Below are positions 1 to 64,000 of a DNA stretch of 64,000 bases, piece by piece; position 1 is the first letter of the stretch; each line of letters starts with the position of its first letter. A model generated the notes under the pieces. The model had not been told where the DNA came from, ran no database searches, and saw nothing but the letters and a program-made list of their open reading frames with translations. A program made the position numbers and the translations under genes. The DNA lies in contig NZ_JAIWHV010000002.1 of assembly GCF_020177375.1 (NCBI RefSeq), positions 62,001 to 126,000 on the forward strand. Reading direction: 5' to 3'. The DNA is from Saliphagus infecundisoli (GTDB lineage: Archaea; Halobacteriota; Halobacteria; Halobacteriales; Natrialbaceae).

Positions 1-579
1 GACGAACAGCGCGAGATGGGGGAGGAGGTCGTCGATCGTCTCGCGTTCGGTCGCCCGGTCGGCGAGTTCGTCCAACGTGCTCGCGAGGTCGAAGACGAGC
101 CGGATCTCCCCGTCGGCGGCGAGCTCGGCGAGTCGACGGCTCACCCGGTCGGGACAGAAGCCGTTGGCGAAGACGACCTCGGCCGACCGGAGGGCCGCCT
201 CGTCCGCCTCGGTGAGTTCGAGGTTCTTCGCGGCGCCGCCGCCGGTGACGATGGTTCGCTCGCCGTCGGGATCGCGAAACACCATGCAGTACGTCGAGCG
301 CTCCTCGTCGTCGTAGCGGACTCTCGCCGTCGAGACGCCCTCCTCGCGGAGGTTCGCCTCGACCAGGTCGGCGTTGTCGTCGTTGCCCAGTTGGACGACG
401 ACGCCCGTGTCGTGACCGAGCCGGGAGAGCCCGACCGCGCCGTTTGCGGCGACCCCGCCGAAGCCGACCGACTCCTCGTGGACGTAGGCGCCCGCGTCGG
501 GCTCGGGCAGGTTCGAGACCAGGTACTCCTCGTCTACTAACGCGCTGCCGACCGAGACGACCTCGAGGGGCTCCTCCAT
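1..579 (-). CDS. PfkB-family carbohydrate kinase, 3' end cut by window edge
   Basis: The frame is open from an ATG at 579 to the window edge, giving about 193 N-terminal residues; the C-terminal half with the PfkB ATP-binding signature lies outside. The visible part has the family's opening strand (VVSVGSALVDEEYLV), the glycine pair of the sugar site (VGFGGVAANGAVGLSRLG), and GDERT-like segments (DPDGERTIVTGGGAAKNL). Such ribokinase-fold enzymes phosphorylate sugars or nucleosides in the cytoplasm. The substrate cannot be read from this fragment. The gene diverges from the lipoprotein at 737. Confidence 0.82.
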   Translation of the reverse strand, partial: MEEPLEVVSVGSALVDEEYLVSNLPEPDAGAYVHEESVGFGGVAANGAVGLSRLGHDTGVVVQLGNDDNADLVEANLREEGVSTARVRYDDEERSTYCMVFRDPDGERTIVTGGGAAKNLELTEADEAALRSAEVVFANGFCPDRVSRRLAELAADGEIRLVFDLASTLDELADRATERETIDDLLPHLALFV

Positions 580-736
580 ACCGACACTGGGGACGTCGGG
601 AACGTAAGTGTGGCCGGTTTCGGATCGGGGACACGGGTGAGGCTCCGCGACGAGCCGCGCCGATCAGCGCGGTCAATGGCGGAAATTCCGCGTGTCAGGC
701 CCCAACACTTTTGTGACCGCTGCCTAGTCACTACAC

Positions 737-1669
737 ATGGACCGACGAGACCTGTTACGGGGCGGCGCAGCCGTGGCCGCGATGGCGGTCGCCGGCTGCT
801 CGGAGAGTGGAAACGGCAACGGGAACGGCGGCAACGGTAATGGTAACGGCGGTAACGGCGGCAACGGTGGGGACGAAACGGACGACGGCGAAAACGCGAC
901 CGACGACGGAAACGAGACGACCGACGACGAAACCGACGAGTCCGGCGGCGCTGACGACAACGAGACCAGAGACGGCAACGAAACCGGGGGCGAGGATACG
1001 ACCGACAACGAAACCAACGGGTCCGACGGCGCGATGGACGGCGGGGAGAACGAAACCGACGACTCCGCCAACGACACCACGGACGAGGAGGAAACCGAGT
1101 CCGACGGCACGGACGGCAACGAGAGCGGGGGCGACAGCGCGCTGTTCGCGGACACCGTCGAGGCCGAGAGCTCCTACGCGTTCGAAACCGAGGGCGGCGA
1201 GGGGGCCGAAGCGGCCGTCTCGAGCGGCCGGGTCGACGGGGAGAACATGTACGTGACGATCGAGGAGAGTGGCGAGACCGTCGAGATGTACGTCGTCGAC
1301 GGTGAGACGTACTTCGTCGAGGGCGAGCAGTGTATGACCCTCCCTGGGATGGGCGAGCAGGAGTTCGATCAGGAAGCAGTCGAGGATCCGGAGGCCGAGG
1401 CGGAGGCCCAGCCGGAGCTAGAGGCCAGCGGCCGGGACACCATCGACGGCGAGGAGGTCCGGGTCTTCGAACTCAGCGGCGACGAAGCGGCCGAATACGA
1501 CCAGGACGTGACCTACTACGTCAGCGTCGAGACCGGCTACGTCCGCCGGATCGAGACCGGCGAGTCGGTCACCGACTTCCACTCGTGGGGCGACGTCGAC
1601 CCCGTCGAAGCCCCCGAAATGGAGTGTATGGACATGGGAGAGTTCAACGAAAGCGACGTTCCGATGTAG
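737..1669 (+). CDS. Tat-exported lipoprotein with Gly-Asn/acidic tether
   Basis: A 310-residue protein beginning MDRRDLLRGGAAVAAMAVAGC: twin Arg, a hydrophobic stretch and a lipobox ending at Cys20, so it is expected to be Tat-exported and lipid-anchored outside the membrane. Residues about 24-140 are low complexity (Gly-Asn, then Asp/Glu/Thr), a flexible halophilic spacer. The remaining ~165 residues form a beta-rich domain (NMYVTIEESGETVEMYVVDGETY split over two strands) reminiscent of LolA/LppX-like lipoprotein folds, but I cannot name a function. A CTTTT promoter-like tract sits about 30 nt before the ATG, consistent with a leaderless mRNA. Confidence 0.8.
   Translation: MDRRDLLRGGAAVAAMAVAGCSESGNGNGNGGNGNGNGGNGGNGGDETDDGENATDDGNETTDDETDESGGADDNETRDGNETGGEDTTDNETNGSDGAMDGGENETDDSANDTTDEEETESDGTDGNESGGDSALFADTVEAESSYAFETEGGEGAEAAVSSGRVDGENMYVTIEESGETVEMYVVDGETYFVEGEQCMTLPGMGEQEFDQEAVEDPEAEAEAQPELEASGRDTIDGEEVRVFELSGDEAAEYDQDVTYYVSVETGYVRRIETGESVTDFHSWGDVDPVEAPEMECMDMGEFNESDVPM
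809..870 (+). repeat. Gly-Asn codon repeat (GGN AAY) in lipoprotein tether
   Basis: Short tandem GGCAAC/GGTAAC-type hexamers encode alternating Gly and Asn just after the lipobox cysteine. The same kind of tract occurs in the lipoproteins at 20222-21733 and 41238-42449, so it is a recurring surface-tether design in this genome rather than a one-off repeat. Confidence 0.75.
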
Positions 1670-1738
1670 CCACGAGAACGCGACGCTCCCGGGTCGTCGA
1701 AAATTCGGAGACCGGGGCCGAAAAAACGGAGTCGCCGA

Positions 1739-2128
1739 TCAGATGACGCGGTTCTGGAGGTAGTCGAGGTGTTTGGCGTTGTAGACGATCCGGACCTCCT
1801 CGGCGGCGGGCGAGCCGATGCAGGTCAGGCGGACGTTTTTCTCCTCGACTTCCTCGTCGGAGAGGATCTGTTGCATGTCCATGTCGATCTCGCCCTCCCG
1901 GACGATGGCGGCGCAGTTCGCACACGCGCCGGCCCGACACGAAAAGGGCCAGTCGTAGCCCTGGGCCTCGGCGGCCTCGAGGATGTACTCGCCCTCGTTG
2001 ACGTCCAGGCTGCCGTAGTCTTCCTCGTCGAAGCCGGCGTCGGCGGCCTTCTCGAAGAGGTCGTCGTCGTCCATTTCCCAGCCCTGGTCGTCCAGTACTT
2101 CGTAGTTCAGGTATTCTACCGTGGGCAT
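1739..2128 (-). CDS. fdx: 2Fe-2S ferredoxin (halophilic plant type)
   Basis: The 129-residue protein [17 protein letters not shown]... matches the size and layout of haloarchaeal [2Fe-2S] ferredoxins: an acidic N-terminal insertion (residues ~15-45) followed by the plant-type fold. Cluster ligands are seen in CRAGACANC (C-x4-C-x2-C) and a distal Cys in [10 protein letters not shown] chose the ATG at 2128 because the protein starts there in the family; upstream extension adds nonconserved sequence. It is a soluble electron carrier, for example for 2-oxoacid oxidoreductases, and could also feed the nitrite and nitrate reductases 3-8 kb away (inference). Confidence 0.93.
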
Positions 2129-2248
2129 CACCCGCCGGTTCGAGACCCGGACTGGTATAGCTTGCTGTTGCGGCCCCGGGCGTCTCTCACTAGCATACGG
2201 CACGCCCGGACGGGAGTCGGTGGACGATCGGTCGGAAACCGCGGGCGA

Positions 2249-3430
2249 TCAGAACCCGAAGATCGGGAGAAATCGGAACGTCAGGAAGGCGCCGACCGTC
2301 GAGATGATCGGGACGACGTTCTGCATGAGGATCACCCGGGCGGTCGTCGAGGGGTTGAAGAGGTCCGAGGCGCTCGGGATGTCGTCGGTCTCCTCCTCGC
2401 CGATCTCGGGGGCGGGTTCGCCCTCCTCCTCCGCGGTGAGGGCGCCGACGGACACCGCAGTCTCCTCGCCCCGGCGGGCGTCGGTCAGCGTCGTCGTCCG
2501 GGTCGCCCGGCCCCAGCCCAGGCCGATGATGCTCATCGTCGCGACGACGACGAAACTCGCGGGGATCCCGATCGCCGACAGGACGATGACGATCGAGGAG
2601 GCGACGACGGCGACGACGATCGCCGCCGTCAGCGGGAGGTTCGTGATGTCGTTGCCCAGCGTATCGAGCGTGCGCCGGGCGATCGTGAAACAGCCGACCG
2701 CGACCGCGGCCGAGCCGATCAGGATCAGCGGGATCATCCCGACGTCGCCGGTCGCGTAGATCGGTGCGATCGCGTTCGCGATGTTGCTCGTCCCCGAGGA
2801 AAAGGCCATCAGGCAGCCGATGACGACGACGACCGCCGCGCCGGCGGTCCCGCGGCGGTCGAGACCGTCCGGCGTCCGGACCGTCGGAACGACCCCCTCC
2901 AGGGAGACCGACAGCATCGGCTCCTCGCCCTCGCCGTCCTCGATCGCGACCCAGGCGTTGATCGCCGGATAGAAGTACCGGCCGATCACGCCCGAGACCC
3001 AGAAGCCGATGATCGGCGCGACGACCCACCAGATGACGATCTCGCCGAGGACGGCCCAGTCGAGTTCGCCGGTCGCGAGCCCGAGGGCGGCGATCGCCCC
3101 CACGGCAGTCATCGACGTCGAGGCCGGCACGCCCGCACGATTTCCCAGGAACAGGGCGCCGCCGATGAAAAAGAGCACGGCGACGTTGGCCTCGAGGGTG
3201 AAGACGCTCGTGTCGGTGACGAGTTCCTCGCCGAGAGTCGTGACGACCGCCGGCCCGATCGTGATCGCGCCGAGAAAGAAGAAGATCGACATGAGCGCCG
3301 CCGCCGCGAGCTTCGTGATGACGTTCGCGCCGACGGCGGGGCCGAACGCCGGGCCGGTCGTCGCGCCGCCGATGTTGTAACCGACGAAGACGGCGACCAG
3401 GAGACCGACGACCAGGAGTACCTCGCTCAC
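2249..3430 (-). CDS. PiT-family inorganic phosphate permease
   Basis: A 393-residue multispanning membrane protein with the two PHO4 half-signatures: GYNIGGATTGPAFGP near the N-terminus and SSGTSNIANAIAPIYATGD in the second half. The family moves phosphate with a cation across the membrane. A central hydrophilic loop (about residues 150-190) separates the halves, and a soluble acidic segment (GALTAEEEGEPAPEIGEEE) precedes the last helices. The GTG at 3430 is the first start that gives the membrane-inserted N-terminus (VSEVLLVVGLLVAVFVG). It is divergent from larE. Confidence 0.92.
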   Translation of the reverse strand: MSEVLLVVGLLVAVFVGYNIGGATTGPAFGPAVGANVITKLAAAALMSIFFFLGAITIGPAVVTTLGEELVTDTSVFTLEANVAVLFFIGGALFLGNRAGVPASTSMTAVGAIAALGLATGELDWAVLGEIVIWWVVAPIIGFWVSGVIGRYFYPAINAWVAIEDGEGEEPMLSVSLEGVVPTVRTPDGLDRRGTAGAAVVVVIGCLMAFSSGTSNIANAIAPIYATGDVGMIPLILIGSAAVAVGCFTIARRTLDTLGNDITNLPLTAAIVVAVVASSIVIVLSAIGIPASFVVVATMSIIGLGWGRATRTTTLTDARRGEETAVSVGALTAEEEGEPAPEIGEEETDDIPSASDLFNPSTTARVILMQNVVPIISTVGAFLTFRFLPIFGF

Positions 3431-3560
3431 ACCGGATAGTCGAACGCGGCGGTTAAAAACACCCGTATCGGCGCGGGGGAGCCGACCGGAGGCCGGCGCG
3501 CCCAGTGGGGATGGCGGCCGGGGACAACGCGCTTTTGGCCTCCCGGCCCGAACCCGGCCC

Positions 3561-4442
3561 ATGACCACGCAGGCCAAACGCGAGGCCGTCCGCGCGGACC
3601 TCGCCGACCGCGATGGCGCCCTCGTCGCCTTCTCCGGGGGCGTCGACTCGAGCGTCGTCGCCGCACTCGCCCACGACGCCATCGGCGACGACGCCGTCGC
3701 CTGCACCGCCAAAAGCGAGACCCTCCCCGAGGCCGAGCTCTCGGAGGCAAAGCGGGTCGCCGATGAGATCGGGATCCGCCACGAGGTCGTGGAGTTCTCG
3801 GAACTCGACAGCGACGCGTTCGTCGAGAACGACGAGGACCGGTGCTATCACTGCCGGACGATGCGGCTCGGACGGATGTTCGAGAAGGCCCGCGAGCTCG
3901 GAATCGGAACCGTCTGTGACGGCACCAACGCCGACGACCCCGGCGCCGGCCACCGCCCCGGACTGCGCGCCGTCGAGGAACTCGACGTCGTCTCGCCGCT
4001 GCTTTCCCACGGGATCACCAAAGAGGAGGTCCGCGAGATCGCCGACGACTACGGGCTCTCGGTCGCGGACAAGCCCGCGATGGCGTGTCTCTCCTCGCGG
4101 ATCCCCACCGGCCTCTCGGTGACCGAAGAGCGCCTGAGCCGGATCGAACGCGCCGAGGCCGTCCTCCGCGAGCGGGGCTTCTCGGGGTTTCGGGTCAGGG
4201 ACCACGACGGCCTCGCGCGCATCGAGATCGATCCCGAGGAACTCCCCGAGGCGCTCGATCAAACCTTCGCCGAGGAGGTCAACGCGGCGCTTTCGGAACT
4301 GGGATTCGACCACGTCACCCTCGACCTCCAGGGGTATCGGACGGGAAGCGTCAGTCCCGGGGGCGAGGAGACCGACGACTCCGACGACGAGCCCCTCGTC
4401 GAGAACGTCTTCGACGTCCAGTACCCGACCGACGGTCCCTAA
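3561..4442 (+). CDS. larE: ATP-dependent sacrificial sulfur transferase LarE-like
   Basis: A 293-residue PP-loop ATPase. The N-terminus carries the pyrophosphatase motif AFSGGVDSSVVAALA, followed by CYHCRT and CDGTNADDPGAGHRPGLRA. KPAMACLSSRIPTG contains the cysteine position known in LarE to donate its sulfur during nickel-pincer cofactor synthesis. The C-terminus is acidic. LarB and LarC are not in the window, so the sulfur acceptor here is not proven; the family is common in haloarchaea. A CTTTT promoter tract lies about 28 nt before the ATG, indicating a leaderless transcript. Confidence 0.88.
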   Translation: MTTQAKREAVRADLADRDGALVAFSGGVDSSVVAALAHDAIGDDAVACTAKSETLPEAELSEAKRVADEIGIRHEVVEFSELDSDAFVENDEDRCYHCRTMRLGRMFEKARELGIGTVCDGTNADDPGAGHRPGLRAVEELDVVSPLLSHGITKEEVREIADDYGLSVADKPAMACLSSRIPTGLSVTEERLSRIERAEAVLRERGFSGFRVRDHDGLARIEIDPEELPEALDQTFAEEVNAALSELGFDHVTLDLQGYRTGSVSPGGEETDDSDDEPLVENVFDVQYPTDGP

Positions 4443-4621
4443 GCCGAGGCGACGCCGGGACCGGACGAACCGTCCCGTGAGCGCCGATCCGTTTGACGAT
4501 CGCCGTATTATCTCCCTTGGATTCCCTAAGTAACTCGCCAAACGCTGTAGAATACGAATTGGATGGTGAAATATTGCGCTATACCATACGTTCGTCGTCC
4601 CCCACCGGATAGAGATGGACG

Positions 4622-5032
4622 ATGGCCGAGGACCTCCCCGCGGCGTGGCGCCGGGACCAGCGACGGACGTACACCCCCGCCGACGGCGACGACGAACTCG
4701 AGTACGCGACCTACCTCCACGAGTCGGGCGACCTCCGGCTCCGGATCGCGCCCGCCTCCCTCGACGGCTACGAGACCCCCGGGTACACCCTCCAGGCGAC
4801 GACGTACCCGGGGCTCGACTTCTCGGAAACGTTCCGGATCCGACAGGTGCTCACGTTCGGCCGCTGTCGGGCGATCGCGGTCCGGTTCATGGAGCTCTTT
4901 GCGGCCGCCTACGACGGTCCCGCCGACCTGGAGGCGGCCCTCGAGTACGGGTTCGACCGGACGAAAGCCTCGGGAGTCACGGATGGCCCCCTCGACCTCG
5001 GTACGGACGGGATCGACGAACGCCGGAACTAA
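4622..5032 (+). CDS. Conserved-type haloarchaeal hypothetical protein (136 aa)
   Basis: I do not recognise a named family. The protein (MAEDLPAAWRRDQRRTYTP...) is soluble with alternating acidic strands (ELEYATYLHESGDLRLRIAP) and a helical C-terminal part (FMELFAAAYDGPADLEAALEY). No metal ligands or signal are evident. It ends in a 4-nt tail-to-tail overlap with nirA (shared CTAA at 5029-5032). Codon use and composition match the neighbours, so it is probably a real gene rather than a shadow. Confidence 0.65.
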   Translation: MAEDLPAAWRRDQRRTYTPADGDDELEYATYLHESGDLRLRIAPASLDGYETPGYTLQATTYPGLDFSETFRIRQVLTFGRCRAIAVRFMELFAAAYDGPADLEAALEYGFDRTKASGVTDGPLDLGTDGIDERRN

Positions 5033-6792
5033 TCGTCGCTCGGAGCGGGGTTCGGAGAGGCGGCGGCCGGTTTCTCTCCGTCGGCGTAGGGGTACCACGC
5101 CTGCTTGCCGTCGTGCATGTACGGCGCCTCGAAGTCGGTCTCGGCGGGTTCACACAGCTCGACGATCGGCTCGGTCCCCGTCTCCTCGACCCACTCGCGG
5201 AAGGACTGGCCCTCCGTGCGGTGGGCGGCGAACGCCTCCAGAATCGACTTGATCGCGGCGGGGGCCTCGTCGGCGGGCACCCGCTGGGCGACCCACTCGA
5301 CGAACGAGGGCTCGGCGCCGATCCCGCCGCCGACGCCGATGTCGAACGCCTCGACCATCTCGCCGTCCTTGCGGGCGCGCATCCCCTGGAGACCGATGTC
5401 TGCGGTCAGCGCCTGGCCGCAGTCGGCGGTACACCCCGAGTAGTGCATCTTGATCCCTCCGGCGTCGTCGGGGAGGTCGACGTTCGCCTCGAGCCACCTG
5501 AGCATCCGGCTCATTCGCACCTTCGTCTCGGTCAGCGCGAGCGAACAGAACTCGGTGCCGGTACAGGCCATCGCGCCCCGATCGAAGATCGAGGGGGTCG
5601 GCGAGTAGGTCGAAAGCAGGGGTTCGGCGAGCAGCGCGTCGAGGTCGTCGTCGGCGACGTCGACGATCACGGGGTTCTGGCGGCGGGTGAGCCGGACTTC
5701 GCCCGACCCGTAGGAATCGGCGAGGTCGGCGAGGGCGATGGCGTCTCCGGCGGGCATCCGGCCGACGGGGACCGAGAGCCCGACGTAGTTGCGGCCGTCG
5801 CGCTGGTCGCCGACGCCGACGTGGTCGTGGGGGCCGTCTTCGGGCGATCTCCCGGCGTTGTACGTGTACTCCTCGCGAAAGTCCTCGCCCGCAGTGTGGA
5901 GATCGAAATCGACGTAGCCCGCCTGGAGGGTCTCGCGGATCTTTTCCATGCCCCAGTCGTCCGCGAAGAAGCGCGAGCGGTTCTTCGAGCGGTTCTGGCG
6001 GCCGCCGTGGTCGTGGTAGAGCTCGACGAACCCGCGGCCGACCTCGTAGGCGTTCTCCGGGCGGACGAAGACATCGAGCGGGGTCGCCGCCCGGGGCTGG
6101 CGCCCGCCGAGGCCGCCGCCGACCCGGACGTTGAACCCCCGGACCTCCTCGCCGTCGATCTCCTTGCGGGCGGGCTCGAAGCCGACGTCGTTGATCGAGT
6201 CCTGGGCACAGCCCACTTTGCAGCCCGTTGCGCTGATGTTGAACTTCCGGGGCATGTTCGCGAGCGCGTCGTCCCCGCGAAGCTCGGTCTGGAACCGCTT
6301 CAGGAGGTCGCCGGTCTCGACGTACTCCTCGGCTTTCCCGTGGAGGGGACACCCCGAGATGTTGCGCATCGTGTCCCCGCCCGCAGACCGAGAGGAGACG
6401 CCCACTTCCTCCAACTTCTCCCAGATTTCGGGAACGTCCTCGAGTTCGATCCAGTGGAGCTGAACCGATTGTCGGGTCGTGAGGTCGATCCAGCCGTTGC
6501 CGAACTCGGGGTTCTCGGCGGGGCCGGTCGCGTACTCGCGGGCGACTTCGGCGATCGCTCGAAGCTGTCCCGGCGAGAGGATCCCGCTGGCGTTCGTCAG
6601 CCGCATCATGAAATAGGACTCCTGGCCCGAGCGCTGGTGGAAGACTCCCCAGAACTTGAAACGAGTGAACCACTCGTCGCGTTCGTCCTCGGGGATCGCC
6701 TCGAAGCCGCCGTTTTCGGCGAACTCGACGATGTGCTCGCGGACCTCGTCGCCGTAACAGTCGGCCTTGTACTCCTCCTTTTTGTGGACCAC
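5029..6792 (-). CDS. nirA: Ferredoxin-dependent assimilatory nitrite reductase
   Basis: A 587-residue siroheme/[4Fe-4S] enzyme of the nitrite/sulfite reductase family, with two repeated half-domains. The cofactor ligands are CTGTEFC (about residue 408) and CTADC (about residue 453), the family's C-x5-C...C-x3-C pattern. It reduces nitrite to ammonium with six electrons, probably from ferredoxin. The GTG start at 6792 gives VVHKKEEYKADCYGDEVREH, the usual N-terminus. A TATA-like AGATATAG at 6884-6891 (minus strand CTATATCT) would start the mRNA some 70 nt upstream. Sulfite reductase is the alternative, but nasA and mobA next door favour nitrite. Confidence 0.9.
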   Translation of the reverse strand: MVHKKEEYKADCYGDEVREHIVEFAENGGFEAIPEDERDEWFTRFKFWGVFHQRSGQESYFMMRLTNASGILSPGQLRAIAEVAREYATGPAENPEFGNGWIDLTTRQSVQLHWIELEDVPEIWEKLEEVGVSSRSAGGDTMRNISGCPLHGKAEEYVETGDLLKRFQTELRGDDALANMPRKFNISATGCKVGCAQDSINDVGFEPARKEIDGEEVRGFNVRVGGGLGGRQPRAATPLDVFVRPENAYEVGRGFVELYHDHGGRQNRSKNRSRFFADDWGMEKIRETLQAGYVDFDLHTAGEDFREEYTYNAGRSPEDGPHDHVGVGDQRDGRNYVGLSVPVGRMPAGDAIALADLADSYGSGEVRLTRRQNPVIVDVADDDLDALLAEPLLSTYSPTPSIFDRGAMACTGTEFCSLALTETKVRMSRMLRWLEANVDLPDDAGGIKMHYSGCTADCGQALTADIGLQGMRARKDGEMVEAFDIGVGGGIGAEPSFVEWVAQRVPADEAPAAIKSILEAFAAHRTEGQSFREWVEETGTEPIVELCEPAETDFEAPYMHDGKQAWYPYADGEKPAAASPNPAPSDD

Positions 6793-7024
6793 TCAGACCA
6801 CCCCAGATGGACGTTCGTCGCTATTCTTCTCTGAACGGTCTCGTTTCGTGGTGGACATCATGGATAGTGGCCATGTTGTGAACAGATATAGTAGTAATCA
6901 TTGACAAACAACGTATTTTCTCCCCCCCATCCGTCGGAATCGACCGATCTCGAAGGACATATGATCAGTACTAGGACGTTCCCCACGAACCGCGGACGCC
7001 GGTTCGCCGGCGGTTTCTGGACGG

Positions 7025-7693
7025 TTATCGACCGGGACCGGACGGCCCCGGTCGGACGTCCGCGGGCCCGCCCCGCTCGCGGGTTTCGAGCCGACGCCGG
7101 ACCCGCGCCAGGTCCGCCGGCGTATTGACCGCCCGGAGACGGTCGGGATCGGCCCACTCCCGGAGGTCCGCTTCGGGAACCCGAACCGTCTCGAGCCCCG
7201 AGACGGCAGCGACCAGGCGGCGCTCGTCGGCCCGGAGGGCGGCCTCGCAGGCCCGGCGCGCTCGCCGAGAGTCGTAGACGGCCGCGAGCGGCTGGGGGTA
7301 CTCCTCGAGGACGGGGGCGGTCGCGTCGCACCCACTGCGCTCGTGGGTCTCGAACAGCCGGGCGACGACCTTTGTTTCGAGCAGCGGGAGGTCACAGGCG
7401 AGGGCGATGGTCCGGTCGCCGTCGGCGACACGGAGCCCGCGGGCGAGCCCCGCGACGGGGCCGGCGTCGCACTCGTCGTCGCGGTCGAGCGCGAATCGCG
7501 TTTCGGGAGGAAGGACCGCCTCGAACGCCCCGCGCTGGTCGGGCCGGCAGTTGACGACGACCTCCCCGACCTCGGGAGCAACCGCCCGGACGACCCGGGC
7601 GATCATCGGCTCGCCCGCGACGCGCTCGAGGGCCTTCTCGCGGTCGCCGAACCGTTCGGAGAAGCCGCCGGCGACGACGACCGCCGAGCGCAC
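7025..7693 (-). CDS. mobA: Molybdenum cofactor guanylyltransferase MobA
   Basis: A 222-residue nucleotidyltransferase that joins GMP to molybdopterin, giving the MGD cofactor needed by nitrate reductase. The N-terminal signature VVVAGGFSERFGDREKALERV is clear (GG, R-F-G, K), as are ALACDLPLLE (metal-binding Asp) and VNTPADLARV near the C-terminus. The GTG at 7693 lies only 2 nt after the nasA stop, so the two are co-transcribed and the product serves NasA locally. Upstream in-frame starts would run into nasA. Confidence 0.9.
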   Translation of the reverse strand: MRSAVVVAGGFSERFGDREKALERVAGEPMIARVVRAVAPEVGEVVVNCRPDQRGAFEAVLPPETRFALDRDDECDAGPVAGLARGLRVADGDRTIALACDLPLLETKVVARLFETHERSGCDATAPVLEEYPQPLAAVYDSRRARRACEAALRADERRLVAAVSGLETVRVPEADLREWADPDRLRAVNTPADLARVRRRLETRERGGPADVRPGPSGPGR

Positions 7694-7695
7694 GG

Positions 7696-9726
7696 TCAGT
7701 CCCCCAACGACTCGAGGCGGACCGCACACTGCTTGAAGTTCGGCTCCTTCGAGCGGGAATCGACCTCGGGGAGCGTGAGATCGTTGGCCGCAGGGTGGTG
7801 GATCGGCAGCCAGACCATCCCCTCGGGGATCGCCTCGTCGGGCTCGAGCCGAACGCGGACCGATCCCCGCCGGGAGGAAAGCCGGGCGTGGCGGTCGTCG
7901 CCGGCGGTCGCCGGCGCGACGCGGGCGGTCGGCGGCCCGGCCTCGCGGGTCCTGACGCCCGTGTTGTAGCCGTCGTCCTCCCGGGCCGTCGTCAGCGTCA
8001 GCGGATATCCGGAAGACGGGGGTTCGGGGTCGTCACCCGAGACGGCCGACGAGAACCGCGCACGCCCGGACGGCGTTGGAAACTCCCAGCCCTCGCTTCC
8101 TCCGTCGGCGCCCTTCCGGTAGTAGCGATACCCCCCTTCGGCGGTCGGCGTCGGCGCCGGCCACCGCACGGCGAGTTCGGCCTCGAGGCGTTCGTAGCCG
8201 ATCCCCGAACAGTCCGCGGGGGTCCCCTCGGTGAGCGCGAGGAACTCCTCGTAGATCGGTTTGGGCTCCGGCGGCTCCTCGAACAGTCCGGGGACGACCC
8301 GGTCGGCGATCTCGCCGATCAGCGCGAGGTCCGTCCGGATTCCCGACGGAGTCTCCGTCGCCGCCCGGACCCGCGAGATCGTCCGCTCCATGTTCATCAC
8401 CGTTCCCTCCGATTCGCCCCAGGTCGCCGCCGGAAGGACGACGTCGGCGAGTTCGACCGTCTCGCTCCGGAAGGCGTCCTGGACGACCAGAAAGGTGTCC
8501 TCGAGACGGTCGCGGGCCGCGGCCGCATCCGGAAGACCTGCAGCGGGGTTCGTCGCGACGGCGTAGACCGCCTCCACGTCGCCGTCGATCGCCTCGCAGA
8601 TCCCCACGGGACCCGGCCCCGGATCGTCGGGGAGCCGCGACTCGGGGATGCCCCAGGCGTCGGCGACCGCGCGGCGGTGGTCGGGGTCGTCGAACGGCCG
8701 GTGGCCCGGCCAGGTCCCCTTCGAGGAACAGACTCGAGTGCCCATCGAGTTCGCCTGGCCCGTCAGCGAGAACGGACCCGACCCCGGCCGGAGGTTCCCG
8801 CTCGCGAGACAGCAGTCGATCAGCGCGCCCGCCGTCGCGGTTCCGTCGACGCTCTGATTTACCCCCATCCCCCAGTAGACGAGCGTCGGCGCCTCGAACG
8901 CCGCCGCGAGCCGATCGATCGTCGCCACGGAAACCCCCGCCTCGCTGGCGCTCTCCGCGGCGGGCGGCAGGGTCGCGAGCAACTCGTCGAACCCCTCGGT
9001 CCGGGTCTCGACGAACTCGCGGTCTACCCCGTCGCGGTCGGCGATCCGGGCGAGTATGGCCCGCGCGAGCGCGAGGTCGCCGCCGGGGTCGACCGCGACG
9101 TGGTCGTCGGCCACCTCGGCGGTCTCGCTCCTGACTGGGTCGACGACGATCAGTTCCGAGCCCTCCTCGCTCGCGCTTTGGCTGATCCACCGGAACATGA
9201 CCGGGTGCGCGACCGAGGGATTGGCCCCCCAGACGAGGTGGGTCCTGGCGTCGGGGATGTCGTCGTACGTCGGCGGCGGCGCGTCGCTGCCGAAGGCGTC
9301 GTAGTAGGCGGTGACCGCCGACGCCATACAGAGCGTCGTGTTCGCGTCGTAGTAGCGCGTGCCCAGGCCGCCGCGGGCGAGCTTTCCGAGCGCGTAGGCC
9401 GCCTCGTTGGTCTGCTGGCCGCTTCCCAGGACGGCGACCTCGCCCGATTCAGTAGCAGCGGAGAGCCCGCTCGAGGCGGCCGCGAGCGCGTTCTCGATCG
9501 TCGTCGGGACGAGATCGCCCTCGCGCCGGACGAGCGGGCGGGCGAGCCACTCGCCGTCGGGGTCGGCGGTCTCGCGGACCCCGCGCTGGCAGGCCAGCCC
9601 GTTGTTCACGGGGTGTTCGGGGTTTCCCCGGACCGAGTCGAGTCCGTAGCCGCTGTCGACGCCGCGCTGGACGTGGCCACAGCCGACCGCACACCGCAGA
9701 CAGGTCGTCGGCACGAACTCGCTCAC
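7696..9726 (-). CDS. nasA: Assimilatory nitrate reductase, molybdopterin subunit
   Basis: A 676-residue molybdopterin oxidoreductase. The N-terminal [4Fe-4S] ligands are in TTCLRCAVGCGHV (C-x2-C-x3-C) with a fourth Cys in NNGLACQRG. The molybdopterin core and the C-terminal dinucleotide-binding domain (PLTLTTAREDDGYNTG ... MVWLPIHHPAANDLT) follow. It reduces nitrate to nitrite in the cytoplasm; there is no Tat signal, as expected for the assimilatory type. I prefer the GTG at 9726 (VSEFVPTTCLRC); an ATG at 9789 would add 21 Arg-rich residues with no family match. First gene of nasA-mobA, and nirA is 0.9 kb downstream. Confidence 0.9.
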   Translation of the reverse strand: MSEFVPTTCLRCAVGCGHVQRGVDSGYGLDSVRGNPEHPVNNGLACQRGVRETADPDGEWLARPLVRREGDLVPTTIENALAAASSGLSAATESGEVAVLGSGQQTNEAAYALGKLARGGLGTRYYDANTTLCMASAVTAYYDAFGSDAPPPTYDDIPDARTHLVWGANPSVAHPVMFRWISQSASEEGSELIVVDPVRSETAEVADDHVAVDPGGDLALARAILARIADRDGVDREFVETRTEGFDELLATLPPAAESASEAGVSVATIDRLAAAFEAPTLVYWGMGVNQSVDGTATAGALIDCCLASGNLRPGSGPFSLTGQANSMGTRVCSSKGTWPGHRPFDDPDHRRAVADAWGIPESRLPDDPGPGPVGICEAIDGDVEAVYAVATNPAAGLPDAAAARDRLEDTFLVVQDAFRSETVELADVVLPAATWGESEGTVMNMERTISRVRAATETPSGIRTDLALIGEIADRVVPGLFEEPPEPKPIYEEFLALTEGTPADCSGIGYERLEAELAVRWPAPTPTAEGGYRYYRKGADGGSEGWEFPTPSGRARFSSAVSGDDPEPPSSGYPLTLTTAREDDGYNTGVRTREAGPPTARVAPATAGDDRHARLSSRRGSVRVRLEPDEAIPEGMVWLPIHHPAANDLTLPEVDSRSKEPNFKQCAVRLESLGD

Positions 9727-9855
9727 GCGGATCGCCCTCCCGCCGTCCGCCGACCGACGCCGGCGGATCGACGAACGATCGGCGAACACCGAGTCGAACT
9801 CGTTGACGGGCGCATATTCACGGGAAAACCGTGGGTTGTGCGGAAGTAAAACGCT

Positions 9856-9880
9856 ACCCGTTTAACAAACGGGTGTTTTT
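9856..9880. promoter_or_regulatory. Perfect 8-bp dyad followed by T5, upstream of nasA
   Basis: ACCCGTTT-AAC-AAACGGGT is an exact inverted repeat with a 3-nt loop, then G and five T. It lies in the 252-bp gap between nasA (start 9726) and the 3' end of tatC (9979), both on the minus strand. Read on the minus strand it could stop read-through from tatC; as a DNA palindrome it could also be an operator for nasA. I cannot decide between them. Confidence 0.45.
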
Positions 9881-9978
9881 CCGCCCTGCGATCGGATCCC
9901 GACAGTCTTGGGACGGATGGGAGGAATACTAGGACGTTTGTACCGAACGAACCGGGGCCGCGATTCGACGTCCGTCGA

Positions 9979-11616
9979 TCACTCCTGGCCGGTCCAGCGA
10001 AGCAGGAGCAGGGTCCCCTCGAAGAGCGCGATCATGAGGATCCCGACGATGATCGGCGCCATCAGCGTCGGGTCGATCGTGAACATAAAGGAGAGGCCGA
10101 AGAAGCCCGCCCAGAAGTACAGCCGCTTGTCGGCGAGCCACCGGCGGGTGGTCACCCCCATCATGATCGCGAGCATGATGAAAAGCGGGATCTGGAAGAC
10201 GATCGCGAGAAAGCCCGTCAGCGTGATGATGAGATTGAACGTCTCGCCCAGCGCGTAGGCGATGCCGGCGCTGCCCTCCGAGTAGTAGGTGAAGTACCGA
10301 AAGAGGATCGGCAGGACGAGCACGAACGAGATACCCATCCCGACGACCGCGAGCACGAGGCTCATCGGCACCGCCGAGAGGTAGTACTTGCGCTCGTTGG
10401 GGTACAGTCCCGGCCGCATGAACAGGTAACACTGGTAGACGAACATCGGCAGGCCCACCAGGATGCCAAGCAGGGCGGCGACCTTGATCCGGGTCAGCCA
10501 GAGCTCGAGGGGGTGGTAGACGTGTGGGGGCGCCTCGAGGGTCGCCGGCAGGACGTTCTGCCAGATATAGTCGATCGCCGGCGAGGCTCCCAGCAGCCCG
10601 ATCGCGGTGCCCGCGGCGCCAAAGAGGAAGACGACCGCGAGCCGGAGAATCATCTCCTCGATATGGTCGGCCAGGGGCATCTCCTCGTCGTCGGGCGGGG
10701 TGGAGATCCCCCCCAGGTTCTCGTCATGTCCCCCGCCTCCGGGCTGGTCGCGGACGTATCCCTCGCCGTCGGTCTGGGCCTCCGGCAGGTCCGTTCCCGT
10801 CACGTCCGCCTCGCTCGCGTTCGCTCCGTCCGCGTCGCCGTCATCGCTTTCGATCGCCGTGTCGTCGGTCGATCCGTCCCGGCTCTCGTCGGACTCGGCG
10901 CTCGCGTCGTCGTCCGCAGATTCGTCCGCGTCTCCGGGTGCAGCGAGGTCGTCGGCGCCCTCGCTCGCGGACTCGTCGCTCCCCGTGTCGCTCTCGCCCG
11001 CGGCGTCCGCGAGGCCATCGTCCGCGTCGTCCTCGTGGTCATCGTCCGCGCCGGAGTCCGAGCCTCCGTCCGCGTCCGAAGCCTCGAGATCGACCGGATC
11101 GGGCGTTACCGACGGCCAGCCCTCGAGGGTATCGACCGTCGGACCGTCGTCGGTGTCGTCGGAATCGCCGGCGTCGGCCCTCCCCACCTCGTCGCTATCG
11201 GTATCGTCGCTCGCGGCCTCGCCGCTTTCCTGGTCATCCGCCGTGTCGCCCGCGTCGGCCGGATCGGTCGATCCGGCCGCATCAACATCGGAATCGGCGA
11301 TCCCGGCGTCCGTGTCCGTGGTATCGGGGTCGTCGCTTACGGCCTCGTCGCCAGTCGCGTCGTCGGCCGCCGCCCCGTTTATTTCGCCATCGTCGGCTCC
11401 GCCGGCTTCGCTGCGTCCGTCCGTATCGTCGGTTCCAGCGCCGTCCGCGTCCTCCGTCGCGTCCTCACTGGATCCGTCGTCGATCGCGTCCGATCGCGTC
11501 TCGAGGTCGGACGGGTCGATCGGCGACCCCCGGTCGGAGGCCTCGGAGGAGTCCCGTGGCTCCTCGGAGCCGTCGATGGGGTCTCCCTCCTCCGACTCGT
11601 CCGACTCGTCGGGCAT
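9979..11616 (-). CDS. Sec-independent translocase TatC with ~315-residue acidic N-terminus
   Basis: A 545-residue protein. The last ~230 residues are a standard six-helix TatC: PLADHIEEMILRLAVVFLFG, then the conserved cytoplasmic loop FMRPGLYPNERKYY and helices ending LLLLRWTGQE. The first ~315 residues are almost entirely Asp, Glu, Ser, Ala, Gly and Thr with no fold. TatC binds twin-arginine signal peptides and is the receptor of the Tat pathway, which carries most haloarchaeal secretion. This matches the haloarchaeal TatCo type. It is divergent from the double TatC at 11762. No TatA gene is in the window. Confidence 0.9.
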   Translation of the reverse strand: MPDESDESEEGDPIDGSEEPRDSSEASDRGSPIDPSDLETRSDAIDDGSSEDATEDADGAGTDDTDGRSEAGGADDGEINGAAADDATGDEAVSDDPDTTDTDAGIADSDVDAAGSTDPADAGDTADDQESGEAASDDTDSDEVGRADAGDSDDTDDGPTVDTLEGWPSVTPDPVDLEASDADGGSDSGADDDHEDDADDGLADAAGESDTGSDESASEGADDLAAPGDADESADDDASAESDESRDGSTDDTAIESDDGDADGANASEADVTGTDLPEAQTDGEGYVRDQPGGGGHDENLGGISTPPDDEEMPLADHIEEMILRLAVVFLFGAAGTAIGLLGASPAIDYIWQNVLPATLEAPPHVYHPLELWLTRIKVAALLGILVGLPMFVYQCYLFMRPGLYPNERKYYLSAVPMSLVLAVVGMGISFVLVLPILFRYFTYYSEGSAGIAYALGETFNLIITLTGFLAIVFQIPLFIMLAIMMGVTTRRWLADKRLYFWAGFFGLSFMFTIDPTLMAPIIVGILMIALFEGTLLLLRWTGQE

Positions 11617-11761
11617 CTACGGGACATAGATCGGCCGCCGGTTATAGGCCTTTTTCTTACGATCACTCCGGGACGACGGGTCTTCCGGGGAAAGACAGGG
11701 TGGTCCCGAGCCCCCGACACGAAAGGTTGATAACTGGATATAAGCACGGTACGTGTACGCG

Positions 11762-14125
11762 ATGAGCTCCGCCGTCGACGAAGACACCCTCCGGGCGATC
11801 GACAGCGGCAGGCAGACGATCGCCGAGGTGCTCTCGGTCGCACAGAACCATCTCCAGAAGATATTCATCGTCTTCGTCATCGGCTTCATCGGCTCGTTTT
11901 ACGCCCTCCGGATCTACGTCTGGGAGTTCCTCAAGGCGACGGCCGAAGCCGAGATGTCGAGCCAGCTCGCCGGCCAGACCGACGTCATCACCCGAACGCC
12001 GTTCGAGGTGATCCTGCTGCAGGCGAAGATCGGGATGATCGTCGGCGCGATCGTCTCGATCCCCGCCGTCCTCTACTTCGCGCGGAAACCGATCAGGGAA
12101 CGGGGCTACGAGTCGGCGATCCCGATCTCGACGGCGTCGATCGTCGGCTTCGTCGTGAGCGCTCTGGGGCTGTTCTGTCTCGGGATCGTCTACGCCTACG
12201 TCGTCTTCTTTCCCTTTGCCTTCGAGTTCCTCGCGGGCAACGCCGACAGCGCGGGTGTCAACCCCAACTTCGGGATCACCGAGTTCACCAACTTCATGGC
12301 GTTGCTCACCATCTCCTTCGGACTCGCCGCCCAGCTTCCCCTCTTCATGGGCGCGCTCGCCTACACCGAGATCGTCCCCTACGAGACCTTCCGGGACAAG
12401 TGGCGCCACTCGATCGTCGCCATCGCCGTCTTCGGCGCCCTGTTCTCGCCGCCGGACCCCTTCACGCTGGTCATGTGGATGATCCCGCTGACCGCCCTCT
12501 ACGCGTTCAGCCTCGGGCTCGCGAAGTTGCTGACCAACACCCGCAGGCGGGGCGCCGCCGAGGCGATCGGCGGCACCAGCCTGCTCCGAAAGCGGGCGCT
12601 CCAGGCCGGCGGAATCCTGGGCGTGGTCTGGCTCGCCGTCGCCGGCTTCGTCGAATTCGGCGGCTTCGACGTCTTAGAGGACGAACTCTACCCCTTCCTG
12701 CCCGAACTGATCCGGCCGGGCGGGCCGACCGCCCTCGAGACCCTCGGCGCCGAGTACGGTACCGTGGGCGCGTTCCTGGCGGGCCTGCTCGTCGCGGCCG
12801 TCATCGGCTTCCTCGCGCTGTTCGTCTACACGATCAAGGTGCTCCAGGAGCCGGTCCACCCCCGGATCGACCAGATCCGGACGGGCGAACCCGAGGAGAT
12901 CGACATCGACGTCCTCGACGCCGACGCCATCGACGCCGTCCCGCCACAGGCGTTCCTCGAGATGGACGAGGACGAGGCGATGGACCACGCCCGCCAGGCG
13001 ATGTTCGACGACGACCGCGAGAAGGCCCAGGCGATCCTCGATCGGTTCGACACCCTCCACGCAGAGGACGAGGGACCGACCGCCGAGGGGGAGGGCGGCG
13101 CTGCGGGCGCGGTCGCCGGCGACGCCGCGACCGCGGGCGAGACCGCTGGCGGCGGGAGCGAGGGCCCACCGGCCCCCGAAGAGGAGGAGGGCAACGTCTT
13201 CTCGAGTACCGCCGCCGACATCCTGAACTCCTTTACCGAAGAGGAGACGACCGAGGAGGACATCGGCGGCTACGCCTACGACATCGCCTTCATCTTCCAG
13301 AGCCTCACCTCGCGGATGTTCCGCATCGTCGGCCTGTTCATGGTCGTGATGGGCGGGGTGTTCATGGGGCTTTACTCCGGCGGGCTCGGATGGGTCCTCG
13401 AGACGTTCGTCTCGAACGTTCCCCGCGAGTTGCTCGTCTCGCTCGCGGAGCTCCGGGGGACGAACGTCTCGCCGGACGCCGACACCCAGACGCTGATCCA
13501 GGAGGGCGACTTCGTCATCGCCCTCCACCCGGTCGAGGTGCTTATCTTCGAGGTGAAGGTGAGCGTCATCGCGGGGATCATCGCCGTTCTCCCGCTGATC
13601 CTCTACTACGCCTGGCCGGCGCTGAAAGAGCGCGGGCTCGCCCGGGGCGACCGTCGGGTGTTCGTCCTCTGGGGCGGGGGCCTGATCGCCGGCTTCGCCG
13701 TCGGGACCTTCCTCGGCTTTTTCTGGATCGCACCCTCGGTGATCTCCTATCTGATCTCCGATTCGATCGACGCCGGGATGGTGATCTCCTACCGGATCAA
13801 ACACTTCATCTGGATGGTGATCTTCACGACCATCGGCATCGGCTTCCTGCTCAACATCGTCGTCACGATGGCGCTGTTCCACGTCGGCGGGCTCGTCCCC
13901 TACCGGACGATGCTGCGGGGCTGGCGGGTCGTCATCGTCGCGATCTTTACCGTTGCGGCCTTCGCCACTCCCTCGGGGATCCTGACGATGCTCCTGTTCG
14001 CGTTCCCCATCGCCTTCACCTACCTCCTCGGCCTCGGGATCCTCTACGTGCTCACCGCCGGCGGCCGGTTCTTCGGGGGCAAACGGAAGGGGCCGACACT
14101 CGATACCGGCCTTCTGAACCGCTGA
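11762..14125 (+). CDS. Tandem TatC fusion (TatCt type)
   Basis: A 787-residue membrane protein made of two TatC domains. Domain 1 begins QTIAEVLSVAQNHLQKIFIV and runs to about residue 260; an extra helix pair and an acidic linker (about residues 370-490, Glu/Gly/Ala rich) lead to domain 2 (about residues 510-780). Fused double TatCs with 14 predicted helices are known only from haloarchaea and are an essential part of their Tat system. ATG at 11762 chosen over the upstream one at 11753. The 5' ends of the two tatC genes are 145 bp apart, so they share a promoter region. Confidence 0.88.
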   Translation: MSSAVDEDTLRAIDSGRQTIAEVLSVAQNHLQKIFIVFVIGFIGSFYALRIYVWEFLKATAEAEMSSQLAGQTDVITRTPFEVILLQAKIGMIVGAIVSIPAVLYFARKPIRERGYESAIPISTASIVGFVVSALGLFCLGIVYAYVVFFPFAFEFLAGNADSAGVNPNFGITEFTNFMALLTISFGLAAQLPLFMGALAYTEIVPYETFRDKWRHSIVAIAVFGALFSPPDPFTLVMWMIPLTALYAFSLGLAKLLTNTRRRGAAEAIGGTSLLRKRALQAGGILGVVWLAVAGFVEFGGFDVLEDELYPFLPELIRPGGPTALETLGAEYGTVGAFLAGLLVAAVIGFLALFVYTIKVLQEPVHPRIDQIRTGEPEEIDIDVLDADAIDAVPPQAFLEMDEDEAMDHARQAMFDDDREKAQAILDRFDTLHAEDEGPTAEGEGGAAGAVAGDAATAGETAGGGSEGPPAPEEEEGNVFSSTAADILNSFTEEETTEEDIGGYAYDIAFIFQSLTSRMFRIVGLFMVVMGGVFMGLYSGGLGWVLETFVSNVPRELLVSLAELRGTNVSPDADTQTLIQEGDFVIALHPVEVLIFEVKVSVIAGIIAVLPLILYYAWPALKERGLARGDRRVFVLWGGGLIAGFAVGTFLGFFWIAPSVISYLISDSIDAGMVISYRIKHFIWMVIFTTIGIGFLLNIVVTMALFHVGGLVPYRTMLRGWRVVIVAIFTVAAFATPSGILTMLLFAFPIAFTYLLGLGILYVLTAGGRFFGGKRKGPTLDTGLLNR

Positions 14126-14184
14126 TCGCCGGGCGACGGGCCGGTCGGCGGATCAGTTAAACCATCCGCGTCCGAAGACGCTCC

Positions 14185-14361
14185 ATGCCCAAAATCAGCG
14201 TCGAAATCCCCCGGGAGCTCCTCGAGGATTTGGACGACCACGTCGGCGACGACGGCAAGTTCGTCAATCGAAGCGACGCGATCCGAGCCTCGGTCCGGAA
14301 GACCCTCGATATCCTGGACGAGATCGACCAGCGCCACGACCGACTCGACGAGGACTCCTGA
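14185..14361 (+). CDS. Small ribbon-helix-helix DNA-binding protein (58 aa)
   Basis: The protein begins MPKISVEIPRELLEDLDDHV, an N-terminal beta strand followed by helix A, then a turn (GDDGKFVNRSDAIRASVRK) with the SDAIR helix typical of CopG/NikR-type ribbon-helix-helix domains. No C-terminal ligand domain is present. It probably dimerises and binds an operator, perhaps its own. It starts 60 nt after tatCt and ends 15 nt from rlmE, tail to tail. The target is unknown. Confidence 0.8.
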   Translation: MPKISVEIPRELLEDLDDHVGDDGKFVNRSDAIRASVRKTLDILDEIDQRHDRLDEDS

Positions 14362-14376
14362 TCGTCTCGCGATGGC

Positions 14377-15144
14377 CTAATTGATTCGCTCGGCGAACCC
14401 GAACCGGGGTTTGACGTCCTCGACCCGGACCCGAACCGTCTCCCCGTCCTCGGCGTCGGGAACGAACAGGCGAAAGCCCGAGACGCTGGCGATTCCGTCG
14501 CCCTCCTCCCCGACGTCGACGATTTCGACCTCGAGTTCGTCGCCCTCCCGGACGGGCGCGGTCAGGCGTTCCTTCCCGATTAGGTAGAGCTCGGAGGACT
14601 CCTTCCGGGAGGCCTCGGGCGTCGTCGCCCGGACGTACCGGAACTCCTCTTCGACCTCCGCACGGAAGTCGGAGACGTCGGGACCGTCGAACACCTTCAC
14701 GACGAAATCGCCGCCGCTTCCCAACAGCTCGCAGGCAGTCTCGAAGGCCTGCCGGGCGAGGTGGAGCGACCGGGCTTGATCCAGCGAGTACTCCCCGGTC
14801 ATGTTCGGCGCCATGTCTGAGACGACGGTATCGACCTCCCCTCCGGCGGCGTCACGGACCCGCTCGCGGGTTCGTTCCTCAGTCATGTCCCCACGGATCG
14901 TCTCGACTTGGTCGTGCTCCAGATCGTCGATCCGCTGGAGGTCGACCCCGATCACTCGCCCCTCCTCCCCGACGCCTTCGGCGGCGACCTGGAGCCACCC
15001 GCCGGGTGCGGCACCGAGGTCGACGACGGTATCTCCCGACGAGAGGACGTTTTCGAGGTCGTCCAGCTGTTTGAGCTTGTAGGCCGACCGCGACCGGTAG
15101 CCCTGCTGTTTGGCCCGGTTGTAGTAGTCGTCCCGACCGGTCAT
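14377..15144 (-). CDS. rlmE: 23S rRNA 2'-O-ribose methyltransferase RlmE with TRAM domain
   Basis: A 255-residue FtsJ/RrmJ-family enzyme. The SAM site is VVDLGAAPGGWLQVA; the catalytic K-D-K-E set is represented by the N-terminal Lys in RSAYKLKQL, Asp in SDMAPNM, Lys in FVVKVFDG and Glu in SSELYLIG. Residues ~195-250 form a TRAM RNA-binding domain (EGDELEVEIVDVGEEGDG), a fusion typical of archaea. It methylates the ribose of a uridine in large-subunit rRNA. Start at 15144 (MTGRDDYYNRAKQQG) is the family N-terminus; a longer frame upstream is not conserved in character. Confidence 0.92.
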   Translation of the reverse strand: MTGRDDYYNRAKQQGYRSRSAYKLKQLDDLENVLSSGDTVVDLGAAPGGWLQVAAEGVGEEGRVIGVDLQRIDDLEHDQVETIRGDMTEERTRERVRDAAGGEVDTVVSDMAPNMTGEYSLDQARSLHLARQAFETACELLGSGGDFVVKVFDGPDVSDFRAEVEEEFRYVRATTPEASRKESSELYLIGKERLTAPVREGDELEVEIVDVGEEGDGIASVSGFRLFVPDAEDGETVRVRVEDVKPRFGFAERIN

Positions 15145-15574
15145 GGGCCGATCACCACGACCTTCCCAGCCCTCGTCTGAACCGACGGCAAATTCGCGTT
15201 CATGCCCCGAGAGACGGCGCCGACCCGGAAAGGCACGTCGGATACTGTCGGCCGAGCCAACCGACTGCCGACCGCACAATCATCCAATATATTATGTGTG
15301 AATGATGCTGTCAATAGTGCGGCGACCCACAGGCAGTGAGTTTTCTATTCCGGTATTCTGTTCCATTTTTATCCATGATGAGCGAGAATGGGGTCGGAAA
15401 AGAACTGTCTTGTACTCTCTCTCTCTCCGAGAGGGTGAAGCCGACTACCCTCGAGAGTAGTAAATGTATTTGGTATATTAGAGCTAATAAGAATTTATTG
15501 ATGTGATTCGAGCCGTCCTCGGTCCGGGTTGCCCGCATCCACAACGTATTGAACCGATGGCACCATATGCGGAT
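15145..15574. other. 430-bp AT-rich intergenic region between rlmE and aldo/keto reductase
   Basis: This gap is much richer in A+T than its surroundings and holds no convincing gene. It contains a CT run (about 15414-15427), an 18-bp near-palindrome at 15444-15461 and TATA-like sequence (GGTATATTAG, about 15472-15481) about 85-95 nt before the reductase start. It probably carries the promoters of both divergent genes. Confidence 0.5.
15444..15461. promoter_or_regulatory. 18-bp near-perfect palindrome upstream of aldo/keto reductase
   Basis: ACTACCCTCGAGAGTAGT reads the same on both strands except for one mismatched pair. It sits about 115 nt before the reductase start and just upstream of the TATA-like GGTATATTAG. 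Position and symmetry suggest an operator; the binding protein is unknown, though the island's TrmB regulator is a candidate. Confidence 0.45.
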
Positions 15575-16540
15575 ATGGAGTACACCACGCTCGGATCGAC
15601 GGGGATGGAAGTCAGTCGGCTCTGTCTCGGCTGTATGAGCTTCGGGAGCGGCGCCGAGTGGATGCTCGACCGCGAGGAGGGCCGGGAACTGGTCGAGCGC
15701 GCGATCGATCTCGGGATCAACTTCTTCGACACCGCAAACGTCTACTCCCGGGGGGAAAGCGAAGAGATCCTCGGGGAGGTCCTCACGGAGTACGACCGGG
15801 ACCGCCAGGTCGTCGCGACCAAGGTCTACGGCGAGATGGGGGAGGGACCGAACGAGAGCGGCCTCTCCCGGAAGGCGATCGAACAGGAGCTATCGGCGAG
15901 CCTCGATCGCCTGGGCATGGACGCCGTGGATCTCTACCAGATCCACCGCTGGGACTACGACACCCCGATCGAGACGACGTTGCGGGCGCTGGACGACGCC
16001 GTCTCCCGGGGCCAGGTCCGTCATCTGGGAGCCTCCTCGATGTGGGCCCACCAGTTCACGGAGGCGCTACAGACGAGCGACCGCGAGGGACTGGCGCGCT
16101 TCGAGACGATGCAGAACCTCTACAACCTCGCCTACCGCGAGGAGGAACGCGAGATGCTCCCCGTCTGCGCCCGCGAGAACGTCGGCGTCATCCCCTGGAG
16201 CCCGATGGCCGCGGGCTATCTGGCCCGGCCCTACGAGGACGACGACGCGACCACTCGCGGGGAACACGAGGTCGAACAGGGCAGGCCGTACCGCGAGGGT
16301 GGCGGCGAGGCGATAAACGAACGCGTCGCGGAACTCGCCGACGATCACGGCGTCTCGATGGCCCAGATCGCGCTAGCATGGGTCCTCCACAAGGACGTCG
16401 TCACCGCGCCCATCGTCGGCACCTCCAGTATCGAACATCTGGAGGAGGCCGTCGAAGCCCTCGAGCTCTCGCTGTCGGATTCCGACGTCGAGTACCTGGA
16501 GGAACCGTACGAGGCGGTCCGAGTCTCCGGCCACGAGTGA
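15575..16540 (+). CDS. Aldo/keto reductase
   Basis: A 321-residue NAD(P)H-dependent (alpha/beta)8 barrel oxidoreductase. The catalytic tetrad is visible: Asp and Tyr in FFDTANVYSRGESEEILG, Lys in VVATKVYGE and His in LYQIHRWDYDTPIE. The C-terminal cofactor loop is APIVGTSSIEHLEEAVEAL. ATG 15575 (MEYTTLGSTGMEVS) is the typical start; 15557 would add six residues. It reduces or oxidises a sugar or aldehyde. Placement beside ThuA-like and Gfo/Idh genes and a sugar ABC importer points to carbohydrate metabolism (inference). Confidence 0.9.
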   Translation: MEYTTLGSTGMEVSRLCLGCMSFGSGAEWMLDREEGRELVERAIDLGINFFDTANVYSRGESEEILGEVLTEYDRDRQVVATKVYGEMGEGPNESGLSRKAIEQELSASLDRLGMDAVDLYQIHRWDYDTPIETTLRALDDAVSRGQVRHLGASSMWAHQFTEALQTSDREGLARFETMQNLYNLAYREEEREMLPVCARENVGVIPWSPMAAGYLARPYEDDDATTRGEHEVEQGRPYREGGGEAINERVAELADDHGVSMAQIALAWVLHKDVVTAPIVGTSSIEHLEEAVEALELSLSDSDVEYLEEPYEAVRVSGHE

Positions 16541-16612
16541 GCGTTCGGAGCCACCACGACCCGAGCGGTATGGGAACGCCTAACTACCGCCCCGACGAAC
16601 ACCTATCGAGCA

Positions 16613-17287
16613 ATGAAGGTAGCCGACGATCCCGTCCACGTCCTCGTCTGGTCCGAAGCCACGGCCCCCGAGGACGTCTACCCGAACGACGTGAACGCGA
16701 CGATCGCCGAAGGGCTGAACGATTCCACCGAAGTCGTCGCCCGCGCGGCCGACATCGATGACCCCGACCAGGGCGTCTCCGAGGACCGCCTGGCGTGGGC
16801 CAACGCGATCTGCTGGTGGGGCCACCTCCGCCACGACGAGGTCGAAGACGCTACCGTCGATCGGGTCGAGCGGGCCGTCCGCGAGGACGGCGTCGGCTTC
16901 GTCGGCCTCCACTCGGGCCACTACGCCCGGCCCTTCACTCGACTGCTCGGCACCTCGGGCGACCTCGGCGAAGTTCGGGTGAGCGAGGGCGAGTCCGAGG
17001 AGATCACCGTCGAGGCCCCCGACCACCCGATCGCCGACGGTGTCGAGGACTTCACCCTTCCCCACGTCGAGATGTTCGGCGAACCCTTCGATATCCCCGA
17101 TCCCGAAACCGTGGTCCTCCACAGCACGTTCTCGGAGGGCGGCGAGTTCCGCTCGGGCGTGACGTTTCAGTTCGGAGAGGGGCGAGGCTTCTACCTGCGT
17201 CCGGGACACGAGGAGTTTCGCACCTATCACCACCCGTCGGTCCGGCAGGTCTTGGCGAACGCGGTCCGCTGGGTCGCCGACCGGTAG
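16613..17287 (+). CDS. ThuA-like domain protein
   Basis: A 224-residue protein of the trehalose-utilisation ThuA family, a class I glutamine-amidotransferase-like fold. Visible family segments are VHVLVWSEATAPEDVYP, ICWWGHLRHDEV, GVGFVGLHSGHYARPF and the C-terminal GRGFYLRPGHEEFRTYHHPSV. ThuA is implicated in converting imported disaccharides to keto-sugars in bacteria, together with Gfo/Idh dehydrogenases. Here a Gfo/Idh gene lies tail to tail 6 nt away, supporting the same role, although no activity can be read from the sequence. Confidence 0.85.
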   Translation: MKVADDPVHVLVWSEATAPEDVYPNDVNATIAEGLNDSTEVVARAADIDDPDQGVSEDRLAWANAICWWGHLRHDEVEDATVDRVERAVREDGVGFVGLHSGHYARPFTRLLGTSGDLGEVRVSEGESEEITVEAPDHPIADGVEDFTLPHVEMFGEPFDIPDPETVVLHSTFSEGGEFRSGVTFQFGEGRGFYLRPGHEEFRTYHHPSVRQVLANAVRWVADR

Positions 17288-17293
17288 CCCTCT

Positions 17294-18340
17294 CTACTCG
17301 GTTTCTGGCGTCTCGACTTCGACCTCGACGTCGACCGCCACGTCGCCGTGGGGAAGCGTCGCGGCGTCGACCGACTCGCCGCGCTCGCTCGCGAGGAAGG
17401 CGGCCTCGGTGAGCCGGGTGACCCGGAGACCGAACTCGCCGGGGATCGGCGACTCGGTGCCCTCCCGGACGGCCTCGGCGAACGCGCCGAGTTTGTCCCC
17501 GGTGAGTTCGAGGTAGTCGGGCTCCTCGAACTCGCTTACGTACTTCCGGCCGTTCTCCGCGACCGTGAGCCGACCATCCTCGTAGGCGAGACGGCCCTCG
17601 GTGCCCCAGATCGCGATGTGCTCTTCGAAAGCGTCGCCGTCGCCCGAGACGCCGATGCTCGCCGTGACCGTCCCGTCGGGGCCGTCGAGCAACACGGAGA
17701 GCGCGCTGTTGACGTCGACGGCCTGATCCCAGTCGTCGGTGACGGCGGCGACCGTCCGGGGTTCGGCGTCGGTCGCCCAGAGGAGGACGTCGAGAAGGTG
17801 TGAGCCCGAGTCGATGAGCTGTCCGCCGCCCGAGAGGTCGGGGTCCGTCCGCCAGGTCCCCCGCTGGATCTCGATCCAGTCCTGAGCGAGATAACACGCG
17901 ACCATGTGGACGTCGCCGAGGCGGTCGGCCTCGACCAGGCGCTTGATCTCGCGATAGGCGGGATGGAAGTGGCGCTGGTAGCCGATCTGGAGAACCAGGT
18001 CCCGGTCGCGAGCGGCCTCAATCAACTCCAGGGCGTCGGCGGTCGTCGTCACCATCGGCTTCTCGAGGTGGACATGGAGGCCGGCCTCGAGACAGGCCAT
18101 CGTCTGTTCGAAATGCAGCGTGTGCGGAGTCATGATGGTGACCGCATCGAGGGCGTGGTCGTCGATCATCGTTCGGTAGTCCTCGTAGGCGGGACACCCG
18201 AACTCCGACTCGAACCGATCGCGACCCTCGCTGGCGATGTCGGCACCGGCGACGAGTTCGATTCCGTCCAGGTCGCGACAGGCCTGGCTCTGGACGCGGC
18301 CCAGCCCACCCAATCCGATCACTGCGAGTCGTAACGCCAT
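17294..18340 (-). CDS. Gfo/Idh/MocA-family sugar dehydrogenase
   Basis: A 348-residue NAD(P)-dependent oxidoreductase. The Rossmann loop is AVIGLGGLGRVQSQAC, the catalytic EKP motif is HLEKPMVTT, and the substrate loop is GGGQLIDSGSHLLDVLLW with the conserved Asp and His. Members oxidise or reduce sugars and inositols in the cytoplasm. The gene follows the ABC permease genes in the same direction with a 55-nt gap and could be the distal gene of that operon. The substrate is unknown; partnership with ThuA suggests a 3-keto-sugar step. Confidence 0.9.
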   Translation of the reverse strand: MALRLAVIGLGGLGRVQSQACRDLDGIELVAGADIASEGRDRFESEFGCPAYEDYRTMIDDHALDAVTIMTPHTLHFEQTMACLEAGLHVHLEKPMVTTTADALELIEAARDRDLVLQIGYQRHFHPAYREIKRLVEADRLGDVHMVACYLAQDWIEIQRGTWRTDPDLSGGGQLIDSGSHLLDVLLWATDAEPRTVAAVTDDWDQAVDVNSALSVLLDGPDGTVTASIGVSGDGDAFEEHIAIWGTEGRLAYEDGRLTVAENGRKYVSEFEEPDYLELTGDKLGAFAEAVREGTESPIPGEFGLRVTRLTEAAFLASERGESVDAATLPHGDVAVDVEVEVETPETE

Positions 18341-18395
18341 GACTATGCGTATCAGATCAGGTATAAAATCATTTCGGCCGGGTGTTGGGAGGACG

Positions 18396-19256
18396 TCAAC
18401 CCTTCACTGCTCCCTCGGTGAGCCCGCGGATGAAGTACCGCTGGAGCACGATGAACATGATGATGAGCGGAAGGATCGCGAGGACGCTCACGGCGGCGAT
18501 GAGCGTCCACGCCGCCGTGTACTGGCCGTCGAACGCGAAGACGCCGACCGAGATGGTAAAGAGATCACTGCTCCGGAGGATGGTAAACGCCATCACGAAC
18601 TCCGACCACGAGAAGACGAAGTTGAAGATGACGACCACCGCGACCCCGGGTAACATCGACGGCATCAACACGTGCCAGAGCGTCTGGAGTCGGTTGCAGC
18701 CGTCGACGCGAGCGGCGTCGTCGAGTTGGTCGGGAATCGTATCGAAGTAACTCTTCAGAAGCCACGTCGAGAACGGCACCTGGAGGCCGACGTACAGCAG
18801 TATCAGGCCCAGATGGGTGTCCATCAGCCCGAGCGTGCTCATCACGCTGTACATAGGGATCACGATGACGACCGGAGAGATCATTTGGAACAGCAGGATA
18901 CCGAAGAGGATGTGCTGTCGGCCCCGGAACTCGAAGCGCGAGAACGCGTACGCCGCCGGGACACAGACCAGCAGGATGCCGACGGCTTGAAGCGCGGCGA
19001 CCTTCGTGGAGTTCCAGAGCCACGTCCGTGATTGGCCGATCACCTGTCTGTAGGCCTCGAGAGTGAGGTCCTCGGGAATGAATTGCACTGGATAGGTGAG
19101 GACGTCCCCCTCGGGGCGGAGACTCATCGAGATGACCCAGAGGATCGGGAAGACGAAGAAGACGATCGCTACCGCGTAGACGACGTACGTGGCGGCGTCG
19201 TACCGGTTGAGGTCGATCCCGTCGAGTCGCCCGTCCGTTTCGGATCTCGTGGCCAT
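18396..19256 (-). CDS. Carbohydrate ABC transporter permease, MalG type
   Basis: A 286-residue inner-membrane subunit with six predicted helices. The EAA loop that contacts the ATPase is DAARVDGCNRLQTLWHVLMP. The N-terminus is cytosolic with the first helix AVAIVFFVFPILWVISMSL. Together with the MalF-type partner it forms the channel of a CUT1 sugar importer. Its start lies 1 nt after the stop of that partner, showing translational coupling. The C-terminus (RYFIRGLTEGAVKG) is the family ending. Confidence 0.93.
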   Translation of the reverse strand: MATRSETDGRLDGIDLNRYDAATYVVYAVAIVFFVFPILWVISMSLRPEGDVLTYPVQFIPEDLTLEAYRQVIGQSRTWLWNSTKVAALQAVGILLVCVPAAYAFSRFEFRGRQHILFGILLFQMISPVVIVIPMYSVMSTLGLMDTHLGLILLYVGLQVPFSTWLLKSYFDTIPDQLDDAARVDGCNRLQTLWHVLMPSMLPGVAVVVIFNFVFSWSEFVMAFTILRSSDLFTISVGVFAFDGQYTAAWTLIAAVSVLAILPLIIMFIVLQRYFIRGLTEGAVKG

Positions 19257-19257
19257 C

Positions 19258-20205
19258 TCAGAACTCCTCCTCCCCGAGCAGGTACTTGATGTAGATCACC
19301 GTCATCACGACGTTGACGAGCAACATGACGACCGCGATCGCCGCGGCAGTGCCGAGGTTGAACCGGTTGAACGCCTCGAAGTACATGAACAGAGCCAGCA
19401 CTTCGGTCGCCCGGCCGGGACCCCCGCCGGTCAGCGCGAGGACCATGTCGAACGTGTTCACCGTGTAGATCGTGATCAACACGAGGTTGATGAAGAGAAC
19501 AGGCATCAACAGCGGGATCGTGATGTGGCGGAACCGCTGCAGCGGGGAGGCGCCGTCGATCCTGGCTGCGTCCTGGAGGTACTCGGGAACCTGCTGGAGC
19601 CCCGCGTACAGCATGATCATCGAGAACGCCGTGCCACGCCAGGTGTTGGCCATGATCGTCGAGAGCAGCGCCATCTGACCGTCCGAGAGGAAGGAGACGA
19701 CGTCCCCCCCGAGTCGAACGATGATGTAATTGATGACGCCGTACCGGGTTTCGATCAGCATGATCTTCCAGAGGATCCCGATAACGATCCCCGGGATAAC
19801 CCAGGCCGACAGCACCGAGATCCGAGTCACGATGCTCCCGTAGAGCCCGCGTCTGACGCCGTAATCGATCGCGAGCGCGAGGATCATGCCGAGTCCGATC
19901 TGGAGCACGACGCTCACGCCGACGAAGATCACGGTGATTCGAGTCATCGACCAGAAATCGGAGGAGTTGAACACGCGGGAGAAGGTATCTAGGCCCACGT
20001 ATGAGTAGTCAGGTTCGATGAGCGACATGTTCGTGAAGCTCATCCGGAACGCCTCGACGAGGGGATACAGCAGGAAGACGCAGAGGAAGATCGCTGCCGG
20101 CAGAAGCCAGGTCAACGGATGTTCCTGAACGGCCGATCCCAGGCGCGAGACGCGGCTCCGGGCAACCGTAGCGTAGTGGCGTGTTCGGCTGGTTTCGGTC
20201 GCCAT
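19258..20205 (-). CDS. Carbohydrate ABC transporter permease, MalF type
   Basis: A 315-residue membrane protein of the CUT1 sugar ABC family, starting with a charged cytosolic tail and a first helix WLLPAAIFLCVFLLYPLVEA. The EAA loop is DAARIDGASPLQRFRHITIP. It pairs with the MalG-type permease encoded immediately downstream. The binding-protein gene ends 16 nt upstream, so the order is binding protein, MalF, MalG on one transcript. Confidence 0.93.
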   Translation of the reverse strand: MATETSRTRHYATVARSRVSRLGSAVQEHPLTWLLPAAIFLCVFLLYPLVEAFRMSFTNMSLIEPDYSYVGLDTFSRVFNSSDFWSMTRITVIFVGVSVVLQIGLGMILALAIDYGVRRGLYGSIVTRISVLSAWVIPGIVIGILWKIMLIETRYGVINYIIVRLGGDVVSFLSDGQMALLSTIMANTWRGTAFSMIMLYAGLQQVPEYLQDAARIDGASPLQRFRHITIPLLMPVLFINLVLITIYTVNTFDMVLALTGGGPGRATEVLALFMYFEAFNRFNLGTAAAIAVVMLLVNVVMTVIYIKYLLGEEEF

Positions 20206-20221
20206 GAATAGTAGAGGGAGG

Positions 20222-21733
20222 TTATCCGTCGTATTCCGCGTTGATGTTATCGATCATGTTGTCGATCGCCTCCTGTGGAGCCATCTCCCCGGTGATGACG
20301 CGACCGGCCGCGACCTGCCACTCCGCGGAGATCGTCCGGTAGATGGGAAATCCCGGTCGGGCGACCCCGCTCTCCAACAGATCCGACCAGATCTGCATGT
20401 AGTAGTCCTCGGCGAAGTAGTCGCTTTCCTCGTACACCGAGGGCTTCGTCGGGAGCTGACCCAGCTGCTCACAGTAGTGGGCCATGATCTCCGGGTCCGT
20501 CCAGACGCCGGCGAAGTTCATCGCTGGCTCGACGAGGTCGTCGTCGTCCGTAAAGACCCCGTAGGTCCAGCCGCCGGTTCCGGTCGCGGCCATGTCGGAT
20601 TCGGGCATCGGGATCGGGGCGACGTCCCACAGCTCGTCGGCCTCGTCGCCGAGTTCCGCTCGGAGGTTCGTGTTGATCTGCCAACTTCCCCCGAGGAACA
20701 TCGCGAGGTCGTCGTTCAACGCCTCCTCGGCCAGGAGGTCGTAGTCGTCGATGTTGGCGACTCGTCCGGGCGTGATCCCGGTTTCGATCGTTTCCGCGAA
20801 GAACTCGAAGACGTTCAGGAGGTAGTCGTAGTTGTCGCCCTCGCCGAGGATCGGCGCGCCCTCGCTGTCGACGAGTTCTCCTCCCTGACCCCAGAAGTAC
20901 GCGAGGTTGTCGAACGTCGTCGCCTCCCAGCGGCCCCCGTTGTACATGAACGCCGCCATGTCCTCGCCGTCCGCGATGGCCTGTCCGACCTCGATCAGTT
21001 CGTCCCAGGTCGCGGGCGCCTCACCGTCGGCGTACTCGTCGATGACGTCCGTCCGGTAGTAGAGCCCGCGACAATCGGTGTTGCGCCAGACCGCGAGCCA
21101 CTCGTCTTCGGGCTGAACGATGTCCCTAACGAACGGGTACCAGTCCTCTTCGTCCTCGATGACGTCAGTCACCGGTCGAAGGTTGTTCCAGTGGTTTGGG
21201 ATCCAGAACGAATCCACCTCCGAAACGTCCGGGGCGTCGCCGGTCGCCGCGGTTTGGAGCAACAGCGTCTGCATCTGTTCCAAATCGGTCTGGTACTCGA
21301 CGTTGATCCGGTAGTCGGGGTTCTCTTCGACCCACTGTTCGTAGGCAGGCCGGAACCCCTCGGCGTTGACCTCCGAGCCCGGCTGTTCGTTCGGGTCCGG
21401 TGTCGATCCGGGCTGGGCCCAGAACGTAAGCGGCGTCCCGTCATCGGGGCCGAACTGCTCGTGGGTCACCAGGTCCGACGCGCCGCCGTTGCCATTGCCG
21501 TTTCCACTGTCGTTCCCGTTTCCGCCGTTCCCGTTTCCACTGTCATTCCCGTTTCCGTTACCTCCGTTGCCGTTTCCACCGTTCCCGTTGCCATTTCCAC
21601 CGTTCCCGCCATTTCCGTTCCCACCGTTTCCGTTTCCATTGCCGTCGTCCCCGAGACAACCGGCCGTTCCCAGTAACCCTGCGGCTGCCAGAGCCTTGAC
21701 TACGCTACGTCGCTGCACGCGGTCCAGTGCCAT
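20222..21733 (-). CDS. Extracellular sugar-binding lipoprotein of ABC importer
   Basis: A 503-residue solute-binding protein (family 1). The N-terminus RRSVVKALAAAGLLGTAGC has the twin Arg and a lipobox Cys at about 27, so it is Tat-exported and lipid-anchored. A ~50-residue Gly-Asn tether precedes the mature domain, which has typical segments (PLTFWAQPGSTPDPNEQPG, APDVSEVDSFWIPNHW, EALNDDLAMFLGGSWQINT). It captures a sugar outside the cell and delivers it to the MalF/MalG channel. A strong TATA (TTATATATAA, about 21757-21766) lies roughly 28 nt before the ATG. Confidence 0.93.
   Translation of the reverse strand: MALDRVQRRSVVKALAAAGLLGTAGCLGDDGNGNGNGGNGNGGNGGNGNGNGGNGNGGNGNGNDSGNGNGGNGNDSGNGNGNGGASDLVTHEQFGPDDGTPLTFWAQPGSTPDPNEQPGSEVNAEGFRPAYEQWVEENPDYRINVEYQTDLEQMQTLLLQTAATGDAPDVSEVDSFWIPNHWNNLRPVTDVIEDEEDWYPFVRDIVQPEDEWLAVWRNTDCRGLYYRTDVIDEYADGEAPATWDELIEVGQAIADGEDMAAFMYNGGRWEATTFDNLAYFWGQGGELVDSEGAPILGEGDNYDYLLNVFEFFAETIETGITPGRVANIDDYDLLAEEALNDDLAMFLGGSWQINTNLRAELGDEADELWDVAPIPMPESDMAATGTGGWTYGVFTDDDDLVEPAMNFAGVWTDPEIMAHYCEQLGQLPTKPSVYEESDYFAEDYYMQIWSDLLESGVARPGFPIYRTISAEWQVAAGRVITGEMAPQEAIDNMIDNINAEYDG
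21484..21645 (-). repeat. Gly-Asn tandem codon repeat in binding-protein tether
   Basis: About 160 bp of imperfect tandem GGAAAC/GGCAAC-type units encode a (Gly-Asn)n(Asp-Ser) linker between the lipid anchor and the folded domain. Such arrays are prone to slippage, so tether length is likely to vary among strains. Confidence 0.75.
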
Positions 21734-21838
21734 ACCTCCCCAATGGATAGAACATTATATATAACTTTCGTAAGTACCACTTTTGATAGAAGGGGGCAGC
21801 CGCTTCCGACCCTGGGAGCGGACGCCTTCGTCGTCCGG

Positions 21839-22966
21839 CTACAGCGCCATCTCCGAGCCGGTCAAGGAAGCCTCGCGGTTTTTCACCGCAACGCCGCTTT
21901 CGGCATCGAAGAGGTGGATCCGGTCCTCGGGGAACGTGAGCCACAGCTCCTCGCCGGGAGAGACGATGACGTCGCCGTCGACGGTCGCCGTACACTGCTG
22001 GTCGCCGATCGAAAGGGAGACGTGAGTGCTGTCTCCCATCGGTTCGGTGACGTCGACCGTCGCTCGGAACGCGTTCGGCTCCTCGCCGTCGACGAGTTCG
22101 ATGTCCTCGGGGCGGATGCCGAGGACCAACTCCGTCGTCTCCGAGTCGATTCGCTCGGCCGTCGCCTCGGAGAGTCGGTAGCTGAACTCGGCGTGATCCA
22201 GACGGGTTCCCTCCCGGGTCACCTCGAGGAAGTTCATGCTCGGCGCGCCGATGAAGCCGGCGACGAACTGGTTCGTCGGCTGATGATAGCATTCGAGTGG
22301 CGTCCCGATCTGCTGGAGTTTTCCCCCGTTCAGGATGGCGATCCGATCGCCCATCGTCATCGCCTCGGTCTGGTCGTGGGTCACGTACACCGTCGTCGTT
22401 TCGAGTTTCTGCTGGAGGTTCTGGAGTTCCGTCCGCATCGTCGTCCGCAGTTTCGCGTCGAGGTTCGACAGCGGCTCGTCCATCAGGAACACGGCAGGGT
22501 CCCGAACGATCGCCCGTCCGAGCGCGACCCGTTGTTGCTGGCCTCCCGAGAGCTCGCGGGGTTTCTTCTCAAGGAGATCCTCGATTCCCATCATCCGGGC
22601 AGTGTCCTCGACGATCTCTTCGATCTCGCCCTTCGAGAGATCCGACGTCATCTTCAACCCGAACGACATGTTCTCCCGGGCGGTCATGTGCGGGTAGAGC
22701 GCGTAGTTCTGAAACACCATCGCGATGTCCCGGTCCATCGGCTTCCGGCCGACGATCGACTCGCCGTCCAGACGGATATCCCCCTCGGTCACCTCCTCGA
22801 GCCCGGCGATACACCGGAGCGTCGTCGACTTTCCACACCCCGATGGGCCCACGAGCACGAGGAAGTCGCCGTCGTCGATCGAGACGTCTACGTCGTCGAC
22901 GGCCACGATCTCGTCGCCGCCCGTCCCGAATCGCTTTACGAGTCCATCGATGTCCAGGGCCGCCAT
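21839..22966 (-). CDS. Sugar ABC transporter ATP-binding protein (MalK/UgpC type)
   Basis: A 375-residue ATPase. Motifs in order: Walker A GPSGCGKSTTLRCIAG, signature LSGGQQQRVALGRAI, Walker B VFLMDEPLSNLDAKL, switch His in VYVTHDQTEAMTM. The last ~130 residues are the TOBE/regulatory domain (ELVLGIRPEDIEL). It drives the importer encoded downstream, though a 105-nt gap and separate promoters indicate that it can be transcribed independently. A TATA (CTTATTTATC, 22988-22997) sits about 25 nt before the ATG, so the mRNA is leaderless. Confidence 0.94.
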   Translation of the reverse strand: MAALDIDGLVKRFGTGGDEIVAVDDVDVSIDDGDFLVLVGPSGCGKSTTLRCIAGLEEVTEGDIRLDGESIVGRKPMDRDIAMVFQNYALYPHMTARENMSFGLKMTSDLSKGEIEEIVEDTARMMGIEDLLEKKPRELSGGQQQRVALGRAIVRDPAVFLMDEPLSNLDAKLRTTMRTELQNLQQKLETTTVYVTHDQTEAMTMGDRIAILNGGKLQQIGTPLECYHQPTNQFVAGFIGAPSMNFLEVTREGTRLDHAEFSYRLSEATAERIDSETTELVLGIRPEDIELVDGEEPNAFRATVDVTEPMGDSTHVSLSIGDQQCTATVDGDVIVSPGEELWLTFPEDRIHLFDAESGVAVKNREASLTGSEMAL

Positions 22967-22987
22967 GGTGTGTCACCAGTCCCCTCT

Positions 22988-22997
22988 GATAAATAAG
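22988..22997 (-). promoter_or_regulatory. TATA box of ABC ATPase gene (leaderless)
   Basis: Minus-strand CTTATTTATC is centred about 26 nt upstream of the ATG at 22966, the standard archaeal TATA spacing, so transcription should begin within a base or two of the start codon. Confidence 0.6.
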
Positions 22998-23622
22998 TAT
23001 TATCGTTACGATCCTACATACTCGAGTCCATCCGGGGCATCGCGTAACCGATCGCTTACTTCGTCTCCTCGGACGGTCGCTCGAACGCCCGCCCTACATA
23101 TCCGAAAAAAGAAACGTCGGCGTTCTGTTAGCGATCTATGGATGTGGATGACCGCCCCTGGGTTCGTGTGCGGATGGATGCTTCGGCCTACACTCCGGTC
23201 GAGCGGTTACCGGCCGGTTCCCCCGGAAAGCCGGAACGGGTCGGTTTCCGCAGGTTCCACCGGCCACTCGCGGATCACTCATTACAACTATACAGCTGTA
23301 ATCTTTTCGTGAATCACTGCTCGGCAAGCCATAGGAGGGGCAGTTCTACCTGTTTGAGATGATAGTAAATTATTTTAGTTGAATCATGAAGAAGATCGAT
23401 ATCGGAGAACAGTAACCGACGATTACCGATCAATTCAATAGCCATCGTGAACGGCTCTCTCCCAGCCACATCTCCGACGATACGTGCCTATCGGTGTCTA
23501 TCGACCGATTTTGTGCGGCTTTTCCGTCGTCGCTCGTCGGTTGTTCGAGGGGACTCCGATCGCCACTTATCCGTGGAGAGGGCGATCATATACTCCAGAT
23601 GTAATCACAAATAGTTAGATAA

Positions 23623-23634
23623 TACTGGGTAGTA
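23623..23634. promoter_or_regulatory. TACT-N4-AGTA dyad upstream of trmB
   Basis: TACTGGGTAGTA is a short dyad about 75-80 nt upstream of the trmB TATA box. Its half-sites resemble the TACT...GAGTA element reported for Halobacterium TrmB, but the spacing is shorter, so assignment is tentative. Confidence 0.35.
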
Positions 23635-23705
23635 ATCCGAGAATAATCACTATCGCACCCCCCGAATCGTCAAATCGTCCTCTGCGTTTCCGATTGTCGT
23701 AGTAA

Positions 23706-23743
23706 TATATAAATGTTTTGCGTCTCTTGGTACTCTAGTAGTA
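23706..23743 (+). promoter_or_regulatory. trmB promoter with dyad over the predicted start site
   Basis: TATATAAA (23706-23713) is a strong TATA box. The transcription start expected about 25 nt downstream falls inside TACTCTAGTAGTA (23731-23743), a TACT..AGTA dyad. A bound repressor there would block initiation, which suggests autoregulation by the TrmB protein encoded just downstream. Confidence 0.5.
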
Positions 23744-23802
23744 AATCACTGAAACCACTCCGACGATGGTAATTCATTTGCCTCCCGGGCGGCTACGAAC
23801 CG

Positions 23803-24891
23803 GTGTCGATGGACCTCGACCGGATCCGCGAGACGCTCGAGGACGCAGGATTCACCCAGTACGAGGCCGAGGTCTACCTCGCGCTCGTCCGGAACGGGAA
23901 GCTCTCGGCGACGGGGATCGCCGAGGCGACCGACGTTCCGAAGTCACGGGTGTACGACGTCCTGCGAACCCTCGAGGGTCGCGACCTCATCGAACTCTAC
24001 CAGCAAGACAGGCTCCGCGGGCGGGCACTCGACCCCGGCTCCCTCGTCGAGCGCCTCCGGGGTCGAGCGGCGTCGTTCGAGGCCAGCGCCGGCGACCTCT
24101 CGGAACTCTGGGAAGAACCCGACCTGGGCGAACAGGAGGTGACCCTGGTCACGCGCCTCGAGACGGTGGTAGACCGGGCGAAACGGGCGATCAGGGACGC
24201 GGAAAACGAGGTCCAGATCGCGGCGACGATCGAACAGTTCGACCGGTTGCGTCCGGTGCTCCGGGAGGCGTTCGCTCGCGACGTCTTCGTCAAGCTCACG
24301 ATCACCCCCGCGGAGTACGGCGGCGTTCCGGACGTGGGCGACCGTGAGTTCGACGGCGTCGTCTCGGAGGCTTCCCGGAGCGACCTCCCCGGGCCCTTCC
24401 TCGTCATTGTGGATCGATCCCGTATCTGTTTTACTCCCCAGCCCGGCACCGCACACAACTTCGGCATCGTCGCGAACAACGTCCCCCTCGCCGACGTCTT
24501 CCACTGGTACTTCCAGACGTCGCTGTGGGAGGCCTGGGACCTCGTCTATACGACGCGAAACGCCGAGCCCCCGATCACCTACGTCGACATCCGTCAGTGC
24601 GTCGTCGACGTCGCCCCGCTGCTCCACGAGGACGCGACGATAGAGGTCACAGCCACCGGCATCGATCCCGAAACCGGCGACGCCCGAACCGTCTCCGGGA
24701 CGGTCGTCGACCTCTACTACACCGGCTCGAGCGCCGGCAACCATTACCCGACGCTCCCGGAGGTTTCGGGCAAGGTGACGATGTTCGTCGACGACGGCGA
24801 GGAGGTCGTGAGCATCGGCGGCTGGTACGCCCACGTCGAGGACCTCGAACTCCGTCGGCTCACGGTCCAGTCCGTCTCGGAAAGCGGCTGA
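23803..24891 (+). CDS. TrmB-family sugar-sensing transcriptional regulator
   Basis: A protein of about 360 residues (GTG 23803 or ATG 23809). Residues ~5-75 form a winged helix ([20 protein letters not shown] ... [16 protein letters not shown]); a short coiled region follows, then a PLD-like middle domain ([18 protein letters not shown]) and a C-terminal sugar-binding domain ([20 protein letters not shown]). TrmB proteins bind sugars and control sugar uptake and central carbon genes. It is divergent from the ABC importer operon and is the obvious local regulator. Confidence 0.9.
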
Positions 24892-25009
24892 GCCGGCGAA
24901 CACGAACGTTCGGTTGCCCGCAGTTACGAGAGACGGCGAGGAGTCCCGGGGAAACGACGGTGGGATCCGTCCCCGTCCGGGACGACGACCGTCGGGAACC
25001 GTTTCACTT

Positions 25010-25033
25010 CCACCCACCAAAGGGTGGCTTTTT
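25010..25033 (+). terminator. Hairpin plus T5 after trmB
   Basis: CCACCC-N6-GGGTGG is followed by CTTTTT. The hairpin and U-run lie between trmB (stop 24891) and pcn (start 25061) and could terminate trmB transcription. The T-run also sits about 28-32 nt before the pcn ATG, the position of a promoter element, so the site may do both. Confidence 0.5.
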
Positions 25034-25060
25034 GTACCGACCGTTCGTATTCGCCTCCAT

Positions 25061-25804
25061 ATGTTCAAGGCCATCGTGAGCGCGGCAACGCTCTCCAGTA
25101 CGCTCGATTCGGTGAGCGTGCTGGTCGAGGAGTGCAAGATCCATCTTGACGAGGACGGCCTCCAGATCCGCGCCGTCGACCCCGCGAACGTCGGGATGGT
25201 CGACCTCTCGCTCTCGGCCGATGCCTTCGAATCCTACGAGGCAGACGGCGGCCTCATCGGCATCGACCTCTCCCGGCTCGAGGACATCGCGGGCATGGCC
25301 GAGACCGGCCAGCTCGTCCAGCTCGAACTCGACGAGGAGACCCGCAAGCTCCAGATTCAGATCGACGGTCTCGAGTACACGCTGGCGCTGATCGACCCCG
25401 ACTCGATCCGCCAGGAGCCCGACATCCCCGACTTAGACCTCCCCGCAGAGGTCGTCCTCGAGGGCAGAGACATCAACCGGTCGGTGACGGCCGCCGACAT
25501 GGTCTCCGACCACATCACCCTCGGCGTGGACGACGGCGAGGAGTACTTCTACGTCGATGCCGAGGGCGACACCGACGACGTCCACCTCGAACTGACCGAG
25601 GAGGACCTCATCGATCTCCAGACCGGCCCGGCCCACTCGCTGTTCAGCCTCGACTACTTGAAGGACATGAACAAGGCGATCCCGACCGACGCCGAGGTCA
25701 CCTTAGAACTCGGCGAGGAGTTCCCGATCAAGCTCCACTACGGCTTCGCCGAGGGCGATGGCCAGGTCACGTACATGCTCGCGCCGCGGATCCAGAGCGA
25801 GTGA
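25061..25804 (+). CDS. pcn: DNA polymerase sliding clamp PCNA
   Basis: A 247-residue archaeal PCNA, the homotrimeric ring that tethers replicative polymerases and other DNA enzymes to DNA. It begins [20 protein letters not shown] and has the interdomain connector region ([17 protein letters not shown]) and the C-terminal strand [15 protein letters not shown]. It is very acidic, as in other haloarchaeal clamps. Size matches the family exactly. The stop codon lies 1 nt from the stop of the convergent TnpB gene: the right end of the mobile element abuts it directly. Confidence 0.96.
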
Positions 25805-25805
25805 A

Positions 25806-27053
25806 CTACCCCGCCCTACTCAGCCGCGAAGCGGCTTCCTTGAGGGCGGGGCTTCCTGCTTCCAAGACGCCCTTTGCAGACACAACGATGTCCACAGGGA
25901 GCGCAGTCTCCACAGGCGTTGATTCGGAGTGATCCACTCCTACGTGATCGAGTCCGCGGGAACGGATGTTTAGTGCCGCGTTCGCGTCTCTGTCCGCCGT
26001 GAAGCCGCACGAGGGACACGAGTGTTCGCGGACCCACAGCGGCTTGCTGGTTTCGATACCGCAGGCCGCACACGCTTTGGTCGTTCCGGCCGGATCGACG
26101 GCGACGAAGTGCGTTCCTTCGCGTTCGCACTTGTACTCGAGCAGTCGGAGGAACGTTCCCCACGCCGCTCCGGCACGGTTGCGGCTGTTCGACGGGAGTT
26201 CCATCAACCCCTTCGTGTCGAGGTCCTCGACGGCTACGAGGTCGTATTCCCGAGCGTAATAGTCCGAAAGCTTGTGCAGGAACTCCCGGCGCTTGCGCTT
26301 GAGGTCGGCGTGACGTTCGGCAACGACCTTCTGTTGTGTGCGATAGCTGTTCGACCCGTGTTCCTTCCGCGAGAGTTTCCGTTGCTCTCGTTCCAACCGC
26401 TCGCGTTCGTCCGAGAGGTCGACCGATTCGATGGCGTGGCCATCAGTATCGTGAGCGTACGTGAGAATCCCCACGTCGATGCCGACGCATCGATCGGGAT
26501 TCTCAGGCCTCGTCGGCGGTTCATGGTCGAGTTCGACGCCGAATGTAGCGAACCACTTGCCGGTCGGTTCCTTCTTGAGCGTGACCTGCTTGAGTGCAGC
26601 ATCATCGGGAATCTCTCGGTGGAGTCGGATTGGAATGTCCGCGAGTTTCGAGAGGCACAGGACGGTCCGACCGCCCTTCTTGTCGAGCTTAAAGCCGGAT
26701 TGACTGTACGTGAAACTGCGGAACTCCCGTGGAGACTTCCACTTGAGCATCCCGACGCCGTAGCCGTTCTGTTTGAGTTTCCCGAGAGACTTGATGTTCT
26801 GTTCAATCCGCATGACCGCTGTTTGCAGGACTGTTGAATACACGTCCGTGAGGCCATCCCACCAGTCTTTCAGAGACGGAATTTCGTCACGGATGGACCG
26901 AACACGCTGAGTAAGCGTGCCGGCACTCTCGGGGATTTGGTCGAACCGGTAGAGCGCGTGATTGTACAGTTGCCTACAAATGTCCCGGTGACGGTCCAAC
27001 TCCTCGCGATGGACGTCGGACGGCTCAAGGCGATACTTGTAGGCGTAGTACAT
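25806..27053 (-). CDS. tnpB: TnpB RNA-guided nuclease (IS1341 type), catalytic residues intact
   Basis: A 415-residue OrfB/TnpB protein. The N-terminal helix-turn-helix/WED region begins YAYKYRLEPSDVHREELDRH. The RuvC catalytic residues are present: Asp in CVGIDVGILTYA, Glu in YDLVAVEDLD, Asp in TADRDANAALNI. The zinc ribbon has CAAC and CPSC pairs. TnpB proteins cut DNA guided by an omega RNA made from the element's right end and promote element retention. Start ATG overlaps the stop of the upstream small gene (TGATG). The last ~55 residues beyond the RuvC Asp are coded by the segment that should also give the guide RNA. Confidence 0.93.
   Translation of the reverse strand: MYYAYKYRLEPSDVHREELDRHRDICRQLYNHALYRFDQIPESAGTLTQRVRSIRDEIPSLKDWWDGLTDVYSTVLQTAVMRIEQNIKSLGKLKQNGYGVGMLKWKSPREFRSFTYSQSGFKLDKKGGRTVLCLSKLADIPIRLHREIPDDAALKQVTLKKEPTGKWFATFGVELDHEPPTRPENPDRCVGIDVGILTYAHDTDGHAIESVDLSDERERLEREQRKLSRKEHGSNSYRTQQKVVAERHADLKRKRREFLHKLSDYYAREYDLVAVEDLDTKGLMELPSNSRNRAGAAWGTFLRLLEYKCEREGTHFVAVDPAGTTKACAACGIETSKPLWVREHSCPSCGFTADRDANAALNIRSRGLDHVGVDHSESTPVETALPVDIVVSAKGVLEAGSPALKEAASRLSRAG
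25809..25851 (-). ncRNA. Right-end hairpin, likely omega-RNA 3' scaffold of TnpB element 1
   Basis: Outer arms CCCCGCCCT (25809-25817) and AGGGCGGGG (25843-25851) enclose an inner hairpin AGCCGC-GAA-GCGGCT (25822-25836). In IS200/IS605 elements the right end is transcribed as the 3' part of the TnpB guide RNA, with the guide taken from flanking DNA. If so here, the guide would be antisense to the 3' end of pcn. This is inference from structure and position. Confidence 0.55.
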
Positions 27054-27184
27054 CAGCTCTCGCGCTCCTCAATCAGTTCGTCCAATTTGCTTTGAACGAA
27101 CGACGAGAGATTGAGGTGTTGGTCCTCTATCCACTCGTGTTGGTCTTCGCGGATGGTGATGGTCTTGCGTTTCACCGTGGTCAT
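27053..27184 (-). CDS. Small helix protein (43 aa) coupled to tnpB
   Basis: The protein MTTVKRKTITIREDQHEWIE followed by DQHLNLSSFVQSKLDELIEE has an N-terminal basic beta strand and two helices, the layout of a ribbon-helix-helix DNA-binding domain. It is too short to have other domains. Its TGA overlaps the tnpB ATG by one base (TGATG), so the two are translationally coupled. It may repress the element's own expression or assist TnpB; no function is established from sequence. Confidence 0.75.
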   Translation of the reverse strand: MTTVKRKTITIREDQHEWIEDQHLNLSSFVQSKLDELIEERES

Positions 27185-27391
27185 ACTATACGCACAATGC
27201 ACATAACACTACCGATGACGTGGGCCTGTGGGCCGGCAGTATCGCACGAAAACAAAACGATGAGCCGCTGTATCCCCTCCCGACTCGCTCGTGCTTTCGA
27301 CACGCTGTCGGAAGCCCTCCCCTCGTTGAGGAAGGGGGATTAGCGCTTATATGAAGCTAACAGCGCCGTTTTTTTCGAACTCGGAAAACGA

Positions 27392-28039
27392 TCAGTCCGC
27401 CGCGTCGGGGATCTGGCCGTCCTCGACGTACGGCAACTCCCTCGCTTTCTCCCGAACGGCATCCGCGTTGGACTTCATCAGCGCCGTCGTGTCCCAAACC
27501 CCCTCCGTGAGAGCCGTGCGCTGGGCCGTATCGACGGCCGCGTCGATCGCGTGGTCCTCGCCGTCGGCACCGTAGGTGACGAGTTCCCGGTCGACGTCGA
27601 TGGCGATCTCGGCGTCGGGGTGTTCCTCTACGTAGGCCTGGAGCGCCCCGACCTCCTCGGTGCTCGCCGTGATCGTCGGGATCCCGAGCGCGAGACAGTT
27701 GCCCGCGAAGATCTCGGCGAAGCTCTCGCCGATCAGGGCGTCGATCCCCCAGCGCTTGAGCGCCTGGGGGGCGTGTTCTCTCGAGGAGCCACAGCCGAAG
27801 TTGGCGTTGACGACCATGACGTTTGCCCCCTGGAACCGCTCTTCGTTCATCGGGTGGTCTTTCTGGTCGTCGTCGTCCCCGAACCGCTGGTCGAAGAAGG
27901 CGAACTCCCCTAGCCCGTCGAAGGTGACGACCTTCATGAACCGCGCGGGGATGATCTGGTCGGTGTCGATGTCGTTTCCCCGGATCGGGACGCCGGTGCC
28001 GGAGACCGAATCGACCTCCGGAATTTCGACGTCGCTCAT
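27392..28039 (-). CDS. leuD: 3-isopropylmalate dehydratase small subunit LeuD
   Basis: A 215-residue swivel-domain subunit. Motifs: VPIRGNDIDTDQIIPARF near the N-terminus, NFGCGSSREHAPQALKRWG with the family GCGSSREHA, and SFAEIFAGNCLALGIPTI. With LeuC it isomerises 2- to 3-isopropylmalate (and related citramalate/methylmalate) in leucine synthesis. ATG at 28039 overlaps the leuC stop by 4 nt (ATGA). It is the last gene of the ilv-leu operon here; leuB does not follow. Confidence 0.95.
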   Translation of the reverse strand: MSDVEIPEVDSVSGTGVPIRGNDIDTDQIIPARFMKVVTFDGLGEFAFFDQRFGDDDDQKDHPMNEERFQGANVMVVNANFGCGSSREHAPQALKRWGIDALIGESFAEIFAGNCLALGIPTITASTEEVGALQAYVEEHPDAEIAIDVDRELVTYGADGEDHAIDAAVDTAQRTALTEGVWDTTALMKSNADAVREKARELPYVEDGQIPDAAD

Positions 28040-29457
28040 GCGCGAGTCACCTCCTTCAACTCGCGAACGTCGGTGACCTCCCCGGCGATCGCCGCCGCGG
28101 CGACCATCCGCGGGTTCATCAGGACCGTCCGGCCGTCCTTGCTCCCCTGGCGGCCCACGAAGTTCCGGTTCGACGAGGAGGCACACGCCTCGTCGCCCTC
28201 CAACTGATCCTCGTTCATCCCGAGACACATCGAGCAGCCGGCGTTTCGCCAGTCGAAGCCCGCGGCCTCGAAGACGTCCTTGAGTCCCTCCTCCTCTGCG
28301 GCGCGCTGGACGCGCTGGCTGCCGGGGACGACCATCGCGCGGACGTCCTCGTGGACCTCGCGGCCGGAGACGATCCCGGCCGCCCGGCGGAGGTCGGGCA
28401 GTCGAGCGTTCGTACACGATCCCAGGAAGGCGACGTCTACCGGATAGCCCGCCATCGTCTCGCCCGGTGTAACGCGCATGTGCTCCTGGGCGCGCCGGGC
28501 CGTGTCCCGTTTGTCCTCCGGGAGGTCGTCGGGATGGGGAATCGGCTGGGTGATGCCGACGCCCTGGCCCGGTGTCGTCCCCCACGTCACGACGGGCTCG
28601 AGCGAGGAGCCGTCGATGGTGACGACGTCGTCGTACTCGGCGTCCTCGTCCGAACGGATCGACTCCCAGTAGGGTTTGAGCTCGTCGAATCGGTCGGGGT
28701 CGTCGGCGAAGGCGTCGGTCTCGGCGAGCCACTCGTAGGTGGTCTCGTCGGGGTTGACGTAGCCCGCACGCGCCCCGCCCTCGATCGACATGTTACAGAT
28801 GCTCATTCGACCCTCCATCCCCAGGCTCTCGATGGCCTCGCCGGCGTACTCGTAGACGTAGCCGACGCCGCCCTCGGTACCGAGCCGGCGGATGATCTCG
28901 AGGATCACGTCCTTGGCCTCGACGCCCGCACCGAGTTCGCCCGTGACCTCGATCTTCCGGACCTTCTGTTTCTCCATCGCGATCGTCCCGGTCGCGAGCA
29001 CGTCCCGGATCTGGGAGGTGCCGATGCCGAAGGCGAGCGCGCCGAAGGCGCCGTGGGTCGAGGTATGGCTGTCGCCACAGACGATCGTCTTCCCCGGCTG
29101 GGTCAGCCCCTGCTCGGGACCGATGACGTGGACGATCCCCTGGTCACCGCTGTCGGGATGCGAAAACTCGATGCCGGCCTCCCGGACGTTCGCCTCGAGT
29201 TCGCTCATCATCTCCTCTGCGGCGTCCTCTGCGTACGGTCTGGACTGATCGGCCGTCGGAACGATGTGATCGACCGTCGCGTGTGTGAGTTTCGGGTAGG
29301 CGACCTCCAGATCGCGCTCTCTGAGCATCCCGAACGCCTGCGGGCTCGTGACCTCGTGGATGAGGTGGAGCCCGACGAACAGCTGGTCCTGGCCGGTGGG
29401 GAGCTCCGTTACCTTGTGGCGCTCCCAAACCCGATCGTAGAGCGTGCGCTCGCTCAT
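28036..29457 (-). CDS. leuC: 3-isopropylmalate dehydratase large subunit LeuC
   Basis: A 473-residue aconitase-family subunit. [4Fe-4S] ligands are the Cys in FLGSCTNARLPDL and the pair in NAGCSMCLGMNEDQL. Active-site segments include CGDSHTSTHGAFGALAFGIG and VGRQGSKDGRTVLMNPRMVA. It works with LeuD. It overlaps the small protein gene upstream by 4 nt (ATGA) and leuD downstream by 4 nt, so translation is coupled along the operon. Confidence 0.95.
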   Translation of the reverse strand: MSERTLYDRVWERHKVTELPTGQDQLFVGLHLIHEVTSPQAFGMLRERDLEVAYPKLTHATVDHIVPTADQSRPYAEDAAEEMMSELEANVREAGIEFSHPDSGDQGIVHVIGPEQGLTQPGKTIVCGDSHTSTHGAFGALAFGIGTSQIRDVLATGTIAMEKQKVRKIEVTGELGAGVEAKDVILEIIRRLGTEGGVGYVYEYAGEAIESLGMEGRMSICNMSIEGGARAGYVNPDETTYEWLAETDAFADDPDRFDELKPYWESIRSDEDAEYDDVVTIDGSSLEPVVTWGTTPGQGVGITQPIPHPDDLPEDKRDTARRAQEHMRVTPGETMAGYPVDVAFLGSCTNARLPDLRRAAGIVSGREVHEDVRAMVVPGSQRVQRAAEEEGLKDVFEAAGFDWRNAGCSMCLGMNEDQLEGDEACASSSNRNFVGRQGSKDGRTVLMNPRMVAAAAIAGEVTDVRELKEVTRA

Positions 29458-29717
29458 TCCTCGGTATCCTCGCCGGCCTCGCCCCGCTCAAACACCCGGT
29501 TTACGTCGTCGGCGTCGTGGGGCGGGGTGTGGCTGACGTCCTTCATCGTCGCCGGCTCCTCGTCGGCGTCCCTGCCCTCGTCGCGGCCGCCGTCGGCCAC
29601 GACGGTCCGCCCGCGGGCGAACAGGTTGCCCGCCGACTTCCCGGTGTAGGGGCTGGTGTGGCTCACGTCCCGCATTCGCGTTCCGTCGTCGGTGTCTGTG
29701 TCGTTCGTGTCGGTCAT
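29454..29717 (-). CDS. Small repeat protein embedded in the ilv-leu operon (87 aa)
   Basis: Unrecognised function. The 87-residue acidic protein holds two copies of one motif: TRMRDVSHTSPYTGKSAGNL-FARG (about residues 13-36) and ATMKDVSHTPPHDADDVNRV-FERG (about residues 55-79). The shared pattern is M-[RK]-D-V-S-H-T-x-P ... F-x-R-G. It has no signal or membrane segment. It starts 5 nt after ilvC and overlaps leuC by 4 nt, so it is made in step with the pathway enzymes. A scaffold or regulator of the ilv/leu enzymes is possible but unproven. Confidence 0.78.
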   Translation of the reverse strand: MTDTNDTDTDDGTRMRDVSHTSPYTGKSAGNLFARGRTVVADGGRDEGRDADEEPATMKDVSHTPPHDADDVNRVFERGEAGEDTEE

Positions 29718-29722
29718 TGGTC

Positions 29723-30763
29723 TCAGTCGTCGGCCGGCGCTTCGGCCGGCTTCTCTTCTTGCTCGTCGGCCCAGGCGAACAGCCCCCGCAGGCGCTCGCC
29801 GACCTCCTCGATCTCGTGGTCCTTCTCGGCCTGGCGGATCTGGGTGTACTTCGGTCGCCCGACCTGGTTCTCGGCGATCCACTCGCCGGCGAACTCGCCG
29901 CTCTGGACTTCCTCTAAGATTTCCTCCATGTTCTCGCGGGCGTTGTCGTCGATCACGCGATCGCCCCGGGTGAGCCCGCCGTACTCCGCCGTATCGCTCA
30001 CCGAATCCCACATCTCCGAGAGCCCGCCCTCGTACATCAGGTCGACGATGAGCTTCAGCTCGTTCATGCACTCGAAGTACGCCGCCTCGGGGCTGTAGCC
30101 GGCGTCGACGAGCGTCTCGTAGCCCGCTTTCACCAGCGAGGTGACGCCGCCACAGAGAACGACCTGTTCGCCGAAGAGGTCGGTCTCGACTTCCTCCTGG
30201 AAGGTGGTCTCCAGGACGCCCGCCCGCGCACAGCCGATGGCCTTCGCGTACGCCAGGCCGCGCTCGGTCGCCTCGCCCGTGGTGTCCTGGTAGACCGCAA
30301 GCAGACCGGGGGTTCCCTGGTCGTTCTCGTAGTTCCGGCGGACGAGGTGGCCCGGGCTCTTCGGGGCGACCATCGTCACGTCGACGTGTTCGGGGGGCTG
30401 GATCTGGTTGTAGTGGATGTTCAGCCCGTGGGCGAACTGGAGGGTGTCGCCGTCCTCCAGGTGCGGTTCGATCTCCTCGTAAACCGCCGACTGGACCGTG
30501 TCGGGAACCAGTACGGAGATGACCTCCGCAACCTGTGCGACTTCGGCCGGGGTCCCGACCTCTAAGCCCTCCTCCTCGGCGGCCGCCCTGGACGAGGAGT
30601 CCTCGCGGAGGCCGACGCGGACGTCGATCCCGCTCTCTTGCATGTTCAGCGCGTGAGCGTGACCCTGACTGCCGTAGCCGAGTACGGCGACCGTGGTGTC
30701 CTCGAGGTACGATTCGTCGACGTCGTCTTCGTAGTAGACCTGGGTGGTGAATTCGTCAGTCAT
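29723..30763 (-). CDS. ilvC: Ketol-acid reductoisomerase IlvC (class I)
   Basis: A 346-residue NAD(P)H enzyme that converts acetolactate or acetohydroxybutyrate to the dihydroxy acid for valine, leucine and isoleucine. The Rossmann loop is [17 protein letters not shown]; the knotted C-terminal domain contains [12 protein letters not shown] and [20 protein letters not shown] with metal-binding acids. The length is that of the short class I form with an acidic tail. Its start overlaps the ilvN stop by 8 nt. Confidence 0.96.
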
Positions 30764-31424
30764 CGTCGGAGTGTGTCGTCTGTGGGGTCGTCGGTGTTCC
30801 GTCCGCCTCGTATTCGACAGGCGATTCCTCTCGTGCGGCCGTCCGGTCGTCGCCCCGGGCCAGTGCGGTCGTCCCGGTCCGGGAGATTTCGCGGATCCCG
30901 AACTGGGAGAAGGCCTCGACCGCGGCCTCGACCTTCTGGCGGCTGCCCGTGACCTGGATCGTCGCCGTCTCGGGGGTCGCGTCGACCGTCTTTCCGTCGT
31001 ACATCTCGGTGACTGCGGCGACCCGGTCGGGCCGGGTCGCGCTCACCTTGATGAGCATGAGTTCCCGGCGCATCGCGTCGGGCTCGAGTTCGCGCACCGA
31101 GATGACCGGCACGAGCTTTCGCAGTTGCTTTTTGGCCTGTTCGATCCCCGGCTCGTGTTCCTCGATGACGAGGGTGATCCGGGCGCGCTCTTCGTCCTCC
31201 GTGGGGCCGACGGTGAGGCTCTCGATGTTGAACTGGCGTCTCGAGAACAGCCCGGAGACGTCCGAGAGCACCCCCGGCTCGTGGGTCACGAGCGCCGAGA
31301 TGACCGTCCGACGGACCGCGGGTTCAGCCTCGACTTCGGGGTCGATCCGGATTCCCTGGGCGTTTCGCCGGCCCTCCGGACGCGGGCGTTCCTCGGGTCG
31401 GGGCCCCTCCAGACCCTGCGTCAT
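30756..31424 (-). CDS. ilvN: Acetolactate synthase regulatory subunit IlvN
   Basis: A 222-residue small subunit. The ACT domain is near residues 35-115 ([40 protein letters not shown]) and the ALS_ss C-terminal domain follows ([29 protein letters not shown]). It binds valine-type effectors and modulates IlvB. A Pro/Arg-rich N-terminal and an acidic C-terminal extension are halophile features. Its ATG overlaps the ilvB stop by 4 nt. Confidence 0.94.
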
Positions 31425-33205
31425 AGCTGGTCCTCCGTCAGCGCGAACTGACCGTTGTCGCCGCCGCTCGGGACCATCGGGTAGACGTTCGCTTGCGGAT
31501 CGACGTGGGCATCGATCACCGAGGGGCCATCGTAGTCGAGAGCGGCTTCGACGGTGTCGGCGACCTCGTCGTAGTCGTCGATCCGGAAGCCACGCGCGCC
31601 GAAGGCCTCCGCGAGCTTGTCGAACTCGGGACACCAGCCGTACTCCGAGGCCGAGTGTCGCCCTTCGAAGAAGGCGTCCTGCCACTGGCGGACCATCCCG
31701 ATGTACTCGTTGTTGAGAACGACGACCGTGATATCGAGGTTCTCCCGGACCGCGACGGCGAGTTCCTGCATCGTCATCAGGAACGAGCCGTCGCCCTCGA
31801 CACAGATGACCTCCTGGTCGTCCTCGGCGGCCAGCCGCGCGCCGATCGCCGCGGGGAAGCCATAGCCCATCGTTCCGAGGCCGTGACTCGAGACCCACGT
31901 CCGGGGCTCGGTGTAGGTCCAGTACTGGCAGGCCCACATCTGGTGTTGGCCGACGCCGGTGGTGACGATCGCCCGGTCGCTGGTCGCCTCGTCGACCGCC
32001 TCGACGACGAACTGGGGTTTGACCGGTTCGTCCTCGGGCGTGTCGTAGGCCATCGGGTACTCCGACTTCCACTGCTGGCACTGGGCACGCCACTTCTTTG
32101 CTCGAGGCGATTCCTCGACTTCCGCCGACAGTTGGTCGACGACCGTCGCGGCGTCGCCGACCAACGGATACTCCGCGTGGATGTTCTTGCTGATCTCGGC
32201 GGGGTCGATGTCGACGTGGATCACCTCGGCGTCGGGCGCGAACGTCTCGATTCCACCGGTGAGGCGGTCGTCGAAGCGGGTGCCGACGGCGATCAACGTA
32301 TCGCAGTGGGTGATCGCCATGTTGGCGTAGCCGGTGCCGTGCATCCCCGCCATCTCCATCGAGAGCTCGTGGTCCTCGGGGAAGGCACCGATCGCGGGCA
32401 TCGTCGTCGCGACCGGGATCTCGTGGTCGGTCGCGAACTCTCGACACTCCGCGCTCGCGTCGCCCTTGATGACTCCGCCGCCGAGCAAGAAGAGGGGTCG
32501 GTCGGCGCTCTCGATCCGGCGGGCCGCGGCGCGGACGACCTCGGGGTCGGCTCGCTCCTGGACGTCGTAGGTGTCGGGAACGCGGGCCTCGCCGGGTTCG
32601 TGCTCGGTGTCATCCAGGGTGACGTCCTTCGGGAGGTCCACGAGCGTCGGTCCCGGCCGGCCGGTGTTCGCGAGCGCGAACGCCTCGCCGACGTCGTCGC
32701 CGACGGTGTCCGGATCGCTCGAGAACGTGTTGGCCTTCGTGATCGGCGTCGTCACCCCGGTGGTGTCGGTCTCCTGGAAGGCGTCGTTGCCGACCATTTC
32801 CGTGGGGACCTGGCCGGTCAGCGCAACCACGGGATCGGAGTCCATGTCGGCGTCGGCGAGCCCCGTAACGAGGTTCGTCGCACCCGGACCCGACGTCGCG
32901 AGGCAGATCCCGGGCTCGCCGCTGACGATCCCGTAGGCGTCGGCGGCGTGGGAGGCCCCTTGCTCGTGGGCCATCGTGACGTGCCTGATGTCGGAATCGT
33001 AGAGGGCGTCGTAGACGGGCATGATCGCCCCGCCCTGGACGCCGAAGGCGTACTCGACGCCGACGTTCTCTAAGGCGCGGATCACCGACTGGGCGCCCGT
33101 GGTGACGGGTTCGGCGGTGGGTTCCGCGTCGGGTTCCGGGTCGTCCGATCGCTCCTGTGCTCGTTCCTGTTCGGGAGTCGCGACCGACGGGGCGGGCTCG
33201 CTCAT
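31421..33205 (-). CDS. ilvB: Acetolactate synthase catalytic subunit IlvB
   Basis: A 594-residue thiamine-diphosphate enzyme that condenses pyruvate with pyruvate or 2-oxobutyrate. It has the ThDP-activating Glu in MAHEQGASHAADAYG and the Mg-ThDP motif GDGSFLMTMQELAVAV...NN. An acidic ~35-residue N-terminal extension precedes the first domain. The ATG at 33205 has a strong Shine-Dalgarno sequence (GGGGGGAG, 33210-33217) 4 nt upstream, which is notable because the promoter's own start site lies 210 nt away, beside a small upstream ORF. Confidence 0.95.
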   Translation of the reverse strand: MSEPAPSVATPEQERAQERSDDPEPDAEPTAEPVTTGAQSVIRALENVGVEYAFGVQGGAIMPVYDALYDSDIRHVTMAHEQGASHAADAYGIVSGEPGICLATSGPGATNLVTGLADADMDSDPVVALTGQVPTEMVGNDAFQETDTTGVTTPITKANTFSSDPDTVGDDVGEAFALANTGRPGPTLVDLPKDVTLDDTEHEPGEARVPDTYDVQERADPEVVRAAARRIESADRPLFLLGGGVIKGDASAECREFATDHEIPVATTMPAIGAFPEDHELSMEMAGMHGTGYANMAITHCDTLIAVGTRFDDRLTGGIETFAPDAEVIHVDIDPAEISKNIHAEYPLVGDAATVVDQLSAEVEESPRAKKWRAQCQQWKSEYPMAYDTPEDEPVKPQFVVEAVDEATSDRAIVTTGVGQHQMWACQYWTYTEPRTWVSSHGLGTMGYGFPAAIGARLAAEDDQEVICVEGDGSFLMTMQELAVAVRENLDITVVVLNNEYIGMVRQWQDAFFEGRHSASEYGWCPEFDKLAEAFGARGFRIDDYDEVADTVEAALDYDGPSVIDAHVDPQANVYPMVPSGGDNGQFALTEDQL

Positions 33206-33338
33206 CGGGCTCCCCCCGTTCGTGTCGGTCGCATCCGTCGGTTCGGTCGGTGTCGTGTCATCTGGTGTGGCTGTCGGCGGCAGGCGTCGCTCGGAAAACG
33301 GTACGGGTTCGGGGTCGGGAGAAGGGGTGGTGTGGGGG
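33206..33338 (-). promoter_or_regulatory. ilvB leader: C-rich spacer and Shine-Dalgarno that can pair
   Basis: Between the upstream ORF stop and the ilvB ATG lie 133 nt. A CTCCC (33317-33321) can pair with the GGGAG of the ilvB ribosome-binding site (33210-33217). A hairpin GGGGC-CGCCTA-GCCCC (33335-33350) covers the upstream ORF stop codon. Alternative pairing that depends on ribosome position is therefore possible. This is a structural suggestion, not a demonstrated switch. Confidence 0.4.
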
Positions 33339-33413
33339 CTAGGCGGCCCCTACAATAGCGAGCGACGCGACGCTGTCGGCGCCGAGTTCCGGCTCGAGTG
33401 CGCGTCGCGTCAT
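33339..33413 (-). CDS. Leaderless 24-codon upstream ORF, candidate ilv leader peptide
   Basis: ATG at 33413 encodes MTRRALEPELGADSVASLAI then VGAA and stop. Nine of the last twelve residues are Ala, Val, Leu or Ile (Ala 4, Val 2, Ile and Leu), in keeping with control by branched-chain aminoacyl-tRNA supply. The TATA box at 33440-33445 places transcription start at about 33416-33418, on or next to the start codon, the usual arrangement for leaderless translation in haloarchaea. A GTG at 33416 in frame is the alternative start. Confidence 0.5.
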   Translation of the reverse strand: MTRRALEPELGADSVASLAIVGAA

Positions 33414-33439
33414 CACTACCCTGGTAGGGGACCCCATCC

Positions 33440-33445
33440 ATATAA
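33440..33445 (-). promoter_or_regulatory. TATA box of the ilvB operon
   Basis: Minus-strand TTATAT, in context GGTTATATGG, is about 26 nt before the predicted start site at 33416-33418 and is the only good TATA element in the 340-bp gap upstream of ilvB. Confidence 0.6.
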
Positions 33446-33546
33446 CCGTTGCGTGGCCGGCATCGTTTGCGTCCCGAGCCCGCGACGCGAGCCCGCGAGC
33501 CCTCCAGCCGGCGCTGGCCACCCGTGAAAGCCGCTGATCGGGGCAT

Positions 33547-34674
33547 TCAGGCCCGCACCCCCTCTCGCTTCCTGATCCCCTCGTCGTCGGCAAAGCGCTC
33601 CAGGTCGGCGACGGTGACCTGGCGCTTCTCGGCGCCGAAGTCCTTGACCCGCCGGGTGACCGCCCGGACCTCCTCGTCGGTGGGGTCGTACCCCTGCTCG
33701 CGCAGGCGTTCGCGCACCGAGTGGGTGCCCGTGTGTTTGCCGAGGACGAGCCGGCGCTCGGCGCCGACCATCTCGGGGGTCATCACGCCGGGTTCGAACG
33801 TGTCGGCGTTCTCGATGACGCCCGCTGCGTGGATCCCGCTCTCGTGGGAGAAGGCGTTCGAGCCGACGACCGGCTTGTTCGAGGGGGTCGCGACCCCGCT
33901 CTTCTCGGCGACCATCTCCGAGAGTTCGGTGATCCGGGTCGTGTCGATCCCCGTGTCCGTCTGGTAGAGCGACTCGACGGCCATCACGTACTCCTCGTAG
34001 GCGGCGTTACCCGCGCGCTCGCCGATCGAGTTCACCGAGACCTGGGCCTGCTCGGCCCCGGCCTCGATCCCCGAGAGCGCGTTCGCGGTCGCCAGCCCGA
34101 AGTCGTCGTGGGTGTGGACGTCGATCCGTGCGTCGGTGTGGGCGACGATCTTCTCGATCAGGTCATAGAACCGCCGCGGGGTGGCGACGCCACACGTGTC
34201 CGGAACGTTGATCCAGTCGGTTCCCGCCTCGGTGACCGCCTCGACGGTCTCGAGTAAGAACGCCTCGTCGGTCCGGGTCGCGTCCATCGGCGAGAACATA
34301 CACTCCGCGCCCGCCTCTTTGACGCGTTCGACCGACTCGACTGCGCGCTGTACTACCTCCTCTCGGGTCGAGTGCATCGAGTCCTCGATCTGGACGTCGC
34401 TGGTGCTGGCGAAGACGTGGACCAGTTCGACGCCCGAATCCAGCGCCGCCTCGACGTCTCCCTCGACGACGCGGGCCAACCCGCAGGTCGTCGTCTGTGT
34501 CGAGGAGGCGATGTCGCGGACCGCCTCGAACTCCGCGTCGGAGTTGACGGGGAACCCGGCCTCGATGACGTGGGTTCCCATCTCGTCCAGTAGTGAGGCT
34601 ATCTCGCGTTTGTCGTCGTAGGAAAACGACGTTCCCGGGGACTGCTCGCCGTCCCGCAGGGTCGTATCGAACAC
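33547..34674 (-). CDS. leuA: 2-isopropylmalate/citramalate synthase (LeuA/CimA family), 5' end uncertain
   Basis: The frame holds the family's catalytic barrel: FDTTLRDGEQSPGTSFSYDD (metal Asp, Arg), DVHTHDDFGLATANALSG (HxH metal pair) and NSIGERAGNAAYEEYVMAVE, ending with a short communication domain. It condenses acetyl-CoA with a 2-oxoacid, either 2-oxoisovalerate (leucine) or pyruvate (isoleucine); the missing long regulatory domain fits either CimA or short archaeal LeuA. The GTG at 34674 is the only canonical in-frame start near the promoter, giving 375 residues. Family-like sequence VEFFQGTLDSTEEIETAR is open upstream without a start, see the uORF entry. Confidence 0.85.
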   Translation of the reverse strand: MFDTTLRDGEQSPGTSFSYDDKREIASLLDEMGTHVIEAGFPVNSDAEFEAVRDIASSTQTTTCGLARVVEGDVEAALDSGVELVHVFASTSDVQIEDSMHSTREEVVQRAVESVERVKEAGAECMFSPMDATRTDEAFLLETVEAVTEAGTDWINVPDTCGVATPRRFYDLIEKIVAHTDARIDVHTHDDFGLATANALSGIEAGAEQAQVSVNSIGERAGNAAYEEYVMAVESLYQTDTGIDTTRITELSEMVAEKSGVATPSNKPVVGSNAFSHESGIHAAGVIENADTFEPGVMTPEMVGAERRLVLGKHTGTHSVRERLREQGYDPTDEEVRAVTRRVKDFGAEKRQVTVADLERFADDEGIRKREGVRA

Positions 34675-34693
34675 TCGAGCCGTCTCGATCTCC

Positions 34694-34768
34694 TCAGTGG
34701 AGTCTAACGTGCCCTGGAAGAACTCGACCGCCCTGAGGGGTCTCAGAGCCGGTGTCTGGTGTAGACAT
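34694..34768 (-). other. 24-codon ORF at the leuA promoter, one base out of frame with leuA
   Basis: The ATG at 34768 lies about 30 nt from the TATA box, where the leuA start is expected, but its frame (MSTPDTGSETPQGGRVLPGH...) stops at 34694. Removing one base between this ATG and 34728 would fuse it to the conserved VEFFQGTLDSTEEIE segment of LeuA. It is either the true leuA start broken by a one-base insertion or a separate leader ORF. Confidence 0.45.
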
Positions 34769-34794
34769 CGTGTCCCATCCGAGGAGCGACGACG

Positions 34795-34802
34795 TATATA
34801 AA
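34795..34802 (-). promoter_or_regulatory. TATA box of the leuA-type gene
   Basis: Minus-strand TTTATATA, a near-consensus archaeal TATA, predicts transcription start near 34772, four bases before the out-of-frame ATG at 34768. Confidence 0.6.
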
Positions 34803-35070
34803 CCTGACGCCAGGGCGGAGCTCGGAGGGCGGCCTCACGCCGACCCGCCCGCGCGCTGGCCGAAAACCGCACGAGGTAAACGCCCTTCCACACTGGGTAT
34901 GTCCTTATACTGTGCGTCACAGCGAGGCCGCGTGGCGACCCGGCCCGTGAAAATATCGGCTTCGATCCGGTGAATCGAACAGTTCGGGCCCTCGCGCGCG
35001 GCCGCCGAGTGGACGTTCGTCCGCCTCGCCGGAGCCGAACGCTTTTCTCGGCGCCAGTCGATCCACGCCC

Positions 35071-35373
35071 ATGAGCGGGTTCGACCTCGACCTCGAACGG
35101 GTCGAAGACGAGATCGATTCGGCGACCGACCGCGAGGACGACGGCGACGCGAACGTCGTCCTCGGCGTCCTCGACGGCACCACGCCCGACGAGGAGTGGC
35201 TCGAGACCGTCACCGAGGGTGCCGTCCTCGTCCTCGCCGTCGACGGCGACGTCAACGAACTGGCCGCGGGCTTCGCCCGCACGGTCAAGGAATCGGGCGG
35301 GGAGCTGGTCCACTTCCGGGGCTTCCTGATCGTCTCCCCGCCCGGCGTCGACGTCGACACGAGCCGGCTCTGA
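35071..35373 (+). CDS. Small conserved haloarchaeal protein, DUF5779-like (100 aa)
   Basis: MSGFDLDLERVEDEIDSATD begins an acidic protein with an alternating core (VVLGVLDGTTPDEEWLETV, AVLVLAVDGDVNELAAGFAR, LVHFRGFLIVSPPGVDVDT). I recall this pattern from the DUF5779 family of haloarchaea; the role is unknown. Soluble, no signal. A CTTTT promoter tract about 28 nt upstream suggests leaderless expression. It is convergent with the VOC gene. Confidence 0.7.
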   Translation: MSGFDLDLERVEDEIDSATDREDDGDANVVLGVLDGTTPDEEWLETVTEGAVLVLAVDGDVNELAAGFARTVKESGGELVHFRGFLIVSPPGVDVDTSRL

Positions 35374-35391
35374 TCGGCCCCACGCCGCCGA

Positions 35392-36078
35392 TCACGCCCG
35401 GACGGTGAGGTGGTGGCCGTCGGGGTCCCGGACGACCAGCCGATCCTCGCCCCGGTCCGTACGGACGCAGCCGTCGGTGGCCGAAACCGCGCGTTCGACC
35501 GCCGCGAGGTCCGTGGTATCGAACCCGAGTTCGACGTGGACGCCCCCGCGGGCGTCGGCGATTCCTAGCTGGGGCTCCCAGAGTTCGAGCGCCATCGGCC
35601 CCGCCAGACGGACCCGCCGTCGCTCGCTCCCGCGATCGACCGGGTCGAACCCCAGCGCGGTGTAGAACGTCTCCGCACGTTCGAGCGATTCGACCTCGAG
35701 AACGACCTCGAAGATCCCGTCGATTCCGGGCCCGGAGACGTCACGCTCGCCGAGTTCGACGCAGTTGCCGTCGGGGTCGTAGCAGTAAAGCGACCGTGCA
35801 GACCCGAAGCGCTCCTCGTGGAGAGCGAACCGAGCGGAGAGGCGATCCCACCAGCCGTCGTACTCCGTGCGAGGAACGGAGAACGCGAAGTGGGTGTGGA
35901 GTCCCCCACGAGGGACCCCATCGGGTCGGCGGACGACGACCTCGGTGGGCCCCGCATCGAACCGAAGCGCCCGGTCGGTCGCCTCCCCCAGCGGGAGGTC
36001 CAGAGCGTCCGCGTAGAAGCTGCGAGCCGGATCGAGGGACTTCGCCTCGAGGCCGAGCCGGGCGAGGTCGGTGAGCAT
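35392..36078 (-). CDS. Two-domain VOC (glyoxalase/dioxygenase-like) protein
   Basis: A 228-residue protein with two vicinal-oxygen-chelate modules. Domain 1 starts MLTDLARLGLEAKSLDPARS and contains GGLHTHFAFSV and YDPDGNCVELGER; domain 2 starts IFEVVLEVESLERAETFYTA and contains GVHVELGFD and VRDPDGHHLTVRA. The paired His/Glu metal ligands of the fold are present in both halves. Members act as dioxygenases, glyoxalases or isomerases; the substrate here is unknown. The real start is the ATG at 36078; longer reading frames upstream are antisense to hisB. Confidence 0.85.
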   Translation of the reverse strand: MLTDLARLGLEAKSLDPARSFYADALDLPLGEATDRALRFDAGPTEVVVRRPDGVPRGGLHTHFAFSVPRTEYDGWWDRLSARFALHEERFGSARSLYCYDPDGNCVELGERDVSGPGIDGIFEVVLEVESLERAETFYTALGFDPVDRGSERRRVRLAGPMALELWEPQLGIADARGGVHVELGFDTTDLAAVERAVSATDGCVRTDRGEDRLVVRDPDGHHLTVRA

Positions 36079-36168
36079 TTCGCGGGGGTACTCCCTCCGC
36101 GATAATAAGGATGGGCAGCGCCCTCCCCCGAGCGCAACCGCCTTGTACCGCCCGCACACACTCCCGCT

Positions 36169-36762
36169 ATGAGCGAGCGTACGGCGACGGTGACCCGCGA
36201 AACAGCCGAGACGACGATCGACTGCCGGCTCGCGATCGACGGCGAGGGCGAGGCCGAGATCGACACCGGGATCGGCTTTCTCGACCACATGCTCACGTCC
36301 TTTGTGACCCACGGCCTCTTCGACCTCGAGCTCTCCTGTGAGGGCGACCTCGCGATCGACGACCACCACACCGTCGAGGACTGTGCAATCGTTCTCGGAA
36401 CTGCCATCGACGAGGCCCTCGACGACCGGGCAGGGATCGTTCGCTTCGCCGACCGGCGGGTCCCCCTCGACGAGGCGGTCGCGAGCGTCGTCGTCGACGT
36501 GGGCGGGCGGCCCCGGTTTTACTTCGAGGGCGAGTTCTCCCAGGACGCCGTCGGCGAGATGGCAAGCGACATGGCCAGACACTTCGCCGAGTCGTTCGCG
36601 ATGAACGCCGGAATCACGCTCCACGCCGAGGTCGACGGCGAGAACGCCCACCACGAGATCGAGGCGCTGTTCAAGGCCATAGCCCGGACGGCCGACGACG
36701 CCACTCGGATCGACGACCGCCGGGAGGAGGCCCCGAGCACGAAGGGGACGCTCACGGAATAA
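36169..36762 (+). CDS. hisB: Imidazoleglycerol-phosphate dehydratase HisB
   Basis: A 197-residue enzyme of histidine synthesis. The metal-binding motifs are [33 protein letters not shown] and [15 protein letters not shown]. It removes water from imidazole glycerol phosphate; archaeal HisB lacks the phosphatase domain, as here. No other his gene is in the window. Starts within about 30 nt of a promoter-like CCTTGTA tract. Confidence 0.95.
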
Positions 36763-36829
36763 GGCGGCGAGCGTCGATCACCGGCGACCACCGTCAATTA
36801 TACCGCGGCGGCCGTATAGCCGCCCAGGA

Positions 36830-37333
36830 ATGTTCGACGAGATCATGGAGAAGTTCGAGGGGTCCCCGAGCCAGCAGGCGGTCATCCGTCTGTTGCTCGA
36901 GCGGGGCTTCTCGGTCAACGACGAGGGCCGGGTGGTCTCGGGTGGGATCGAGATCCCCAACACCGGGATCGCCCGCGAGATCGACGTCGACCGGCGGGTC
37001 GTGGACTCGACGACCGACGTCATCCTCGCCGACCCCGAACTGCGCCGGATCTTCCAGAACATCTCGCAGGTGCCCAGCCTGATGGATCTCGCGCCCGTCC
37101 TCGATCTGACGGTGCTCTCGATCGAGGTCGCCGACGCGGAGGCGAAGGGACTCGTCGCCTCCGTGACCGGGACGCTCGCCAACCACGGCGTCTCGATCCG
37201 CCAGACGATCAGCGAGGACCCCGAGTTCACCGACGAACCCCGCCTCTATCTGGTCACCGACCAGGAGATCCCCGGCGAGCTGATCACCGCGCTTCGGGAC
37301 CTCGAGTTCGTCCGGAAGATCGAGCTCCAGTGA
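36830..37333 (+). CDS. ACT-domain amino-acid regulator
   Basis: A 167-residue protein. The first ~75 residues look like a winged helix (SPSQQAVIRLLLERGFSVND, GIAREIDVDRRVVDSTTDVI), and the C-terminal ~75 residues are an ACT domain (DLTVLSIEVADAEAKGLVAS, TLANHGVSIRQTISEDPEF). This is the layout of archaeal regulators of amino-acid metabolism of the COG2150 type. It probably senses an amino acid and controls nearby biosynthetic genes such as hisB or the ilv/leu cluster (inference). A TATA (ATTATACC, about 36796-36803) lies about 30 nt upstream. Confidence 0.85.
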   Translation: MFDEIMEKFEGSPSQQAVIRLLLERGFSVNDEGRVVSGGIEIPNTGIAREIDVDRRVVDSTTDVILADPELRRIFQNISQVPSLMDLAPVLDLTVLSIEVADAEAKGLVASVTGTLANHGVSIRQTISEDPEFTDEPRLYLVTDQEIPGELITALRDLEFVRKIELQ

Positions 37334-37349
37334 GCGGTCGGTGGCTCCG

Positions 37350-37970
37350 ATGAGCGAGCCCTACAGAACCGTCGCGGACGAAGCGACGACGAGGTTCGTC
37401 GTCTCGGGTTCGGAGTTCGTCGGACACGTCCGGCCCGTCGGATCCGTCGATGCCGCCGAGACGTTCGTCGCGACGGTTCGAGAGGAGTACGACGACGCGA
37501 CCCACAACGTGCCCGCCTACCGGGTTCGGGAAGGAGGTGCGGACGGCGGGATCTTCTTGCGGGAGTATTCGAACGACGACGGCGAGCCCTCGACGTCGGC
37601 GGGCAAACCCGCACTCTCCGTCCTCGAAAAGCGCGGCCTCGAGAACGTCGCCGTCGTCGTCACCCGCTACTACGGCGGGACGAACCTGGGCGTCGGCGGA
37701 CTCGTCCGGGCGTACTCGCGGGCGGCCAGCGAGGCCGTCGAGAGCGCGGGCGTCCGCGAACGGTGGCCCCACGACCGACTGGTGGTCACGACGACGTACG
37801 ACGATTCGGGGACCGTCCGGGGGGTGATCGAGAGCGAGGGCTACGACTTCGACGCGGAGTATGCCGAGGAGGTAGGGTTCGAGGTCCGCGTCCCGGTGGC
37901 GGAGCGGGAGGCGTTCTGCGATCGCCTCCGGAGCGCGACGGGCGGGCGCGTGGAGATCACGCGGGGCTGA
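37350..37970 (+). CDS. YigZ/IMPACT-family protein
   Basis: A 206-residue UPF0029 protein. The signature DDGEPSTSAGKPALSVLEKR and VVVTRYYGGTNLGVGGLVRA identify it, and a C-terminal ferredoxin-like DUF1949 domain follows (LVVTTTYDDSGTVRGVIESE). IMPACT/YigZ proteins are linked to translation control and stress, but the activity in archaea is unknown. It follows the ACT gene by 16 nt and may share its mRNA. ATG at 37350 (MSEPYRTVADEATT) chosen over a GTG three codons upstream. Confidence 0.9.
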   Translation: MSEPYRTVADEATTRFVVSGSEFVGHVRPVGSVDAAETFVATVREEYDDATHNVPAYRVREGGADGGIFLREYSNDDGEPSTSAGKPALSVLEKRGLENVAVVVTRYYGGTNLGVGGLVRAYSRAASEAVESAGVRERWPHDRLVVTTTYDDSGTVRGVIESEGYDFDAEYAEEVGFEVRVPVAEREAFCDRLRSATGGRVEITRG

Positions 37971-37976
37971 CGACGG

Positions 37977-40676
37977 TCAGCCGTCGACCGGCGCCGCCGG
38001 CTCGGGAGCCGAATCGGGCTCGCGGCGGCGGTTGGCGACCGAGAGGCCGACGAGGGTCACGAGCCCGACCGCCCGAAGCGAGACGGTGATCGAGAAGATC
38101 GTCAGCAGCGACGGGATCCCGAATAGCCCCAGGACGGCCTCGGCGACCAGCAGCGGGATCTCCGGCACCATGAGCGCGATCGAGGCGGCCGCGTAGCCCG
38201 CCCGCTCGAACCCCGTCGCCGGGGCGTACTGGTAGCCGATAATCGTCACGCCCAGCGCGTAGACCCCGAGGAAGGTGCCGGCGATCGGAACGACGACCTC
38301 GGGGAGGAAGTAGCCGACTTCGGCCACCGACTCCCAGCCGATGACGCCCCACTCGCCCTCGCGCTGGCGGAGGAACATGATCCCCGGCGAGAAGACGAAC
38401 GCAAACGGGACGAGCACCTTGTTCAAGGAGAGCAGGAACGCCGTCACTGCCGTCTTCATCTCGTCGGCCTTCGCGACGCCCGCGCCGGCGAAGGCGGCGA
38501 CGGCGACCGGCGGGGTCACGTCGGCCATCAGCCCGAAGTAGAGGATGAAGAGGTGGCCCGCGAGGATCGCGATCCCGGCGTCCCTGATCGGCGCGCCGAG
38601 CATCGCGACGAGGATGATGTACATCGCCGTCGTCGGCATCCCCATTCCGAAGATGATCGATGCGACCCCGGTCAGGACGAGCAAGAGGAGCATCGACCCA
38701 CCGCTGACGGCGTCGATCAGCGCGGCCAGGTTCGGCCCCAGCCCCGTGACGCTGATGATCCCGGGGACGACCCCCGCGGCGGCGACGGCGACAACGACCG
38801 TCGTCGCGGTCCTGGCGCCCGACTCCATCGACTTCAACACGAAGGTCCCGAAGCGGTAGGCCATGTTTCCGGCGAGGGCCGGCCGACCGATGGCCGCAGC
38901 CGAGTGTTCGGCCGCCGACTCGACGCTGTCGTCGAACTCGAGCAACGGGCCCGGTGAGCGGGGGCGAGCGAGCAGGAAGGCCAGAGAGACGAGGACCGCG
39001 ATCGTACCGAGGTCGCCCGCGGCGGCGGTCGCCGCCTCGCCGACCGGAAAGCTCTCGCCTGCAGCCTCGAGGCCGGCGCCGACCCGGATCGCGGTGATGA
39101 TCCCGCCACCGACGGTCACGAGGGTGGCGACGGTAGCGGCGTAGAGGGTGACGATCGTTCCCACGAGCGGGACCCGCGTCCGGTCGTCGTAGGCGGCGAC
39201 GACCGCGAGCAGCGCGACGATCGAGACGATCGTGTACCAGCCCGAGCGGTTGATCGAGTACCGCGCGATCACCAGGAAGTAAACCAGGAGCACGAGCGGG
39301 ATCAGGTAGAACCAGCCCGTCCGGAGCGCCGAGCGGACCGCCGGCAGCTCCTCGCGTGGGAGCCCGCCGATCCCCCCACGGACGGCCTCGAAGTGGACCA
39401 TCACCCACATCCCGAAGAAGAAGGCGATCGCGGGCACCGTCGCCGCGACGATCACGTCGGGGTAGGGGGTCCCCGTGATCTCGACGATCAGGAACGCGGC
39501 GGCGCCCATCACCGGCGGCAGCATCTGACCGCCCGACGACGACGAGGACTCGACGGCCCCCGAGAACTCCGGCGTGTAGCCCGACCGCTTCATCAGCGGG
39601 ATCGTAAACGCCCCCGTCGTCACCGTGTTGGCGATCGACGACCCCGACAGCATCCCCATGAAGCCACTCGAGACGACGCTGGCCTTCGCCGGCCCGCCCT
39701 TGCGGGTCCCCGTCGCCGAGTACGCGAGGTCGATGAACCACTTTCCGGCGCCGCTCATCTCGAGGAACGCCCCGAAGAGGATGAAAACGTAGATAAAGCG
39801 GACGCTGACCGTTACGGGCGTCGAGAAGACGCCGGCCTCGACGTTGTACCAGAGGTTGAAGACGATGTTCGCCCACGTGTCGGGCTGGATCGCGAGCGGG
39901 CCGACGACGGAGTCCCGTGGGATGTAATGGCCCACCTTGGCGTAGACGATGAAGGAGGCCACGAGCGCCATCAGGAGCGGGCCGAGGGTTCGCCGCGTCG
40001 CTTCCAGCACGAGCAGGACCCCCAACACCCCGAGGGCGAACGCCCACGAGGCCTCGCCGAGCGGGATTCCGACCGCCTCAAACGCCGAGACCAGCGGCGA
40101 GAGCACGGGGTACATCTCGCCGACGCTCTGGGTGTCCCCGAACCGACGAACGGCGATCTGGCGGATCTCGTCGAACTGGGTCGTCATGTAGTGTGCCGGA
40201 AGGACCGCGAGGACGATCAAGACGAGATCGACCGGCGCGACCCGGTTCATGTCGGGATCGAGCACCGCCCACCGGACGAACGCCCCGGCGCGGGCGACCG
40301 CCCGCGTCACGGGGTGGCCCTCGCCCAGGCGTTCCCGGGCGGAGGGCTCGACGCGACCGAGCCGCCGGACGAGAGTCCCCTTGCCCCGGCTCGCCGGAAA
40401 CAGCAGGAAGGCGAGGACCAGTGCGAAGCTGACGTGGATCGCGTTGACCTGGAGCTGCTGGAGGGCGACCAGCCGGACCTCCCCGAGCAGGGGCAGGGTT
40501 GCCTCGAAGGTCGTCCCCCGGGCGGCGATCCACAGCTGAAAGGCCGAAAAGGCGATCCCGACGGCGGCAACCGCGACGAGCGCCGGTCCCCGCAGCGTCC
40601 GTCGGCGGGTGACCTCCGAGAGAACCTCCTCGCGTTCCTCCTCGGAGAGCCCCTCGTCGGCCGGATCGGTGCTCAC
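37977..40676 (-). CDS. TRAP transporter fused permease (4TM/12TM)
   Basis: An 899-residue membrane protein with around 18 helices. The N-terminal ~230 residues are the small (DctQ-like) unit and the rest is the large DctM unit, with family segments GAFLEMSGAGKWFIDLAY, SGFMGMLSGSSIANTVTTGA and FGMGMPTTAMYIILVAMLGA. It moves an organic anion inward using an ion gradient, receiving substrate from the TAXI-type binding protein encoded at the head of the operon. Start overlaps the DUF1850 gene by 4 nt. Confidence 0.92.
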   Translation of the reverse strand: MSTDPADEGLSEEEREEVLSEVTRRRTLRGPALVAVAAVGIAFSAFQLWIAARGTTFEATLPLLGEVRLVALQQLQVNAIHVSFALVLAFLLFPASRGKGTLVRRLGRVEPSARERLGEGHPVTRAVARAGAFVRWAVLDPDMNRVAPVDLVLIVLAVLPAHYMTTQFDEIRQIAVRRFGDTQSVGEMYPVLSPLVSAFEAVGIPLGEASWAFALGVLGVLLVLEATRRTLGPLLMALVASFIVYAKVGHYIPRDSVVGPLAIQPDTWANIVFNLWYNVEAGVFSTPVTVSVRFIYVFILFGAFLEMSGAGKWFIDLAYSATGTRKGGPAKASVVSSGFMGMLSGSSIANTVTTGAFTIPLMKRSGYTPEFSGAVESSSSSGGQMLPPVMGAAAFLIVEITGTPYPDVIVAATVPAIAFFFGMWVMVHFEAVRGGIGGLPREELPAVRSALRTGWFYLIPLVLLVYFLVIARYSINRSGWYTIVSIVALLAVVAAYDDRTRVPLVGTIVTLYAATVATLVTVGGGIITAIRVGAGLEAAGESFPVGEAATAAAGDLGTIAVLVSLAFLLARPRSPGPLLEFDDSVESAAEHSAAAIGRPALAGNMAYRFGTFVLKSMESGARTATTVVVAVAAAGVVPGIISVTGLGPNLAALIDAVSGGSMLLLLVLTGVASIIFGMGMPTTAMYIILVAMLGAPIRDAGIAILAGHLFILYFGLMADVTPPVAVAAFAGAGVAKADEMKTAVTAFLLSLNKVLVPFAFVFSPGIMFLRQREGEWGVIGWESVAEVGYFLPEVVVPIAGTFLGVYALGVTIIGYQYAPATGFERAGYAAASIALMVPEIPLLVAEAVLGLFGIPSLLTIFSITVSLRAVGLVTLVGLSVANRRREPDSAPEPAAPVDG

Positions 40677-41224
40677 GGCCCCCCACTCCCCGCTCGATCG
40701 GTGGCGGACGAACTCATACCGGCTCCGAGGGACGCCCCCGACAAGAAGGAACCGGCTTCGACGGTGATCGCGACCGATCCCTCCGCATCGGTGAGGTCGT
40801 GGCGCTCGCCGTCGACGACTAGCTCGTGGCCGGCGACGTCGCTGGGAGCGACCGTAAGCTCGGTGAAACGTTCGTCGCTATCAACCGCGTAGCCGTCCTC
40901 GATCCGGTAGACGCCGTCGGTCGGCAGGCCAGCGCCAAACGAGGAGAACTCGGTGCGCTCCATCCGGAGGGCCTCCCCCTCGACGACGTAGACGTCCCGG
41001 ACCGGCGTCTTCTCGACGCTGTGGGTGTACGCGAGGACGACGCCGTCACCCTCGGAGACGGCGAGTTCGAGAAAGGGGTCGCCGCTCGCGAGGTCGGTTA
41101 CGACGAGGTGGTACTCGTCGCCCGCGACGGCGACGGCGGTCGCTCCCGCGGCCACGACCGCCCCGCCCGCGAGGAGGTGCCGGCGGGTGAGCCGGCTCCC
41201 CTCACCGTCGTTCGACTCGCTCAC
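40673..41224 (-). CDS. DUF1850 protein of TAXI-TRAP operon, Tat signal
   Basis: A 183-residue protein from the GTG at 41224, beginning VSESNDGEGSRLTRRHLLAGG with a twin-arginine signal and no lipobox Cys. The mature part has the DUF1850 hallmark YTHSVEKTPVRDVYVVEGEA and ERTEFSSFGAGLPTD. DUF1850 genes are regularly found between TAXI binding proteins and fused TRAP permeases, as here (13 nt after one, 4-nt overlap with the other); the molecular role is unknown. An ATG at 41275 would overlap the upstream gene. Confidence 0.85.
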   Translation of the reverse strand: MSESNDGEGSRLTRRHLLAGGAVVAAGATAVAVAGDEYHLVVTDLASGDPFLELAVSEGDGVVLAYTHSVEKTPVRDVYVVEGEALRMERTEFSSFGAGLPTDGVYRIEDGYAVDSDERFTELTVAPSDVAGHELVVDGERHDLTDAEGSVAITVEAGSFLSGASLGAGMSSSATDRAGSGGP

Positions 41225-41237
41225 GTCCGTCGAGTGA

Positions 41238-42449
41238 CTACTCGAAGTAGGCTTCGGCGCCGGGATGGAGGTCAATCGGCATCCCGTCCTGGGCGCTGTC
41301 GGCCGAGATGTTGTCGGACTCGATCGTGAGGTCGCCGGTGTTCTCGAAGATCGCCTCGGTGACCGCCTCGACGATTCCCTCGTCGACTCCCTCGTGGGTC
41401 GCGATCATCGCTTGGACCGAGACGGTCTCGACGTCGTCGTCGATCCCGTCGTAGGTGCCCCCGGAGACGGTGTCGTCGGCCATCCACTGGGCGTCCTCCT
41501 TGATCGTCTCCCGGACGTCCCCGCTTACCTCGACTAAGCCGATCTCGTCGGTCGTCGCGAGCTCCTCGACGGCCCCGACGGGCGCGCCGCCGACGACGAA
41601 CGCCGCGTCGACATCGCCGTCGCGGATCTGGTCGGCCGCCGTCGCGAAGTCGGCGTTCTCCTCGTCGAAGTCTCCCTCCCCGATGCCTGCCGACTCGAGG
41701 ATCTGGAGGGCGTTGACCTGGGTTCCGCTGCCCAGATCGCCGGTGTTGATCGTCCGGCCCTCCAAGTCCTCGAGGGACTCGACGTCCGAATCGCCGGGCG
41801 TGATGACGTGGATCGTCTCGGGGTACAGCGTCGCGACCCCCCGGATGGTCTCGATGGCCGCACCCTCGAACTCCTCTAACCCCGTCCCCTCAAAGGCGAA
41901 GTAGGCGACGTCGTTCTGGATCAGCGCGAAGTCGGCCTCCTCGCGTTCGAGAGCGCCGACGTTCGCGACGCTCGCGCCCGTCGACTGGACCTGGAGTGCG
42001 TGGGGGGTGTTCGCCTCGACGATCGACTTGAACTCGCCCGACAGCGGGAAGTAGGTGCCGCCGGTGCCGCCGGCGTGCCAGGAGAGGACCTCGCCCCCCT
42101 CCTCGGCTTCCGCGTCCTGAAACTCGTCCTCGGAGAGTTCCTCTTCTTCTCCGTCGCTTTCGTTGCCGTCCTCGGACTCGTTTCCGTCCTCGCTTTCGTT
42201 GCCGTCTCCGGTCCCGTTCCCGCTTCCGGTCTCGTTGTCGTCTGCAGTCTCGTTGCCGTCCGCTTCTTCCTCGGTCTCCTCTTCGGTTTCCTCGTCCTCC
42301 GTGGCGTTCCCATTGCCGTTTCCGTTTCCATTGCCATTGCCGTTTCCGTTGCCGTCGGTCGCGTCCTCGCCGATACAGCCGGCGAACGCCGCGAATCCCG
42401 TCGTTCCCGTCGCCGCGATGAAGTGTCTCCGGTCTATCTTTCGGACCAT
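41238..42449 (-). CDS. TAXI-family TRAP solute-binding lipoprotein
   Basis: A 403-residue protein. The signal IDRRHFIAATGTTGFAAFAGC has twin Arg and a lipobox Cys, then a Gly-Asn and Glu/Asp/Asn tether of about 100 residues, then the TAXI domain (SWHAGGTGGTYFPLSGEFKS, DFALIQNDVAYFAFEGTG, TINTGDLGSGTQVNALQI, AAFVVGGAPVGAVEELATTD). It binds an organic acid such as glutamate or a C4 acid outside the cell and feeds the TRAP permease. ATG at 42449 gives the signal peptide directly. Confidence 0.92.
   Translation of the reverse strand: MVRKIDRRHFIAATGTTGFAAFAGCIGEDATDGNGNGNGNGNGNGNGNATEDEETEEETEEEADGNETADDNETGSGNGTGDGNESEDGNESEDGNESDGEEEELSEDEFQDAEAEEGGEVLSWHAGGTGGTYFPLSGEFKSIVEANTPHALQVQSTGASVANVGALEREEADFALIQNDVAYFAFEGTGLEEFEGAAIETIRGVATLYPETIHVITPGDSDVESLEDLEGRTINTGDLGSGTQVNALQILESAGIGEGDFDEENADFATAADQIRDGDVDAAFVVGGAPVGAVEELATTDEIGLVEVSGDVRETIKEDAQWMADDTVSGGTYDGIDDDVETVSVQAMIATHEGVDEGIVEAVTEAIFENTGDLTIESDNISADSAQDGMPIDLHPGAEAYFE
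42303..42357 (-). repeat. Gly-Asn codon repeat in TAXI lipoprotein tether
   Basis: Alternating GGC/GGA and AAT/AAC codons encode (Gly-Asn)8 immediately after the lipobox region, matching the tracts at 809-870 and 21484-21645 in two unrelated lipoproteins. Confidence 0.75.
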
Positions 42450-42576
42450 AGTCCCGGATAGTCCTCCAGGGTGATATAGCTTCCACGTCGATGAACGTTC
42501 GTGAGAAGCGGAATTCGACGACTGGCGCTTCCCGGCCGACCGGAACCGATAGGTGGACCGCGCTGCGAGCCCGCCC

Positions 42577-44655
42577 ATGAACAGGATCGAGGCGAGCCAC
42601 TACCGCGACCTCGCCGGCGCCGAGGAGCCACGTCTCTCCCCCGACGACGAGCGGGTGGCGTTCGTCCGCACGGAACCCGAGGACGACAAGACCGTCGCGG
42701 CGACGATCCACCTCGCGGAGCTCGCGGGCGACGGCGCCCGCCAGTTCACCGCCAGCGACGGGAGCGACTCCCAACCCCGGTGGCATCCCGACGGCGATGC
42801 CCTCGCCTTCTCGAGCACCCGCGGCGAGGGCGAGCGCCCCCAGGTGTGGCTGCTGCCGACCGACGGCGGCGAGGCTCGCCAGTTGACCCGGGTGGTCGGC
42901 GGCGTTTCGGACCTCGAGTGGAGCCCCGACGGCACCCGCCTCGCGTTCACCCAGCGGGTCACCCCCGAGGACCGCGAGGAGGGCCGCGACCTCGAGGTCG
43001 ATCCCGACTACGAACGCGAGCCCCCGGACCCGCGGGTGATCGACCGGACGATCTACCGGGCCCACCGGGAGTACGCCGACGGCCGCCGCCGGCACGTCTA
43101 CGTCGTCGACGTCGAGGCCGCACTCAACGACGACCGCAAGGAGGCGATCGGCCGGATCACCGGCGGCGACCGCGACTACGCGGCGCCGACGTGGGGTGGC
43201 CCGGAGACCCTCTATTATGCGAGCAAACACCGCGACGCCGACGATCCCGACGACTCGATCCGCCACGAGATCTACGACCACGACCTCGGCGGGGAGCCCT
43301 CGATTCTAACGGAAACCACGGGCTGGGAGGTCGGCCTCGAGGCCACCACCGACGGTCGGGTCGCCTACACCTACACCCCCAAGAAGCGCGCGACGATGCG
43401 CCAGACCGAGCTTCGGGTACACCATCCCGACGGCGAGGAGACCACCCCGACCGAGGCCGTCGATCGAACGCTTGCGGTCGGTTTCGAGTGGGGCCCAGAG
43501 GAGGAACGGCTCTACTTCGGGACCCCCGAGGAGGGCTCGGTCGTCCTCCGGTCGGTGCCGGGCGACGCGAGTGCCAAGCCCCGGACGGTGGTGGACGGAA
43601 CGACCCTCGAATCGTTCTCGGTCGGGACGAACGCAGTCGCGACGGTCGAAAGCGAGTGGGACCACCCCGGCGACGTCTTCGTCTCGACGCCCGGGGGTGC
43701 CGAACGGCGCCGGCTGACCCGGATCAACCGGGAGTACCTCGACGGGCGGGCGGTCTCCGAGCCCGAGGAGGTGTGGGTCGAGGGCGAGGCCGGGCCGATC
43801 CAGGGCTGGGTGCTGACGCCCCCCGACTTCGACCCCGACCGCGAGTACCCGCTCGTCGTCGAGATCCACGGCGGCCCCCACGCCCAGTGGACGACGGGCG
43901 GGTCGACGTGGCACGAGTTCCAGACGCTGGCCGCCCGTGGCTACGTCGTCTTCTGGTCTAACCCGCGGGGCTCGACTGGGTACGGCGAGGACCACGCGAT
44001 GGCGATCGACCGCGACTGGGGCGCGATCACGTTCGCGGACGTCATAGCGGGCACGGAGGAGATCGCGAGCCGGGAGTACGTCGACGAGGACGAACAGTAC
44101 GTCACCGGGGGGAGCTTCGGCGGGTTCATGACCGCCTGGGCGGTGGGCCACACCGACCGGTTTCGCGCGGCGGTCGCCCAGCGCGGGGTCTACGACCTCA
44201 CCGGGTTCTACGGCTCGACGGACGCGTTCAAACTCGTCGAGGGCGACTTCGATACGACCCCCTGGGAGGACCCCGAACTCCTTTGGACCCAGTCGCCGGT
44301 CGCGAACGCCGACGACGTCGAGACCCCCACGCTCCTGCTCCACTCCGATCGGGACTACCGCACGCCCGCGAACACGGCCGAGCTGTTCTATCTGGGCCTC
44401 AAGAAATCGGGGACCGACACCCGCCTCGTGCGCTACCCCCGCGAGGGCCACGAGCTCTCCCGGTCGGGCGAACCCGGACACGTCGTCGATCGGATCGAAC
44501 GGATCGCCCGCTGGTTCGACGGCTACTCGGAGCGCCGGGAGGTCCCACCCGCACTCGAGCGCGACCCGGAGGCAGGGCTCTCGGGGGTCGGCGAGACGGG
44601 CTCCGACGACGAGGACGGAAACAGCAAAAACGACGAAAACGAAACCGACGAATAA
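42577..44655 (+). CDS. S9-family serine peptidase (acylaminoacyl-peptidase-like)
   Basis: A 692-residue cytoplasmic peptidase. An N-terminal seven-bladed WD40/TolB-like propeller (about residues 10-410, with repeats such as GSDSQPRWHPDGDALAFSST) gates a C-terminal alpha/beta hydrolase. The catalytic Ser is in GGSFGGFMTAWAVG, Asp in LLLHSDRDYRTP and His in YPREGHELSRSG. It releases short peptides or acylated residues. No signal peptide. An acidic Asn-rich tail ends the protein 30-odd nt before the second TnpB element begins. Confidence 0.93.
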   Translation: MNRIEASHYRDLAGAEEPRLSPDDERVAFVRTEPEDDKTVAATIHLAELAGDGARQFTASDGSDSQPRWHPDGDALAFSSTRGEGERPQVWLLPTDGGEARQLTRVVGGVSDLEWSPDGTRLAFTQRVTPEDREEGRDLEVDPDYEREPPDPRVIDRTIYRAHREYADGRRRHVYVVDVEAALNDDRKEAIGRITGGDRDYAAPTWGGPETLYYASKHRDADDPDDSIRHEIYDHDLGGEPSILTETTGWEVGLEATTDGRVAYTYTPKKRATMRQTELRVHHPDGEETTPTEAVDRTLAVGFEWGPEEERLYFGTPEEGSVVLRSVPGDASAKPRTVVDGTTLESFSVGTNAVATVESEWDHPGDVFVSTPGGAERRRLTRINREYLDGRAVSEPEEVWVEGEAGPIQGWVLTPPDFDPDREYPLVVEIHGGPHAQWTTGGSTWHEFQTLAARGYVVFWSNPRGSTGYGEDHAMAIDRDWGAITFADVIAGTEEIASREYVDEDEQYVTGGSFGGFMTAWAVGHTDRFRAAVAQRGVYDLTGFYGSTDAFKLVEGDFDTTPWEDPELLWTQSPVANADDVETPTLLLHSDRDYRTPANTAELFYLGLKKSGTDTRLVRYPREGHELSRSGEPGHVVDRIERIARWFDGYSERREVPPALERDPEAGLSGVGETGSDDEDGNSKNDENETDE

Positions 44656-44887
44656 CCGACGGTCAGCTTAATTGCAAGGCGGAGCCCCCCTTCTGCTCAC
44701 GGCTTCCCCGTTCGCATGGTCTGCGGGACGGAGTCCCGCGCTATCCTCAACGAGCGCCGGAAGTACGACGCTCTGTCGCACGGAGACGCGAGTAGGGAGG
44801 GGAGGAGCCGACAGCGGACTACCGAAACCACATGACAGTGGCAGGACGCTCCCGGACGTTTACGTACCTTTGGGTTTTATCTGAGGT

Positions 44888-46188
44888 ATGGAAGTGCGTC
44901 GAACCGCCGTCGTGAAACTCGCCGTTTCCGACGAGCAGCGCGACGCACTCCACCGAACCACCAAACAGTATCTGTACTGTGCGAACCGAACCAGCGAGTT
45001 CTGTTGGTCGAATACCTCGTTCACCGAGTGCAAGACCAACAAACGGCAGGTTCGGGACGCATTGTACGCCGACCTCCGCGAGGAGACGGACTTGCAGGCA
45101 CAACTCGTCCAAGCCGCCATTCGTCGCGGCGTCGAAGCCGTCAACGGCGTTGTCGAACGGTGGAAGAAGGGCCAACGCATCTCCCGTCCGACGTTCACCG
45201 CCGAGACGATGGACTACGACACGCGAAGCGCGACGTTCTCCCGCAACAAGGTGTCGCTGGCAACTGTTGAGGGCCGGGTCGAACTTCCGTTCGTGTTGCC
45301 GTCGGACAGCCCGACGCCGTACGAACGGTACGCGCTCTCCGAGGACTACGAGTTCCGCGAGAGTACACTCCGGTACGACTCGGTGACCGACGAGTTTTAC
45401 CTGCACCTCTCGACTCGGCGGTACGAATCGGGCGACAACGATGTCGAGGTTTCGGCAGATACCGAGCACCAGACGGTCCTCGGTATCGACCTCGGCGTCA
45501 ACAGCCTTGCGGTCGCTTCGACCGGCACGTTCTGGCAGGGCGACGACTACGATCACTGGTGTCGCGAGTTCGAGAAGCGGCGTGGTGAGATGCAACAGCG
45601 CGGGACGCAAGCCGCGCACAACACGCTGCTTCGCCTCGGCAAACGCGAAGAAGCGTGGCGAAAACAGACATCCACACAGTCGCCACCGAGATCGTCACCG
45701 AAGCCGTTGAGAACGGATGTGACATAATCGCGTTCGAGGACCTGGCGGACATCCGCGAGCGGCTTCCACAGGCGAAGTGGCACCACGTCTGGGCGTTCCG
45801 CCGCCTCTTCGAGTACGTCGAGTACAAGGCACCCGAACGCGGCGTCATGGCCAAGCAGGTTGCACCGAACCACACGTCTCAACGCTGTTCTCGGATGGAC
45901 TGTGGGTTCACGAACGAAGCGAACCGCGACGGCGAACATTTTCACTGCCAGAAGTGCGACTACGAGGTCAACGCAGACTACAATGCGGCGAAGAATATCG
46001 GGCTCCGATACGCTCGGAAGCGAACACACAGACTCCGTTCCTCGCCCACGTCGGGGGGCGGAGACGTCTTGGAAAGCGGAGCTTTCCAATGGTCAGGAAA
46101 TCTTCAATTCCCTTCGACACCAGTAGACGTGCGTGTGAATGGTGGGACAATGAACGGCGAGAGTTACCGGCCTATTGCCGGGGACTGA
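44888..46188 (+). pseudogene. tnpB: TnpB, split by a single-base frameshift near 45660
   Basis: The first frame (44888 to about 45665) gives the N-terminal part through the RuvC Asp (LGIDLGVNSLAVAST) and ends ...[10 protein letters not shown]. The protein resumes one base over with [20 protein letters not shown], the catalytic Glu in IIAFEDLAD, the zinc ribbon C-x4-C...CQKC and the final Asp in [12 protein letters not shown]. One extra base near AAAACAGACATCC would restore about 433 codons. All catalytic residues remain, so the break may be recent. It is a different TnpB subfamily from the copy at 25806, being only weakly alike at the N-terminus. Confidence 0.88.
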
Positions 46189-46210
46189 TTGCCGGGAGTC
46201 CACATCAAAG

Positions 46211-46260
46211 CCCCACCCGCAGGGAGCGAGCGGGAAATCCCGCGAGCGAGCAGGGTGGGG
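46211..46260 (+). ncRNA. Right-end hairpin, likely omega-RNA 3' scaffold of TnpB element 2
   Basis: CCCCACCC (46211-46218) pairs with GGGTGGGG (46253-46260) around an inner hairpin GCGGG-AAAT-CCCGC (46230-46243). The layout matches the right end of element 1 at 25809-25851, with different loop sequence. A guide taken from flanking DNA would begin in the 3' end of atpB. Inferred from family knowledge. Confidence 0.5.
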
Positions 46261-46264
46261 TAGT

Positions 46265-47737
46265 TTACTCCGCGGTCGCCTCAACCTGCTCGCCGATGTC
46301 CTCGCGGTAGTGTTCGGCGATGAGCTCCTCGTCGATCCGGTTGAGTTGCTCCTTGGGCAGTGCCGAGAGCAGGTCCCAGCCGATCTCCAGGGTCTCGTCG
46401 ATCGAGCGGTTCGAGTCGAAGCCCTGGTCGACGAACGTCTCCTCGAAGCGGTCGGCGAAGTCGAGGTACTTGTTGTCCGTCTCCGAAAGCGCCTCGCGGC
46501 CGACGATGTTCACCAGGTCCCGGAGGTCTTTCCCCTGGGCGTAGGCGGCGAACAGCTGGTCTTTGACGTCGGCGTGATCTCCACGAGTGAGTCCCTCGCC
46601 GATCCCGTCGTCCATCAGCCGCGAGAGGCTGGGCGAGACGTTGATCGGGGGCTTGAACCCTTGGGAGTTGAGCGCGGGGTCGACGTAGATCTGGCCCTCC
46701 GTGATGTAGCCCGTCAGGTCGGGGATCGGGTGGGTGTCGTCGTCGCCCGGCATCGTCAGGATCGGGATCTGGGTAACCGATCCCTCCCGGCCCTGAATCC
46801 GACCCGCCCGCTCGTAGAGCTGGGCCAGGTCGGTGTACATGTAGCCGGGATAGCCACGCCGACCAGGCACCTCCTCGCGGGCTGCGCCGATCTCCCGCAG
46901 TGCCTCACAGTAGTTGGTCATGTCCGTCAGGATGACCAGGACGTGATACCCCTCCTCGAAGGCGAGGTATTCGGCAGTGGTGAGCGCCATCCGCGGCGTC
47001 ACCGTCCGCTCGACCGCGGGGTCGTCCGCGAGGTTCATGAAGACGACCGACCGTTCGAGGGCACCCGTGCGCTCGAAGTCGTCCATGAACTCGTTTGCCT
47101 CCTCGGCGGTGATGCCCATCGCGCCGAAGATGACCGCGAACTCCGAGCCCTCGTCGTCGGCTCCCTCGCCGAGTTCGCCGTCCTCGTCGCTGCCGGGCTC
47201 GTCGGTCGCCTCGTCCTCGGCCGCTTCTTCGGGCACAGTCGCCTGGCGAGCGATCTGCATCGCCAGCTCGTTGTGTGGTTGGCCCGAACTCGAGAAGATC
47301 GGGAGCTTCTGGCCCCGGACGAGGGTGTTCATCCCGTCGATGGCGGAGACGCCGGTCTGGATGAACTCCTCGGGGTACTCCCGGGAGTAGGGGTTGATCG
47401 CCGCGCCGACGATGTCCTCTCGCTTGTCCGGAACGATCTCGGGACCGCCGTCGATCGGGTTCCCCGAGCCGTCCAGGACTCGCCCCAGCAGGTCCTCGGT
47501 GACGGGCATCTTCATCGTCTCGCCCAGGAACCGAACCGAGGCGTTGCGGTCGATCCCGCCCGTTCCCTCGAAGACCTGGATCGAGACGAGCCCCTCGCTC
47601 GACTCGAGGACCTGGCCGCGCAGCGTCTCGCCTTGCTGGGTCTCGATCTCGACGATCTCATCGTATCCGACGGGCTCGTCGACCTCGGCGAACACCAGCG
47701 GACCGCTGACCTCCGTGATAGTCTGATACTCCTTCAT
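46265..47737 (-). CDS. atpB: A-type ATP synthase subunit B
   Basis: A 490-residue non-catalytic regulatory subunit of the A1 head. It starts [20 protein letters not shown]. The degenerate nucleotide site reads [20 protein letters not shown] (no Walker A Lys), as expected for subunit B. An acidic insertion of about 30 residues ([20 protein letters not shown]...) follows residue ~165. ATG at 47737 is 1 nt after the atpA stop. It is the last gene of the operon in this window; its stop codon abuts a TnpB element. Confidence 0.95.
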
Positions 47738-47738
47738 G

Positions 47739-49502
47739 TTAGTACAGCTCCCTGAGTTGGCTCTCCATGTCGTCCTCCAGGTCGCCGATGAACTCCTCCC
47801 ACTCCTCGGCGACGCCCATCCGGTTGAGCTGGGGTGCGGCATCGATGCTCGAGATCTCCTCGACGGGGACACCGGCATCGAGCGCCGAGAACGCCTCGTC
47901 GCTGAACGTCCGGATCGCCTGGAGCATCCGGTAGGTCTTCTCCGGTGAACAGAACGTGTCGGTGTCGTGGAACGCGTTCTGCTGGAGCCAGGCCTCCCGG
48001 AGATAGCGTGCGACCTCGAGGGTCAGCTGCTGGTCTTCGGGCAGGGCGTCCTTCCCGACGAGCTGGACGATCTCCTGGAGTTCGTCCTCCTCGTCCAAGA
48101 CGTCGATGGCCCACTGACGGACCTCGGGGTAGTCCTCGGCGACGTTCTCCCGGTACCACGGGTCCAACTGGTCGCGATACAGCGAGTACGACTCGTTCCA
48201 GTTGATCGATGGGAAATGGCGTTTCTCCGCCAAGTCCGAATCGAGCGCCCAGAACGTCTTGACGATACGGAGCGTGTTCTGGGTCACCGGCTCCGAGAAG
48301 TCCCCACCGGGCGGCGAGACCGCGCCGATCACCGAGATCGATCCCTCGGTGCCGTTGATGTTCTCGAACTTGCCGGCACGCTCGTAGAACTCCGAGAGGG
48401 AGGCCGCCAGATAGGCGGGATACCCCTCCTCGCCGGGCATCTCCTCCAACCTCGAACTGATCTCGCGCATCGCCTCGGCCCACCGCGAGGTCGAGTCGGC
48501 CATCAGCGCGACGTCGTAGCCCATGTCACGGAAGTACTCCGCGAGCGTGATCCCCGTGTAGATACACGACTCGCGGGCCGCGACGGGCATGTTCGAGGTG
48601 TTCGCGATGAGGCAGGTCCGGCTCATCAGCGGCTTGCCGGTCTGTGGGTCCTCGAGTTCGGGGAAGTCCTCGATGACCTCCGTCATCTCGTTGCCGCGCT
48701 CGCCACAGCCGACGTAGACGACGATGTCCGCGTCCGACCACTTCGCGAGCTGTTGTTGGGTAACCGTCTTCCCGGAGCCGAAGGGGCCGGGAATCGCCGC
48801 GGTTCCGCCTTTCGCAAGCGGGAACAGGCCGTCCTGGATCCGCTGGCCGCTGACGAGGGGAACCGTCGGCGTCTCCTTGTCGACCGCGGGGCGGGCCTCG
48901 CGGACGGGCCACTCCTGGCGCATCCGGATCTCCTCTCCGGTGTCGAGGGTCGCGACGGTCTCCTCGACGGTGAACTCCCCGGCCTCGATGGAGTCGACCG
49001 CACCGCCCTCCGAATCCGGCGGCACCATCACCCGGTGGGTGATGCTCTCGGTCTCGGGAACCTCGCCGATGACGTCGCCGGCCTCGAGTTCGTCGCCCTC
49101 CGAGACGGTGGGCGTGAACTCCCAGGTCGCCTCTAAGTCGATCCCCGGGGCGTCGACCCCGCGGTCGAGGAAGGGCGTTCCCATCTTCGACTCGAGGACG
49201 TCGAGGGGGCGCTGGACGCCGTCGTAGATGGAGTCGAGCATCCCCGGGCCGAGGTCGACCGTCAGGGGCTCGCCCGTGTTCTCGACGGGCTCTCCGGGTC
49301 CGACCCCGGAGGTTTCCTCGTAGACCTGGATCGTGGTCAGGTTGCCTTCGATCTCGATGACCTCGCCCATCAGCCCTTCGTCGCCGACGTAGACGACGTC
49401 GTTCATCCGGGCGTCGAGGTCCGTGGCGGTCACAACGGGGCCGCTCACGCTGTCGATGATGCCGTCCTCGCGGACGGTTTCGGTGTCTGTTGCCTGGCTC
49501 AT
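47739..49502 (-). CDS. atpA: A-type ATP synthase catalytic subunit A
   Basis: A 587-residue catalytic subunit. Walker A is [18 protein letters not shown], followed by [15 protein letters not shown] with the catalytic-site Glu; Walker B/arginine regions include [20 protein letters not shown]. The bulge domain typical of A/V-type A subunits (about residues 115-200) is present. It makes ATP from the ion gradient at the membrane. Its ATG overlaps the atpF stop by 4 nt. Confidence 0.97.
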
Positions 49503-49873
49503 GTTTCGGTTGGGTCCGCGTCGGCGTCCTCGTCCATCAGGTCGATCCCGATCGCGCGTTTGATCTGTTCGCGGAGGCCGCCCCCGCCCGCACCGCTCGT
49601 GCCGATCGTGATGACAACCGGCTCGACGCTCGTCTCGACCTCCCCTCGGACCGACCGCGAGAGGTGCTCCATGTCGTCGTCGTGCATGACGACGATGCCG
49701 ACGCCGTCGTCTTCGAGTACGTTCGTGACCGCGCCGTCTAAGTCCTCCGGCTTCTCGTCGTCGGGGACGTTCTCGAAGCGCCTGACGCCCGCAAGCCGGA
49801 ACCCGGTCGTGAACTCTGGGCTGCCGACGACGGCGATCTCCTGGCTCCGGTTGTCGTTCTGGCGTTGGCTCAT
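49499..49873 (-). CDS. atpF: A-type ATP synthase subunit F
   Basis: A 124-residue central-stalk subunit. The Rossmann-like core is [20 protein letters not shown], and the middle segment [20 protein letters not shown] and [12 protein letters not shown] are typical of subunit F. Its C-terminal helix can modulate the enzyme. Overlaps atpC (4 nt) and atpA (4 nt), ensuring coupled translation. Confidence 0.93.
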
Positions 49874-50922
49874 AGTATCACGAGCTCCTCTTCGATCTCC
49901 TCCTCCGAGAGGCCGACCTCCCGCCCTCGGGCGATCGCGCGGATGTTCTCGACCTCGCGTTCCTTCGCCAAGATGTAGGAAAACACCGCCGACACCGAGA
50001 CCGGGTAGACGCTCGAGAGCCGATCGGAGTACTCGAGCAGGGCAGCGTCGACCGCGTGTTCGAACGCGATCAGGCTGTCGGCCTCCCGGAGCCGTGCGAG
50101 GGCCGCATCGAGGCGGTCGCCGTAGCGCGGGTCGTCGGCGATGTGGTCGACGAGCGCGTCGTAGTCGGAGACCAGCCGGGAGAGTTCGGACCGGTCGAAG
50201 AGGACGCCGCCCTCGATGTAGAACTCCGCCGGATCGAGGTCGGCGCCGCTGCGGGCGAGCCGCAGGGCGTTTCGGGCGTTCCGGAAGTCGATCTCGGCCT
50301 GGAGGAACTCGACGTACATCGCCTCGGGGCCCTCCGTGGGCCGTCCGAGATCCCCCAACAGGTTCTCGTAGAACGCCCGATCGAGGGCGTTCTCCAGGGG
50401 AACGAGCGCGCCGGTCTCCTCGTAGTGTTCGTACGCCGAGTCGAGGGGCTCGTAGAACAGCGTCCCCTCGAGGACCTCGATGACGTCCTCGATCGTCTCG
50501 ACCTCGAGCAGTCGGTCTACCGTCCGGTCGGGAAGCTCGCCCGCCCGGATGAGGTCGGTGCCGATCTCCTCGCTCGGGGTATCGGTGTAGATCCCCCGGA
50601 TGATCGTCTTGACGTTCCAGACGTCGAACTTCCGGAGGTAACGGGCGATCTGGTCGTACACCCGGCCGTCGGCCCACTCCAGGAGGTCGTCGAAGTGTTT
50701 CGCCAGGTTGCGGTTCAGCGAGTACTCGATCAGGTCGACCCCCGAGAAGCGGGCGCCCAGACGGTTGATCTCCTCTTCGTACTCGTGTTCCTCCATGAAC
50801 CGGGCGATCTCGCTCGGCCCCATCCGGATCAGCTTGCGGTAGTCCTCGTCGGAGAACAGGGCGTTGCGCCGCGAACGGACCCGGGCGTTGACGTACTCGG
50901 GGTTCGACGCGCTCGAACTCAT
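49870..50922 (-). CDS. atpC: A-type ATP synthase subunit C
   Basis: A 350-residue all-helical funnel subunit (V-type d homologue) that joins the central stalk to the membrane ring. It begins [20 protein letters not shown] and includes [18 protein letters not shown], the family motif for the third repeat. Overlaps atpE by 4 nt and atpF by 4 nt. Confidence 0.94.
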
Positions 50923-51500
50923 TGGTCGAAGAGCCTGTCGCTTATCTCCCGGAGGTTGTCCTCCCAGACGTCCTCCAGGACCGAGTCGAACGTGTTGTTC
51001 ACCCGGACGCGGGACGCCTCGCTCTCGACGACGACGCCGCCCAGACAGTCGTACTCGCCGGCATAGGCGTAGCCGGGGTAGTCGGCGAGGATCGAGTCGA
51101 GGAGCTCCTCGTCGTCGGCCCGGCCGTAGACCCGGACCGACTCGCTGCCCTCGAACTCGGTGCCCGCGGCGTCGACGAGCTCCCGGGTCAGCGCCTCCCG
51201 GGTCTCGCCGTCGAGGGCGACCAGGCGGGACTCGACGTCCTCGCGGACCTGGGCCAGGACGTCCCGGCGGGCCTCGAGACGCTTCTGTTTGGCCTCCAGC
51301 TTCGCACTGGAGAGGCGTTGTTCGCGGAGCTGTTCGATCTCCTCGTCGACCTCCGCCTCGGCGGTTTCGACGATTTCGGTCGCGTCGGCTTCGGCCTCGG
51401 CCTCGATCTCCTCGGCGCGCTCCTCGCCGTCGGCGCGGATCTCCTCCGCACGCGCGTGGGCCTCGTCTCGAATGTCCTCAACGACCGTATCCAAACTCAT
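50919..51500 (-). CDS. atpE: A-type ATP synthase subunit E (peripheral stalk)
   Basis: A 193-residue subunit. Residues ~1-95 form a long, highly charged helix (EIRADGEERAEEIEAEAEAD) that pairs with subunit H, and the C-terminal globular domain has SVRVYGRADDEELLDSILAD and CLGGVVVESEASRVRVNNTF. It ties the A1 head to subunit I. Its start is 20 nt after the atpK stop. Confidence 0.94.
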   Translation of the reverse strand: MSLDTVVEDIRDEAHARAEEIRADGEERAEEIEAEAEADATEIVETAEAEVDEEIEQLREQRLSSAKLEAKQKRLEARRDVLAQVREDVESRLVALDGETREALTRELVDAAGTEFEGSESVRVYGRADDEELLDSILADYPGYAYAGEYDCLGGVVVESEASRVRVNNTFDSVLEDVWEDNLREISDRLFDQ

Positions 51501-51519
51501 TGTGAGAAAGTAGTACGCG

Positions 51520-51804
51520 CTAGACGAAGAGCGCGACCAGCGCGAAGATCACGAGCGTCTCGGGCAGGACCGTAAGCAGGATCCCGATACCCGCCGAGAT
51601 CGAGTCCTCGGCGAGCGCGCCGACGACCGCCGCGCCGATCCCTCGCTCGGCGTAGCCCGCGCCGATGGCCGCCAGCCCGATGCCGATGGCCGCCGCCGCG
51701 CCCTGCTCGATGGCGGGACCGGAGGCACCGTCCTCGGCCTGAAGTACAACGCTCTCTGCCATGCTGTTCGCCGCGAGTGCAACGTCGGGTAGAGTTTCGA
51801 TCAT
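51520..51804 (-). CDS. atpK: A-type ATP synthase proteolipid subunit K (c ring)
   Basis: A 94-residue proteolipid with two membrane helices: AAAAIGIGLAAIGAGYAERG and SISAGIGILLTVLPETLVIF. The ion-binding carboxylate is the Glu in LPETLVIFAL. The ring of these subunits carries ions through the membrane. The N-terminal ~25 residues may be a short leader or extra segment; an internal ATG (MAESVVLQ) is an alternative start. A separate TATA upstream (51860-51867) suggests the distal operon can be transcribed on its own. Confidence 0.92.
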   Translation of the reverse strand: MIETLPDVALAANSMAESVVLQAEDGASGPAIEQGAAAAIGIGLAAIGAGYAERGIGAAVVGALAEDSISAGIGILLTVLPETLVIFALVALFV

Positions 51805-52049
51805 GATTACGTGTTCCTCGTGCTTTCGTTACGGACAGTCGGTACTGACGGCACTGTGTTCATAAAGCTTCCCAAACCAACTCGCCGAATCACGGCAGAG
51901 AGTAGCTGTAGCGGGGGATCGGTAGGCATTCACACGGGTGGAGAATCGACGAACGGACGCGAATCCCGTCCGGAGTCCACCCCGGAAGAAGCCGTCCGTC
52001 GGCGAACTGCGGCGGGCGTCGGCGGCCGACGGCGAGTCCTCGCGAGCCG
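51805..52049 (-). promoter_or_regulatory. 245-bp gap between atpI and atpK with internal promoter
   Basis: All other gaps in the atp operon are under 25 nt. Here minus-strand CTTTATGA (51860-51867) resembles a TATA box and would start transcription near 51838, about 35 nt before atpK. The high copy number of the c-ring subunit could explain a promoter here. No ORF is supported in the gap. Confidence 0.45.
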
Positions 52050-54332
52050 TCACTCCTCGCCGTCGGCCGAGCCGTGGCCGAACGGCTCGAACTTCCGGCC
52101 GCCGCCCTCGTAGAACTTCTCGAAGAACTCGACGTACTCGAGACGGATCCCCTGTAGCCCGGCGCTGGTCACACCGAGCAGGAGGACGACGATGTGGCCG
52201 ACCACGAGGACGACCACGCCGACGGCTGCCGAGAGGAGGCCACCGTGGAGCAGGCCGCCGAACATGATCTCGGTCACCTCGTAGCCGTGGTAGGCAACCG
52301 TCTCGCCGGCCTCGAGCGCCCCGACGGCCTCGGAATCGGGCATGCCGCCGGTCCCGAAGTGCCAGCCGCCGTGGTCGTCGACGTAGACCCCGAAGAAGAG
52401 CATGTTGACGACGAACGCCATGCCCGCCTTCGCGAGGATGACCGCCGCGATCCGCAGGTACGAGAGGACGTCCCCGAGCACGCTGAAGCTCTCGAGGAGC
52501 CCGATGATGATCCCGAGCCCGCCGTAGTGTTTGACCTCGCCGTAGATCATCGTCACCAGCCCGATCACCGCGACCGGAACGCCGACGTACAGCCCGACGT
52601 CGGCGGGCAGTCCCGTGTAACCGAGTTCGTATGCCGCCCCGGAGCCGCTCCCGAGGGCCTCGTAGAGGAAGTCGGGTTTCACGCCGCTCGTGTGGCGGCT
52701 GAAGACCCAGGTCCAGAACCCGAGCATGAGCAGCGCCCACGAGCCGTGCTCGAGGTACGACTCGGCGACGCCGTGTTTCATGTCGTTGATGAACCCGAGC
52801 ACGTAGCCGAGCGTCAGGTGGGCCAATCCGAGCAGCACGCTCACCATCAGCCACGTCTGGCTGTACTCGGCGTACGCGGGCTGGAGCCCCTTGTGCATCG
52901 GCGGCGAGCCGCCGAAGAGGACGTCTCCGAGGACGTGCATCCCGAAGACCTCCCCGTAGAGGATCCCGAACAGCATCGTGAAGCCGCCGGCCCACAGCCC
53001 GATCGCACCCAGACTGCGGACGACGTCGTCGTCGAACCGACTGTACAACAGGAAGCCGACGGTTCCGTACAGCAGTCCGTAACCGAGGTCGCCAAGCATG
53101 AACCCGAAGAACGCCGGGAACGTCAGAAGCAGGAAGAACGTCGGATCCAGCTCGCTGTACTTCGGCCGAGCGATCATCTGCAACAGGAACTCGAAGGGTT
53201 TCGCGGCCCTGGTGTTGTCCTGGACGACCGGCGGCTCGTCGTCGATCGTCACGATATCGCCCCCGGCCCGGGCCTGGCCGCCGTCGGTGGCGGCTCTGGC
53301 CGGCTCCCGTTCGGAGTCGTCGGCGGCCGGCTCCTCGGAGTCGGGACCCGACCCGCCGTTGCCGTCGCCGTCGTCGTGATCGACCTCCTCGGTGTGGGTC
53401 GGGTGGCCGTGGTCGTCGTAGTCGGCCCGCTCTAGCTCCTCGATCTCGACGCTTTCGCCGACCGCGTCGGTGACGGCGGCGACGAGGGTGTCGTACTGCT
53501 TCGTCCGGATCCAGCCCTCGGCGACGAACGCCCGATCGGTCGTCGCGAACTGGAGAGGTGCCTCCGCCTGCTGGACCTCCATCGTCAGCCGGCGCTCGAG
53601 GCCGACGAGGAAACTCCCTTCCTCGCGGGCGACCTGCTCGAGGCGCGCCTCGACGTCCTCGAGTTCGGCGTCGAGTTCCCGCCGGCGGGCGTCGAGCTCG
53701 TCGGCGTAGGCTTCGGGGCTGCGGTCGGTGTCGGGCAGTTCGTGGCGCGTGAGGTCGACGCCGACGAGCGCGTCGTCGATGACGCCGTCGCCCACCGAGT
53801 ACCCCTCGGCGGGCGCGGCGACGATCGCGACGACGTCGCCGCCGGTGAACGTCTCGTAGGCCCGGATCTCCTCGCTCTCGGCGAGGGCGGCCTCGATCTC
53901 GGCTTCGGGACCGGAGACGACGCCGACCTCGACTGACCGATAGCCCGACAGGAGGTCGAGGTCGATCCCGAGATCGGCGAAGGGCTCGATCCGGTCGAGG
54001 CGGTCCTCGACCCGCCGGCGCTCGTCGCGGAGCTCGGTTCGTTCGTCGTCGAGCTCGTTGACCCGGCTCCGGACCCGTTCCAAACGTGCCTCCCGGTCCT
54101 CGACGCCCGGCTCGGGCTCGACTTCCTCGCGGTCGATATCGAGCGTGCTCTCTAGGGCCCGGACGGTGACGAGCCGTTCGGAGGCCTCGTCGGCCCCCGC
54201 GATCGGGTCGCCGTTGTCGAAGGCGGCCCAGGAGCCGTCGTAGTCCGAGAGGTGGACCTCGTTCAGCGCGTAGACCGCCTCGATGACCTCGGGCATGACC
54301 CGTTTGGAGCCGGTCACCGAGACCTTGCTCAT
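52050..54332 (-). CDS. atpI: A-type ATP synthase subunit I (membrane stator)
   Basis: A 760-residue V-type a-subunit homologue. The N-terminal ~370 residues are cytosolic with two coiled segments (LERVRSRVNELDDERTELRD; DELDARRRELDAELEDVEAR), then an acidic spacer and about seven helices (PTFFLLLTFPAFFGFMLGDL; VLGDVLSYLRIAAVILAKAG). It forms the ion half-channels against the K ring; the conserved basic residue is in SYLRIAAV. ATG at 54332 (MSKVSVTGSKRVMPEV) chosen; one at 54350 would overlap atpH. Confidence 0.93.
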   Translation of the reverse strand: MSKVSVTGSKRVMPEVIEAVYALNEVHLSDYDGSWAAFDNGDPIAGADEASERLVTVRALESTLDIDREEVEPEPGVEDREARLERVRSRVNELDDERTELRDERRRVEDRLDRIEPFADLGIDLDLLSGYRSVEVGVVSGPEAEIEAALAESEEIRAYETFTGGDVVAIVAAPAEGYSVGDGVIDDALVGVDLTRHELPDTDRSPEAYADELDARRRELDAELEDVEARLEQVAREEGSFLVGLERRLTMEVQQAEAPLQFATTDRAFVAEGWIRTKQYDTLVAAVTDAVGESVEIEELERADYDDHGHPTHTEEVDHDDGDGNGGSGPDSEEPAADDSEREPARAATDGGQARAGGDIVTIDDEPPVVQDNTRAAKPFEFLLQMIARPKYSELDPTFFLLLTFPAFFGFMLGDLGYGLLYGTVGFLLYSRFDDDVVRSLGAIGLWAGGFTMLFGILYGEVFGMHVLGDVLFGGSPPMHKGLQPAYAEYSQTWLMVSVLLGLAHLTLGYVLGFINDMKHGVAESYLEHGSWALLMLGFWTWVFSRHTSGVKPDFLYEALGSGSGAAYELGYTGLPADVGLYVGVPVAVIGLVTMIYGEVKHYGGLGIIIGLLESFSVLGDVLSYLRIAAVILAKAGMAFVVNMLFFGVYVDDHGGWHFGTGGMPDSEAVGALEAGETVAYHGYEVTEIMFGGLLHGGLLSAAVGVVVLVVGHIVVLLLGVTSAGLQGIRLEYVEFFEKFYEGGGRKFEPFGHGSADGEE

Positions 54333-54336
54333 CCGG

Positions 54337-54669
54337 TCAGGTCTGAGCATGGACTTCCTCCTCGAAGAGGTCGACGACGTGTTCGGCCACCTCGTCGACC
54401 CGTTCTTCCCCGCGGGAGGCGAGGGCCTCCCGCTCGCGGTCGCCCTCCGCGAGGACCTCCTCTACCTCCTGGTCGATCTCGTCGCGGGCCTCCTCGAGCC
54501 GACGCTCTTTGAGGTCGGCCGCGCGTTTCTCCGCGTCCGTTCGAATCTCTTCGGCTCGCTCCCGTGCCTCGGCGATTCGTTCGTCGCGGTCGTTCTCTGC
54601 CGTTGCGACGATCTCGTCGGCTTCCTCCTCGGCCGACGTAATTCGTTGAAGAACCTCTGGCCTCGGCAT
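54337..54669 (-). CDS. atpH: A-type ATP synthase subunit H (peripheral stalk)
   Basis: A 110-residue, almost wholly helical, charged subunit (TSAEEEADEIVATAENDRDE ... RRLEEARDEIDQEVEEVLAE) that forms a coiled coil with subunit E. It is the first gene of the operon H-I-K-E-C-F-A-B, with its promoter presumably in the 126-bp gap shared with the divergent methyltransferase. Confidence 0.9.
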   Translation of the reverse strand: MPRPEVLQRITSAEEEADEIVATAENDRDERIAEARERAEEIRTDAEKRAADLKERRLEEARDEIDQEVEEVLAEGDREREALASRGEERVDEVAEHVVDLFEEEVHAQT

Positions 54670-54795
54670 AGTCTCAGTGGGCGTGGCTTTGCGAGTGGCC
54701 TATTTGGTAGTTGCGAAAGCGCCGCGGTCGAATCCGTCGGCGCGACGCCGGGCGCGAACAGCAGACCTATCTTTCCGGGGTCGAAATCCCCGTCG

Positions 54796-55416
54796 ATGGG
54801 TATCCTCGAGAACAAGGCTCGTGCCCGGCTGTTCTACAAGTACCTCTCGCGGGTGTACGACCGGATCAACCCGTTCGTCTGGACCGAGGAGATGCGCGCC
54901 GACGCCCTCACTCTCCTCGACTTCTCGGACGATCCGACGGTGCTCGACGTCGGCTGTGGCACCGGCTTCGCCACCGAGGGACTGCTCGAGCACGTCGAGG
55001 AGGTGTACGCCATCGACCAGAGCGAACACCAGTTGGAGCAGGCCTACGCGAAGTTCGGCAAGCGGGGACCGGTCCACTTCCACCGCGGCGACGCCGAACG
55101 GCTCCCGTTCGCGACGGACGCCTTCGACGTCGTCTGGTCGTCGGGCTCGATCGAGTACTGGCCCGACCCCGTCCGCACCCTCCGGGAGTTCCGCCGCGTC
55201 CTGAAGCCGGGCGGGCAGGTCCTCGTCGTCGGCCCGAACACCCCCGACGACCCGATCGCCCGCCGGCTCGCCGACGCGATGATGCTCTTCTACGACGAGT
55301 ACGAGGCCGACCGGATGTTCAAGACCGCGGGCTTCGAGGAGGTCAGACACGCCTTCATGGGCCCTTCCTACAGCCCCGAGGTCGCGATCACGACCGTCGC
55401 GCGGGCACCCGAGTAG
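54796..55416 (+). CDS. Class I SAM-dependent methyltransferase, quinone-type
   Basis: A 206-residue enzyme. The SAM site is TVLDVGCGTGFATEGLLEHV, with the acidic second-strand residue in VYAIDQSEHQLEQA and the post-II motif GDAERLPFATDAFDVVWSSG. The N-terminus RLFYKYLSRVYDRINPFVW resembles methyltransferases of quinone biosynthesis (MenG/UbiE and MPBQ-methylase type), so a role in menaquinone or another prenyl quinone is likely but unproven. It is divergent from atpH. Confidence 0.85.
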   Translation: MGILENKARARLFYKYLSRVYDRINPFVWTEEMRADALTLLDFSDDPTVLDVGCGTGFATEGLLEHVEEVYAIDQSEHQLEQAYAKFGKRGPVHFHRGDAERLPFATDAFDVVWSSGSIEYWPDPVRTLREFRRVLKPGGQVLVVGPNTPDDPIARRLADAMMLFYDEYEADRMFKTAGFEEVRHAFMGPSYSPEVAITTVARAPE

Positions 55417-55422
55417 AGCAGT

Positions 55423-55903
55423 TCACGAGGCCGTCGTCTCCTCGCGGGCGATCGTCTCGCCGTCGACCGTGAGAGTGACCGTCACTCGGTCGCCGGCCGT
55501 GACTTCGGGGTCGTTGGTCCCGGCGACCTCGAGGCTGACGCTCTCGCCGGCCGACCACTCGGAGGCACTCGACCGGGCGTTGATGGGGCCCGATGGCGGT
55601 CCGTCGAACCCCGTGGTTCCGGAGAACGGGATCTCAGGCTGGTGTTCGAGGGCCTCCCCGTCGACGGAGATCGTCATCGAGAGCTCGTCGACGGCGACCG
55701 GATCGCCGGCGACGTGGTCGAGTTCGATCTCGCCGTCGGCGCCGACCTCCATCTCGAAGGCCGCGTCCGAACCCGACGAGGCGATCGGCATCGAGCCGAA
55801 GGCGACCGCGATGAGTGCGGCGAAACAGACGACGAGCGCGATAAGGAGAAGGGTCCCGACGACCAGGCTGACCCACGGCCGTCGGATGTCGGTGACACGA
55901 CAC
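55423..55903 (-). CDS. Type IV pilin-like membrane protein, start apparently frameshifted
   Basis: The reading frame encodes DIRRPWVSLVVGTLLLIALV followed by VCFAALIAVAFGSM, a charged N-terminus plus a hydrophobic helix as in haloarchaeal type IV pilins, then a ~120-residue Gly/Ser/Thr-rich beta domain. No ATG, GTG or TTG lies in frame between the TAG at 55918-55920 and the internal ATG at 55791, which would lose the helix. A GTG at 55903, well placed for the TATA box, is one base out of frame. Conservative gene callers may report only 55423-55791. Confidence 0.6.
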
Positions 55904-55926
55904 TGCCTGAACCCGTCCTAGTACTT

Positions 55927-55936
55927 GATATTTATA
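55927..55936 (-). promoter_or_regulatory. TATA box of the pilin-like gene
   Basis: Minus-strand TATAAATATC is a consensus-like archaeal TATA. Transcription would start near 55907, four bases before the GTG at 55903, indicating a leaderless start there. Confidence 0.6.
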
Positions 55937-55959
55937 GATGAAAGGAAATGCGCAGCTAT

Positions 55960-56032
55960 ACGAACGCGCTCCTCCCCTCCCTACGCTCGCTTCGCTCGCG
56001 CTTGAGGAAGGGGACTCCGCGCTACCGTTTAG
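55960..56032 (-). mobile_element. Solitary IS200/605-type end (tnpB lost)
   Basis: On the minus strand this stretch reads CGGAGTCCCCTTCCTCAAG, a GC-repeat loop, then GTAGGGAGGGGAGGAGC. The last 17 nt are identical to 44792-44808 in the left end of TnpB element 2, and CGGAGTCCC and CCTCAA occur in the same order there. CCCCTTCCT and AGGGAGGGG can form a stem. No tnpB follows, so it is a remnant or a MITE-like derivative, lying between a DUF7344-like gene and the pilin promoter. Confidence 0.6.
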
Positions 56033-56049
56033 GCAGATCGGCTCCCGGG

Positions 56050-56394
56050 CTACTGCCCGTCGGGGGCGACCAGCGAGGCGCCCCGGGCCGTCGAGTCGAC
56101 GACGTCCTCGGCCTGGTGCCACTTGACCAGGCCCGCGTCCGAAAGCGCCGGCAGGTGGACGTGGCGCACCTCGATCTCGAGTGCCCGGTGGCCCGTCTCT
56201 CGCTCGAGTCGGTCTGCGACCCGGCCCGTGAGGTCGCTGACCCCGATCGGCCCCGGGGTTTCCGACAGCGCCGCCATCGCGTGGCGGCGCGCGGGCGCAG
56301 AGAGGGTATCGAACAGCGCCGGAGGGACCGACAGCCCGTCGGCACGCTGTGCGTCCAGGTCGACCGTCCCGCCGTCGTCGGATGACACCGTCAT
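56050..56394 (-). CDS. DUF7344-like winged-helix protein (114 aa)
   Basis: MTVSSDDGGTVDLDAQRADG begins a haloarchaeal winged-helix protein: LFDTLSAPARRHAMAALSET (helix 1), GVSDLTGRVADRLERETGHR, and EVRHVHLPALSDAGLVKWHQ, the recognition-helix and wing region with the H-x-x-L-P-x-L-x-D/A-x-G-L pattern. This matches DUF7344, a family that I recall as haloarchaeal HTH proteins. A DNA-binding regulator; target unknown. The related gene at 61400 shares the NHLPKLADRGLI motif. Confidence 0.75.
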   Translation of the reverse strand: MTVSSDDGGTVDLDAQRADGLSVPPALFDTLSAPARRHAMAALSETPGPIGVSDLTGRVADRLERETGHRALEIEVRHVHLPALSDAGLVKWHQAEDVVDSTARGASLVAPDGQ

Positions 56395-56569
56395 ACCTAA
56401 CGATTGTACCCGACCTCCAACGGAGGTGGGCCTGCGAACGCAACCGGCTTTTGAGGTCCGGGGGTCGTCGCCGATTCCGGACGGGTCGTCGGGCCTCACT
56501 CGCACGGGTTCGGTCGAGGCGTGGCGCCTGAGCCGGGCGTTTAACTGGACCCGAGCCCTCCCTCCGGCC

Positions 56570-57025
56570 ATGGGATACGCCTGTCCGGTCTGTGACAGCA
56601 CGCAGGCGGACGCCGAACACCTCGCGAACCACCTCGCGATCACGGCCTCGCTGGGCCGGGAGAACCACCGGGAGTGGCTCGCCGAGTACGCCCCCGACTG
56701 GGCCGACTGCGGCCCCGAGGAGCTCGGCGAGGTCGTCGCCGAGTACGCCCTCGAGGTCGAGACCGAGGGCCCGACGGGGGAACACTACCACGCGCCCGCG
56801 GGACGGCCGGACGTCGAGGTCGAGACGGCGCTGGCCCGCCAGAGCCGCGGTGCGGGCCGCAGCGGGGGCCGGGAGTCGCTGACCGAGGAGACAGAACGCG
56901 CCCTGGCGGAGGCCAGAGAGCTCACCGAACGGCGCCGGGAGGGCGCAAACGAGCGGAGCAAATCGGAAGAGGGCGGGGAAAGCGGCGACGGCAAGGGGAC
57001 GAAAGGCGCCGAGGGGAACGGATAA
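56570..57025 (+). CDS. DUF5810-like zinc-finger protein (151 aa)
   Basis: The N-terminus MGYACPVCDSTQADAEHLAN shows CPVC and His residues (ANHLAITASLGREN-H) suggesting a single C2H2-like zinc finger. A helical middle part (EELGEVVAEYALEVE) is followed by a charged, low-complexity tail. I recall this as DUF5810, found in haloarchaea next to DUF5809, as here (54 nt apart, same strand). Function unknown; nucleic-acid binding is plausible. Confidence 0.75.
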   Translation: MGYACPVCDSTQADAEHLANHLAITASLGRENHREWLAEYAPDWADCGPEELGEVVAEYALEVETEGPTGEHYHAPAGRPDVEVETALARQSRGAGRSGGRESLTEETERALAEARELTERRREGANERSKSEEGGESGDGKGTKGAEGNG

Positions 57026-57078
57026 CGCGGAGCCGGCGGGCCGGTCCGTATAACTTCCCGGAGGCGAAACTCCCTGCC

Positions 57079-57495
57079 ATGCACACGACGGGGACGTTCG
57101 CGCCGGAGTCGGTCGAGGCCGCCCGCGAACGCTACGAGTCGGTCGGCCCGGTCGCACAAACGACCGTGCGAGCGGTCGCCCGCGCGATGGGCTTCGAGCG
57201 CGAGGAGTACGACGAGCGGGTGACCGGCGAGGTCGTCGAGACGGCTCGAGAGGCGATCTTCGCCTCCTTGCTCGACGTCCGGGTCGGGAGCCGCGAGGAG
57301 TTCGAGGAGTGGGCCGGGGAGTACGACGGCGAGGTCTTTCTCTCGGGGAGCGAGCACGTCGACCGCGTCGCCTGGCACGCCGGGCCCGCCGGCGAGGCGG
57401 TCGCGGCGACCTTCCAGAACGAGGAGGCGGCGGCCGTCGAGACGCTTCGCCGGCAGGCGTTCGGCCGGCTCTACCGCGAGCTAGTGACCGGCTAA
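57079..57495 (+). CDS. DUF5809-like protein (138 aa)
   Basis: MHTTGTFAPESVEAARERYE begins a soluble protein with a helical core (VAQTTVRAVARAMGFEREEY, EVVETAREAIFASLLDVRVG) and a C-terminal half containing VDRVAWHAGPAGEAVAATFQ and RRQAFGRLYRELVTG. It matches my recollection of DUF5809 and pairs with the DUF5810 gene upstream, probably as one operon. No catalytic motif is evident. Confidence 0.75.
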   Translation: MHTTGTFAPESVEAARERYESVGPVAQTTVRAVARAMGFEREEYDERVTGEVVETAREAIFASLLDVRVGSREEFEEWAGEYDGEVFLSGSEHVDRVAWHAGPAGEAVAATFQNEEAAAVETLRRQAFGRLYRELVTG

Positions 57496-57500
57496 CGACC

Positions 57501-57526
57501 GTTTCGGTGCCGAAACCACTGGTTTT
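57501..57526 (+). terminator. Hairpin and T-run after DUF5809-like gene
   Basis: GTTTCGG-TG-CCGAAAC is a perfect inverted repeat beginning 6 nt after the stop codon, followed by CACTGGTTTT. It is a plausible terminator of the DUF5810-DUF5809 transcript. The rest of the 277-bp gap to 57773 holds only a TATA-like GTATTAGATA (57677-57686). Confidence 0.5.
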
Positions 57527-57772
57527 CCCGCCGAATCGGCCGACGAGCGTCGCGAACCGATCCGGTCGAGACGGATTCGCCGGACCCGGTTTCGGGTTCG
57601 CTCCGGACTCGGTCCGGGCGTCGCGCCGCGTTCCGGCGGCCGCTGCGAAAGCGGGGATTACCTCCGCCCGGATCGTATTAGATACCGTGTCACTCCCGGT
57701 AAGATTCAATTGTCGTCGTCTCGGGAGGCTTGAACTAGGACTAAGTCGCGTCCCTTCCCACGGGAGAACGCG

Positions 57773-57907
57773 ATGTCAGACAGTAACAGCGACTTACTCG
57801 AGTACCTCGCGGATCACCCCCGAGCGATCGGCGTCCTGGCGACCGTCTGCCTGTTGCTCTCCCAGGCGGCACCCGTCGCCGCCGGGAACAACGGCACGAT
57901 CACCTAA
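57773..57907 (+). CDS. DUF7503-like mini membrane protein (44 aa)
   Basis: MSDSNSDLLEYLADHPRAIG is followed by VLATVCLLLSQAAPVAAGNN GTIT in the same frame: an amphipathic head, one hydrophobic segment and a short polar tail. I recall this small haloarchaeal family as DUF7503. A Shine-Dalgarno GGGAG lies 6 nt before the ATG. Its stop overlaps the CHAT gene stop by 4 nt (CTAA at 57904-57907). Function unknown; it may be a membrane anchor or a toxin-like peptide. Confidence 0.72.
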   Translation: MSDSNSDLLEYLADHPRAIGVLATVCLLLSQAAPVAAGNNGTIT

Positions 57908-60006
57908 TCGAGGCGTTCGACGAGCGCCTCGTCGGTAGACCAGTAGAGCTCCCCGTCGTACTCGACGGGGATCCGCTCCAGGCGGAGGAAGCGCCGGAGT
58001 TGCCCGGCGCCGACCGAAAACGTCGGCGACGACCCCGAGAGGACGTAGCGATCGACGCCGTCGATGTAGGGGATCGAGACGCCGCCCATCCCGTCGCGGG
58101 CGTGGTAGAACGTCACCGTGAGCCGGTAGTTGTCGTCTGCGGGTTCGATCCGACACCGCGTCGGGACGCCCCCACCGGCTTGGGCGGCCGCGGCCCCGCC
58201 GTCGCCGACGACGACGTACTGGTTTCCTACCAGCCGGCGCGAGCGGGCGAGGTCGACCGCCGAGCGGAGCGTAAAGCCCGCGTTTAGGAGCCCGGCGAGT
58301 AGCCGACCGACGGCGATCGCGTCGGCGTTGCCGACGTCGCTGACGGTGGCGATGGCGCCCGCGGCACCCGCCTCGACCAGCGCCACGCCCGTCCGGTAGG
58401 ACCGACAGCCGTTGACGATGACGGCCCCGGTGCCGACCGACTCCAGCGAATCTGGATCGAGGACACCGTCCGAACAGACGAAGCCGCCGTCCTCGACGTG
58501 GCCGACGTAGTGGAGCACGTCGCCGACGGCCAGCAGCCCCCGGAGGTCGGCAACGGTAGGATTCCGGTGGACGTCCACCGAGAACGGGAGCTCCTCGCGG
58601 CCGCCGTAGAGGTCGCCGTCTACCTCCCCGGCCATCCGGTCGTCGGTACAGACGAGCGTGACCTCGATCCCGCCCTCGGCAGGCGAGCCGTCGAGGCCGT
58701 GTTCGAACCCCGCATGGAGGAGCTTGTTCGCGTCGGTCGGCACCCCCGATCCGAGCCACCCCTGCTCGAAGGCGTCGGCCGCGGGCGCGGAGACGTACGG
58801 CTCCGCGCGATCCCCGGTGCCGGCAGACTGGGCGCCGCGGGCGGGATCGCCAGCCGCCCGCGCGAGCGTCCCAACGTCGGCGCCCGGCGGCGGGTCCCCA
58901 ACGCTCTCCACGGCCGGCGCCGCCCGGATCTTCGCGAGGTCGTTCGCGAGAAAGGGCAGGGAAGCGATTCCGTCGCGGTCTCCCGTCGTGTGGACCACGA
59001 GCCCCCATCGCGGGCCGAGTTCCGCGAGGGCGTCCCCGGGAATCTCGGCGGCGGCCGCGAGCCGGTCCCCGATCGGGGCATCGTACAGGTCCGCGGCGGG
59101 GAGATCCATCCGCTCTTCGAGCCGGTGGCGCTCGTCGAGATCGATGGTGTAGAGGCCCTCCGTTCGGACGACGCACTCAAGGAGGAAGATCCGCTCGAGG
59201 ACGTCCTCGACGGCGCGCTCGAAGGCGGGGGTCGAGGCGGTCGCCGTCGGTCCCAGCCGGCGGGAGAACCCGTCGGTCTCGATCCGGGGGGTCGAGCCCG
59301 TCCGGACGGTCGCCCCGAGGTAGGCGGCGAGCGAGGCGGCCGCGTACACCGCCGAGCGGTCGGGCGGGACGACGAGTTCGACCGCGCCGGGCGGCTCCAG
59401 GCCGGACGGGATCGAGAGCTCGTCTGCGAACTCGAGCCGCGGCGGGTGGCCCCGCAGCGAGGGGAGCGATCGTTCGGGACCGGTCGTCTTCAGCCCCGAG
59501 CCGAACGTCGATATCGCCCGCGCGAGGTCGTCGGGGTCGGCCGTCGTCCGGACGGTCGCCGCGGGCCGGTCGTGCCGGGAACGGGCGCCGATATGGACCT
59601 CGCCGGAACCGGTTTCGATCGCCAGCCGGTCGTCGGCCGAGGCGACCGTCAGCGGCCCCTCGACGGCGACGTAGAGCCGGATCGGGGCCATCACCTCGAC
59701 GACGTAGCGCCCCGCCGGCAGCGCCTCGTAGGCGTAGTGTTCGGTCCGGGCGACGGTCTCGCCCGCGTCGTCCCGGATGCAGGTCGGGACGACGTACGGA
59801 AAGACCAGCTCCGGGGCCCGGACGGCGACCGCGGCATCGACCGGGAACCGAAACCCCGTCGACTCCGCCGGCCGCGGCTCCGGGCGGTCGCCGGTCCCGA
59901 TGGGGTAGCGGGCGTTGCAGACCGGATCGACGACGACGAGGTCGGCCCCGTCGGTCCGGAAACGCGGCCGGGACGCCGGCTCGGTCGGGCCGGCCGGCCC
60001 GGTCAT
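57904..60006 (-). CDS. CHAT-domain (caspase-like) protein
   Basis: A 700-residue protein. The C-terminal third is a CHAT peptidase domain: the catalytic His in LHYVGHVEDGGFVCSDG (about residue 502) and the catalytic Cys in VIVNGCRSYRTGVALVEAGA (about residue 533), then IATVSDVGNADAIAVGRLLA, a typical CHAT ending. The N-terminal ~150 residues are beta-rich (PAGRYVVEVMAPIRLYVAVE), and a helical region (about 190-420) links them. No TPR repeats or signal. CHAT proteases are caspase relatives used in signalling and defence. The ATG overlaps the upstream HalOD1 gene by 4 nt, so the two form an operon. Confidence 0.85.
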   Translation of the reverse strand: MTGPAGPTEPASRPRFRTDGADLVVVDPVCNARYPIGTGDRPEPRPAESTGFRFPVDAAVAVRAPELVFPYVVPTCIRDDAGETVARTEHYAYEALPAGRYVVEVMAPIRLYVAVEGPLTVASADDRLAIETGSGEVHIGARSRHDRPAATVRTTADPDDLARAISTFGSGLKTTGPERSLPSLRGHPPRLEFADELSIPSGLEPPGAVELVVPPDRSAVYAAASLAAYLGATVRTGSTPRIETDGFSRRLGPTATASTPAFERAVEDVLERIFLLECVVRTEGLYTIDLDERHRLEERMDLPAADLYDAPIGDRLAAAAEIPGDALAELGPRWGLVVHTTGDRDGIASLPFLANDLAKIRAAPAVESVGDPPPGADVGTLARAAGDPARGAQSAGTGDRAEPYVSAPAADAFEQGWLGSGVPTDANKLLHAGFEHGLDGSPAEGGIEVTLVCTDDRMAGEVDGDLYGGREELPFSVDVHRNPTVADLRGLLAVGDVLHYVGHVEDGGFVCSDGVLDPDSLESVGTGAVIVNGCRSYRTGVALVEAGAAGAIATVSDVGNADAIAVGRLLAGLLNAGFTLRSAVDLARSRRLVGNQYVVVGDGGAAAAQAGGGVPTRCRIEPADDNYRLTVTFYHARDGMGGVSIPYIDGVDRYVLSGSSPTFSVGAGQLRRFLRLERIPVEYDGELYWSTDEALVERLD

Positions 60007-61214
60007 CGCTCGAGCCGGGCCCACTCCGTCGTGTGATCGCCGTCCCGGAAGTGCCAGCGCTGTTCGGGGGTCGCCCCCTCGAGACGGAGCTCGAGGGTCG
60101 CCTCGAAGGCGGGCTCGATCGCCCGGACGGCCGCCGACTCGCGGTCGATCGGGAGGGTGTAGTGGGCAAGCGCCGAGCGGTCCCGGACCGCCGCACAAAG
60201 CGGCACGAGGAACTCCCGGACCGCCGCCGGCTCGCGCGCTTCGACCAGCGGCCGGAGCGAGGCCACACAGAGGCGGACGCCCTCCTCGGCCTCCGCGAGT
60301 TCGGCCTCGATCGCCTCGCGGACCGTCTCTAAATCGCCCCCGACGTCGGTCACCGCCGGCCCGGGGACGCTGCGGTCGCCGTCGGGGGCGGTCGGCGTGC
60401 TCGCCGCCGAGCGGGCGGCCGTCGCGTGAGCGAGGACGGTCGCCTCGCGTGCCGTCCCGGGCGGGAGCTGTGCGGGGACGATCCCGACCTCGCGGTCGAA
60501 CAGCGCGAACAGGTGGCCGTCGTCGCCTTCGAGCAGCCGCGAGCCGGCCGAGTCGAGGATCGCGTCGGGAACCGAGCCGACCACGAGGACGTTGCCGCCT
60601 GCACGGAGCCGGCGGAGGGTACAGCCGACTGACACCCCATCGGGTTCGACGACGACGTCGTAGCCGAGCGCCGTAAACCGGACCGTCGCCCCCGTTCGGG
60701 GGACCCCGTTCGCCCGCGGACGATTGAGTCGGGAGAGCGCCCCGGGATCGACGATCCGGGAGAGCTCGCTCCGGACGCGGGTCGGGTCCTCGCCGGTTCG
60801 GTCCGCGAGCTCGAGGACGACGCCGGCGCCGACGTCGTCGGTCCGCGCGTCGATCCGGGAGACGTGGTCCCAGTCGGGCTCGTCGGGCGAGAGGGTCACG
60901 CCGTCGGGGTCGACCCGGACCGTCCGCCCGTCGTAGCTCGTCGTGACCGCCGGCCACGCGGTCCGCTCGGGAGTCGTCCCGGCGGCGGACTCCGCCCCCG
61001 TATCGGGGGGCGACTCGCCATCGGCGCCAGCCCTCCCGTCGAGGAGGTCGTCCAGGGCGTCGGGATCGACCGTTCCGTTGAGCGCGGGCAGCGAGAGCGC
61101 CGACGCGCCCTCGCGGTCGGCGACGCGGCGAACGACGGCGAGGCTGGCCCGGTCGGGCCAGTTCGAGGCCCCGTCCGTCTCTCCGTCCCCCCGCGGCGGA
61201 TCGTCGTCACGCAT
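60003..61214 (-). CDS. HalOD1-HalOD1-DUF7504-like regulatory protein
   Basis: A 403-residue protein. Two HalOD1 output domains come first: residues ~20-110 (ASLAVVRRVADREGASALSL ... YDGRTVRVDPDGVTL) and ~115-205 (GAGVVLELADRTGEDPTRVR ... ALGYDVVVEPDGVSV). The last ~200 residues resemble DUF7504, a degenerate RecA/KaiC-like fold without a Walker A (NVLVVGSVPDAILDSAGSRL; VRLCVASLRPLVEAREPAAV; ALAHYTLPIDRESAAVRAIE). HalOD1 is a haloarchaeal signalling domain. It is cotranslated with the CHAT gene and likely controls it. ATG 61214 preferred to 61235. Confidence 0.75.
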   Translation of the reverse strand: MRDDDPPRGDGETDGASNWPDRASLAVVRRVADREGASALSLPALNGTVDPDALDDLLDGRAGADGESPPDTGAESAAGTTPERTAWPAVTTSYDGRTVRVDPDGVTLSPDEPDWDHVSRIDARTDDVGAGVVLELADRTGEDPTRVRSELSRIVDPGALSRLNRPRANGVPRTGATVRFTALGYDVVVEPDGVSVGCTLRRLRAGGNVLVVGSVPDAILDSAGSRLLEGDDGHLFALFDREVGIVPAQLPPGTAREATVLAHATAARSAASTPTAPDGDRSVPGPAVTDVGGDLETVREAIEAELAEAEEGVRLCVASLRPLVEAREPAAVREFLVPLCAAVRDRSALAHYTLPIDRESAAVRAIEPAFEATLELRLEGATPEQRWHFRDGDHTTEWARLER

Positions 61215-61399
61215 ACACCCTTCGTACCCCCGCAAGCGACGAAAGCCTCACGTAAACGCTCCCGTCGAACCGTCGTCGGATCAAGACCGACCGTTCACGG
61301 AAGTTTTTCACTCCCCCCGGGCAGTCGCTCTTGGTTCCGAACAGCCCGCCCGAACAATTCTCTGACAGGCTTATTGCCGACCCGACGCTCGATACGACC

Positions 61400-61783
61400 A
61401 TGGGCGACTATCGCCCCGACGACGGCGACATCCCCGACGGCGACGGCCCGACCGCGGGAGGTCACGTCCCCGCCGGCCGCCGGGATCCCCTGAGCGAACT
61501 GCTCTCCGGCCTCTCCCGGCGCCGGCGTCGGGAGGTGCTCTACTACCTCGTCGAGCACGAACTGGCCGACATCGAGTCGATCGCGGGCCGGATCGCCCGC
61601 CGGGAGCGGGGAGCCGACCCCGAGGCGGTCAGGATCGATCTCGCCCACAACCACCTCCCGAAGCTGGCCGACCGGGGACTGATCGAGTACGACCCCCGAA
61701 GCGGGGCGATCAGGCTGATCGCCCTCGAGGACCGGTTCGTCGCGCTCCTCGATCGCTGCCGGGCTCTGGAGTCCGACCGGTAG
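61400..61783 (+). CDS. DUF7344-like winged-helix protein (127 aa)
   Basis: After an acidic N-terminus (MGDYRPDDGDIPDGDGPTAG) comes the winged helix: LSELLSGLSRRRRREVLYYL, ADIESIAGRIARRERGADPE, then AVRIDLAHNHLPKLADRGLI and EYDPRSGAIRLIALEDRFVA. It is a paralogue of the protein at 56050 and probably a DNA-binding regulator. It is divergent from the HalOD1-CHAT operon with 185 bp between the starts, making it the natural local regulator. Promoter GCTTATTG (about 61368-61375) suggests a leaderless mRNA. Confidence 0.75.
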   Translation: MGDYRPDDGDIPDGDGPTAGGHVPAGRRDPLSELLSGLSRRRRREVLYYLVEHELADIESIAGRIARRERGADPEAVRIDLAHNHLPKLADRGLIEYDPRSGAIRLIALEDRFVALLDRCRALESDR

Positions 61784-61845
61784 CGCGGGCGGATACTATT
61801 ATTAGCCTGCCGTTCCATGTCACGGGGTATGACGGGTGGAGACCG

Positions 61846-62394
61846 GTGAGCGTCGGGACGCTGTTGCCCGGGAGCGAGAACGTCGAGGACGCCGACTGGC
61901 TCCACCTCACCGAGGGCGAGACCGTCGAGTGGGTCGGCCGGCCCTCGGCGTACACGATCGCGACCTCGATCGTCGTCGGGGTCGTCCTCGCGGCCGTCGG
62001 GATCGGGCTCGCGATCTGGCTCTCGACGATGGATCTTCCCCCCTGGGCGGCGGCTCTCCCCCTCGTTCTCGTCGTCGTCGGCATCGGCCGGATCCTGATG
62101 GCCTACCTCGACTGGGTCCGGCTGCTGTACGTCATCACCAGCGAGGAGATCTACGTCAAACACGGGCTGGTCTCCCGGGACGTCACCCAGATCCGCCTCG
62201 ATCGCATCCAGAACACCGCCTACGACCAGAGCGTCGCCGAGCGCTTCCTCTCGTTCGGCGACGTCCGGGTCTACACCGCCGGAACCAGCACCGAGGACGT
62301 CACCTTCCGGGACGTGCCCGACCCCCAGCGGGTCAAACGGACGCTGACGAACCTGCTGAGCGAGCAGGGCCGTCGGGAGCCCGGCGAGCTATAG
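61846..62394 (+). CDS. PH (bPH2/YdbS-like) domain membrane protein
   Basis: A 182-residue protein from the GTG at 61846, which follows GGTGGAG by 4 nt. Two helices (ATSIVVGVVLAAVGIGLAIW; AALPLVLVVVGIGRILMAYL) precede a bacterial-type PH domain with the family signature VITSEEIYVKHGLVSRDVTQ and LDRIQNTAYDQSVAERFLSF GDV. These small PH membrane proteins are widespread and of unknown role. A TATA (TACTATTATTA, 61794-61804) lies about 45 nt upstream. Confidence 0.85.
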   Translation: MSVGTLLPGSENVEDADWLHLTEGETVEWVGRPSAYTIATSIVVGVVLAAVGIGLAIWLSTMDLPPWAAALPLVLVVVGIGRILMAYLDWVRLLYVITSEEIYVKHGLVSRDVTQIRLDRIQNTAYDQSVAERFLSFGDVRVYTAGTSTEDVTFRDVPDPQRVKRTLTNLLSEQGRREPGEL

Positions 62395-62549
62395 GGCGGA
62401 CCACTTTCGCCTCCCCGGACTGCCGCCGTCGGAAATCTCCACCGGAAACAGGAGGGTGAGAGCCCCCCTTCCGGCGATTCCGCGCTGGCGATCACTTCCG
62501 CACCGGGGCAGAAAAACGGCTTTTGTCGTCCCCCGCGTTCGATCCGTCG

Positions 62550-62828
62550 ATGGCACCCGATCCCCACCTCGAGGCCGACCCCGCCGACCCCGTCACCCCC
62601 CGATCCCGGGTCGTCATCGACGCCGACGCCGACCGGTACCGCTACGTCTGCCCGAACGGCCACGCCGACTGGGATCGTACCAACAACCACCTCTGGTGTC
62701 GGGGCTGTCGGCGCCAGGCCGACAACGGCGCGGACGTCGATCCCGAACACCACCGCCTCTTCGACAAGAAACGCGAGGAGGTCGTCCCCTGGGAGGTCGT
62801 CGAGATCGACGGCCCACAGCGGGCGTGA
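62550..62828 (+). CDS. Small putative zinc-ribbon protein (92 aa)
   Basis: MAPDPHLEADPADPVTPRSR leads to a central CPNGHADWDRTNNHLWCRGC, giving a C-x4-H/W...C-x2-C arrangement (Cys-Pro-Asn-Gly-His and Cys-Arg-Gly-Cys) likely to bind one zinc. The C-terminus (DKKREEVVPWEVVEIDGP) is charged. I do not know a named family; haloarchaea carry many such small zinc proteins. Promoter tract GGCTTTTG lies about 30 nt before the ATG (leaderless). Confidence 0.7.
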   Translation: MAPDPHLEADPADPVTPRSRVVIDADADRYRYVCPNGHADWDRTNNHLWCRGCRRQADNGADVDPEHHRLFDKKREEVVPWEVVEIDGPQRA

Positions 62829-62834
62829 CTCCCG

Positions 62835-63047
62835 ATGTCGATCCCCTCACTCACCCGACCCTCGCTCTCGACCGCCCAGCGCCTCGTCGGGCTGGCCTGT
62901 GCGCTCGCCTTTTTCGGGCTCGCCTACCGCTCGCTGGCCCCCGAGTACGCGCTGGGCTGGCCGACCATCGCCGGCGCCGTCGTCGTCATCGCGATCCTGC
63001 TGGGAAAGCTCGACCAGCTCGCGGCGGTGGTCGACGCCTGGCGTTAG
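62835..63047 (+). CDS. Small two-helix membrane protein (70 aa)
   Basis: MSIPSLTRPSLSTAQRLVGL starts a hydrophobic protein with two predicted helices (LACALAFFGLAYRSL; WPTIAGAVVVIAILLGKL). It begins 6 nt after the zinc-protein gene and is likely co-transcribed with it. Its TAG overlaps the TAA of the convergent ROK gene (TTAG at 63044-63047). Function unknown. Confidence 0.65.
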   Translation: MSIPSLTRPSLSTAQRLVGLACALAFFGLAYRSLAPEYALGWPTIAGAVVVIAILLGKLDQLAAVVDAWR

Positions 63048-63982
63048 GGCGTGGCCTCGACCCCGCTCCGCATGGCGTGGGGCGCGAGCGCGCCGTAGAG
63101 CCCGATCGCGTCGCCGAGGTCCGTCCGGCGGATCGGCGGCACCTCGGGGAGCGCGTAGTCCGCGAGACGGGGCCGGGCGCGCTCGACGATCTCCTCGAAG
63201 TTGGGCTCGCCGACGCCGCCGCCGACGGTGATCAGCCCCGGGTTGTAGGCGTTGACGACGGCACCGATCCCGGCGGCGTTGTAGCGCCCGATCCGGTCTA
63301 AGTAGTCGTCGGCGACGCGGTCGCCCGCCGCGGCGGCCTCGAAGACGTCCCGCGAGGTGAGCCCTTCGGGATCGAGGGCCGTCTCCCTGGACTCGTCGGC
63401 GAGCAGGTCAGCGACGAAGCCGGCGATCCCCCGGCCAGAGCAGTAGGCCTCCCATGCGCCCGGGACGCCGGAACTCGAGCGCTCTTCGGGACCGATCGGG
63501 AGGAGGCCGACCTCGGCGGCGTGGCCCGCGGCGCCTCGGAGGACGTGGCCCCGATCGACGACGCCTGCGCCGATTCCCGTACCCATCGTGAGGTGGACGA
63601 CGGAGTCGTGGCCCCGACCGCGGCCGTACACCCACTCGGCGAGCGCGCCCGCCGTACAGTCGTTTTCGATCCGGACCGGGAGGGAGGACTCCGCTTCGAT
63701 CGCCGGTCCGAGCGGGATCTCCCGGACGACCTCGTTGTCGGGGGTGTCGATCTCGCGGATCGTCCCGCCGTCGATCAGGCCCGCACAGGCGATCGAGACC
63801 GCGTCGATCGTCCCGGCGCGCTCACGGAGGGTCTCGAGTCGGCCGTGGACCTGCTCGATCAGGTCGTCGATCCGGGTTCGTTCGACGTGGACGTCGCCCC
63901 GGAGGCCGGCGCCCGGCGAGCCGAGCGCCGAGCGGAGGTTCGTGCTGCCGATCCCGAACAGGGCGATCGTCTCGTCGGCCAT
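63044..63982 (-). CDS. ROK-family sugar kinase-like protein lacking the zinc cysteines
   Basis: A 312-residue ASKHA-fold protein. The ROK regions are present: N-terminal LFGIGSTNLRSALGSPGAGL, catalytic Asp in PVRIENDCTAGALAEWVYG, phosphate 2 motif VHLTMGTGIGAGVVDRGHV, and GAAGHAAEVGLLPIGP with the zinc-binding His. The usual C-x-C-G-x2-G-C is replaced by SSSGVPGAW, so the canonical structural zinc site is missing. Sugar kinase (glucokinase-type) is the best call; substrate unproven. The first glycine motif is G-x-G-S-T-N rather than D-x-G-G-T-x. Confidence 0.82.
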   Translation of the reverse strand: MADETIALFGIGSTNLRSALGSPGAGLRGDVHVERTRIDDLIEQVHGRLETLRERAGTIDAVSIACAGLIDGGTIREIDTPDNEVVREIPLGPAIEAESSLPVRIENDCTAGALAEWVYGRGRGHDSVVHLTMGTGIGAGVVDRGHVLRGAAGHAAEVGLLPIGPEERSSSGVPGAWEAYCSGRGIAGFVADLLADESRETALDPEGLTSRDVFEAAAAGDRVADDYLDRIGRYNAAGIGAVVNAYNPGLITVGGGVGEPNFEEIVERARPRLADYALPEVPPIRRTDLGDAIGLYGALAPHAMRSGVEATP

Positions 63983-64000
63983 CCTTCGGTACGATCCCCG

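Follow-up and report, generated by a model that had tools for sequence, protein, structure and literature searches.

We find that the leader of the ilvB operon in Saliphagus infecundisoli, a member of the Natrialbaceae, is best explained as a ribosome-sensing attenuator that uses one hairpin and has no demonstrable antiterminator. The leader is on the minus strand of the 64,000-nt stretch of contig NZ_JAIWHV010000002.1 that we analysed (the window), where a short intergenic stretch separates it from the upstream leuA (start near 34.73 kb) and ilvB, ilvN and ilvC follow it. The product of ilvB is the first enzyme of valine and isoleucine synthesis. It combines a leaderless ORF ending at an Ile-Val codon pair (uORF1), a GC hairpin directly after that pair, a G-poor spacer, and a second small ORF (uORF2) that overlaps the ilvB start. 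In Table 1, we report the positions of these parts. A preliminary description of the window had located the 24-codon uORF1 behind its TATA box and proposed it as a possible attenuator of ilvB. The ORF is where it was said to be, and the proposal gains support across the class from the frame, the TATA spacing, the GTA codon and the hairpin; the part of it that relied on an arm pairing with the Shine-Dalgarno (SD) site is unsupported.

Table 1. Parts of the ilvB leader, in window coordinates.
Feature	Position	Strand	Basis
TATA box TTATAT of the ilvB leader transcript	33440..33445	-	sequence; 32-nt spacing recurs in relatives
uORF1, predicted leaderless 24-codon ORF MTRRALEPELGADSVASLAIVGAA, stop TAG	33339..33413	-	frame-blind test, 101/101
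Control codons ATT-GTA (Ile-Val), GTA invariant	33351..33356	-	GTA in 130/130 ilvB-anchored loci
Putative attenuator hairpin GGGGC/GCCCC, uORF1 stop in loop and 3' arm	33335..33350	-	covariation, MFE
Spacer, pyrimidine-rich, G-poor	33262..33334	-	base composition; U-runs enriched in relatives
uORF2 MTRHRPNRRMRPTRTGGAR, TGA overlapping the ilvB ATG (ATGA)	33202..33261	-	ATGA in 110/130 loci, frame conservation
Shine-Dalgarno-like GGGGGGAG of ilvB, within uORF2	33210..33217	-	SD-like motif in 101/110 relatives
ilvB, acetolactate synthase large subunit, proposed regulated gene; ATG 33205-33203	31421..33205	-	ilvN, ilvC downstream

Spread of the element across the Halobacteria

We gathered ilvB and its upstream DNA from relatives, and searched genomes with the core pattern ATYGTAGGGGN{3,12}CCCC. 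The core (ATT or ATC, GTA, GGGG, a loop, CCCC) is present in 380 of 394 Halobacteria genomes and in 81 of 86 genera, mostly once per genome, where the position upstream of ilvB was checked for 130 distinct ilvB-anchored loci and not for every one of the 380 matches. The reversed pattern, which serves as a control, has few matches in Halobacteria. In the genome of S. infecundisoli itself, the site ahead of ilvB is the sole match. Outside the Halobacteria, 12 of 119 genomes match the core pattern, which is near the reversed-pattern control and at chance level. Ten of the 14 genomes that lack the core pattern retain GTA and the hairpin in a variant form, with Val-Val, Leu-Val, Arg-Val or Ile-Val codons. 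The variant control codons are GTA-GTA in loci L150 and L151, GTC-GTA in L159, CTC-GTA in L158 and CGC-GTA in L157. The variant stems are GTAGGGCC/GGCCCTAC or GTACGGGCC/GGCCC(G) in L152 to L155, and the 3' arm is CTCCCTAC in L156; some of them are compensated, as in GGGCC/GGCCC and CGGGCC/GGCCCG. The element is absent from two families (L160 and L161) whose ilvB is about 57% identical to that of the window. The other two of the 14 genomes are one with an incomplete contig and one without an ilvB match.

Nearly every collected locus has a short ORF ending in Ile-Val-Gly-Ala or Ile-Val-Gly-Val directly before the hairpin. A rule that combines a TATA box, an ATG and a short ORF is positive for 29 of 29 ilvB loci of relatives, and for only 1 of 150 control loci (ilvD 0/30, hisG 1/30, trpE 0/30, pheS 0/30 and trpS 0/30); similar leaders at these five genes were considered and rejected, none being conserved. 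The loci are phylogenetically related and the counts are not of independent events, and the strength of the case comes from the spread over nine of 11 families, from length changes that keep the frame and from compensatory changes in the stem. The conserved leader element is almost certainly real. It corresponds to no Rfam family, with no match at E≤1 in the leader and none at the gathering score in the window.

We have also observed related sequences away from ilvB. Loci L117 and L118 (genomes G217 and G365) carry a second copy of the leader, with a TATA box, a leaderless ORF ending in LIVGV and a stop, and the hairpin, which stands ahead of a tiny ORF (MTDENSTRRPTNRDRPKKTMADISHTPPYEAPDANRVFERGG...) and not of ilvB. 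In several genomes of genus g36 (G266, G138, G285 and G327), ATTGTAGGGGTGCATCCCC recurs besides the ilvB site; where this extra site was read (L142, in G266), it has no leader architecture.

The leaderless ORF and its control codons

The position of the uORF1 start is what identifies the frame. A TATA-like box is found 32 nt ahead of the start in 99 of 119 loci; in the window, this is the distance from the first T of the box to the A of the ATG (33413-33411). From this spacing, the transcript is predicted to start at, or within 3 nt of, the GTG (33416) or ATG (33413). The preliminary description had placed the mRNA start at this GTG/ATG; the TATA-spaced ATG is conserved but the GTG is not, and the predicted start is the ATG. 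In a frame-blind search for ATGs 31-34 nt past a TATA-like box ahead of ilvB, all 101 are in frame with the GTA, which bears out the conservation of reading frame in relatives that had been proposed as a check. The distance from ATG to GTA changes by whole codons, between 45 and 117 nt (15 to 39 codons). We rejected the open frame as evidence in itself: another frame is also open in all 119 loci, so that openness is weak evidence and the position of the ATG carries the case.

The peptide itself drifts. In the variable part of uORF1, close relatives differ about equally at the three codon positions (0.135, 0.144 and 0.165), and the 988 nonsynonymous versus 382 synonymous codon differences indicate no codon-position or synonymous constraint. 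The preliminary description had looked for a conserved peptide with synonymous variation, and the outcome is the opposite, with the GTA fixed at the nucleotide level. Similarly, of the richness in Ala, Leu, Val and Ile that it remarked on, the terminal Ile-Val(GTA) is conserved, while Ala and Leu are incidental. Only this terminal pair of the predicted uORF1 peptide is conserved. A frame that is kept around a drifting peptide suggests that the codons act rather than the product, and that a ribosome must reach the last codons; judged from the sequences, a codon-sensing ORF fits better than a functional peptide.

GTA encodes the control Val in each of the 130 ilvB-anchored loci, yet it makes up 0.4% of the 5,444 Val codons in their ilvB genes. 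The search patterns included GTA, and the upstream regions fetched via ilvB alone also show it; no other codon is seen at this place among the ilvB leaders examined. The codon before it is ATT (102) or ATC (18) in 120 distinct pattern-defined sites, with exceptions that are Val or Leu, rarely Arg. ATT is favoured here, compared with 7% of the Ile codons in ilvB. Most loci have at least one further Ile codon within three codons upstream of the control pair. In the genome of S. infecundisoli, we detect one tRNA-Val(UAC) gene and one tRNA-Ile(GAU) gene. The predicted uORF1, with its ORF, frame and spacing conserved, is thus a short leader ORF directly upstream of a biosynthetic operon, and its [I/V/L]-Val(GTA) control codons specify end products of that operon, as in leader-peptide attenuators. 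In some relatives the end of uORF1 is different: in L120 (genome G410) the stop is changed to TGG in the hairpin and the ORF runs far past the hairpin, which is intact, and in Natronorubrum-type relatives the stop comes after the hairpin. A separate observation on tRNA genes is an array of 13 within 3 kb of a 34-kb contig (genome G000, contig C25, 6500-9700; L348), which duplicates tRNAs from elsewhere in the genome and resembles the tRNA clusters of viruses or plasmids.

The hairpin, the spacer and the ORF that overlaps ilvB

In the window, GGGGC (33350-33346) and GCCCC (33339-33335) form a stem of 5 bp with a loop of 6 nt, and the uORF1 TAG (33341-33339), about 150 nt ahead of ilvB, is located in the loop and the 3' arm, in agreement with the preliminary description. 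Across loci, the loop is mostly 3 to 6 nt, and stem positions 1, 4, 5 and 6 show double changes (G-C/C-G; C-G/U-A; G-C, U-A and C-G). The hairpin is part of the MFE fold of 95 of 99 full leaders, with a mean energy of -12.5 kcal/mol. RNAalifold, applied to a MAFFT alignment of the whole leader, recovers no stem other than the one at GGG/CCC. Among the full leaders we find this one conserved hairpin, and no competing antiterminator or conserved alternative fold. GTAGGGG is invariant even at wobble-tolerant positions; this may reflect either a rare control codon or an RNA ligand that recognises the sequence.

The hairpin is followed by a stretch of about 70 nt with 18% G and 40% C, in which T is raised, at 27%, in the first 30 nt. 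TTTT occurs within 70 nt of the hairpin in 38% of the loci, versus 7% expected from shuffles. These are a minority, and across loci there is no conserved U-run after the hairpin, so that an intrinsic terminator is not evident; with one conserved hairpin, the ilvB leader does not show the mutually exclusive antiterminator and U-run terminator hairpins that mark ribosome-mediated leader-peptide attenuators. A downstream CTCCC had been proposed to pair with the ilvB SD. This pairing is predicted in the window sequence (0.98), and it does not hold up in relatives, at 0.42 versus 0.49 for shuffled spacers.

A second small ORF at ilvB, uORF2, is newly noticed here and was overlooked by the preliminary description. 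It typically has 17-25 codons, and it begins 65-122 nt after the GTA in all but two loci. In the uORF2 region, 116 of 126 ATGs are in the uORF2 frame, and in the last 60 nt this frame is closed in none of 125 loci, compared with 63 and 46 for the other two frames. An SD is found for uORF2 in only 2 of 110 loci; ilvB does have one, as had been described. We considered whether uORF2 has a leaderless transcript of its own and rejected it, as TTT[TA] is rightly placed in only 26 of 110 loci. An overlapping stop and start behind an open upstream ORF is the arrangement of ATGA termination-reinitiation pairs. In tests with H. volcanii and E. coli, 13 of 14 overlapping gene pairs were strictly coupled; for the H. 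volcanii pairs the coupling is termination-reinitiation, in which an SD often helps reinitiation and not de novo initiation (PMC6728339). The ilvB leader resembles these Haloferax pairs in that the upstream stop overlaps the downstream start and the SD is inside the upstream ORF; it differs in that its upstream ORF belongs to a leader and has about 20 codons (PMC6728339). The overlap is seen directly in the sequences, and we infer the coupling of uORF2 and ilvB from those other Haloferax pairs. Reinitiation at the ATGA would explain why ilvB has an SD although the transcript begins with a leaderless ORF.

Proposed mechanism, alternatives and known systems

We consider it moderately probable that the leader works by ribosome-mediated attenuation in response to Ile/Val supply, with one hairpin, followed by ATGA coupling into ilvB. 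Given the conserved TATA-ATG spacing, the transcript would start at the uORF1 ATG and the first ribosome would load leaderless at its 5' end. The ribosome would then reach Ile-Val(GTA), with the hairpin directly after it and the stop in the loop or 3' arm. When Ile and Val are ample, the ribosome would pass, terminate and leave, and the GC hairpin would close behind RNA polymerase; the transcript would then be stopped or destabilised along the spacer, which is rich in pyrimidines, poor in G and, at that point, free of ribosomes. If charged tRNA-Val(UAC) or tRNA-Ile is scarce, the ribosome would wait with GTA in the A site. Judging from bacterial footprints, a ribosome in this position should cover the 5' arm with its leading edge, so that no hairpin forms and transcription would go on to uORF2 and ilvBNC. 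uORF2 would be translated and the ribosome handed to ilvB at the ATGA, with the ilvB SD serving reinitiation.

The same sensor could instead control translation, with either the hairpin or a spacer pairing that the stalled ribosome sets free governing access to uORF2, ilvB following by ATGA coupling, and the transcript always full length. This is a serious rival, although we regard it as rather unlikely. The strongly conserved uORF2 frame and ATGA overlap, the contrast between the rare SD of uORF2 (2/110) and the common SD of ilvB (101/110), and the lack of a conserved U-run terminator agree with it, as does the stability of untranslated mRNA stretches in H. volcanii (PMC6728339); yet we find no conserved pairing of the leader with the uORF2 start or the ilvB SD, and the hairpin is about 70 nt upstream of uORF2. 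Transcription attenuation is favoured because a hairpin alone terminates in H. volcanii, where 59% of reporter transcripts ended at an inserted hairpin, compared with 95% for T5C (PMC7237163), and because FttA-dependent termination is proposed to compete with the coupled ribosome (PMC11616081).

Other alternatives do without codon sensing. If the palindrome GTAGGGG-N-CCCC were bound by a regulatory protein, as an operator or as an RNA site, and the ORF were incidental, the nucleotide-level invariance of GTAGGGG would be explained, and CCCCTAC indeed completes the palindrome in 31 of 130 loci. We consider this improbable: every one of the 101 TATA-spaced ATGs shares the frame of the GTA, and an Ile, Val or Leu codon almost always comes directly before that GTA. 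A loop that ranges from 3 to 6 nt, with covarying stem pairs, is also unlike a DNA operator, which would have half-sites at a fixed spacing and no RNA-type covariation. A nascent-peptide arrest of the TnaC type, in which a C-terminal IVGA stalls the ribosome in response to Ile/Val or another ligand, is quite improbable. IVGA or IVGV does precede the stop in most loci, but wherever the stem differs, the Gly and Ala differ too (IVRAR, RVRA and IVGPA in L152-L155), residues continue after IVGA in nine distinct loci, and the upstream residues are not conserved, so that uORF1 has no conserved codon-independent peptide of the TnaC/SecM type. That the uORF1 product is a functional micropeptide is hardly credible, even with a translated-looking ORF present class-wide, given 15 to 39 codons before GTA and the absence of protein-level constraint outside the last residues.

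The codon-sensing attenuation proposed for the ilvB leader has bacterial counterparts. Leader-peptide attenuation is a textbook bacterial mechanism that relies on coupled transcription and translation, and the bacterial branched-chain amino acid (BCAA) operons with ribosome-mediated transcription attenuators include ilvL/ilvGMEDA, ivbL/ilvBN and leuL. Like these, the ilvB leader has a short ORF before the operon, control codons (some of them rare) for the amino acids that the operon makes, and a hairpin where the ORF ends. It differs from them in being archaeal, in having a leaderless ORF with 1-3 control codons rather than a long run, in a single hairpin that carries the stop without a demonstrable antiterminator or U-run, and in a second ORF coupled, as we propose, to ilvB by the ATGA. 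Within licensed PMC papers, our literature searches for archaeal or haloarchaeal leader-peptide attenuation gave bacterial systems only, and ilvB1 is absent from the H. volcanii uORF table (PMC4983044). The Corynebacterium ilvBNC uORF and the ilvB-II motif are similar in placing a conserved regulatory uORF ahead of ilvB; they differ in that the attenuator is bacterial and has three hairpins, with no sequence relationship to the haloarchaeal leader shown (PMC10272879, PMC11857589).

The neighbouring leuA also has an unusual start. In the window (34694-34768, minus strand), a strong TATA box precedes a leaderless ATG (34768), which is offset by +1 from the LeuA frame (VEFFQGT...). Among haloarchaeal loci (L005-L065 and others), the TATA-spaced ATG is out of frame in the same phase in 73 of 77 distinct loci, and 66 of the 77 lack an in-frame ATG, GTG or TTG within 90 nt. 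In all 77 loci the frame of this ATG contains ...CGA GTT CTT..., and it usually meets a stop 32-35 nt inside leuA; the invariance of CTT cannot be separated from that of TTC TTC (Phe), as read in the LeuA frame. A paper on structured RNA candidates reportedly includes a 'leuA-Halobacteria' motif. The start problem of leuA2 (HVO_1510), for which a CTG start or slippage and a leucine dependence have been suggested, is similar to the ilvB leader in concerning a BCAA gene with a leaderless ATG, there out of frame, and an ilvB neighbour; unlike the ilvB leader, it is a frame puzzle in a coding start, without the IV-GTA hairpin (PMC8305020).

Tentatively, haloarchaea may control BCAA synthesis with two leaderless ORFs that act as a pair of sensors: at ilvB, an attenuator for Ile/Val with a single hairpin, and at leuA, a frame switch that depends on Leu. 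Ribosome occupancy might then directly control archaeal transcription termination, in an attenuation class without an antiterminator. The ilvB leader seems to be an archaeal counterpart of the leader-peptide switches with which bacteria sense a shortage of amino acids. Its putative rare-codon sensor (GTA) and ORF-coupled ilvB start are overlooked by gene annotation. It would offer a function for leaderless initiation, in which the sensing ribosome enters at the 5'-terminal nucleotide of the growing transcript. The leader is found in almost the whole class, including Haloferax, where it belongs to HVO_1508 of H. volcanii, and this makes ribosome control of archaeal transcription termination directly testable.
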